Source: Sulfurimonas sp. (lineage in GTDB: Bacteria > Campylobacterota > Campylobacteria > Campylobacterales > Sulfurimonadaceae). From it: DNA of 33,525 nt. The notes under the pieces are model-generated. The model was given only the letters and a program-made list of their open reading frames with translations. It was not told where the DNA came from and made no database searches. Numbering within the stretch: position 1 is the stretch's first letter; each line of letters begins with the position of its first letter. The position numbers were made by a program, and so were the translations under genes. This document shows, piece by piece, positions 1-33,525 of the stretch. Location of the stretch: contig NZ_JADGFC010000014.1 in the NCBI RefSeq assembly GCF_016744025.1, positions 1 to 33,525 of the forward strand, in the 5' to 3' direction.

Positions 1-1463
1 GAAAAGTCTGCAATATTAACATTATTGTTAGCTAATGCAGAACCTATACTACCAATAACTCCAGGAACATCACTATTTTTAAATAAGATCATATCACCTG
101 CAAGCGCTACTTCAATATCAAAGCCATCAATAGCAACGATACGTTTTATAGAATCATCAAAAATTGTAGCACTAATAGTTGTTGTACCTTCAGCAGTAGT
201 AAGTTTTACAGTAATAAGATTTTTAAATACAGAAGAGTCACAAAGAGCTTCTGATTCAATTTTAATACCTTTTTCTTTAGCTACAAATTCAGCATTAACA
301 TAGTTAATAGTATCACTAGAGCTTTGACTCATAGAACCAACAGCTACAAAAGTTGATAAAGATTCAACATACTCAGCAATATCACCTTGACCACTAACTT
401 TAATAGCTAGGATTTGAGATTTATTAATTTGAGATGCTAAGAAACCTATTTTTTGTCCCATTTCTAAAAATGGTTTTACAAATGATGGAATTTTACTTTC
501 ATCAATTGGTAGATTCATCGCATGAGCAAATGAAATGCCCTTAGCAGCTTCAATTGCATTTTGAGCAGCTTGAGTACCAATATTATACTGAGATTCATGT
601 GTGTTAGCCCCTAAGTGAGGAGACACAATAATATTATCTAAGTCTAATAATGGGTGATCAATAGCTGGTTCTTTATTAAATACATCAAGACCAGCAAAAC
701 GGATTTTTTCAGATTTAAGACCATCGTAAAGTGCTTCTTCATTTATAAGACCACCTCTTGCACAGTTAACTAAAACTACACCGTCTTTCATCTGAGCTAT
801 TTCAGCTGCGTCTATAATATTAAGAGTTTCTTGATTTTTAGGAGTGTGAATTGTAATAATATCACAAGCTAAAATATCTGCAAAATCTTTAGCATAAGTC
901 ATATCAAGATCAGTAACTTTTGATGGATGTATGTAAGGATCATAAGCAACTATATCCATTTCAAAAGATTGAGCACGTTTAGCAACACGACTTCCAATAT
1001 TACCAAAACCGATAACACCAAGTTTCTTACCCTTCATCTCATGTCCATACCATTTCTCTCTTTTCCAGATTCTTTGGTTTTTAAGATGGTCATGAGAGTA
1101 TGGGAACATTCTCATACAAGAAAGCATATGTGTCATTGTAAGTTCAACTGCAGCTATTGTGTTCGCAGTTGGAACATTCATAACAATAATCCCTTCCTTA
1201 GAACATCCAGGAATATTTACATTATCAACACCAACTCCTGCTCTAACTATAGCTTTCATGTTAGTTGCATTTTTGATGAAGTTATCATCAATATCTGTTG
1301 AGCTTCTTGTAATAGCTACGTCAGCAGTTGGAATAATTTTTTCAACAAGTTCTGTTTTATCAACATCAGCTGCCATTGTAAAATTAATATTTTCATCATT
1401 GCGAAGCATCTCTAAACCAGCTTCGTGTATATGGTCACAAACTACGATTGTATGTTTTTTCAT
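1..1463 (-). CDS. serA: D-3-phosphoglycerate dehydrogenase, C-terminus cut by window edge
   Basis: This enzyme oxidises 3-phosphoglycerate to 3-phosphohydroxypyruvate, the first step of serine synthesis in the cytosol. About 487 codons can be read on the minus strand before the window ends, so about 40 residues are probably missing compared with the usual 525-530 residue long form. Visible marks are the NAD-binding GFGNIG at residues 152-157, the catalytic-region motifs NCARGG, DVFNKEP and SPHLGANTHE, then an intervening ASB-type domain, and the beginning of an ACT domain ending at the window edge with NNNVNIADF. Its ATG overlaps the TAA of the upstream 159-residue gene by one base (TAATG), which implies translational coupling in the pheS-to-serA transcript. 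The identification is secure; only the C-terminal end is unseen. Confidence 0.95.
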   Translation of the reverse strand, partial: MKKHTIVVCDHIHEAGLEMLRNDENINFTMAADVDKTELVEKIIPTADVAITRSSTDIDDNFIKNATNMKAIVRAGVGVDNVNIPGCSKEGIIVMNVPTANTIAAVELTMTHMLSCMRMFPYSHDHLKNQRIWKREKWYGHEMKGKKLGVIGFGNIGSRVAKRAQSFEMDIVAYDPYIHPSKVTDLDMTYAKDFADILACDIITIHTPKNQETLNIIDAAEIAQMKDGVVLVNCARGGLINEEALYDGLKSEKIRFAGLDVFNKEPAIDHPLLDLDNIIVSPHLGANTHESQYNIGTQAAQNAIEAAKGISFAHAMNLPIDESKIPSFVKPFLEMGQKIGFLASQINKSQILAIKVSGQGDIAEYVESLSTFVAVGSMSQSSSDTINYVNAEFVAKEKGIKIESEALCDSSVFKNLITVKLTTAEGTTTISATIFDDSIKRIVAIDGFDIEVALAGDMILFKNSDVPGVIGSIGSALANNNVNIADF

Positions 1464-1942
1464 TATGCATCCTTTTTATACAGCTCTACTTTGGCTGAAA
1501 TTTGATAATTTTTCAAGACTCTAACTAAAGAGTTTAATTTTTTAATATTTTTTGAATAGATTAACAATTCTACATTGCTTTTATCTCTTTTGAGATAATA
1601 TCTTAACTTATGTTGTTTTAACTCTTCTTTTAGGCAGAAAAGTTGGTATGGATCTAAAAGAGAGGCGGATAGTTTATAAATAGTATGACTAGTTATTTTC
1701 TCAACTAAATCAATTTCTATGTAAGCTTCATTTACAGGATAAAAATATCCAAGTCTTTGAGTTTTAGAAAAATGATTTAACCATACTTCTTTTGATTTTT
1801 GCTGAACAACCGCACTCTTGTGCTCAAGCGGCTCAACATAATCAAGTTCTTGTGAAGGATTTATTGAGATTAAGAAAAAGATAATAAAAATGGCAACTCC
1901 AAGTGCTAAGACTGGAGTGAACCATTTTAAGACTTTTTGCAT
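1463..1942 (-). CDS. Conserved single-pass membrane protein of unknown function between rpsA and serA
   Basis: I do not recognise a functional family. The 159-residue product has one N-terminal hydrophobic segment (about residues 9-27) preceded by lysines, so it is probably an inner-membrane-anchored protein with a soluble domain of about 130 residues in the periplasm. The soluble part is rich in Lys, Leu and Tyr and has no obvious catalytic motif. The last 60 residues alternate hydrophobic and charged residues, in a way that resembles a small alpha/beta ligand- or peptide-binding fold such as SPOR; that resemblance is only a guess. The gene lies 1 nt after rpsA and ends in a TAATG overlap with serA. 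H. pylori (HP0398) and C. jejuni (Cj0892c) have, as I recall, an unknown gene at exactly this position, so it appears to be a conserved member of the cluster. Confidence 0.85.
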   Translation of the reverse strand: MQKVLKWFTPVLALGVAIFIIFFLISINPSQELDYVEPLEHKSAVVQQKSKEVWLNHFSKTQRLGYFYPVNEAYIEIDLVEKITSHTIYKLSASLLDPYQLFCLKEELKQHKLRYYLKRDKSNVELLIYSKNIKKLNSLVRVLKNYQISAKVELYKKDA

Positions 1943-1943
1943 C

Positions 1944-3602
1944 TTATTGGAATTTATCTTTTATTAAGTCACCTAGAGAGTTTGATGTATTATCATTAAT
2001 CTCTTCTAATAGTGCTTGATTTTTAATATAGTCTAATTTTTTAACAGATAAACGGATACGATCTCTACGAGTATCAATAACAGCGATAGCAGCTTCAATT
2101 TCTTGACCAGCTTCTAACTCTTCTTTTACTAGTGGAGTTAAATCTTCATCACGGATAAGTGCGTCAACACCATCTTCTAAAGATACGAATACACCAAAAT
2201 CTTTGATATCACGAATAGTACCAGTTACTACAGAATTAACTTTGTTATTTGTAGCAAATTTGTCTATAGGGCTCTCTAAAAGAGTTTTACGGTTTAAAGA
2301 TATTTTTTGGTCTTCAGCGTTGATTTTAGCAATTTTAACTTCAACTTCTTCGCCAGACTTAAGCAGGTCTTTACACTTAGTGTTTTTGTCCCAAGAGATA
2401 TCTTGATTATGTAATAGACCTTCAACTGAACCAACACGTACAAACGCACCGAAGTCAGTAAGAGATGTAACTATACCAGTTACTACGTCACCTTCTTTAA
2501 AGTTTTTAATAAACTCATCAAATGGCTTTGGTAAAAGTCTCTTTAATGAAACACGTAACTTGTGAGTGTTAGGATTAATTTCAATAACTTCAACATCAAT
2601 CTCTTCACCAACAGTTAAATAATCATTAGGATTTTTAACATTTTTGTTCCAAGTGATTTCTGAAATATGCAAGAAACCTTCGATATCATTTCCAAGATCA
2701 ACAAATACACCATAAGCTTCAATATTTGAAACAGTTACAGTAATTGTGTCACCTTCATCTAATTCACTTTCAACTTCTGCCCATGGATCTGGTTGAACAG
2801 CTTTAATTGATAGAGAAAGATGTCTTTTATCTTTGTCATATGAAATTGCTTTAACAGTTACAATGTCACCATCTTTGTAAAGCTTTGAAGGATTAACTGG
2901 ACCTTTGTAGCTAATTTCATTGTAGTGAACTAAACCATCAACACCACCAACATCTACGAACATACCGTAGCTAGTGATTTTTTTGATTGTACCTTCTACA
3001 ATAATATCATCTTCCATTAGTTTGTCAATGATTTCTTTCTTTTTCTTTCTCTCTTCGTTAAATAATTTACGACGAGAAACTACGATTGAGTTCTCAGCAG
3101 CATCAACTTTAACAACTTGTGCTTTGATCTTACGACCAACAACATCGTCGCCATCTTTAAAAGCAGCTAAAGAACGAGGCATAAAGAAAGAAACATCATC
3201 AGCTTCTACTACATAACCACCACGATTTTTCTTAGTGATTATACCTTCGATAATTACTTCTTCGAAATCTTCTTTATGAAGTTCAATAAAGTCAATAGTC
3301 TTTTGTTGCTCTAAAACTTTTTTATAAGAGATTTTAGGACGCTCATTGTAGTATCCCATAACCATTACTTTAATCTTATCGCCAGTACTAAACATTAACT
3401 CACCGTCTTCACCACGGATTTCATCAAGGTTAACAATACCTTCTAGCTTATCGCCAACACCAACTAATGCTCTATTCTCGTCTGCTTGAATCTCAACAAT
3501 CTCACCCTCTACGATGCGACTTGATTCTTGCTGCTTCTCTGTTGCTGCAAACATCTCTGCAAAATTTTCTTCTTCTTCAAATGATTCGTTATCGAACGCC
3601 AT
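1944..3602 (-). CDS. rpsA: 30S ribosomal protein S1
   Basis: S1 binds the 30S subunit and helps recruit and unfold mRNA leaders for initiation. The 552-residue product carries six S1/OB repeats, at roughly residues 27-90, 110-180, 197-265, 282-352, 370-438 and 455-523. The last four show the typical core (for example SYGMFVDVGGVDGLVHYNEI), while the first two are more divergent, as expected for the ribosome-binding repeats. The N-terminus is highly acidic. The length is normal for the family. The start is supported by AGAGGA about 8 nt upstream of the ATG, and a TATAAT box lies about 33 bp upstream, so rpsA may have its own promoter inside the pheS-serA cluster. Confidence 0.97.
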   Translation of the reverse strand: MAFDNESFEEEENFAEMFAATEKQQESSRIVEGEIVEIQADENRALVGVGDKLEGIVNLDEIRGEDGELMFSTGDKIKVMVMGYYNERPKISYKKVLEQQKTIDFIELHKEDFEEVIIEGIITKKNRGGYVVEADDVSFFMPRSLAAFKDGDDVVGRKIKAQVVKVDAAENSIVVSRRKLFNEERKKKKEIIDKLMEDDIIVEGTIKKITSYGMFVDVGGVDGLVHYNEISYKGPVNPSKLYKDGDIVTVKAISYDKDKRHLSLSIKAVQPDPWAEVESELDEGDTITVTVSNIEAYGVFVDLGNDIEGFLHISEITWNKNVKNPNDYLTVGEEIDVEVIEINPNTHKLRVSLKRLLPKPFDEFIKNFKEGDVVTGIVTSLTDFGAFVRVGSVEGLLHNQDISWDKNTKCKDLLKSGEEVEVKIAKINAEDQKISLNRKTLLESPIDKFATNNKVNSVVTGTIRDIKDFGVFVSLEDGVDALIRDEDLTPLVKEELEAGQEIEAAIAVIDTRRDRIRLSVKKLDYIKNQALLEEINDNTSNSLGDLIKDKFQ

Positions 3603-3634
3603 TACCTATCCTCTTGTTACATAAAAATTGCGTG

Positions 3635-3640
3635 ATTATA
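3635..3640 (-). promoter_or_regulatory. Candidate -10 box for rpsA
   Basis: A perfect TATAAT on the minus strand lies 33 bp before the rpsA ATG, inside the 100-bp ispH-rpsA gap. This is the right place for an internal promoter giving a leader of about 25 nt. No good -35 hexamer is visible, which is common in Campylobacterota sigma-70 promoters. Such a promoter would allow S1 to be expressed above the level of the biosynthetic genes upstream. Confidence 0.45.
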
Positions 3641-3702
3641 TCTAAATAATGTTGATTTTAGTATTAATATATAGGCAGAAGTGCTAGATGTTAATAAAAA
3701 AG

Positions 3703-4536
3703 CTATTTATTGACATTTTTTTCAATAGAGTTGACTACATTTTGAATAATCCAGTCAGGAGTAGATGCACCAGCACTTATCCCACAAAAAGTTTTTTCTT
3801 TAAACCAATCATAGTCTAAATCATTTTCATCTTCTATATGATAGCTGCTTTGACAATAGTCATCTGAGATGCTAAAGAGTTGTTTGGTATTTGATGAATT
3901 TTTCCCACCAATAATAATCATTACATCAGCTTTTTTAGAAATTTTTCTAACTGCTTCTTGATTCTCAAAAGTTGCATTACAAATAGTATTAAATACTCTA
4001 ACTTCTTTATGCCTTGGAATAAGATAGTTAGCAACTTCCATATAATCTTCAACTTTTCTTGTTGTTTGAGCAACTAAGGCGACTCTCTCCTTGAGCTTTA
4101 CTCCTTCTAAATCTTTAGAACATGTAACAACGATTGCTCCATAAGTAGCGTAACTCTTAACCCCTTTTATTTCAGGGTGAGCTTCATCACCAAAGATAAC
4201 TATATCGTAACCAGCTTCACTCATCTCTTGACAAATTTTTTGAGGTTTAGTTACATATGGACATGTTGCATCTACAACATCTACTTTAGTGTCTTTTAAT
4301 TCTTGAAGTTCTTCTTTGGGTATTCCATGCGTTCTAACTATTGCTTTTTCACCAGATTTAAAACTTTTATGGTCATTTGTAAGACCTACTTTAAAATCTT
4401 TTTCTAGTCTTTGTATTTCTTTAGAATTATGAATAAGAGGTCCATAAGTAGAAGAGTCTTTATTCTCTTCTGCTATTTTAATTGCTCTCTTTACTCCAAA
4501 ACAAAATCCATAATTCTCAGCAAGTTCTATATGCAT
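3703..4536 (-). CDS. ispH: 4-hydroxy-3-methylbut-2-enyl diphosphate reductase (IspH/LytB)
   Basis: This iron-sulfur enzyme makes IPP and DMAPP in the last step of the MEP isoprenoid pathway. The three cluster-ligand cysteines are at residues 12 (NYGFCFGVKRA), 92 (DATCPYV) and 186 (NTICNATFENQ), and the conserved histidines are in VRTHGIP and GDEAHPE. I chose the ATG at 4536, giving 277 residues. A TTG at 4554 in the same frame would add six residues, but that stretch contains the Shine-Dalgarno sequence AAGGAG, placed 6 nt before the ATG, so it is leader and not coding. The gene lies downstream of aroA with a 76-nt gap and upstream of rpsA, as in H. pylori and C. jejuni. Its IPP/DMAPP feeds the polyprenyl synthase encoded at 19781-20668. 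Confidence 0.96.
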   Translation of the reverse strand: MHIELAENYGFCFGVKRAIKIAEENKDSSTYGPLIHNSKEIQRLEKDFKVGLTNDHKSFKSGEKAIVRTHGIPKEELQELKDTKVDVVDATCPYVTKPQKICQEMSEAGYDIVIFGDEAHPEIKGVKSYATYGAIVVTCSKDLEGVKLKERVALVAQTTRKVEDYMEVANYLIPRHKEVRVFNTICNATFENQEAVRKISKKADVMIIIGGKNSSNTKQLFSISDDYCQSSYHIEDENDLDYDWFKEKTFCGISAGASTPDWIIQNVVNSIEKNVNK

Positions 4537-4589
4537 ATTTATCTCCTTGATCAAAGAAGTGAATTCTTTGACAAATTCCCCTCACTAGA

Positions 4590-4605
4590 GCTAAGCCCCT
4601 GGGCT
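4590..4605. repeat. Short GC-rich inverted repeat in the aroA-ispH gap
   Basis: The 76-bp gap between aroA and ispH holds a small GC-rich block with arms AGCC and GGCT (4594-4597 and 4602-4605), next to a GCTAAG word at 4590-4595. On the minus strand the same spot contains CTTAGCTCT, a 9-mer that recurs in the osmC-argH gap. On the minus strand no T-run follows the hairpin, so it does not look like a terminator for aroA. It may be the remains of a dispersed intergenic repeat. Confidence 0.3.
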
Positions 4606-4612
4606 AAAATTT

Positions 4613-5905
4613 TTATTCTTCACTAATATCAAATTCTACTTTTGTAATTTTTTGCAATAGTTCAAAAAAGTTTGGAAATGATGTGTTGATACAATCTATA
4701 TCAGTTACATCCATACCACATCTAATACCTGCAATAATAAAACTCATAGCTATTCTATGGTCACCATCACTATCTACTGTTGCGCAACTAAGTTCGCCAC
4801 CTATAACTTTATATCCATCTTTATATTCATGTACTTCTATACCCGCAGAGCGTAGTCCCTCTACAACAGTAGAAATTCTATCAGACTCTTTTACACGAAG
4901 TTCCTCTGCATTTTTAATTATAGACTCGCCTTTAGCACATGCAAATGCAATTGAAAGTGCTGGAAGTTCATCTATAAGCCATGAAATATTATCTTCTACT
5001 GTAATCGCATGAAGAGGAGCATATTTTACATGTATATCTCCAATAGGTTCATATCTATTATCAGTTAATTTATAACTAATATTAGCACCCATTCTCTCCA
5101 ATGCTTTAAATGCTTCTATTCGTGTTGGATTAAGAGTAACACCTTCTAAAATAATATTAGAATCTGGAATGATAGCAGCTGCAACTGCAAAAAAGAATGC
5201 ACTAGATGGATCAGCAGGAACTCTAATACTAAGAGGTGAAAGAAGTTCTGTCATAGGCTTAATTGTGGTTTTTAGACCCTTTACTACTATATCAGCACCC
5301 ATTCCCTTTAACATTCTTTCTGTATGATCACGAGATAATTCCGGTTCTGTATATGAACATACATCATTAGCACGAAGAGCTGCTAAAATCATACAAGACT
5401 TAACTTGAGCAGATGATATTTTACTCTTATAATCAAATGCTTTAAGAGATGCTCCACGAATACTAAGCGGAGCTAAGTTTGAATCTTCTCTTCCATCAAT
5501 TACTGCACCTATTTCACGAAGAGGATTGGTAACACGTTTCATAGGACGTTTACGAAGGTATTTATCACCTGTTAAAACGAAATGTCCATTAGCTGAACTA
5601 AGTAATCCACAAAAAAGTCTTATACCTGTTCCTGAGTTACCACAATCAAGTATTTCAAACGGTTCTTTTATACCATCAGAAGAAATTTTAATAGTTTCTC
5701 CATCATCTTCAATAGTTGCACCAAGGTTTTTTACAATCTCTAAAGAGTTTAGAGTATCTTCTGCTCTTAAGAAATTTGTTATTTCACTAGTACCGTGAGC
5801 AAGCATTGCAAACATAGCACTACGATGTGAGATAGATTTATCTGGAGCTATATTATCAAGTTTTAAAGAAAACTTATCTGCTTTACTTACCTTTACTCTA
5901 CTCAT
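4613..5905 (-). CDS. aroA: 3-phosphoshikimate 1-carboxyvinyltransferase (EPSP synthase)
   Basis: The enzyme joins shikimate-3-phosphate and PEP to give EPSP, the sixth step of the shikimate pathway. The 430-residue product is of normal length and shows the N-terminal substrate-binding DKSISHR (residues 22-28), the LDCGNSGTGIRL motif, the SSAQVKSC segment, and the C-terminal LRVKESDRI and DGDHRIAMSF motifs. Its ATG overlaps the pheT stop as ATGA, so it is translated by coupling from pheT. The link with PheRS is the aromatic amino acid theme: pheS-pheT charge tRNA with phenylalanine, an end product of the route. Confidence 0.97.
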   Translation of the reverse strand: MSRVKVSKADKFSLKLDNIAPDKSISHRSAMFAMLAHGTSEITNFLRAEDTLNSLEIVKNLGATIEDDGETIKISSDGIKEPFEILDCGNSGTGIRLFCGLLSSANGHFVLTGDKYLRKRPMKRVTNPLREIGAVIDGREDSNLAPLSIRGASLKAFDYKSKISSAQVKSCMILAALRANDVCSYTEPELSRDHTERMLKGMGADIVVKGLKTTIKPMTELLSPLSIRVPADPSSAFFFAVAAAIIPDSNIILEGVTLNPTRIEAFKALERMGANISYKLTDNRYEPIGDIHVKYAPLHAITVEDNISWLIDELPALSIAFACAKGESIIKNAEELRVKESDRISTVVEGLRSAGIEVHEYKDGYKVIGGELSCATVDSDGDHRIAMSFIIAGIRCGMDVTDIDCINTSFPNFFELLQKITKVEFDISEE

Positions 5906-8235
5906 CGTAGACCGATTCCTAATTCACTGTTTAAAGATTTTAAAATTGCGTCCATTGATGAAGTAATATCATCTTCTTCTAAAGTCTTCTCAAATGATTG
6001 TAAAACAAAACGAATAGAAAGACTCATATTTTCACCCAAAGACTCATCGCTGTACTTATCTACAGGATAAAACCTTATAAGTTCTTCACTAGCAGATGCT
6101 TGAATTACAGCTTTAACTTTTTCATAACTCATTGCCTCTGGCATGATGACACTTAAATCTCTAAAAGAAGCTTGATATTTAGATGATTTTTTTGCAACTT
6201 TTAAACCATAAGAGAGTTTTAGGAAATCTAATTCACACATATATGTTGCTTCTAGTCCATAACTATCTTCTACGCTTGGATGAACACGGAATAACTCACC
6301 GATTATTTCACCATTTTGTAAAAGCTCTGCACATTGGTAAACATGAGAAAGTGAATGCGAAGTTTCATATTGACGAAGTTCAAATTCACCAATAACATCA
6401 GAAATTTTTTGCGTAAAAAGATTAAAATCAACCTTAGGTGGTTTTCCGGCATTTGCCAAATTTTCTTTTTGAGTATCTCCACTAAAAAGAAAAGCCATCT
6501 TTAAAGATTCTTCTCTCGTAGGGTTAAAAACAGAACCAACTTCAAAAAGTCTAACTGATGAGATTCCATTTTTAATATTTTGAGATGCTGCTTTTAAAAG
6601 ACCTGTCATTAGTGTTGGTCTTAGAGTATCAAATGTATTAACAATAGGATTTAATAGTTCTAACTCTTCTTTTGTAGTATTAAATCCATATCCATTAAGA
6701 ACTTTTTTCTCATCAAATACAAAAGCTACATTTTCAAAGAAGCCACTATGTGCTGCTTTATGTCTATAGATGCTACGTTTTTTGTATGCAAAATAATCAT
6801 CTTCTAGCTTAGAAGACTCTGAGAAAACAAAAGGTTTAGATGGGATATTATCAATTCCAACTAAACGAACTATTTCTTCTACTATATCTTGTTTATGAGA
6901 GATGTCATGACGGAATCTAGGTACAGAAATCACAAAGTTTTCTGATGAAGATTTTGTTGTACCAAACCCTAGATTTCTAAGAATCTTAGTTATTTTAACC
7001 TTGTTTATCTTTGCACCAATTATCTCATCAATCTCTTTTTTTGTAACAGTTACAACTTTGTCTTCATAAGAATCACAAAGATCGATACTTCCACCAAATA
7101 CTGATGACTTAGAGTTTGACTCTATTAGGTTTAGACAGAAGTTAAGACCTTGATTTAACTCAGGTTCACTTCCTCTAGATGTTCTATAGTACATAGGACC
7201 AGAGTCTATCTTAGACTCTTGCATCTTTTTAGAAATAATATCTGGCGGGATGTAACTAGCTTCTAATAAAACTTTCCCCTCATCGTAAGTAACTTTAGAA
7301 ATATCTTCTTGAATAATTCCTACTGTTGAAGCTTTTTCTTTAGACATTATAGAAGCATATCCATTATCATCTTTTTTAAGTTCAACCTTAGCCATACTTT
7401 CATTCTCTGCGCAGAAAAAGTCATAGTTATAAGCTCTTAAAATTACACCGCTACTATGAGTTACATAAAGCATAAGTGCTTCTATGTCTGTTTCTCTAGA
7501 GTCTTCTATTTGTGCTAGTCTAAGTCTTACTATAAAAGGTAGACTTAAGTTCTTTAAGTCTATTGCTCTGTAGCGAAGATTAACGTCTAGTCCATTTTCA
7601 TAAGAAAGACTTAAAATACGCCCTATCCCTACTCTTTTGTCTTCATCTTCATTTACATTAGTCTCTTTGATAGGTCTATCGTATGCAGCACTTAAATCTC
7701 TTGCAACACCTCTGATACTTAAACAATCACCACGATTAGCAGTTAATTCTATCTCGATTAAATCATCAGCGAAAGTAGGCAGAGTGCAGACTTCTTGACC
7801 TAACTTATACTTACCAACACTCTTGTCTAACTCCATGATTCCACTTTGGCAATCTTCAATACCAATTTCACTTGCAGAACAAATCATTCCCTCAGACTCA
7901 ACACCACGAAGTTTAACAGGTTTAATAACTGTACCACTTGGCATTACAGCACCAATTGTAGCAACTACAACATTTAGCCCTGCTCTAACATTTGAAGCAC
8001 CACAAACAATCTGACGAATGCTTGTTCCAATATCAACTTTACAAACGTTTAATTTATCTGCATCTGGGTGTTTTTCACACTCTAAAACCTTTCCTACAAT
8101 TATCTTTTTAGGAATTTCATAACTATGAATACGATCAACTTCTAAACCTATTGAATTGAATGTTTTTGCTAAATCTTCAGTAGTTATACCACTTAGATCT
8201 ATCCATTCATTTAACCAACTTCTGGTAACTATCAT
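5902..8235 (-). CDS. pheT: Phenylalanyl-tRNA synthetase beta subunit
   Basis: PheT forms the (alpha-beta)2 synthetase with PheS and carries tRNA recognition and editing of mischarged Tyr. Domains in order over 777 residues: an EMAP/tRNA-binding OB domain at about 38-145 ([29 protein letters not shown]), a B3/B4 editing region at about 200-385, a B5 domain at about 395-465 ([14 protein letters not shown]), a catalytic-like core, and a C-terminal ferredoxin-fold anticodon-binding domain from about 685 ([17 protein letters not shown]). The length is typical. The gene overlaps pheS at its start and aroA at its end by ATGA, giving an unbroken coupled unit. Confidence 0.97.
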
Positions 8236-9236
8236 TGAAACTGCTCCAACAATTTAATATCGCCTTCAAATAGTGAACGAAGGTCTCCAATATGATGTAT
8301 TAACATCGCAAATCTCTCAACACCTAAACCAAAAGCGTATCCACTTACATTTTTGTACTTCACTGCTTCAAAAACATTTGGATCAACTATTCCACATCCT
8401 AAAACTTCTAACCAACCTGTTTTAGAACATACTCTACAGCCCTTACCCTTACAAAATACACAAGAGATATCAACTTCTGCTGATGGTTCTGTAAAAGGGA
8501 AAAATGATGGACGAAAACGTACTTCTACCTCACCAAACATATATTTTAAAAAATCTTCTAAAATGTATTTCAAGTTAGCAAAAGAAACTTTTCCTTCTTC
8601 ATCAACTAAAAGTCCTTCTACTTGATGAAACATAGGTGTATGAGTAAGGTCATAATCACGACGAAAGACGGCCCCTGGAGCTATCATACGAATAGGTGGT
8701 TTATTATTCATCATTGTTCTAATCTGAACTGGTGACGTATGTGTTCTCAAAAGTAGCTCATCTTTAAAATAGAAAGTATCTTGCATATCTCTTGCTGGAT
8801 GATATTTTGGTAGGTTTAAAGCTTCAAAATTGTTAAAATCATCTTCTACCATATTACCTGTTTTCACAGCAAAATTCATTGCGCTAAAATATTCTACAAT
8901 TCTATCCATTGTTTCCATTACTGGATGCAGAGCACCAGCTTCTGAGGAAACACTAAACATAGAAACATCTATAGCTTCTGCTTTCATAGCTTCTTTTAAC
9001 TCTTGTGTTTGAAGAGTTATTTTTCTTGAAGTCATCTCATTCATAAGTGAACTTTTATGAGTATTGAGGTCCTTAGCTATTTTTGATTTTTCTTCATTGG
9101 GTGCTGTCTTCATTTTAGCAAATTCTGCTGCAAGAACACCTTTTTTTCCAAACACACAAATGCGAATTTCTTCAAGGCTATCAACACTTTGTGCTTCTTT
9201 TATTTTATCATACCACTCTTTCAATAGAGTCTCCAT
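8232..9236 (-). CDS. pheS: Phenylalanyl-tRNA synthetase alpha subunit
   Basis: PheS is the catalytic class II subunit that charges tRNA-Phe. The 334-residue product has an N-terminal coiled-coil arm (about residues 1-90), motif 2 ([19 protein letters not shown]), a Cys-rich insert ([12 protein letters not shown]) that is normal for many bacterial PheS proteins, and motif 3 ([13 protein letters not shown] in family form, here [15 protein letters not shown]). It is the first gene of the minus-strand cluster and faces a divergent HIT gene. The nearest Shine-Dalgarno-like sequence, AAGAGGG, is about 15 nt from the ATG and sits in a small hairpin, which is unusual and may control initiation. Confidence 0.97.
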
Positions 9237-9242
9237 AATTGC

Positions 9243-9258
9243 AGGGCTTAACCCTCTT
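9243..9258 (-). promoter_or_regulatory. Small leader hairpin covering the pheS Shine-Dalgarno
   Basis: On the minus strand the arms AGGG (9255-9252) and CCCT (9246-9243) enclose a 5-nt loop a few bases before the pheS ATG. The AGGG arm is part of the only good Shine-Dalgarno candidate, AAGAGGG. The stem is only 4 bp, so it may just shorten the spacing or be chance. It does not resemble a T-box or a classic phenylalanine attenuator; no Phe-rich leader peptide was seen. Confidence 0.25.
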
Positions 9259-9272
9259 AAATTTTAAAATAT

Positions 9273-9278
9273 ATTATA
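9273..9278 (-). promoter_or_regulatory. Candidate -10 box for the pheS operon
   Basis: A perfect TATAAT on the minus strand, 36 bp before the pheS ATG in the 126-bp divergent gap. It would start the pheS-pheT-aroA-ispH-rpsA-serA transcript with a leader of about 30 nt. No convincing -35 element is visible. Confidence 0.5.
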
Positions 9279-9322
9279 GTCAAATATATTTTACATATAG
9301 CTTCATTTATAAATTTATGTGT

Positions 9323-9328
9323 TATAAT
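9323..9328 (+). promoter_or_regulatory. Candidate extended -10 box for the hit gene
   Basis: The sequence TGTTATAAT (TATAAT at these positions with an upstream TG) is an extended -10 element 34 bp before the HIT-family ATG. The same 9-mer occurs on the minus strand in front of nadE. It drives transcription away from pheS. Confidence 0.5.
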
Positions 9329-9362
9329 TTACCTATAAGCTACAAATATAAAAGGAAAAAAA

Positions 9363-9719
9363 ATGTGTTTATTTTGCAAAATAGTAAATAAAGAAATACC
9401 TTCAAATGTTATTCTAGAAGATGATAATTTTATCGCTTTTCACGATATTAATCCAAAAGCTCCTGTTCATATATTAGCAATACCAAAAGTACATGTTGAT
9501 AGTTTCAATGAAGTTACTCCAAAGATTATGGCTGGCATGACAGAATTCATTCAAAATGTTGCACAAGAAGTAAACATACAAGAGAGTGGTTATAGAGTAA
9601 TTACAAATATTGGAGATAATGGCGGTCAAGAAGTAAAACACTTACACTTTCATATTCTTGGTGGCGCTAAATTAAAATGGGACCATTTCACTGATGCAGA
9701 TCCAAAAGGGCACTTCTAA
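9363..9719 (+). CDS. HIT-family nucleotide-binding hydrolase (HinT-like)
   Basis: HIT proteins of this branch hydrolyse adenosine phosphoramidates or related nucleotides, including aminoacyl-adenylates. The 118-residue product starts MCLFCKI, typical of the HinT group, and ends with the triad HLHFHILGG (His93, His95, His97); the middle histidine is the expected nucleophile. Length matches the family. A Shine-Dalgarno AAAGGA precedes the ATG. It is divergent from pheS, as I recall for HP0404 in H. pylori, and the lytic transglycosylase gene follows after 2 nt. The natural substrate is unknown. Confidence 0.92.
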   Translation: MCLFCKIVNKEIPSNVILEDDNFIAFHDINPKAPVHILAIPKVHVDSFNEVTPKIMAGMTEFIQNVAQEVNIQESGYRVITNIGDNGGQEVKHLHFHILGGAKLKWDHFTDADPKGHF

Positions 9720-9721
9720 AT

Positions 9722-10909
9722 ATGATTAAAAAATTAGTCATTGTTACTTATCTAACTTCAACTCTTTTAGCACAGAGTGCTCAAGACTTTAAGACTCAAC
9801 AGATGCAAGAGTTCAATAAAGAAAAAAAACAGTTTGGCTTTTATAAAAAAAGTCAAACACAAGAGTTTGATGCATACCAAAAAGCACAAGATAAAGTCTA
9901 TAAAGATTATAAAAAAGAACTTGGCGTTTTTTGGGATGAACCAAAAATCTCTACTAAAAAAAAATGGGTATCTTATACTCAAGATAAAAAAACTAGAACT
10001 GATGTAGATTTTTCTAAAGAAACTATTACAATAGAAACAATCGCTTCATCTCCCAAAGAGGCAAAACAAAAACTTCAAATAGCTCTGGCAAAAGTTGTAA
10101 CTATAGATACAAAGAGTGTTCAAGAAACAGATCCTTTAGAAAAAAAGATTGCACAAATAAAAAAACCTGAGGGTGTTGTTATTTCAGATGTAAAAGCAGA
10201 ACCAATTTTATCCACTATTGTATTTAAAAAAGAACCTACACAATCAAGCGTAAAACATTATGTAAATAAATATATTAAAAATGAAAATATAAAAACTAAA
10301 AACTCACAAAAAATAAAACATGCAAAAATCTATTCGGTTAAAGTCGATTTACCAAAAGATACAATGATTAAAAGATCAAGAATCTACTATGATGAAGTGA
10401 AGAAAAATGCTAGATTGCAAAAACTTCCAATGGCTTTAATTTTTGCTATTATGCATACAGAGAGTAATTTCAATCCAAGAGCAAGATCACATATACCTGC
10501 TTATGGACTAATGCAAATTGTGCCAAAAACTGCTGGTATAGATACATACAAATATTTGTATAAAAAGAAAAAATTAGTATCTGGAAGTTATTTATATAAT
10601 AGTTCAAATAATATTAAAATGGGTACTGCCTATCTTCATATACTATACTATAAGTATTTAAAAGATATAAAAAATCAAGATACTAAGTTATTTTGTACTA
10701 TTGCAGCTTACAACACTGGTGCTGGAAACATAGCATGGGCATTTACAAAAAATCATAATATGAAAAAAGCAGCACCATTGATTAATAAAAAATCACCTAA
10801 TGAAGTTTATAATAAGCTTTTGAGAGATTTACGTTATGAGGAGCCAAAGCACTATTTAAAAAGAGTTTCTAAAAGAATGAGTGCTTACTACAAAATTTAC
10901 GGTATTTAA
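9722..10909 (+). CDS. MltC-like lytic murein transglycosylase
   Basis: Lytic transglycosylases cleave the MurNAc-GlcNAc bond of peptidoglycan to form 1,6-anhydroMurNAc ends. The 395-residue product has a signal peptide (about residues 1-20, cleavage likely near AQSA/QDF), an MltC-type DUF3393 region with coiled-coil character (about 23-190), and a C-terminal SLT domain from about 220. In that domain the catalytic glutamate is Glu247 in HTESNFNP, followed by GLMQIVPKTAG and AAYNTGAGN. Unlike E. coli MltC there is no lipobox cysteine at the signal-peptide end, so it should be soluble in the periplasm. It lies 2 nt after the HIT gene and ends just before a strong terminator. The name mltC is by similarity only. 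Confidence 0.9.
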   Translation: MIKKLVIVTYLTSTLLAQSAQDFKTQQMQEFNKEKKQFGFYKKSQTQEFDAYQKAQDKVYKDYKKELGVFWDEPKISTKKKWVSYTQDKKTRTDVDFSKETITIETIASSPKEAKQKLQIALAKVVTIDTKSVQETDPLEKKIAQIKKPEGVVISDVKAEPILSTIVFKKEPTQSSVKHYVNKYIKNENIKTKNSQKIKHAKIYSVKVDLPKDTMIKRSRIYYDEVKKNARLQKLPMALIFAIMHTESNFNPRARSHIPAYGLMQIVPKTAGIDTYKYLYKKKKLVSGSYLYNSSNNIKMGTAYLHILYYKYLKDIKNQDTKLFCTIAAYNTGAGNIAWAFTKNHNMKKAAPLINKKSPNEVYNKLLRDLRYEEPKHYLKRVSKRMSAYYKIYGI

Positions 10910-10923
10910 TTTATTTATAGGAC

Positions 10924-10951
10924 AAACTCTAAAAAATACTTTTAGAGTTTT
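10924..10951. terminator. Bidirectional intrinsic terminator between the transglycosylase and the microprotein genes
   Basis: Arms AAACTCTAAAA (10924-10934) and TTTTAGAGTTT (10940-10950) form a perfect 11-bp stem with a 5-nt loop. The hairpin lies 15 nt after the transglycosylase stop on the plus strand, and on the minus strand it includes the stop codon of the small gene at 10929-11045. The stem is AT-rich with T-tracts on both sides, so it can end transcription in both directions. Confidence 0.75.
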
Positions 10952-11045
10952 CTCCCCACTCTCTTTTTTGGACAGTATATGAAAACTCATATGCTATGAT
11001 TATCAATACTGCTGTTGCCACTAACACTGTCGCCATTTCTATCAT
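10929..11045 (-). CDS. Small single-pass membrane protein, 38 residues (microprotein)
   Basis: I do not recognise a family. The minus-strand frame reads from ATG at 11045 to TAG at 10931-10929. Residues 5-18 (ATVLVATAVLIIIA) form one transmembrane helix, followed by an amphipathic tail with the aromatic and basic pattern YEFSYTVQKREWGE. The start is supported by AAGGA placed 7 nt upstream, and a second in-frame ATG follows at codon 4. The gene lies 90 nt downstream of the OsmC-family gene and its stop codon sits within the terminator hairpin. Size and layout resemble small accessory subunits of membrane complexes, but the partner cannot be told from sequence. The gene could be read through from argH-osmC or use its own promoter. 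Confidence 0.6.
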   Translation of the reverse strand: MIEMATVLVATAVLIIIAYEFSYTVQKREWGENSKSIF

Positions 11046-11072
11046 TATATCTTCCTTACATCTTATTTTTTA

Positions 11073-11086
11073 TATTCTATAGAATA
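11073..11086. repeat. 14-bp perfect palindrome upstream of the microprotein gene
   Basis: TATTCTATAGAATA reads the same on both strands and lies 28 bp before the microprotein ATG. It could be an operator for a dimeric regulator or overlap a -10 element (TATAGAAT). AT-rich palindromes also occur by chance at this base composition. No regulator is named from it. Confidence 0.3.
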
Positions 11087-11135
11087 AAATCAATAAATGT
11101 AAAAAAAATGGCAATTTGTCATGGAATTTTAAAAA

Positions 11136-11600
11136 TTAAGATGGACAGCTCTCTACTTCACCCATATCAATGTTTGATCCACCACCTGAAATCATCTCTT
11201 CGTTTTCACGAATTAGTTTTGAATTATGCGTTATAGAGTATGTGATAGCAGTAGTATCACGGATAGTATTTATAGTAGAACAATAAGTTTCTAAAGATGC
11301 CATAACCCAACGAGCAGCCATAGTATCATCAGCATCTGAGTTAAAACTATATGTTAGATGCAAGGTATTAAACTTACAAGGGTGAGCTTCATTTCTTACA
11401 ACTTCACCATCTACAACTAAGTCAGTAACAATTTTATCTTGATTCTTTGGTATCAATATAATATCTGTTGCACTACATGTAATAATTGAAGACAAAAAAT
11501 ACTCTATTGGAGAGATAACAGGACAATCAATTATAAAACTACTTTTTGAAGTTTTAGCTTCAAACTTCATGCCATCTTGATGTGTAATACTTACTTTCAT
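11136..11600 (-). CDS. OsmC/Ohr-family thiol peroxidase-like protein
   Basis: OsmC-family proteins reduce organic hydroperoxides with a pair of cysteines. The 154-residue product has the expected pair at Cys42 (SIITCSATDI) and Cys107 (LETYCSTINT), in the usual alpha/beta dimer fold; the length is slightly above the typical 135-145. Further cysteines are at 26, 75 and 152, and the last 15 residues (GGGSNIDMGE then VESCPS) form an extra tail. The start follows the strong leader AAATTAAGGA. It is downstream of argH by 117 bp and is followed by the microprotein gene. The actual substrate, peroxide or sulfur compound, is not evident. Confidence 0.85.
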   Translation of the reverse strand: MKVSITHQDGMKFEAKTSKSSFIIDCPVISPIEYFLSSIITCSATDIILIPKNQDKIVTDLVVDGEVVRNEAHPCKFNTLHLTYSFNSDADDTMAARWVMASLETYCSTINTIRDTTAITYSITHNSKLIRENEEMISGGGSNIDMGEVESCPS

Positions 11601-11608
11601 TATCTTAA

Positions 11609-11618
11609 TCCTTAATTT
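11609..11618 (-). promoter_or_regulatory. Shared strong ribosome-binding leader of the osmC-family gene
   Basis: The minus-strand 10-mer AAATTAAGGA lies 8 nt before the ATG. The identical 10-mer precedes argH (13104-13113), the DUF2018 gene (21399-21408) and the aminotransferase gene (24498-24507). With the DUF2018 leader the identity extends to 16 nt, GAAATAAAATTAAGGA. Confidence 0.6.
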
Positions 11619-11658
11619 TATTTCATAAAATGAAGGAAACCTCCATTTCTTTAAAATC

Positions 11659-11682
11659 GGTATCGGAAGTAATTCCGCTACC
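11659..11682. repeat. Imperfect inverted repeat in the argH-osmC gap
   Basis: The arms GGTATCGGAA and TTCCGCTACC pair over ten positions with one mismatch around a GTAA loop. It is clearly richer in G and C than the surrounding intergenic DNA. Neither strand has a T-run after it, so it is not a typical intrinsic terminator; it may be a dispersed repeat or an RNA-processing element between argH and osmC. GCTAAG is repeated three times nearby, at 11686, 11710 and 11725. Confidence 0.45.
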
Positions 11683-11713
11683 TACGCTAAGACCGCTTGG
11701 GTAACTAAAGCTA

Positions 11714-11727
11714 AGCTCTAAAGAGCT
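11714..11727. repeat. Inverted repeat overlapping the argH stop codon
   Basis: AGCTCT and AGAGCT flank an AA spacer, and the argH TAG stop is inside it. Outer bases extend the symmetry with one mismatch. No T-tract follows on the minus strand. It may help end the argH message or be part of the same repeat block as 11659-11682. Confidence 0.35.
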
Positions 11728-13097
11728 AAGAAGTTTTTAAATTGTTCTAACTGTTCTTTTGTTCTAACAGTAGCAGTACCACCAGCAGAAGTTCTTGCAT
11801 TCATAGAATTTTTAAGAACTAAATACTCTAATACATCTTCATTTATTCTTGAGTCAATTTCTTTAAGATATTTTAATTCTATATTACTTAAATCTATTTT
11901 CAACGCTTCACTCTTAGCAACTGCATGTCCAGTGATAAAATGCGCTTCTCTAAATGGAATACCGCATTTCTCAACTAAGTAATCAGCTAAGTCAGTAGCT
12001 GCTAAATGTCCAACAGCACAAGCAGCTTGCATATTATGAGCTTTTACTTCCATAGTCTTGATAGCTTCTTTTAAGATTTCTAGAGATATTTGTGCAGTCT
12101 CAACAGCATCAAATACTCCCTCTTTATCTTCTTGAGTATCTTTGTTATAAGCTAAAGGAAGACCTTTCATAACCGTTAGAAGTCCCATAAGAGATCCATA
12201 AACACGACCAGTTTTTCCACGAAGAAGTTCTGGAACATCTGGATTTTTCTTTTGTGGCATTATTGATGAACCAGTAGAATACTCATCACTAAGTTCTACA
12301 AATCCAAACTCATAACTAGACCACATTACAAGCTCTTCACTAAGTCGTGATATATGCATCATCATAGTTGAGATATTAAATAAAATCTCTAGTGCAAAAT
12401 CTCTATCACTTACAGTATCTAAACAGTTAACACTTACACTATCAAAACCTAAAAGTTGTGCACTCATATCTCTATCAATATTATGTGGAGTGCCAGCTAA
12501 TGCAGCACATCCTAGAGGAGATACATTATTTCTTTTGTAAGACTCTTCAAATCTAGCGATATCACGTTTGAACATTGATAGATATGCACCTAAATGAAAA
12601 CCAAAGTTAGTAGGTTGAGCATGTTGAAGATGTGTCATTCCAGGGATAAGTGTTTCTGTATGTTTATCAGCTACAACTATAATCTCTTTCATAAGAAGTT
12701 TAAGAGCATCTACTAAATCAAGGTTTCTTTTTAAAACCCAACGACGAAAGTCAACAGCAACTTGATCATTTCTACTACGAGCCGTATGAAGTTTTTTACC
12801 TGCATCACCGATAATAGCAGTTAAGCGTTTTTCAATTCCCATATGAAGATCTTCATCTCCAATTTTCCATTCAAATTTGCCTGATTCTATTTCATTTAAA
12901 ACTTGATTTAATCCATCTGTAATTTGACGAAGTTCTTCAGTTGTTAAAATTTCTTGTTTGGCAAGCATTGCAGCATGAGCTAGAGAACCTTCAATATCTT
13001 CTTTATATAACTTTCTGTCATACATAATTGAAGCATTAAACTCATCTAATAAACTTGAAGCACTCGCAGAAAAACGACCTGACCACATTTTATCCAT
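11718..13097 (-). CDS. argH: Argininosuccinate lyase
   Basis: The enzyme splits argininosuccinate into arginine and fumarate, the last step of arginine synthesis. The 459-residue product has the fumarase/aspartase-superfamily signature [12 protein letters not shown] and the conserved TARSRNDQV and THLQHAQPT segments, and the full expected length. The leader carries AAATTAAGGA six bases before the ATG. It lies 51 bp downstream of the ubiD-type gene and is probably at the distal end of that transcript. Another arginine gene, argB, lies at 21608-22459, but the two are not in one operon. Confidence 0.97.
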
Positions 13098-13148
13098 TAT
13101 ATTTCCTTAATTTATTTCTTAACGTACTAGAAGTAATTCTAACACTGA

Positions 13149-14963
13149 TTATAATTGAAACTTTATATTTAGTTTCTCATCTAAGTCCCATAAACCTTTT
13201 TTCTTTAACTCTTCTACTACATTTTGAGTACAATCAACATCATCAGGCCATTCACGAGTAAAGCCATCTACAGAACTTTTATTTGTCCCATCGATTCCAA
13301 CCATTAAACCTGAAATGAAAACATCTCTTTGTGCATCCATATTGTTTGTAACACGCCAAATCAGCATATAAGGATTTAATATATCATTCTTTTTATCATC
13401 AACAAAAACAACAATTCTGATGTTTGTGCTTAAACTAACTAATGCCTCAAAGTACTCTTTTGCATTTTTAGTCTTATTAACACTTATTACAGTAACTGGG
13501 TTTTTAGTACGTCTCATATATTGATGAACATTAGTCACTTCTGGAATAAGTTCTTGTACCTTCTCTAGCAGTTCTTCATCACCTAAAAGTTGAGGAGGCT
13601 CTACTTTATACGCTGCTGTAGCATCTATACCAAGTTTTCCACCAACTAATGTTTCAGGAGAAGAGTGGTCAAGTGCATCTAAGATACCCTCAGATATAAA
13701 AAGAGACTTTGGAGTAAATCTATCTAATATATAAGAAGTTAAAGCTTCATAATTATCTAATTTTGGAGAATTCTCATCTAAAAAGATTGCGTGTTTCACA
13801 AAACTCATCTGTCCTGCACCCCAAAAAGCATGCATAAATTGTTTAGCATGTCCTTTATAGTGTGGTTGCATCTTAGCAAGTATAAGATTATGAAAACCTG
13901 CATTCTCTGGCATATGATAGTCAAGTAAATCAGGTACAGTAGTCTTTAAAAGTGGAAAGAAAATCTTACCAGTTGCCCAACCCATATACTTATCTTCTAA
14001 TGGTGGTTTACCTACAACTGTAGCTAAAAATATTGGTTTCTTTTTAGTCGTAATTGCACTTACATGCATTACAGGATATGGTTCTTCTAAAGTATAATAA
14101 CCTGTATGATCACCAAATGGACCTTCTACTTTTATCTCTTGAGTATCTACCCAACCTTCTATTACATAATCAACATCAGCTGGGATATATAATGGAGTTG
14201 TTAAAGACTTAACAAGTTTAGCAGGCTCTTTTTTAATAAGACCATACATTAAAAGTTCATTAACACCATATGGAAGTGGAGCAGTTGCACACCAAGTATA
14301 AAGTGGATCACCACCAATAGCAACACTAACTGGCATCTTTTTACCAGCTTTTTGGTACTGATCAAAAAAGTGAGAAGAGTCTTTATGAATCTGCCAATGC
14401 ATACCTAAATGGTCTTTGTCATATACTTGAAGTCTATACATTCCAAGGTTTGCCATCTCTCCATCTAAACTTTGAGTATAAACTTGACCCATAGTAATAA
14501 AAGGACCAGCATCTTGTTCCCAAGTAGTTAAAACTGGTAATTTTCTAAGGTCAATATCATCAGTTAAGCATATCACTTCTTGACAAGCACCCTTGCCTTT
14601 TAACCGTTTAGGAAAAATATTTTTAAGTGAAAAAAGTTCACTTGCCATTGATATTTTTTCCATAAAACCCGAAGGTGGTTTCATATGAAGTAAATTAGTA
14701 ATCTCATCAGCAACAGATTCAATAGTTCGACCAAAAAGAAGTTCACAACGTTTATAAGAACCAAATACATTCATAAAAACTGGTTCACTAAATTTAGTTC
14801 CACTTTTTTTATCTACAACATTAGTAAAAAGTATAGCTTTACCACCATCTTTCTTCTTTACTTCTGCATATGCTAAATGTGGGATTTCTAGATAAATGTC
14901 GAGTTCTTCATCTATAACTCTTAATTCACCATTTTTTTTTAATAATTCAATAGTTTTGTTCAT
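13149..14963 (-). CDS. UbiD-family decarboxylase, menaquinone (futalosine pathway) type
   Basis: UbiD enzymes use prenylated FMN to remove an aromatic carboxylate. The 604-residue product matches the long UbiD-like branch that I recall being annotated as menaquinone biosynthesis decarboxylase in Streptomyces and Campylobacterota, acting on the prenylated naphthoate of the futalosine route. Visible conserved stretches are NLGMYRLQVYDKDHLGMHWQ, SVAIGGDP, EGPFGDHTGYY and the segment FLATVVGKPPLEDKYMG. It needs a UbiX-type prFMN synthase, not encoded in the window. It follows hemC by 2 nt, as Cj0546 follows hemC in C. jejuni. The polyprenyl synthase in the same operon would supply the side-chain precursor. 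Substrate is inferred. Confidence 0.9.
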   Translation of the reverse strand: MNKTIELLKKNGELRVIDEELDIYLEIPHLAYAEVKKKDGGKAILFTNVVDKKSGTKFSEPVFMNVFGSYKRCELLFGRTIESVADEITNLLHMKPPSGFMEKISMASELFSLKNIFPKRLKGKGACQEVICLTDDIDLRKLPVLTTWEQDAGPFITMGQVYTQSLDGEMANLGMYRLQVYDKDHLGMHWQIHKDSSHFFDQYQKAGKKMPVSVAIGGDPLYTWCATAPLPYGVNELLMYGLIKKEPAKLVKSLTTPLYIPADVDYVIEGWVDTQEIKVEGPFGDHTGYYTLEEPYPVMHVSAITTKKKPIFLATVVGKPPLEDKYMGWATGKIFFPLLKTTVPDLLDYHMPENAGFHNLILAKMQPHYKGHAKQFMHAFWGAGQMSFVKHAIFLDENSPKLDNYEALTSYILDRFTPKSLFISEGILDALDHSSPETLVGGKLGIDATAAYKVEPPQLLGDEELLEKVQELIPEVTNVHQYMRRTKNPVTVISVNKTKNAKEYFEALVSLSTNIRIVVFVDDKKNDILNPYMLIWRVTNNMDAQRDVFISGLMVGIDGTNKSSVDGFTREWPDDVDCTQNVVEELKKKGLWDLDEKLNIKFQL

Positions 14964-14965
14964 AT

Positions 14966-15925
14966 TTATAATCTTTGTGGCATTTCATCTTTAAATGCTG
15001 AATCTTGAGCTCTTTTAAGTAAATCTATTGCACCATTATCTATCATTAATTTAGCCATTTCTAAGCCTAAACCATTGCTTTTATCAAGAGCTCTTACTAT
15101 TTTTTCCTGCATTATATTTGTGCCATTTTGAAAACCTATCATAGTTCTAAAAACTATTTCATCTCCAGATACAACAGCATTACAAGCTACAGGCGCTGAA
15201 CATCCAGCTCCAATATTAGAGATAAAATCTCTTTCAATTTGTGTACAGATATATGTTTGTTCATCTTTTAGACTCTCAGCTATTTCTCTAACCTTATCAT
15301 TTCCAAGAACTATTTCTATGCCTAGAGCTGCTTGTCCCATAGGAGGAATCATCATATCAAGTGATAGTTTTTGTGTATGAGGAATATCTTTAAGTAAGTC
15401 TAATCTGTGAAGCCCAATGTAGGCTAAGATAATAGCGTCATATTGTCCTTCTGAGAGCTTTCTAAGTCTTGTATTTACATTACCTCTTAAATCTTTTACT
15501 TTTAAGTCTGGTCTTTGTTGTAAAAGTTGCATTCTTCTTCTAAGACTTGTAGTTCCAACTACCGCACCTTGTGGTAAATCTTCTAAAGATTCATATTTAT
15601 GAGATAAGAAAACATCACTTTGATCTTGACGTTTAGTAACTGCTACTAACTCTAAACCCTCTGGAACATATGTTGGAACATCTTTTAAAGAGTGCACTGC
15701 AATATGTGCATTACCAGCTAGCATCTCATCTTCAAGTTCTTTAGTAAAATGACCCTTACCGCCAATTAGCGCTAATGGTTTATCTAAAATTTTATCACCA
15801 TTACTTACAATCTTATTTAATTCTACTGTGATTTCTGGGTACGCTGCTTCTACTCTATCTTTTATATGATATGCTTGCCATAGTGCTAAATCAGAAACTC
15901 TTGTTGCTATTACTAATTTTTCCAT
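14966..15925 (-). CDS. hemC: Hydroxymethylbilane synthase (porphobilinogen deaminase)
   Basis: HemC condenses four porphobilinogens into hydroxymethylbilane for heme, siroheme and cobalamin. The 319-residue product carries the dipyrromethane-cofactor cysteine Cys242 in GAGCSAPVA, the N-terminal SDLALWQA, HSLKDVPT (79-85) and the arginine-rich TTSLRRRMQL region that binds the growing pyrrole chain. Length is normal. It is separated by 3 nt from the DsbC-like gene upstream and 2 nt from the ubiD-type gene downstream, so it is inside the operon that also holds hemA. Confidence 0.97.
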   Translation of the reverse strand: MEKLVIATRVSDLALWQAYHIKDRVEAAYPEITVELNKIVSNGDKILDKPLALIGGKGHFTKELEDEMLAGNAHIAVHSLKDVPTYVPEGLELVAVTKRQDQSDVFLSHKYESLEDLPQGAVVGTTSLRRRMQLLQQRPDLKVKDLRGNVNTRLRKLSEGQYDAIILAYIGLHRLDLLKDIPHTQKLSLDMMIPPMGQAALGIEIVLGNDKVREIAESLKDEQTYICTQIERDFISNIGAGCSAPVACNAVVSGDEIVFRTMIGFQNGTNIMQEKIVRALDKSNGLGLEMAKLMIDNGAIDLLKRAQDSAFKDEMPQRL

Positions 15926-15928
15926 TAT

Positions 15929-16765
15929 CTATTGAGCCTTTTCATATTTTCTTTTTGTTTTATCTAACTTGTCATCAAAGAACACAGTTGGAGTTCCACT
16001 AACCATTAAAGCAGTTGCAATATCCATATCATTTTTAATATGCTCATTCACAGCTTTTGATGTCAAATCTGCAGGTGTAATATTTGTATTCATTGTTTTA
16101 TTAAATGCAGCTAATATTTTTTTTACATCTCTCTCTTTTGCGTCTACTTTAACAGTATAAAGTTTAAGTACAACATCTTTTTTACCTTTAAGCTCAGCCG
16201 CGACAGCTGCTCTAACTAGTTCTACTCCGGCAGGGTGAAGTGTAGGAAGAGGAAAATGATAATAATATATTGCAAATTTTTCTGGACTTTTTTTCATAGC
16301 ATTAATTGCTTCTGGCACATAGTTTCTACAAAATGGGCATAATGGATCTGAAAAAATAGCTACTCTATGCTTAGCATTTGCATTTCCGTAGATAAGATTC
16401 TCTTTTTTGTAGTATTTTGCTTCAAATGATGGAGAAAGTGACTCTTTAAAAGAGATACCTGTTTTCATATCTATAAGGTCAGGTGAAATAGTGTCTCCAT
16501 TAGAAAACCATACCATACTTTGTTTTATGTCACGATTTCCCTTTTCGCCTTTTACTGTAGCGTTTATGTTAACTATATATGCATTCCAACCTTTAACTTT
16601 TTCTAGAACAATTGTTTGCTTAACTTTGATTTTTAGCTTAAGTATATTTGGGTTTGCCTCATATGACTTTTTTAAAAAATTTTCTACATCTTTACTTGAA
16701 GTAGCCGCTTGTAATAAACTACTTAGTAGTAGAGTTGTCGCTAATAATTTCAACATCAATAACAT
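15929..16765 (-). CDS. DsbC/DsbG-like periplasmic thiol-disulfide protein
   Basis: The product is an exported thioredoxin-fold protein, likely a disulfide isomerase or reductase. It has a signal peptide (about 1-21, ending LLQAATSS), an N-terminal region of about 105 residues with no active site, as in DsbC dimerisation regions, and a C-terminal thioredoxin domain with the redox motif DPLCPFC (Cys143 and Cys146) and the cis-proline loop SGTPTVFF. The 278 residues fit the family. I chose the ATG at 16765 because AAGGA is 5 nt upstream; an ATG three codons later is also possible. The gene starts 47 nt inside fxsA. C. jejuni, as I recall, has hemC directly after the fxsA-like gene, so this gene looks like an addition. 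Its partner could be cytochrome c maturation, but this is not shown. Confidence 0.85.
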   Translation of the reverse strand: MLLMLKLLATTLLLSSLLQAATSSKDVENFLKKSYEANPNILKLKIKVKQTIVLEKVKGWNAYIVNINATVKGEKGNRDIKQSMVWFSNGDTISPDLIDMKTGISFKESLSPSFEAKYYKKENLIYGNANAKHRVAIFSDPLCPFCRNYVPEAINAMKKSPEKFAIYYYHFPLPTLHPAGVELVRAAVAAELKGKKDVVLKLYTVKVDAKERDVKKILAAFNKTMNTNITPADLTSKAVNEHIKNDMDIATALMVSGTPTVFFDDKLDKTKRKYEKAQ

Positions 16766-17168
16766 CTGAATCCTTTTGAATGTTTTTTTGTATATTTTGA
16801 ATATCTTCTTGATTATTACTTGGTTTATAGTTACCTGATTTTATATTATAACGATTAACTAACATACTTGTAAAAACACTAAACTGCATCAATGAGCCAA
16901 GAATATCAGTCATAAAACCGGGAATAATAAGTAAAATGGCACCAATGATTGTAAAGAGGTTTAATCTTTGAAACTCTCTTAAATCAATGGCATGGTAAGA
17001 AACTGCTGTAATATTATTTAGCAGTGTTGTTCTGAAATTGACTAATATTGATATACCTATAAAAGCCGTTAAAACTATCTCAAAAAATGTTAACAAACCA
17101 CCAATATATGATGAGATATTAACAGAGACTAAGACTTCTAAAAAAAGGTATATTACAAAGTAAATCAT
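16719..17168 (-). CDS. fxsA: FxsA-family inner membrane protein
   Basis: FxsA in E. coli is an inner-membrane protein whose overproduction relieves F-plasmid exclusion of phage T7; its normal role is unclear. The 149-residue product has hydrophobic segments at about 3-20, 24-45 and 72-100, and the family signature GAILLIIPGFMTDILG at about 76-91. A hydrophilic Asn/Gln/Asp-rich tail follows. It lies one nt after proS, and its last 47 nt overlap the start of the DsbC-like gene. C. jejuni has a comparable membrane gene between proS and hemC (Cj0544, from memory). Function in this operon is unknown. Confidence 0.85.
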   Translation of the reverse strand: MIYFVIYLFLEVLVSVNISSYIGGLLTFFEIVLTAFIGISILVNFRTTLLNNITAVSYHAIDLREFQRLNLFTIIGAILLIIPGFMTDILGSLMQFSVFTSMLVNRYNIKSGNYKPSNNQEDIQNIQKNIQKDSDVIDVEIISDNSTTK

Positions 17169-17169
17169 A

Positions 17170-18474
17170 CTATATTAACTCCATGATTGTAGAAAAAACA
17201 TCACCAGTTTTTACTGATGTTTTCTCTGTTGTTTTTCTATCGTATATTTGAACAAGACCATTTGCTAGTTCTTTTCCAATTATAACAGTATATGGAAAAC
17301 CAATAAGTTCTGCATCTTTCATTTTAAAGCCAAATCTCTCTTTTCTATCATCAAACATAACTTCAACATTTTCACCTAAAAGTTTTAAGTAAAGTTCTTC
17401 ACCTAGTGTTACTTGTGCTTCATCTTTGATATTAGAAACCATAATATTAACTGTGTAAGGTGCTGTTTCTTTTGTCCAGATACAACCATTTTCATCGTGG
17501 TTTTGCTCGATTACAGATGCAACAAGTCTGCTTACACCGATACCATAGGTTCCCATCTCAAAAGGTTTTGGTTTACCATTTTCATCACTGAAATTTGCTT
17601 CTAGTGCTGAAGTATATGTAGTTCCAAGTTGAAAGATATGTCCAACTTCTATACCTTTTTTAAATGAAAGACTAGATCCACAAGAACATTTTTGCTCTAG
17701 TTCTAATTTAGTTAACTCTTCATAAGATTTTTCATTATAAGCATCAACTTGTGCTTCATCTTCAAATATAGTTTCAATATTTGCACCATAGTCACATGTA
17801 TCACACACAACTATTGTGTCTTCACCACTATTTGCTAATACATGAATTTCTTTGCTTCCGGTTCCACCAATTGCACCACTATCTGCATCAACTACTCTAA
17901 AATCAAGACCGAGTCTTGTAAATATTTTTTTATAAGTTTCTTGCATAAGGTTAAATTCTCTAATCATATCTTCTTTAGAAGAGTGAAAAGAGTATCCATC
18001 TTTCATCAAAAACTCGCGACCACGTAAAATACCATATCTTGGTCTTGCTTCATCACGGAATTTGGTATTAATTTGGTATAAGTTAACAGGTAAATCTTTA
18101 TAAGAAGTTACTCTGTTTTTAACTAATTCTACCATTGCTTCTTCATTAGTTGGGCTAAGTACAAAATCATTTTGATGTCTATCTTGGATACGTAGCATCT
18201 CTTTACCCATAGTATCTGAGCGTCCACTTTTATCCCAAAGAGAGATAGGAGTAACAAAACTAAGTTGAACTTCGTTACAACCAGCCTTATCTAACTCTTC
18301 TTTAACAATCTTTCTAATCTTTTCTAATACAATTTTTCCCAAAGGCATAAAGTTATAAAGCCCAGCACCTTGTTGGTTTATAAAACCACCTCTAACTAAA
18401 AACTGGTGAGATGGTAATGTTGCATCTGATGGAACTTCTTTTGTTGTTGGTATAAAGGCGCGGCTTCTTCTCAT
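17170..18474 (-). CDS. proS: Prolyl-tRNA synthetase apparently lacking the INS editing domain
   Basis: ProRS is the class II synthetase that charges tRNA-Pro. The 434-residue product contains motif 2 ([20 protein letters not shown], residues 139-158), motif 3 ([13 protein letters not shown]) and the anticodon-binding domain (about 340-434). Bacterial type ProRS is about 570 residues, with an INS domain of about 180 residues that deacylates Ala-tRNA-Pro between motifs 2 and 3. Here only about 35 residues lie between the pair CDTC (Cys224/227) and CSC (Cys263/265). The reading frame is open and well formed throughout, so this is not a frameshift or pseudogene. The start overlaps the hemA stop (ATGA). 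Alpha-proteobacterial type ProRS also lacks INS, but the sequence around [12 protein letters not shown] looks like the type with INS. Confidence 0.95.
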
Positions 18475-19781
18475 TTACTTCCTTTTTGTGCTACATTTAG
18501 GGCATGTTCACATTTGTATTCATCTGGCATCTTTACATTTTTATTATCACTTTTTATTAAAAATTGCATAGCTCCAGTTATCATATCTGACTTTGACTCT
18601 TCAGATACACCTCTCATTTTTGAAGTCATATCATGTAAAAAGCGTTTCATAACTTGCTCACCCATTTTATGCACTTCTTCTTCATACTCTTTTGGAATAT
18701 ATCCGTTTCTAATAACTCGCTCACTCTCTATTTTTGCAGCTTCAAAAGCTTTCGCATAAATATCTTTTATCATTGGTTCTATATTTAGAGTATCTAACCA
18801 CTCAAAGAAAGCTACTGTGCTTCTACCTATAATTGTATGAGCTTTTCTCGCTTCTTCTTCTCTAAGACCTTTATTTTCGTCAACTATTGTTTTTAAGTCA
18901 TCTATTTGATAAAGGTTAATACGCTCACCTTTATCATAAACAATATCTCTTGGAATAGCTAAATCAAACCAGTATCTATCAAAATCACATGGTTTTATAA
19001 TATCATCTGTAATGATTGGAACAGGAGATGATGTTGCAGTAAATACAATTTCAAACTCATTTATTACACTTGGTAGTTGGTCAAAGTCTAAAACCTTAGC
19101 TCCACAAGCATCTGCTAATATAAATGCTTTTTCTTTAGTTCTATTCATAATATAAACATCTGCGCCATTTGAGACCATATGCTTAGCAGTTATTTCAGAC
19201 ATCTCACCGATTCCAATAATTAAGGCTTTTTTGCCCTCTACGCTATCTAAAACAGATTTTAGCTTAGAAACCGCAACACTTGCGATTGAGACAGGCTTTG
19301 AAGATATATCAGTAGCATTTCTAACTTGCGCCGCACATTTAAAAGCATTATGCATAGCACGAGCAAGTTTTTGACCACAGTGACCTTTGTCATATGAAAA
19401 TCTAAATGCGTCTTTAAGTTGTCCAGCAATCTGAGTCTCACCAACAACCATAGAATCAAGAGAAGATGCAACTGTAAAGAGGTGATGTATAGCACTACTA
19501 TTATCAAATATATCAGCACGACCTTCAAGCTCTTCAGTTGAAATATCTGAACGCTCGGTCAACTTTTCAAATATATGTTTAGTTGCCCCAACTATATCGC
19601 TACAGCTACAAAAGATTTCCATTCTATTACAAGTAGAAATAAGAATTGTCTCATTAATAGCTTCATTTTCATTTAATTTTGTTAGACATCCATGAACATG
19701 TTTATCATCAGGGTATGACAACTTCTCTCTAATTTCCATAGTAGAATTTTTGTGTGAAAAACTTATATTTAGATAGTGCAT
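18471..19781 (-). CDS. hemA: Glutamyl-tRNA reductase
   Basis: HemA reduces Glu-tRNA(Glu) to glutamate-1-semialdehyde, the committed step of C5-route tetrapyrrole synthesis. The 436-residue product has the active-site cysteine Cys51 in [10 protein letters not shown], the [10 protein letters not shown] segment and the NADPH-binding IIGIGEMSE motif (188-196), followed by the helical dimerisation domain. The gene is linked by TAATG to the polyprenyl synthase upstream and by ATGA to proS downstream. H. pylori (HP0237-HP0240) and C. jejuni (Cj0541-Cj0545) have the same core gene order as I remember it. Confidence 0.97.
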
Positions 19782-20668
19782 TAGTAACTTCTTTTAATCA
19801 TAGTTTGTAGTATTTCAATGAGTTCTTTATTATCTTGTACAGCTAACATTGCTTCATTTGAGAGTTTTTTTGCAAGTTCAAAAGAGTTTTCAACACTTTT
19901 GTGCTCTTGCATCTTTTGTTTAATCCAAAGAACTTCATCTGTATCTATGTGCTTAGCATGAGAACTTTTTAGTCTTGCTTTATCTTGCGTATTTAAAACT
20001 TTGTAGAGATAAATATATGGAAGAGTACACTTACCTTCGACAAAGTCATTCATAGCAGGTTTTCCGAGTGTAGCTGAATCAGCAGTAATATCTAAGATAT
20101 CATCTATAATCTGAAATGATAATCCAAGATTTCTACCATATACACCATATTTCTTTGCATCTTTACCTGCAAGCAGTGCTGAAGCATAAGCAGCAGATTC
20201 TATTAAAGTAGCAGTTTTTAGATAGAGCATATCAAGATATTTATCTTCATCTTCATTAAACTCATTTGCCATTTTAACGTCTTGCATCTCACCTTTGCTA
20301 AGTGCAGTAACAGATGAAGCAATAGATTTTGCCACATCTTTATCAAACTCAACTAGTTCAGTAAAAGCTTTAGAATAAAGGATATCTCCTAACATCACGG
20401 CTGTTTTACTACCATCTGTTGCATTTACAGATGCTACGCCTCTTCTTGTTACTGCCTCATCAATTACATCATCATGAAGCAGACTTGCTCCATGAATCAG
20501 CTCGACTATAGCAGCTAAAAGTGGGGCCTTTTCATGATTTGGAGCAATCTTTAAAATTAGTTTAGCTCTAAGTCTTTTACCACCAGAGAGCATATTAAAA
20601 AGACGAGTTACCTCGTCATAATCAACTTCTTCAATCAATCTTGCTATTTCACGCTCTACTCTTTGCAT
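19781..20668 (-). CDS. ispB: Long-chain trans-polyprenyl diphosphate synthase
   Basis: The enzyme extends farnesyl- or geranyl-type allylic diphosphates with IPP to form the quinone side chain. The 295-residue product has the two aspartate-rich motifs DDVID (66-70) and DDILD (189-193), with GGKRLR (29-34) and the KTATLI segment. Small residues precede the first motif (HGASLLHDD), which in this family permits long chains. It is somewhat shorter than E. coli IspB (about 320). Campylobacterota usually make menaquinone-6, so a hexaprenyl product is plausible, but chain length cannot be read from the sequence; the symbol follows common annotation. It is linked by TAATG to hemA. Confidence 0.9.
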   Translation of the reverse strand: MQRVEREIARLIEEVDYDEVTRLFNMLSGGKRLRAKLILKIAPNHEKAPLLAAIVELIHGASLLHDDVIDEAVTRRGVASVNATDGSKTAVMLGDILYSKAFTELVEFDKDVAKSIASSVTALSKGEMQDVKMANEFNEDEDKYLDMLYLKTATLIESAAYASALLAGKDAKKYGVYGRNLGLSFQIIDDILDITADSATLGKPAMNDFVEGKCTLPYIYLYKVLNTQDKARLKSSHAKHIDTDEVLWIKQKMQEHKSVENSFELAKKLSNEAMLAVQDNKELIEILQTMIKRSY

Positions 20669-20678
20669 TCAAACCTCT

Positions 20679-21095
20679 CTAAGTATTTTTCAAATGTTTT
20701 AAACTAACTTGCATCTTTTTATCAAACAAGAAGAGTTCAAAGACTGCCTCTCGTGTTTCATACTTAAACTCTTTAAATTTAACTAGCAAATAAGCCGCAT
20801 TAAAATGATCGGCACCTCTAGGTCTAAGTTCTAACCTAAAGCTACGATTTTTATCTCTTATGTAGAGTATATTTTGTGCAACAATTCTGTCATATGAACG
20901 ATGAATAACCAATCCCTCATTGTGATAGAGTGTCCAATTAAATTTAAAGAGTTTTGTAATGTCGCCGTATTTTACAAGAATTTTCTTTTGTTCATCCTTT
21001 TTTAGAGAGATAGTTGTTACATCTCTGTAGGTATCTCCAAAGCTGACACTAAAACTAAGTGCTAGAATGATAAAAATTTGTAAAAATGGCTTCAT
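20679..21095 (-). CDS. Small exported protein of unknown function upstream of the prenyl synthase
   Basis: I do not recognise a family. The 138-residue product has a clear signal peptide (about residues 1-20, with a hydrophobic core and likely cleavage at SFG/DTYRD), and no lipobox or further membrane segment, so it should be periplasmic. The mature part is basic and aromatic, with beta-strand-like alternation, for example FKFNWTLYHNEGLVIHRSYD and FRLELRPRG. No cysteine occurs in the mature part. It follows the DUF2018 gene by 4 nt and precedes the polyprenyl synthase by 10 nt. H. pylori also has an unknown gene (HP0241) between its HP0242 and prenyl synthase genes, as I recall, so the location is conserved. 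Confidence 0.85.
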   Translation of the reverse strand: MKPFLQIFIILALSFSVSFGDTYRDVTTISLKKDEQKKILVKYGDITKLFKFNWTLYHNEGLVIHRSYDRIVAQNILYIRDKNRSFRLELRPRGADHFNAAYLLVKFKEFKYETREAVFELFLFDKKMQVSLKHLKNT

Positions 21096-21099
21096 TAAT

Positions 21100-21390
21100 C
21101 TACTCGCTTTTTGAAACTATTTCACCCATAAGCTCAATGCTTAAACTCTTAGTCTTGCTCTCAACTATTTCACGCTGTTCAATAATCATAGCTTCAACTA
21201 TTTCACTATAGTTTTCACCAATTTTTTCTTCTAAAATAAGCTCAAGAGCAGCTCTTCTTTTAATGAAATTTTCTAAATCAAATCTAACAACATCATTATT
21301 AGCATTAAAAATTATATCCATTAGTTTACTAACAGGAGAACCTAAAAATACATCATCTTCATCTTCAAATAGGGCACTATACTTTGACAT
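21100..21390 (-). CDS. DUF2018 family protein (HP0242-like)
   Basis: The 96-residue product matches H. pylori HP0242 as I remember it: an acidic N-terminus, then FLGSPVSKLMDIIFNA (16-30) and an all-helical charged remainder. HP0242 is known for its homodimeric, intertwined (pseudo-knotted) helical fold; no biochemical function has been assigned. Here it is the first gene of the operon with polyprenyl synthase, hemA, proS and hemC, the same place it has in H. pylori. The start follows the strong leader AAATTAAGGA 8 nt upstream, and a TATAAT lies 36 bp before the ATG. It is cytosolic by sequence. Confidence 0.88.
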   Translation of the reverse strand: MSKYSALFEDEDDVFLGSPVSKLMDIIFNANNDVVRFDLENFIKRRAALELILEEKIGENYSEIVEAMIIEQREIVESKTKSLSIELMGEIVSKSE

Positions 21391-21425
21391 TTATTTATTC
21401 CTTAATTTTATTTCTTATTATTGTG

Positions 21426-21431
21426 ATTATA
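21426..21431 (-). promoter_or_regulatory. Candidate -10 box for the DUF2018-hemA-proS-hemC operon
   Basis: A minus-strand TATAAT preceded by TG lies 36 bp before the DUF2018 ATG. It is the best promoter candidate in the 217-bp gap after argB and would start the tetrapyrrole/quinone operon. Confidence 0.45.
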
Positions 21432-21570
21432 CAGTTCATTTGTTAATTATCCCTTGATATTATTCAAGAGCTTATCTTGTTTTAAAAAACCTACAGATTT
21501 TATTGTTGTATATATAAAGAGTTAATGTTAAAGAAATGTAAGAATAGACTTATGTAGAGTTGTTTTTGAG

Positions 21571-21589
21571 TGTGGAGGTCTAGTCCACA
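21571..21589. terminator. Possible hairpin after argB
   Basis: The arms TGTGGA and TCCACA form a 6-bp stem around a 7-nt loop about 18 nt after the argB stop. There is no T-run directly after the stem on the minus strand, so it is a weak terminator candidate or a processing signal. The rest of the 217-bp gap (21391-21607) holds only the operon promoter and AT-rich DNA; I see no gene there. Confidence 0.35.
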
Positions 21590-21607
21590 AACTTCAAAAA
21601 ATAGTAA

Positions 21608-22459
21608 TTACTTTATTATCTGAGTACCAACACCCTCAGATGTAAATAGTTCTAATAACATAGAATGCTCTAGCCTACCATCAATTATATGAGCCTTTGT
21701 CACGCCGCCATCAATAGCTTCTAAACATGCATCTACTTTTGGCACCATTCCACCATTAATAGTTCCATCAGCTTTAAGAGCATCTACTTCAGCTCTTGTT
21801 AGAGTTGGTAAAAGTTCTTTATCCTTATTAAGGACACCCGGAGTGTCTGTTAAAAAAATGATTTTGTTTGCACCTATTGCTTTTGCAACATATGATGCAC
21901 AAAGGTCTGCATTTATGTTAAAACCAGGATGACCCATCTCTTCACCAGCAGCAATTGGAGCGATAACTGGTACAAATTTATCTGCAATTAGTTTAGAAAT
22001 CACAATAGGTTTAACTGAGTTTATATTTCCAGTTAGACCCCACTTCGCGAAATCTTTTGCTTTTGCTGTAATGAAGTGAGCATCTTTACCACTTACACCT
22101 ATAGCTTTTGCACCATGAGAATTAAGAAGCGATACAATCTCTTTGTTTATCTCTCCACTAAGTATCATCTCAGCTATACGCATAACTTCTTTAGTTGTAA
22201 CTCTTTGTCCTTCAATAAACTTAGTCTCAATATTTAGAGCATCTAACATCTCTGTAATCTTTGAACCGCCACCATGAACGATTACAGGTTTTATACCTAC
22301 AAGATACATAAGTAAAATATCTTCAGCAAACTTCTCTTTTAACTCTGTTGATGTCTGAGCTGAACCACCATATTTAATAACAACTATCTCATTTCTAAAC
22401 TCTTTTATAAACGGTAGTGCGTCAAGTAGTGTTTTTACTGTTTCTATCTTTTTTTTCAA
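21608..22459 (-). CDS. argB: Acetylglutamate kinase
   Basis: ArgB phosphorylates N-acetylglutamate, the second step of arginine synthesis. The 283-residue product carries the nucleotide-binding KYGGSA (29-34), VHGGGSKI (61-68) and the acetylglutamate-site segment GFNINADLCASYVA; it ends near the conserved IDGGVTKAHIIDGR region. Length is normal for the arginine-sensitive type. It starts inside the lpxK stop (ATGA), and is the last gene of the nadE-aminotransferase-lpxK-argB run. Confidence 0.97.
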   Translation of the reverse strand: MKKKIETVKTLLDALPFIKEFRNEIVVIKYGGSAQTSTELKEKFAEDILLMYLVGIKPVIVHGGGSKITEMLDALNIETKFIEGQRVTTKEVMRIAEMILSGEINKEIVSLLNSHGAKAIGVSGKDAHFITAKAKDFAKWGLTGNINSVKPIVISKLIADKFVPVIAPIAAGEEMGHPGFNINADLCASYVAKAIGANKIIFLTDTPGVLNKDKELLPTLTRAEVDALKADGTINGGMVPKVDACLEAIDGGVTKAHIIDGRLEHSMLLELFTSEGVGTQIIK

Positions 22460-23364
22460 TATTTATTCCTGTAGTTATCTATTTTACTAAATACTCTTTC
22501 ATCAACTTCAACATCCAAATCTAGTAGAGATATTGGTAAATTAAAAGGTTCAACTTTTACTAAATCTTTGTAGGTAAGTAAAAGTGAGTCTGAACTATCT
22601 TTTTTTAAAATTTCTTCTAACTCTTCTTTGTTAAATGAGTGATGATCTTCAAAATAGTTTCTACTTACAACTTGCGGCAAAAACTCATCTAACCTAGATG
22701 GTCTTGCTATTGCTGTTACTAGTGACATTTTAGCACTTTTATTTTTAAGTTGTACTACTCTAGTAAAATCTTTTGCTTCTTCAAGGACAACGGTTTCTTT
22801 AGATGGCCAAAGTCTCTCTCTAAATGCACCAGAGGGTAAGCATCTATTGTTTTTAGTTTTCACATCTATAAGAAAGTCTAATTTTTTAATATCATGCTTT
22901 GAGTATGCATCATCTAAAAAAACTATTTTTGCACCCATCTCTTTTGCTCTTAAGATACCTGCTGGTCTATCTTCACTTACGATGACTATAGCGTCTAAGA
23001 GTTTATGAGCATATATCATAGCTTCGTCACCACTTATGCTTACATCACATAAAATATTCTCTTTATCTTTAATAACATATAGTCCACTACTACTACGTCC
23101 ATAACCACGAAGTACTACAGCAGCATCTTTATATCTAGATGCAAGAGCAGTTACAAGTGGTGTCTTACCACTACCGCCTACACTGAGGTTTCCAACACTA
23201 ACTATATCAATATCAAAATCAACTGGGTTTTTACTTTTAAAGCGCAGGTACATGCCAAAGCAATATATCCAACTAAGTGGAAGAAGTAAAAAAGAGAGAA
23301 GCTTTTGAATAAAACTTGGGTTATAAAAATATCCCTCAACCCAAAATACTAAACTCTTTTTCAA
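22456..23364 (-). CDS. lpxK: Tetraacyldisaccharide 4'-kinase
   Basis: LpxK adds the 4'-phosphate to the lipid A disaccharide precursor at the inner membrane. The 302-residue product has an N-terminal membrane helix region (about 18-40) and a P-loop VGNLSVGGSGKTPL (57-70), followed by the VLRGYGR and DDAYSKHDIKKLD segments typical of the family. It shows that the cell is Gram-negative with lipid A. It ends in an ATGA overlap with argB and lies 5 nt after the aminotransferase gene. In C. jejuni nadE and lpxK are neighbours, with no aminotransferase between them as far as I recall. Confidence 0.95.
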   Translation of the reverse strand: MKKSLVFWVEGYFYNPSFIQKLLSFLLLPLSWIYCFGMYLRFKSKNPVDFDIDIVSVGNLSVGGSGKTPLVTALASRYKDAAVVLRGYGRSSSGLYVIKDKENILCDVSISGDEAMIYAHKLLDAIVIVSEDRPAGILRAKEMGAKIVFLDDAYSKHDIKKLDFLIDVKTKNNRCLPSGAFRERLWPSKETVVLEEAKDFTRVVQLKNKSAKMSLVTAIARPSRLDEFLPQVVSRNYFEDHHSFNKEELEEILKKDSSDSLLLTYKDLVKVEPFNLPISLLDLDVEVDERVFSKIDNYRNKY

Positions 23365-23369
23365 TGTTA

Positions 23370-24491
23370 TTAAACTCTTGTTTTAGCTATTTGTTTAACT
23401 TTTTCACAAACAAATTTAACTTCTTTATCACTCATACTTGCATAAATTGGAAGAGATAAAACTTGCTGATAGCACTTTAATGCTTTTGGATAGTTGTTTA
23501 TCTTAAGTGAATATTTTGACTTGTAGTAAGTTAAAAGATGAAGTGGAATATAGTTAAGTCCACACTCTACACCAACCTTTTTAAGCTCTAAGGCAAAAGA
23601 ATCACGGTTCTTATCTACTTTGATAATATATAAAGAAAATGGATGTTCATCATTGCTCATATCAGGAAGAGTAATGTGTCCAGTTCCTGCAAGTGATTCA
23701 CTGTACATTCTCGCTATCTCTTTAACTCTTTTAATATTCTTATCTTGTTTTACAATTTGAGTTCTTAGATAAGCTGCATCTAACTCACCTAGAGAGTAAT
23801 CATTTCCTATATCTACTACATCATAGATATATTCCAGGGAGTCTTCATCACGCTCTATTGCATGATTACTTAAGAGCTTTGCACGTTCCATAATTACATC
23901 ATTATTAGTAACAAGCATACCGCCGTTACATATGTTTTTCTTTAAATGAGAAGAAAAGTTAAAACAAGTAATATCTCCACCAGTTGAGCCAATCTTTTGA
24001 TCTTTATATGTTGCACCTAAGGCTTCACATGCATCTTCAACAATTTTCACATTGTATATCTTAGCAATAGCATATAGTCTTTCTAAGTCAACTGTAGTTC
24101 CACCCAAGTGAGTAACAATAACTGCTTTTAGTTTTTTTGACTGGTTATCTTCTAGGTAAGCTTCTAAAAGGTCTAGATTGATATTATAAGTATTTGCTTC
24201 AATATCTATGAAAATAGGTTCTGCGTCAAAGTGACGAACAACCTCTGGCACATTAGGATAAGCATTTACAGAACAAACTACTTTATCCCCACGCTTAAGA
24301 TCAAGTGCAAGCATAGCAAGATGAAGTGCTGAAGTACCATGAGAAGTTGCTAATGCATATTCTGCTCCAATATATGAAGCAAACTCTTTTTCTAACTGAG
24401 ATACTTGGTTTAAATCTTCTGCATCTAAAACGTCTGCAACATTACTATGTTCTTCTCGTCCACTTTCGTATCTACAAAATGGTATTTTCAT
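23370..24491 (-). CDS. DegT/DnrJ/EryC1/StrS-family PLP aminotransferase
   Basis: Enzymes of this family transfer an amino group to a keto-sugar nucleotide. The 373-residue product shows the conserved N-terminal SHGTSALHLAMLAL, the cofactor aspartate region VEDACEALGA, and the PLP-lysine segment FSSHLKKNICNGGML with Lys185 the likely Schiff-base residue. The family usually has FHPTKNITTGEGG there, so this version differs. The length is normal. It lies between nadE and lpxK, away from any visible sugar-nucleotide dehydratase, so the substrate cannot be assigned. A role in modified lipopolysaccharide or glycan sugar synthesis is reasonable given lpxK. The leader AAATTAAGGA precedes the ATG by 6 nt. 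Confidence 0.88.
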   Translation of the reverse strand: MKIPFCRYESGREEHSNVADVLDAEDLNQVSQLEKEFASYIGAEYALATSHGTSALHLAMLALDLKRGDKVVCSVNAYPNVPEVVRHFDAEPIFIDIEANTYNINLDLLEAYLEDNQSKKLKAVIVTHLGGTTVDLERLYAIAKIYNVKIVEDACEALGATYKDQKIGSTGGDITCFNFSSHLKKNICNGGMLVTNNDVIMERAKLLSNHAIERDEDSLEYIYDVVDIGNDYSLGELDAAYLRTQIVKQDKNIKRVKEIARMYSESLAGTGHITLPDMSNDEHPFSLYIIKVDKNRDSFALELKKVGVECGLNYIPLHLLTYYKSKYSLKINNYPKALKCYQQVLSLPIYASMSDKEVKFVCEKVKQIAKTRV

Positions 24492-24522
24492 TTTTTTTCC
24501 TTAATTTCATTTTTTATGTGCT

Positions 24523-25329
24523 TTACAAAGTTATATCTCTTGGGTAGTTAAAATCATGGTTTATAGTTCTTGATGTTAGTTTTGCGATAACTGGCATTTT
24601 ACGCTTAAAATGATTACGAAATATTCTTGAGATAAGCATATTTAGCATTTGAGAGTCTATTCCCTTTTTAACTATTTCTTCTTTAGTAAGTCTATCTTCT
24701 ACATATAGTTTCAAAGCCTCGTCTAGCTGTGCATATGTATATCCTAAATCTTCTTCATCACTCTGTCCATCCCATAAATCAGCAGAAGGAGCTTTGTCTA
24801 TGATACTTTTTGTTACACCAAGATATCGAGCTAACTCATATACTTCACTTTTATATAAGTCTCCTATTGGATTCACTGCACTTGAAAGGTCTCCATAAAG
24901 AGTTCCATACCCCAACATTAACTCACTCTTGTTACTTGTTCCCAAAACCAAAGCATTTTCTCTTGCTGAAATATCAAACAGAGTTGACATTCTCATACGA
25001 GAAGAGAAGTTCCCTTTTCTTAAATTATCCATATTTGGATTTAATTTCTCATATGCATCTAACATTGGTTCAATAGATGCAGTTATAGATTTCATAGAAA
25101 AATCTCTACAAAGAGCGTCTGCATCATCTAGAGAATTCTGTGAAGAGTATTGTGAAGGCATTTTGACACATAATAGATCATCTTTAAAAGTCTTATGAGC
25201 CAAAACAGCAACAACAGCAGAATCCAATCCACCACTCAAACCAATTACAACTTTTTCTATACCAGTTTTTCGGACTTCATCATCCAAAAAACGCTGTAGA
25301 TAGTCTGATATTTGTGCGTACTTACTCAT
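24523..25329 (-). CDS. nadE: NH3-dependent NAD+ synthetase
   Basis: NadE converts nicotinic acid adenine dinucleotide to NAD+ with ATP and ammonia. The product, 268 residues from the ATG at 25329, has the PP-loop motif SGGLDSAV (32-39) and conserved GTSNKSE and YGTLYGDLSSAVNPIGDL stretches. There is no glutaminase domain, so free ammonia is used. A TTG at 25338 would add three residues. AAGG is 4 nt before the TTG and 13 nt before the ATG, so the start is not certain; I prefer the ATG. A TG-extended TATAAT lies about 40 bp upstream. The gene leads the minus-strand run with the aminotransferase, lpxK and argB. Confidence 0.95.
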   Translation of the reverse strand: MSKYAQISDYLQRFLDDEVRKTGIEKVVIGLSGGLDSAVVAVLAHKTFKDDLLCVKMPSQYSSQNSLDDADALCRDFSMKSITASIEPMLDAYEKLNPNMDNLRKGNFSSRMRMSTLFDISARENALVLGTSNKSELMLGYGTLYGDLSSAVNPIGDLYKSEVYELARYLGVTKSIIDKAPSADLWDGQSDEEDLGYTYAQLDEALKLYVEDRLTKEEIVKKGIDSQMLNMLISRIFRNHFKRKMPVIAKLTSRTINHDFNYPRDITL

Positions 25330-25366
25330 ATTTTTCAACGAACCTTAAAAATCTTTAATAAAAAAT

Positions 25367-25372
25367 ATTATA
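25367..25372 (-). promoter_or_regulatory. Candidate extended -10 box for nadE
   Basis: TGTTATAAT on the minus strand, with TATAAT at these positions, 38 bp before the chosen nadE ATG. The same 9-mer is in front of the hit gene on the plus strand. Confidence 0.5.
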
Positions 25373-25394
25373 ACAAAGTTTTTGCTACAAATAA

Positions 25395-25410
25395 CGTTTA
25401 AGAGCGTTTA
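25395..25410. repeat. Two direct CGTTTA copies, 10 bp apart
   Basis: CGTTTA occurs at 25395-25400 and 25405-25410 in the divergent nadE/hydrolase gap, on the same face of the helix and between the two opposed -10 boxes. This spacing suits a regulator binding site, but two 6-mers could be chance. Confidence 0.2.
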
Positions 25411-25434
25411 GTTTTGATATTTATATTGTTTTGT

Positions 25435-25440
25435 TACAAT
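25435..25440 (+). promoter_or_regulatory. Candidate extended -10 box for the metallo-hydrolase gene
   Basis: TGTTACAAT on the plus strand, 20 bp before the ATG at 25460. It gives a very short leader. It is divergent from the nadE promoter. Confidence 0.4.
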
Positions 25441-25459
25441 CTAATAAAAAAGAGAGCCG

Positions 25460-26053
25460 ATGCAAATAAAAGTTCAAGCTATGGGCGTTTACCAAACAAA
25501 CTGTTACATTGCTACTGTAGATGGAAAAGACTTCATTATTGACCCTGGTGTAAATGCAACTTCTTGGGTAGAGAAAAATGTTACAAATCCTGTAGCAATT
25601 TTAAATACACATGGGCATTTTGATCATGTTTGGTCAAATGCAGAGCTTCAAAAGAAACTTAATATTCCCCTTTATACTCCTAAAGGAGATGTAATGTTGC
25701 TAAAAGAGAGTACTTGGATGCCAGACCTTCCACCATCAACTCCAGATATAGAAGTTCAACCAGAACAAGAATTTGATTTTGATGGTGTAAAAGTAAAATT
25801 TCGTCATTTCCCTGGGCACTGTCCAGGCTGTTCCATGATAGAAATTGCAGATGCAATATTTAGTGGAGATTTTATCTTTGAACGCTCTATAGGTAGAACA
25901 GATTTTCCATATTCTTCGCCGCAAGATATGAGAGACTCACTAGAGAAATTTAAAAAACTTGATTTTGATAAAACTCTCTATCCCGGACATGGTGTAAATA
26001 CAAGTATAAAACAAGAGCAACAACATACCGACTACTGGATAGGAACTCTATAA
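25460..26053 (+). CDS. Metallo-beta-lactamase-fold hydrolase (glyoxalase II-like)
   Basis: The 197-residue product has the metal-binding THGHFDH motif (50-56), the FPGHCPGCSM histidine segment, SGDFIF with the bridging aspartate, and YPGHG near the end, all in the order of the MBL-fold thioesterases and glyoxalase II-like proteins (YcbL type). It lacks the C-terminal glutathione-binding domain of true glyoxalase II. Substrate is not known. A methyltransferase gene follows with a TAATG overlap. C. jejuni has, from memory, a similar hydrolase divergent to nadE (Cj0809c), so the pair is conserved. Confidence 0.9.
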   Translation: MQIKVQAMGVYQTNCYIATVDGKDFIIDPGVNATSWVEKNVTNPVAILNTHGHFDHVWSNAELQKKLNIPLYTPKGDVMLLKESTWMPDLPPSTPDIEVQPEQEFDFDGVKVKFRHFPGHCPGCSMIEIADAIFSGDFIFERSIGRTDFPYSSPQDMRDSLEKFKKLDFDKTLYPGHGVNTSIKQEQQHTDYWIGTL

Positions 26054-26649
26054 TGAAAGATCATTTTAAAGAAAAATCAAAAGAGTGGGATAAGGGAGAT
26101 ATAAGAGTTCAAGGTGCTAAAACAATTTCAGATGCCATTAACAAAAAAGTACAACTAAAAAGTGATATGGAAATTTTAGATTTTGGTGTAGGTACTGGAC
26201 TTTTAGGATTTGATATAGCGCAGAGTGTTAAAAAAGTATATGGTGTTGACACATCTCAGAGTATGCTACAAAAATTAAAAGCCAAAAACACTCCTGAGCT
26301 TAGTATTGAAGTTTACTCCCAAGATATTATAGCAATGCCATTAGATAGGACTTTTGATGGTCTAGTTAGTTCTATGACACTTCATCATGTTCAAGACTTA
26401 AAAGCTTTTTTTGAAACAATATATAAAAATATAAAGGAAAATGGTTTTATTGCTATTGCAGATTTAGAGAGTGAAGATGGAACTTTTCATTCAGACAATA
26501 CAGGTGTTTTTCATTTTGGATTCGATAAAAATAATTTATGTAAGATTGTTAAAGATGCAGGCTTTAATAATGTTACTTTTGAAAATATAAATACAATAAA
26601 TAAACCACACAAAGACTTTGGTGTATTTTTACTAACTGCTAAAAAATAA
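26053..26649 (+). CDS. Class I SAM-dependent methyltransferase
   Basis: The 198-residue product has the SAM-binding glycine-rich motif LDFGVGTGLLGFD (about 55-67), the acidic motif II VYGVDTSQSML and the post-motif segment MTLHHVQDLKAFF. The fold is the UbiE/COQ5-like type, but the methyl acceptor cannot be deduced. It is coupled to the hydrolase by TAATG and ends at a bidirectional terminator. It lacks the features of CmoA, so it should not be read as the partner of CmoB nearby. Confidence 0.85.
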   Translation: MKDHFKEKSKEWDKGDIRVQGAKTISDAINKKVQLKSDMEILDFGVGTGLLGFDIAQSVKKVYGVDTSQSMLQKLKAKNTPELSIEVYSQDIIAMPLDRTFDGLVSSMTLHHVQDLKAFFETIYKNIKENGFIAIADLESEDGTFHSDNTGVFHFGFDKNNLCKIVKDAGFNNVTFENINTINKPHKDFGVFLLTAKK

Positions 26650-26652
26650 AAG

Positions 26653-26673
26653 AGAGGACTAAATCCTCTTTTT
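26653..26673. terminator. Bidirectional intrinsic terminator between methyltransferase and thioesterase genes
   Basis: The arms AGAGGA (26653-26658) and TCCTCT (26664-26669) enclose a 5-nt loop, followed on the plus strand by a T-run and on the minus strand by CTTTTATTTTTT. It sits 3 nt after the methyltransferase stop and reaches into the stop codon of the converging thioesterase gene. Confidence 0.8.
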
Positions 26674-27154
26674 ACACTTCTTCTTCATCAAGAAGTTTTA
26701 GTTTTAGTACGTGTCTATCAGTAATTACAGTTTTAAATTCACCTTCAAAAACTTTTATATCTAAAACATGAGCTTCAACATGGATATTTCTTTTTCTACC
26801 CTCTTTGTGTCTTACCCTTGCAACAAAGTTAACTTCATCGCCAAACTTTACAGGAGATAGGAATTGACAATCACTTCCAACTAAAACTACATTTCTTTCA
26901 TTTACAGCTGCCATCGCCGCAAAATCAGCAGCACTAAAGATAAATCCACCATGAATAAGTCCTTGATCATCAACTACCATCTCAGAAATAGTGGTTAGTC
27001 TTAACTCAACATAACCTCTTTCAAGCTTTAATATTTCTCCATTTAGATAGCGATTAGTATTTTCATGGGTATTTAAAGCGACGGCATTTTCATCTTCATT
27101 TACATAATCATCAAATTCTAATGATTCATCATCTATTTCATTCTCATTACTCAT
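26672..27154 (-). CDS. Hot-dog fold thioesterase-like protein
   Basis: The 160-residue product has a hot-dog fold pattern with GLIHGGFIFSAADFAAMAAV at residues 65-84 (HGG loop, Asp77), followed by strand-like segments such as VLVGSDCQFLSPVKFGD and the C-terminal KTVITDRHVLKLK. This looks like the PaaI/FapR-type thioesterases acting on acyl-CoA or acyl-ACP; the substrate is unknown. The first 30 residues are very acidic and probably disordered, which is longer than in most relatives. It lies 3 nt after cmoB, whose last codons contain the Shine-Dalgarno AAGGGA, so the two are co-transcribed. Confidence 0.8.
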   Translation of the reverse strand: MSNENEIDDESLEFDDYVNEDENAVALNTHENTNRYLNGEILKLERGYVELRLTTISEMVVDDQGLIHGGFIFSAADFAAMAAVNERNVVLVGSDCQFLSPVKFGDEVNFVARVRHKEGRKRNIHVEAHVLDIKVFEGEFKTVITDRHVLKLKLLDEEEV

Positions 27155-27157
27155 TAA

Positions 27158-28048
27158 TTAATCCCTTGATTTTATAAGTTTTACATAAACTCTTTTTGGA
27201 GCTGGGTAGCCCTCAAGTGTTTTTGTATTATCTTGGGGATCTAAAAAGTCTTCTAGTGACTGTCCTTCTATCCAAGAAGTTTTTCTTTGCTCATCTTCAT
27301 CTGTTGTAGAAGTTTCTAAAACTTCAAAACTACTAAACCCCGCTCTTAAACACCAGTTTTTAAGTGCTGGTATTGTCGGAACAAAATAGATATTTGATAT
27401 TTTCGAATAAGATGATTTTGGACAAAGTGCCATCTCATCTTCACCCTCAATATAAAAAGTATCAAGGATAACTTCACCATTTTTATCAAGTCCACGAAAT
27501 AGTGATTTTAGCATCGCTACAGGATCGCTTCTGTGATACAAAACACCTAAACAAAAGATAGTATCAAATTTCTCTTCATAAAATTCCAGATGTTCAACAC
27601 CTAAAAGTTCATAAACGATATCACTTTTCACAAAATGATTTATAAAATCAAACTGTGTTTTATACAGAGGTGATGGATCAAAACCTACTAATGATTTTGG
27701 TTCATCTTCTTGCATACGAAATAAATAGTAACCATTGTTACAACCTATATCGGCAACTCTCTTATCTTTTAAATCGAAATGTTTTCTCAAAAGATTGTAT
27801 TTAATATTACTCTTCCACTCTGCATCTATAAAACAGTCCAAAACTTCAAATGGTCCTTTTCTCCAAGGCATCATAGTTCTTGCAACTTCTTCTATATTTT
27901 GAGTTGATTTAGCACTAATCTTAACAACATCACCAAGTTCAACTTCAAACAAGCCATCTTCTAAAGACTCTAATGCCTCACGAAGCGGTTTGATATTTTT
28001 CCAAGTCATCCACTTTTGTCTTTCTTTTCTTAAATCTTCTAAGTTCAT
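27158..28048 (-). CDS. cmoB: tRNA U34 carboxymethyltransferase
   Basis: CmoB uses carboxy-SAM to convert 5-hydroxyuridine-34 to 5-carboxymethoxyuridine in wobble positions of several tRNAs. The 296-residue product shows the CmoB-type N-terminal region ([18 protein letters not shown]), the SAM-fold motif [27 protein letters not shown] and the diagnostic [10 protein letters not shown]. Its length is near that of other Campylobacterota CmoB (about 290), slightly shorter than E. coli (323). The carboxy-SAM synthase CmoA is not in the window. It is divergent from the cation efflux gene. Confidence 0.93.
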
Positions 28049-28072
28049 TTTATTCTTTATGTATGTAAATTT

Positions 28073-28082
28073 AATTATAATT
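28073..28082. promoter_or_regulatory. Palindromic -10 region shared by cmoB and the cation efflux gene
   Basis: AATTATAATT is a perfect palindrome and contains TATAAT on both strands, 28076-28081 on plus and 28074-28079 on minus. The ATGs lie 25 bp away on the minus side and 33 bp away on the plus side, so one box could serve both divergent genes. Only one RNA polymerase could use it at a time. Confidence 0.45.
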
Positions 28083-28114
28083 GTATCTAAATATCAATCC
28101 CCATAGGAAATTTA

Positions 28115-29008
28115 ATGAGATTAGAGAAAAAAGCCACCTTAGTATCTACTTCAGTTGCAGGAATCCTTGTCCTTATGAAAATGACAGTGGGTATTTTAAG
28201 TGGTTCTATCGCTGTTCTTGCTTCTGCAATTGACAGTTTTTTAGACCTTACAGTTTCCCTATTTAACTTTTTTGCACTTAATACTGCTGAGAAAAATCCG
28301 GATGAACAATTTAACTATGGAAGAAGTAAGATAGAACCACTTGCTGCAGTTGTTGAAGGAACTGTAATTTCTATATCAGCAGTTTTTATATTCTATGAAG
28401 CCCTTGTAAAAATAACGCATCCCAGAGAAATGGGCTTTATGCAAAGTAGCATCTGGGTAATGGCAGCATCTCTTGTAATAACGCTTGCTCTTGTATTATT
28501 TTTAAATTATGTTGCTAAAAAAACTAAGAATATGGTTATAACAGCAGATGCTCTTCACTACAAAACTGACCTCTTCTCAAATGGTGCAGTTCTTATGGCT
28601 CTTGCTCTTATATCAATGACAGGAGAACAGTTAATAGACCCAATACTTGGTCTTGGGATAGCAATTTATATGATTTATTCTGCTATTCCAATCATCAAAG
28701 AGGGAGTTTTAATGCTTTTAGATGCTGCTCTTCCTGAAGAAGATATACAAAGTATTAGAAATATTTTACAAAACAATATAGGTATTTCAGACTATCACTT
28801 TCTTCAAACTAGAGAGTCTGGTTCACAAATCTTCATATCTGTTCATGCAGTATTTAACATTAGTATCTCATTATACGACGCTCATCTTGTAGCTGATAAA
28901 ATTGAAGCTGATATAAAAGCTCTTTTTGAAGATAAAAGTGTTCATACTATTGTGCATATGGATCCATATGATGATTCAGAGATGAATGAGATAGAAGATA
29001 AGTACTAA
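28115..29008 (+). CDS. Cation diffusion facilitator metal exporter (FieF-like)
   Basis: CDF proteins export Zn2+, Fe2+ or similar ions in exchange for protons. The 297-residue product has about six membrane segments in the first 210 residues, then a cytosolic domain. The metal site is present as Asp40/Asp44 (AIDSFLD) in TM2 and His148/Asp152 (HYKTD) in TM5, the same set of residues as E. coli FieF (Asp45, Asp49, His153, Asp157 from memory). The C-terminal domain has the pattern ...HTIVHMDPYD. The substrate is zinc or iron by analogy. The Shine-Dalgarno AGGA precedes the ATG. Confidence 0.92.
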   Translation: MRLEKKATLVSTSVAGILVLMKMTVGILSGSIAVLASAIDSFLDLTVSLFNFFALNTAEKNPDEQFNYGRSKIEPLAAVVEGTVISISAVFIFYEALVKITHPREMGFMQSSIWVMAASLVITLALVLFLNYVAKKTKNMVITADALHYKTDLFSNGAVLMALALISMTGEQLIDPILGLGIAIYMIYSAIPIIKEGVLMLLDAALPEEDIQSIRNILQNNIGISDYHFLQTRESGSQIFISVHAVFNISISLYDAHLVADKIEADIKALFEDKSVHTIVHMDPYDDSEMNEIEDKY

Positions 29009-29015
29009 ACCTATT

Positions 29016-29753
29016 ATGAACTTCTATGCTTTAATAATCGGAACAGAAATTTTAAATGCTAGAAGAGAAGATAAACACTTTAAATTTGTTCGTGATGAAC
29101 TACAAAAATATGGTTATGATCTTTTTGCCACATTCATTGTAAAAGATGATGAAGAACTTATGAAGAACTCTTATGAACTTATCAAAAAAGATAAAAACTC
29201 AATTATGTTCTCATTTGGAGGGATTGGTTCTACTCCTGATGATTTAACACGAGATATAGCTTCTCAAATTTTTACAAATAAAGCTGTAGTTAGACATAAG
29301 GTTTTTGAGCAAGATATTATTGATAGATTTGCAGATAAATCTTACCCTCATAGAATCAGTATGGCAGATATACCTCAAGGTTCAGAGCTACTTTTTAATC
29401 CAGTTAATAATATGTCTGGATTCTCTTTGCAGAACAGATTTTTCTTTGTTCCAGGTTTTCCTGAGATGGCTCATCCAATGATAAGAGAAGTGATTTCTAA
29501 ACTATGTTGTACAAGATTGAAAAAACACAGATATACACTTTTAGCTCAGACAAGCGAAGAGACACTTATAAATCAGATGAAACTTCTTCCAGATCATGTA
29601 GAACTTTCATGCTTACCAATCTTTAAAGATGGCAAAGCCTTAGTTGAGTTATCACTTAGCGGTGGCGATGACAAAGAAATAAAAAGCCACTTTAACCTTT
29701 TTATAAAAGAACTTGAAAGTAAAGATATAAAGTATAAGCTTTTAACTACTTAG
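29016..29753 (+). CDS. CinA/MoaB-type domain protein without the amidase domain
   Basis: The 245-residue product matches the molybdopterin-binding (MoCF) domain of CinA: an N-terminal LIIGTEILNARREDKH in place of the family's GxELL pattern, the FSFGGIGSTPDDLTRD motif (66-80), and FFFVPGFPEMAHPM. CinA usually has a second, nicotinamide-mononucleotide deamidase domain of about 160 residues; it is missing here. The function of the isolated domain is uncertain; in related proteins it is an ADP-ribose pyrophosphatase. The gene follows the CDF gene by 7 nt, with only a weak Shine-Dalgarno, and overlaps the convergent rny stop by 8 nt. Confidence 0.85.
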   Translation: MNFYALIIGTEILNARREDKHFKFVRDELQKYGYDLFATFIVKDDEELMKNSYELIKKDKNSIMFSFGGIGSTPDDLTRDIASQIFTNKAVVRHKVFEQDIIDRFADKSYPHRISMADIPQGSELLFNPVNNMSGFSLQNRFFFVPGFPEMAHPMIREVISKLCCTRLKKHRYTLLAQTSEETLINQMKLLPDHVELSCLPIFKDGKALVELSLSGGDDKEIKSHFNLFIKELESKDIKYKLLTT

Positions 29754-31314
29754 CGTATACTACTGCTCTACTTTCTCTTATTACATTTACTTTTATCTCA
29801 CCAGGATATTGAACCTGTTCTTCAATCTCTTTTGCTATCTCTTTTGACATTAAGATAGATTCATCATCATTTACAAGTGTAGCATTTACGATAACTCTTA
29901 CTTCACGACCTGCATTTATCGCGTAAGCCTGTTTCACACCTAGATGCACAGAAGCTATTTCTTCTATCTGAGTTACTCTTTTTAAGAAACTCTCTAGTAC
30001 TTCTCTTCTAGCTCCTGGTCTTGCCGCTGAGAGTGCATCTGCTACACAAACTGAAGCACACTCTATAGAATTCATCTCTTCATGACCATGATGAGCATAT
30101 ATAGCATTTATAACTACACTATGTTCACTATATCGGTTACAGATATCAGCACCTAAATCAACATGACTGCCCTCATGTTCATATGTTAGTGCTTTCCCTA
30201 TATCATGAAGCAGTCCAGCTCTTTTTGCAAGCCTTGAATCTCCACCCATTTCAGAAGCCATAACACCAGCTAAGTGTGCAACTTCAAGTGTATGAGCTAA
30301 AGCATTTTGACCATAACTAGCACGATATCTAAGTTTACCTATAAGCTTAACAAGCTCAGGATGCATAGCTCCGATATCCATATCAGCAATAAGTTCTTCA
30401 CCTTCGTTTAAGATGCCATCTTCAAACTCTTGTGATACTTTTTCATATATCTCTTCTATTCTTGCAGGCTGAATTCTTCCATCTGCTATGAGTAGTTGTA
30501 AAGTTTTTGTTGCAATAGCACGACGATAAAGGTTGAAACTACTTACAAGAATAGCGTTTGGTGTATCATCTATTATAATATCCACACCCATTAAAGTTTC
30601 TAATGCTTTAATATTTCTACCCTCTTTACCAATGATTCGACCTTTTAACTCATCATCTTCTAAATGAACTAAATTAGTAAGTCTCTCAGATGCAAAGTTT
30701 CCAGCAAATCTACTAGCAGCTTGAGCTAAAATATAATTTGCTTTTTTCTGTCCTTCAGTTTTTGCTTCATTTTCATAGCGTCTAACTATATGAGCAATAT
30801 CTCCACGCGATTTCTCTTCAACTTTATCTAGTAAAACTTTCTTCGCTTCATCTTGAGTCATACCAGCACTATGCTCAATCGTATGAAGAGCTTCATCTAC
30901 TTTTTCTTCATATTTCTTTTTAATAGACTTTATAGATTTTTCATTTCTATCTAAATCAACTTTTTTAGCTTCTATTACTCTTGAATCATCACGAAGTCTT
31001 TTGTCTTCGTTTTGTTTATATCTTTTAAAATTTTGTTCTTTTCGAATAACATCATCTTCTCTTTGATGTAGATCAGCTTTGGCCCTATCTTTTGCGCTTT
31101 CATAATGTCTTGAAGCTTCAAGTTCAATCTCTTGTGATTTGAGTTTTGACTTGTGTAAAAGATTTTGTGCTTCATTTTCAATGGCACTTGCTTTGGCTTT
31201 TGCTTGATCAACAAAAACATCAAAATTAGCATGAGTAATTTTCTTAGAGATAAAAAATCCAAAAAGACCACTTACCATGGCAATAGAGCCACCTAGTAGT
31301 ATTTCATTTAACAT
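29746..31314 (-). CDS. rny: Ribonuclease Y
   Basis: RNase Y is the membrane-anchored endoribonuclease that begins mRNA decay in many bacteria without RNase E. The 522-residue product has an N-terminal membrane helix (about 5-23), a long charged coiled coil (about 27-205), a KH domain (about 215-270, with GRIIGKEGRNIKALE) and an HD domain with LLHDIGKA and the further metal-binding YAHHGHEE. The length matches the usual 520. It is preceded by the 5-FCL gene, 16 bp upstream; its leader ATAGGTAATG is the same as that of rpsA. The 8-bp convergent overlap with the CinA-domain gene leaves no room for a terminator between them. Confidence 0.96.
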   Translation of the reverse strand: MLNEILLGGSIAMVSGLFGFFISKKITHANFDVFVDQAKAKASAIENEAQNLLHKSKLKSQEIELEASRHYESAKDRAKADLHQREDDVIRKEQNFKRYKQNEDKRLRDDSRVIEAKKVDLDRNEKSIKSIKKKYEEKVDEALHTIEHSAGMTQDEAKKVLLDKVEEKSRGDIAHIVRRYENEAKTEGQKKANYILAQAASRFAGNFASERLTNLVHLEDDELKGRIIGKEGRNIKALETLMGVDIIIDDTPNAILVSSFNLYRRAIATKTLQLLIADGRIQPARIEEIYEKVSQEFEDGILNEGEELIADMDIGAMHPELVKLIGKLRYRASYGQNALAHTLEVAHLAGVMASEMGGDSRLAKRAGLLHDIGKALTYEHEGSHVDLGADICNRYSEHSVVINAIYAHHGHEEMNSIECASVCVADALSAARPGARREVLESFLKRVTQIEEIASVHLGVKQAYAINAGREVRVIVNATLVNDDESILMSKEIAKEIEEQVQYPGEIKVNVIRESRAVVYAK

Positions 31315-31330
31315 TACCTATTCCTATTCT

Positions 31331-31894
31331 CTAGCCGTAATACTGTCTCGGTTTTTTATTAAATCTTGGTGTTAGTAGCAAATCACATGAAATATCATAA
31401 TCATCACAAATATATTCTTTTGTAAAACAAACTTCTGGTTGTATAAAAATTGTGTATGGCTTCTTTTTTAACTTTTCAAAGAAACGATCATACATCCCTT
31501 TTCCAAAACCTATTCTCTGTAATTTACCATCAACCCCAACCGTAGGCACTATGGCTATATCAATTTTATTTATATTTCTTATAGTATTTCCCGCTTCGTA
31601 AATATTAAATTTCTTCTTCTTTAGCGGTAACCTAAATGGTACTATCTTAAAACTTGAATCTTGCATAAATGGTACAAAGATATCACAATTTCGACGAATT
31701 ATATTGAGTGTTTTCCTTATATCTGCTTCAAATGCCAAAGGATAATAAAATAACACTTTTAAACCTTTCTTGTACTTTAACTCACGTAAAAGACGTTTAT
31801 TTATCATTGCATTTCTATAATATTTATTATGTGCAGAAGCATTTTTGATTTTTTTTATACAATTTTGTCTAAATATTGATTTTGTAAGAGGCAT
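31331..31894 (-). CDS. 5-formyltetrahydrofolate cyclo-ligase family protein
   Basis: This enzyme converts 5-formyl-THF to 5,10-methenyl-THF with ATP. The 187-residue product has the family pattern VLFYYPLAFEADIR, FVPFMQ, and RIGFGKGMYDRFFE (127-140) with the active-site lysine and tyrosine. It is close to the normal 180-200 residues. It is rich in Lys and Arg, more than usual for the family, particularly in the N-terminal 45 residues. It is divergent from the TlpA-like gene and is followed by rny, as I remember for Cj1208-Cj1209. Assignment is by motif. Confidence 0.88.
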   Translation of the reverse strand: MPLTKSIFRQNCIKKIKNASAHNKYYRNAMINKRLLRELKYKKGLKVLFYYPLAFEADIRKTLNIIRRNCDIFVPFMQDSSFKIVPFRLPLKKKKFNIYEAGNTIRNINKIDIAIVPTVGVDGKLQRIGFGKGMYDRFFEKLKKKPYTIFIQPEVCFTKEYICDDYDISCDLLLTPRFNKKPRQYYG

Positions 31895-31909
31895 ATAATT
31901 TCTTTAAGT

Positions 31910-31915
31910 TATAAT
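31910..31915 (+). promoter_or_regulatory. Candidate -10 box for the TlpA-like gene
   Basis: A plus-strand TATAAT 33 bp before the ATG at 31949, in a 54-bp divergent gap between the 5-FCL and TlpA-like genes. Confidence 0.4.
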
Positions 31916-31948
31916 TTCGCATATTTTACAATAAATAAAGGTATTTTA

Positions 31949-32503
31949 ATGTTTAAAAAAATCACTACAACAATCTTATTAAGTTCAGCTCTATTTTTCG
32001 TCGGATGTTCAAATGATGATGCACAAGATGCAAACGAGATTATTTCAACAAACGAGTATGTATTAACAGGTCTTGATTACAAAGAATATATAGTAAAAAA
32101 AGAAGGTTCTGGATTTGTACTAAAAGGAGCTGAAGGTAAAGTAGTTTTATTTGATATCTTTGCAACTTGGTGTCCACCATGTCGTGGAGCGGCGACTCAC
32201 CTTACTTCACTTCAAAAAAAGTATAAAGATGACTTAGTTATTATTGGTCTTACAATAGAAGATAATATTGAAAATGCAAAACTTCTTGACTTTAGAAATA
32301 CATACAATGCTAATTACACACTTGTTAACTCTGATCAAAACCGTCGTTTAGCAGACACTATTGTAAATGAGTTAAAACTTGGAGAGAGATACCCTATTCC
32401 AATTATGGCACTTTACAAAGATGGTAAATACATAAATCACTTCATTGGTTCAATAGAAGAAGAGCTTATAGAAAACGACATTAAGCTGGCTACTGGTAAA
32501 TAA
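31949..32503 (+). CDS. TlpA/ResA-like thioredoxin-fold lipoprotein
   Basis: The product is an exported redox protein with a CXXC site, likely a reductant or disulfide carrier in the periplasm. The 184-residue protein has a lipoprotein signal with a lipobox FVGC (Cys20), then a thioredoxin domain with FATWCPPCRG (Cys75, Cys78) and IPIMALYKDG containing the cis-proline. ResA-type proteins serve cytochrome c maturation, but the substrate here is unknown. It lies 12 nt before ftsY and is probably co-transcribed; C. jejuni has the same pair (Cj1207c-Cj1206c, from memory). A second thiol protein, DsbC-like, is at 15929-16765. Confidence 0.92.
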   Translation: MFKKITTTILLSSALFFVGCSNDDAQDANEIISTNEYVLTGLDYKEYIVKKEGSGFVLKGAEGKVVLFDIFATWCPPCRGAATHLTSLQKKYKDDLVIIGLTIEDNIENAKLLDFRNTYNANYTLVNSDQNRRLADTIVNELKLGERYPIPIMALYKDGKYINHFIGSIEEELIENDIKLATGK

Positions 32504-32515
32504 GGAAGTATATAT

Positions 32516-33400
32516 ATGTTTGGTTTTATAAAAAAATCTCTATCTAAAACAGCAGATGCAATAAAAACTGTTGTTCCAAAGAAGAAAATTTCATTTACAA
32601 AAGATGAACTTGAAAATATTCTACTAGAAGCTGATGTTGAGTATGACTTAGTTGAAATAATAATTGAGCAAACATACCAAACTAAAATCACAAGAGATAT
32701 CTTACGATCAAAGCTTTTAGCATCTCTAGCCTACACTTCATACAAGGAACCTGAATATACAGCTCCTTTTGTTGAGTTAATTGTTGGTGTAAACGGTGCT
32801 GGAAAAACAACTACAATTTCAAAACTTGCTCAAAGATACAAAAATGACGGAAAGAAAGTCATTTTAGGTGCAGGAGACACATTTCGTGCAGCTGCAATAG
32901 AGCAACTAACGTTATGGTCTAAAAAACTTGATATCCCTATAGTATCTTCCGCTCAAGGGCATGACTCTTCTGCAGTTGCATTTGATACTATCGATTCTGC
33001 AAAAGCAAAAGGTTTTGATAATGTAATCATTGATACTGCTGGTCGTCTTCATACACAAACAAATCTTGCAAATGAGCTTAAAAAGATAAATCGTATTTGT
33101 GAGAAAGCTCATCCAGGTTCTCCTCATAGAACAATTTTAATACTTGATGGAACTCAAGGAAACTCAGCAATAGCTCAAGCAAAAGCTTTTCATGAAATGA
33201 TTGGAATAGATGGTATTATTATTACAAAACTAGATGGAACTGCTAAAGGTGGTTCTATCTTTTCTATTGCTTACGCTCTAGAGCTTCCTATACTTTATGT
33301 TGGAACTGGTGAACAACCTGAGAATCTAACACCTTTTGATAAGTATGAGTTTGTAGATACTCTCTTAGATGCTATCTTTGTAGAAGAAGAAACGAACTAG
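32516..33400 (+). CDS. ftsY: Signal recognition particle receptor FtsY, short form
   Basis: FtsY is the membrane-associated GTPase that receives the SRP-ribosome complex for co-translational insertion. The 294-residue product has the N domain helices (about 5-80), the P-loop GVNGAGKT (91-98), DTFRAAA (121-127), DTAGRL (173-178) and [10 protein letters not shown] (237-246). It lacks the long acidic A domain of E. coli FtsY (497 residues); this short type is common in Campylobacterota and Gram-positive bacteria. The basic amphipathic N-terminus (GFIKKSLSK) may bind membrane directly. It follows the TlpA-like gene by 12 nt. Confidence 0.97.
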
Positions 33401-33475
33401 TTAACGTCTTCTCTTAAGTACGAAAAACTGACTTAATTAAAAAAACGGGTGCATAAAACATTCATTAAAGTTCGG

Positions 33476-33481
33476 TATAGT
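33476..33481 (+). promoter_or_regulatory. Possible -10 box before the last gene
   Basis: TATAGT lies 27 bp before the ATG at 33508. The 107-bp gap after ftsY has only a weak hairpin (TTAAGT at 33414-33419 and ACTTAA at 33431-33436) as a possible terminator. Confidence 0.3.
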
Positions 33482-33507
33482 AGGAGTAAACAAAGGTTTA
33501 TTTACAA

Positions 33508-33525
33508 ATGGCTGTAAAAAAGCTC
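33508..33525 (+). CDS. Start of a further gene, cut by window edge (possibly radA)
   Basis: An ATG at 33508 begins MAVKKL and runs off the window after six codons. AAAGG lies 11 nt upstream, slightly far. RadA follows ftsY in C. jejuni (Cj1205c, from memory) and RadA proteins often begin MAKxKxLFEC, so this could be radA, but six codons cannot settle it. Confidence 0.3.

What the first reader, a model, noticed from the sequence alone, without database searches (positions are those of the whole stretch)
10929..11045. Unannotated 38-residue membrane microprotein gene
A short frame with a good Shine-Dalgarno, one clean TM helix, an aromatic and basic tail (YEFSYTVQKREWGE), and a stop codon built into a strong terminator. 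All of this agrees with a real gene that size cut-offs would miss. The position after an OsmC-type peroxidase gene suggests a stress or membrane-complex role, but nothing identifies the partner.
Basis: seen in the sequence. Interest (0 to 1): 0.5.

Follow-up and report, generated by a model that had tools for sequence, protein, structure and literature searches.

The report
DNA-damage-linked membrane microprotein in Sulfurimonas
A tiny 38-residue membrane protein gene overlooked by size cut-offs is real, and the DNA switch in front of it is the same one that sits in front of DNA-repair genes, so it is probably made when the cell's DNA is damaged, perhaps to hold back cell division.

Summary
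The ORF is real; it lies on the minus strand (11045-10929) of a Sulfurimonas-type genome. I recognised orthologues at the same locus in 32 of 135 genus genomes and in two other genera of the family, with a conserved start, helix and KREWGEN..FF tail. Across 32 coding sequences pN is 0.28 and pS 0.65; pN<pS in 495 of 496 pairs. In 33 of 40 relatives lacking it the flanking genes leave no room. The steady neighbour is HIT, not OsmC.
New: at 11122-11108 lies a palindrome (type ATGACA-N3-TGTCAT), found at >=12 of 14 in 21 of 34 orthologue promoters (0.06% of shuffles), with the -10 box exactly 28 nt downstream in 16 of 19. The same module precedes recA, recN, radA, comM, a Y-family polymerase, DNA methylases and a CI-type S24 (LexA-like) repressor. 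So the gene belongs to an SOS-like regulon in a group described as lacking LexA. Best guess: a damage-induced membrane effector, most likely a SidA-type division inhibitor (inferred, not shown). Its WGEN tail recurs in unrelated phage, plasmid and chromosomal microproteins.

The parts
10929..11045 (-). 38-aa single-TM microprotein gene (ATG 11045-11043, TAG 10931-10929)
   Evidence: orthologues, purifying selection, one predicted helix
11051..11057 (-). Shine-Dalgarno AAGGAAG
   Evidence: read in sequence; purine-rich SD-like stretch in orthologues
11074..11079 (-). -10 box TAGAAT, exactly 28 nt after the operator
11098..11103 (-). -35-like TTTACA
   Evidence: 10 of 12 consensus together with the -10; a -35 of >=5 of 6 at this offset in 8 of 19 microprotein promoters, but a -35 anywhere in only 4 of 40 other operator promoters
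11108..11122 (.). 15-bp palindromic operator ATGACAAATTGCCAT (minus strand), same type as in front of the S24 repressor and DNA-repair genes
10924..10950 (.). A+T-rich hairpin that contains the stop codon; possible weak bidirectional terminator
   Evidence: not found
10932..10967 (-). codons of the conserved tail KREWGENSKSIF (WGEN tail)
   Evidence: W30, G31, E32 and F38 invariant in 26 orthologues
9363..9719 (+). HIT-family gene, constant neighbour of the locus (name by reading)
9722..10909 (+). lytic-transglycosylase-like (SLT) gene, convergent; present or absent between relatives (name by reading)
11136..11600 (-).

Best explanation
A translated, N-out/C-in single-pass inner-membrane microprotein that belongs to a DNA-damage (SOS-like) regulon. 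A CI-type S24 repressor (HTH plus LexA-like self-cleaving peptidase) binds the palindrome just upstream of the promoter; on DNA damage RecA filaments trigger its self-cleavage and the gene is expressed together with repair genes. The peptide then acts in the membrane, its conserved Y-E end of the helix and cytosolic KREWGEN..FF tail docking on a larger membrane machine, most likely the divisome (SidA-like checkpoint), delaying division during repair. Shown by computation: gene, selection, helix, operator, shared promoter geometry, regulator candidate. Inferred: who binds the operator, that it represses, induction by damage, topology. Guess: the divisome target. My separate estimates: real gene 0.98; member of the operator's regulon 0.85; S24 protein is the binder 0.75; damage-inducible 0.7; division inhibitor 0.35.
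For: Gene. Operator: 21 of 34 orthologue promoters score >=12 of 14 against 0.06% of dinucleotide shuffles, centre 61-76 nt before the start. -10 exactly 28 nt after the operator in 16 of 19 microprotein promoters and 25 of 40 other operator promoters. Own genome: seven sites with <=1 mismatch to ATGACAANTTGTCAT; beside them this gene, the S24 repressor, radA, a Y-family polymerase, an N6-methylase-like gene, an ORF6N-like gene, and one site some 370-380 nt before a HicA/HicB-like pair. Genus: exact palindrome in 93 of 135 genomes, reversed control in 5 of 135; of 50 such loci (30 returned by the tool, 20 picked by me) 42 have an identified gene start within 300 nt (comM 12, XerD-type recombinase 7, radA 4, recN 4, Dam-like 3, N6-methylase-like 3, C5-methylase 2, SPOR-like 2, repressor 2, recA 1, polY 1, this gene 1), 8 do not. 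Repressor: Peptidase_S24 plus Phage_CI_repr; SAGGG, GDSMEP and FIKR invariant in 30 copies; 17 of 30 repressor promoters hold a >=12 of 14 operator, single-base shuffles 0 of 600. No WYL-domain regulator in the own genome, control rings in 7 of 14 genomes.
Against: 13 of 34 orthologue promoters lack a >=12 match and 8 of these score 9 or less, so the gene can persist without a good operator. 13 of 30 repressor promoters score only 10-11, a level that 12% of 100-nt shuffles reach at >=10. I found the gene in only 32 of 135 genus genomes, so it is dispensable. The fixed 28-nt spacing is more typical of an activator than of a free-standing repressor; the sign of regulation is untested. Genomes without a repressor match can still carry the operator (e.g. 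G122 and G085, two sites each). Nothing here links the peptide to FtsW/I/N. No expression or translation data.
Confidence: 0.45

Rival explanations
1. TisB-like effector: a damage-induced membrane peptide that lowers the proton motive force or permeabilises the membrane, slowing growth or favouring dormancy; no specific protein partner.
For: Size, single TM, SOS-like operator; WGEN-tailed peptides on phages and plasmids would fit toxin-like peptides.
Against: The most conserved part is the tail, with invariant W, G, E and terminal F, and pN is well below pS, which points to a specific contact. An antisense control RNA was not looked for beyond Rfam on the window, which found nothing.
Confidence: 0.2
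2. Stabilising subunit of a constitutive membrane complex (CydX/CioY/KdpF type); the operator only tunes expression.
For: One-helix microproteins are often such subunits; precedent CioY in Campylobacter (PMC11955535, passages).
Against: I see no respiratory or transport gene beside it; patchy presence; operator of a DNA-repair regulon.
Confidence: 0.15
3. The palindrome is bound by another, activating factor (DriD/PafBC-like logic) and the S24 gene is just one more target.
For: Exactly fixed 28-nt distance to the -10; a -35 match in only 4 of 40 operator promoters outside the microprotein. DriD is a WYL activator on a pseudo-palindrome (PMC12340889, passages).
Against: No WYL protein in the own genome; the S24 gene is widespread (181 of 298 order genomes at E<=1e-30, own genus and family included) and 17 of 30 of its promoters carry a strong operator; Campylobacterota promoters usually lack a -35 box (recalled).
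Confidence: 0.2
4. Competence/recombination regulon rather than SOS: the operator marks DNA-uptake and recombination genes, and the peptide serves uptake or a competence-linked division delay.
For: comM is the most frequent target (12 of 50).
Against: Y-family polymerase, recA and an S24 repressor with the residues for self-cleavage are in the set; these are SOS hallmarks (recalled).
Confidence: 0.15

Closest known systems
SidA of Caulobacter (29-aa SOS-induced division inhibitor acting on FtsW; PMC4211646, passages)
   Same: Size, single inner-membrane helix, SOS-type operator
   Different: Other phylum, other regulator family; sequences not compared; target here unknown; conserved WGEN tail
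DidA of Caulobacter (71 aa; PMC4211646, passages) and YneA/SosA of Firmicutes (PMC13396833, PMC6851548: search listing only)
   Same: Damage-induced small membrane division inhibitors
   Different: Longer; other regulators (DidA: DriD) and hosts
TisB (E. coli, SOS-controlled membrane peptide; recalled)
   Same: Tiny membrane peptide under SOS control
   Different: No WGEN tail known to me; antisense control not tested here
CioY of Campylobacter jejuni (34 aa, CioAB oxidase subunit; PMC11955535, passages)
   Same: One-helix microprotein of the same phylum
   Different: No oxidase genes seen beside this locus
Non-canonical LexA of Bacteroidetes (CI-type S24 SOS repressors; PMC8565304, passages)
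   Same: CI-type HTH plus S24 peptidase with Ala-Gly, Ser, Lys conserved, controlling repair genes
   Different: That paper reports its family as exclusive to Bacteroidetes; an operator given there is CTAA-N5-TTAG

Membership tests
SOS-induced small-membrane division inhibitor (SidA type) | short protein with one TM helix | tested here: met
   (prediction)
SOS-induced small-membrane division inhibitor (SidA type) | operator of the DNA-damage regulon in its promoter | tested here: met
   (in silico; binding not shown; 13 of 34 orthologue promoters lack a strong match)
SOS-induced small-membrane division inhibitor (SidA type) | induced by DNA damage | not testable with these tools
   no expression data
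SOS-induced small-membrane division inhibitor (SidA type) | blocks division through FtsW/I/N | not testable with these tools
   needs genetics
canonical LexA (for the regulator) | LexA winged HTH (PF01726) plus S24 domain | tested here: not met
   Peptidase_S24 with Phage_CI_repr, no LexA HTH at E<=1e-5
CI-type S24 SOS repressor (Bacteroidetes-like logic) | Ala-Gly bond, Ser and Lys conserved; own promoter and repair genes carry the operator | tested here: met
   (17 of 30 own promoters at >=12 of 14)
CI-type S24 SOS repressor (Bacteroidetes-like logic) | RecA-dependent self-cleavage | not testable with these tools
   needs biochemistry
CydX/CioY-type oxidase subunit | encoded with cydAB/cioAB | tested here: not met
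   neighbours read
type I toxin (TisB/Hok/AapA kind) | antisense RNA or translational control RNA | not tested
   only Rfam on the window, no hits
known protein family (Pfam, NCBIfam, PHROGs, PDB) | match above cut-off | tested here: not met
   (only weak matches, best NCBIfam E 0.039 for an orthologue, 14 bits against a cut-off of 94)

The most novel reading that the evidence does not exclude
Campylobacterota, described as lacking LexA, have an SOS response run by a CI-type S24 repressor on a 7-1-7 palindrome at fixed promoter distance, and its Sulfurimonas branch carries a new SidA-like checkpoint microprotein. Its WGEN tail is a docking motif for a common host membrane target that phages, plasmids and conjugative elements also exploit with their own unrelated WGEN-tailed microproteins.
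Probability: 0.25. Interest if true: 0.82.

Novelty: new variant of a known kind. Interest (0 to 1): 0.62.

Why it matters
It gives a microprotein without any known family a regulon and hence a testable job, and it points to an SOS-like response with its own operator and regulator in a bacterial group whose best-known members (Campylobacter, Helicobacter) are described as having no LexA (PMC2390758, passages). A shared tail among chromosomal, phage and plasmid microproteins would mark a common membrane target worth finding.

Tried and rejected
OsmC/peroxide-stress role: rejected as argued, the neighbour is not constant. RNA or DNA element disguised as ORF: rejected, third-position synonymous changes and pN below pS; no Rfam match in the window. 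Arrest peptide controlling a downstream gene: rejected, the next gene downstream is convergent. Known family: none. WGEN in a ~290-aa protein found by the profile: a different, larger protein, treated as chance. WGEN-tailed peptides sharing the operator: of 16 such genus or family loci outside the core locus the best score was 11 of 14; the viral ones were not tested. REWGEN in viral contigs gave no microprotein (0 of 19 distinct frames), against 6 of 49 for RKWGEN and 0 of 73 for three permuted controls (Fisher p 0.0035); the criterion was set after seeing the first two pattern scans, so this test is not blind. Orthologues beyond the family: none recognised in a sample of 298 order genomes at E<=0.1 (weak hits partly read). 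A KREWGEN DNA pattern over 84,980 species gave 25 hits, 13 this gene, in records titled Sulfurimonas or Epsilonproteobacteria or (two) just 'bacterium'; the other 12 are frames of other kinds; the pattern fixes some codons, so it misses orthologues. Co-occurrence of repressor and operator across genomes was looked at by eye only, weak and confounded by completeness, not used.

Literature: no report of an SOS regulon in Sulfurimonas, or of this operator, in searches of the held library (subscription papers are missing). Of their hits I read passages of PMC2390758, PMC6452273, PMC6511836, PMC11424552, PMC12710356, PMC10092268, PMC3234257, PMC10500605 and PMC6684075; the other hits I saw as listing only. 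PMC11424552 mentions S24 LexA-like proteins in Campylobacter fetus, there discussed with prophages.

Rows dropped before counts: the frameshifted L028 and the contig-edge L029 (32 of 34 used); rows with under 200 residues (57 of 71 kept; 22 of 31 with the gene, 35 of 40 without); of 40 gene-less genomes (chosen by me around HIT, so HIT is there by construction), in 33 the matches of HIT or SLT end 0-140 nt from those of OsmC/ArgH; 2 have extra DNA between and 5 show other or no neighbours in the stretch fetched. The output listed only part of its matches; one search used 50 loci of those, L284 and L308 being the same place, and one of the 7 XerD rows (L296, 35 nt) looks like a fragment. In one search the -10 motif also occurs at offset 21 in 8 of 19 microprotein promoters. 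The broadened half-site comparison has no shuffle control.

Full report
What is there. It sits between an OsmC-type gene (11600-11136, minus) and convergent HIT and SLT genes (plus).

It is a gene. In 135 genus genomes tblastn gives 46 with E<=1; 31 of these (E<=3.3e-5) are orthologues at the same locus, one more (G039, E 0.03) is placed by synteny; the others are weak, and those I read are unrelated. A profile search gave 93 of 135 at E<=1, but among its weaker hits I recognised no further orthologue (not all were read). Two more lie in other genera of the family, G155 and G143, both at the same locus; none was recognised outside the family in a sample of 298 order genomes. Of the 34, one (G044) is frameshifted before the tail and one (G105) is cut by a contig end; 33 start with ATG, one with GTG. 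Over 32 coding sequences mean pN is 0.280 and mean pS 0.649, with pN<pS in 495 of 496 pairs. In 26 aligned orthologues M1, Y19, W30, G31, E32 and F38 are invariant, and the WGEN codons vary at third positions. AlphaFold gives one helix, residues 2-31, mean pLDDT 80.2. A short acidic N-terminus and basic C-side suggest N-out, C-in (inference).

Locus and history. HIT is found in 29 of 30 orthologue loci, OsmC in 20 of 30, so OsmC is not the defining neighbour. I fetched the HIT locus of 40 genus genomes without a match: in 33 the HIT or SLT match ends 0-140 nt from the OsmC or ArgH match (226 nt between the genes in the window), and the filter (SD, hydrophobic, 25-70 aa) shows no candidate ORF between them; 2 have extra DNA there and 5 show other or no neighbours. 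On a tree of 57 loci (22 with, 35 without) presence needs 15 changes, at least 6 forced by well-supported branches; shuffled labels need 17.8 on average and 41 of 500 are as low. The gene is thus a patchily kept unit that always lies at one place; repeated loss of an old gene is the simplest reading, but the tree cannot tell gain from loss.

The operator. Upstream of the gene, at 11122-11108, is a near-perfect palindrome ATGACAAATTGCCAT. Of 34 orthologue promoters 21 reach 12 of 14 matches to ATGACAA-N-TTGTCAT within 100 nt, against 0.06% of dinucleotide shuffles, with the centre 61-76 nt before the start; 5 score 10 and 8 score 9 or less. The exact palindrome ATGACANNNTGTCAT occurs in 93 of 135 genus genomes, the reversed control in 5. 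Of 50 such loci (30 returned by the tool, 20 picked by me from its list), 42 have an identified gene start within 300 nt: comM/YifB 12, XerD-type recombinase 7, radA 4, recN 4, Dam-like 3, N6-methylase-like 3, C5-methylase 2, SPOR-domain-like 2, the S24 repressor 2, recA 1, Y-family polymerase 1, this gene 1. Names for the S24 protein, recA, recombinase, Y-family polymerase, comM and (in part) recN and radA rest on Pfam; the others (Dam, C5-methylase, N6-methylase, SPOR, HicA/B, ORF6N) on reading, and the N6-methylase-like protein had no Pfam match at E<=1e-5. In the own genome there are seven sites with at most one mismatch to ATGACAANTTGTCAT: this gene, the S24 repressor, radA, the Y-family polymerase, the N6-methylase-like gene, an ORF6N-like gene, and one some 370-380 nt before a HicA/HicB-like pair. 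With up to two mismatches there are 30 sites against 12 for the control, so many of the weaker sites are noise.

Promoter geometry. The -10 box starts exactly 28 nt after the operator in 25 of 40 regulon promoters and 16 of 19 microprotein promoters, as in the window (TAGAAT 11079-11074). This shared spacing is the strongest sign that the microprotein belongs to the regulon. A -35 of at least 5 of 6 is seen in 8 of 19 microprotein promoters (offset 4) but in only 4 of 40 others. The fixed spacing leaves open whether the bound factor represses or activates.

The regulator. Two operator loci carry, 65 and 73 nt downstream, a 219-aa protein with Peptidase_S24 and Phage_CI_repr domains. A match at E<=1e-8, paralogues included, is found in 123 of 135 genus genomes; the own genome has nine matches, the best 79% identical, at C182. 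In 30 aligned copies SAGGG, GDSMEP and FIKR, the expected cleavage site, serine and lysine, are invariant. Of their 30 promoters 17 hold an operator of at least 12 of 14 (single-base shuffles 0 of 600) and 13 score 10 or 11, which is not rare by chance. With a broader half-site definition (no shuffle control), sites of at least 11 of 12 are found in 23 of 24 repressor promoters and in 19 of 24 microprotein promoters of the same genomes (misses G107 on the repressor side, G044, G116, G107, G048, G059 on the microprotein side). Relatives of the protein occur in 181 of 298 order genomes, own genus and family included. Of 14 repressor loci in the set (11 in other genera or families by handle where stated, plus closer ones), most carry a similar palindrome upstream, some too near the start to be the same element. 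A WYL-domain activator of the DriD/PafBC kind is absent from the own genome.

Comparison with print. Epsilonproteobacteria including Campylobacter and Helicobacter are stated to have no LexA orthologue (PMC2390758, passages). In Bacteroidetes a CI-type S24 family runs the SOS response and was reported as exclusive to that phylum (PMC8565304, passages). I found no paper on an SOS regulon of Sulfurimonas or on this operator in searches (passages of nine hits read, others as listing). Damage-induced small membrane proteins are known elsewhere: SidA, 29 aa, acts on FtsW, and DidA, 71 aa (PMC4211646, passages). The likeness is one of size, topology and regulation; no sequence relation was tested.

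How it most likely works. Shown by computation: gene, selection, helix, operator, promoter geometry, candidate regulator. Inferred: S24 binding, damage induction, topology. Guessed: target. A conserved tail favours a specific protein contact over mere membrane disruption, and holding back division is the job of the best-studied damage-induced small membrane proteins. I put that at 0.35.

A wider pattern. Other small ORFs in the family end a helix with [KR]x-WGEN: after an AAA/RepA-like gene (L065, L070-L072, L111, and L109 in a variant form), between a sulfite/nitrite-reductase-like gene and a CorA-like gene (L066-L068; L069 near CorA), beside plasmid-, conjugation- or phage-like genes (L062, L103, L108, L113, L120), and elsewhere (L110, L117) (neighbours named by reading). 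In viral contigs 6 of 49 distinct RKWGEN frames are such microproteins, 0 of 19 REWGEN frames and 0 of 73 frames of three permuted controls (Fisher 0.0035; criterion set after the first scans). Of the 16 genus or family ones tested none carries a strong copy of this operator. A common membrane target is one reading; convergent basic-aromatic tails is another.

Noticed in passing
L062, L065-L072, L103, L108, L110, L111, L113, L117, L120 (genus/family); L126, L139, L151, L160, L167, L173, L179, L191 (viral contigs): Unrelated microproteins that share a [KR]x-WGEN tail after a TM or amphipathic helix, often beside phage-, plasmid- or conjugation-like genes (neighbours named by reading).
   Followed up: partly
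L310:1590-2246 and G000:C182:3128-3784: A CI-type S24 repressor with relatives over much of the order (181 of 298 sampled genomes) and the operator in its own promoter in many; looks like the SOS regulator of a group described as LexA-less.
   Followed up: partly
L283, 91 nt after the operator at 1501-1515: Another small hydrophobic ORF (25 aa, good SD) directly behind the same operator, without a WGEN tail, in a 70%-complete genome (G027) where no copy of the 38-aa gene was found.
   Followed up: no
L267, L276, L279, L298, L299, L302: XerD-type recombinases whose start lies 159-162 nt behind the operator, much farther than the 65-75 nt of most other targets; integrase-like genes under the damage operator.
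   Followed up: no
L346 (G000:C118), sites 224 and 1335: Operator-like sites (one mismatch) before a HicA/HicB-like pair and before an ORF6N-like gene in the own genome.
   Followed up: no
L028: Orthologue with a frameshift that removes the WGEN tail and without a good operator: a gene apparently decaying, or an assembly error.
   Followed up: no
window 9722-10909: The SLT gene between HIT and the microprotein is itself present or absent between relatives; the spot looks like a gain/loss hotspot.
   Followed up: no
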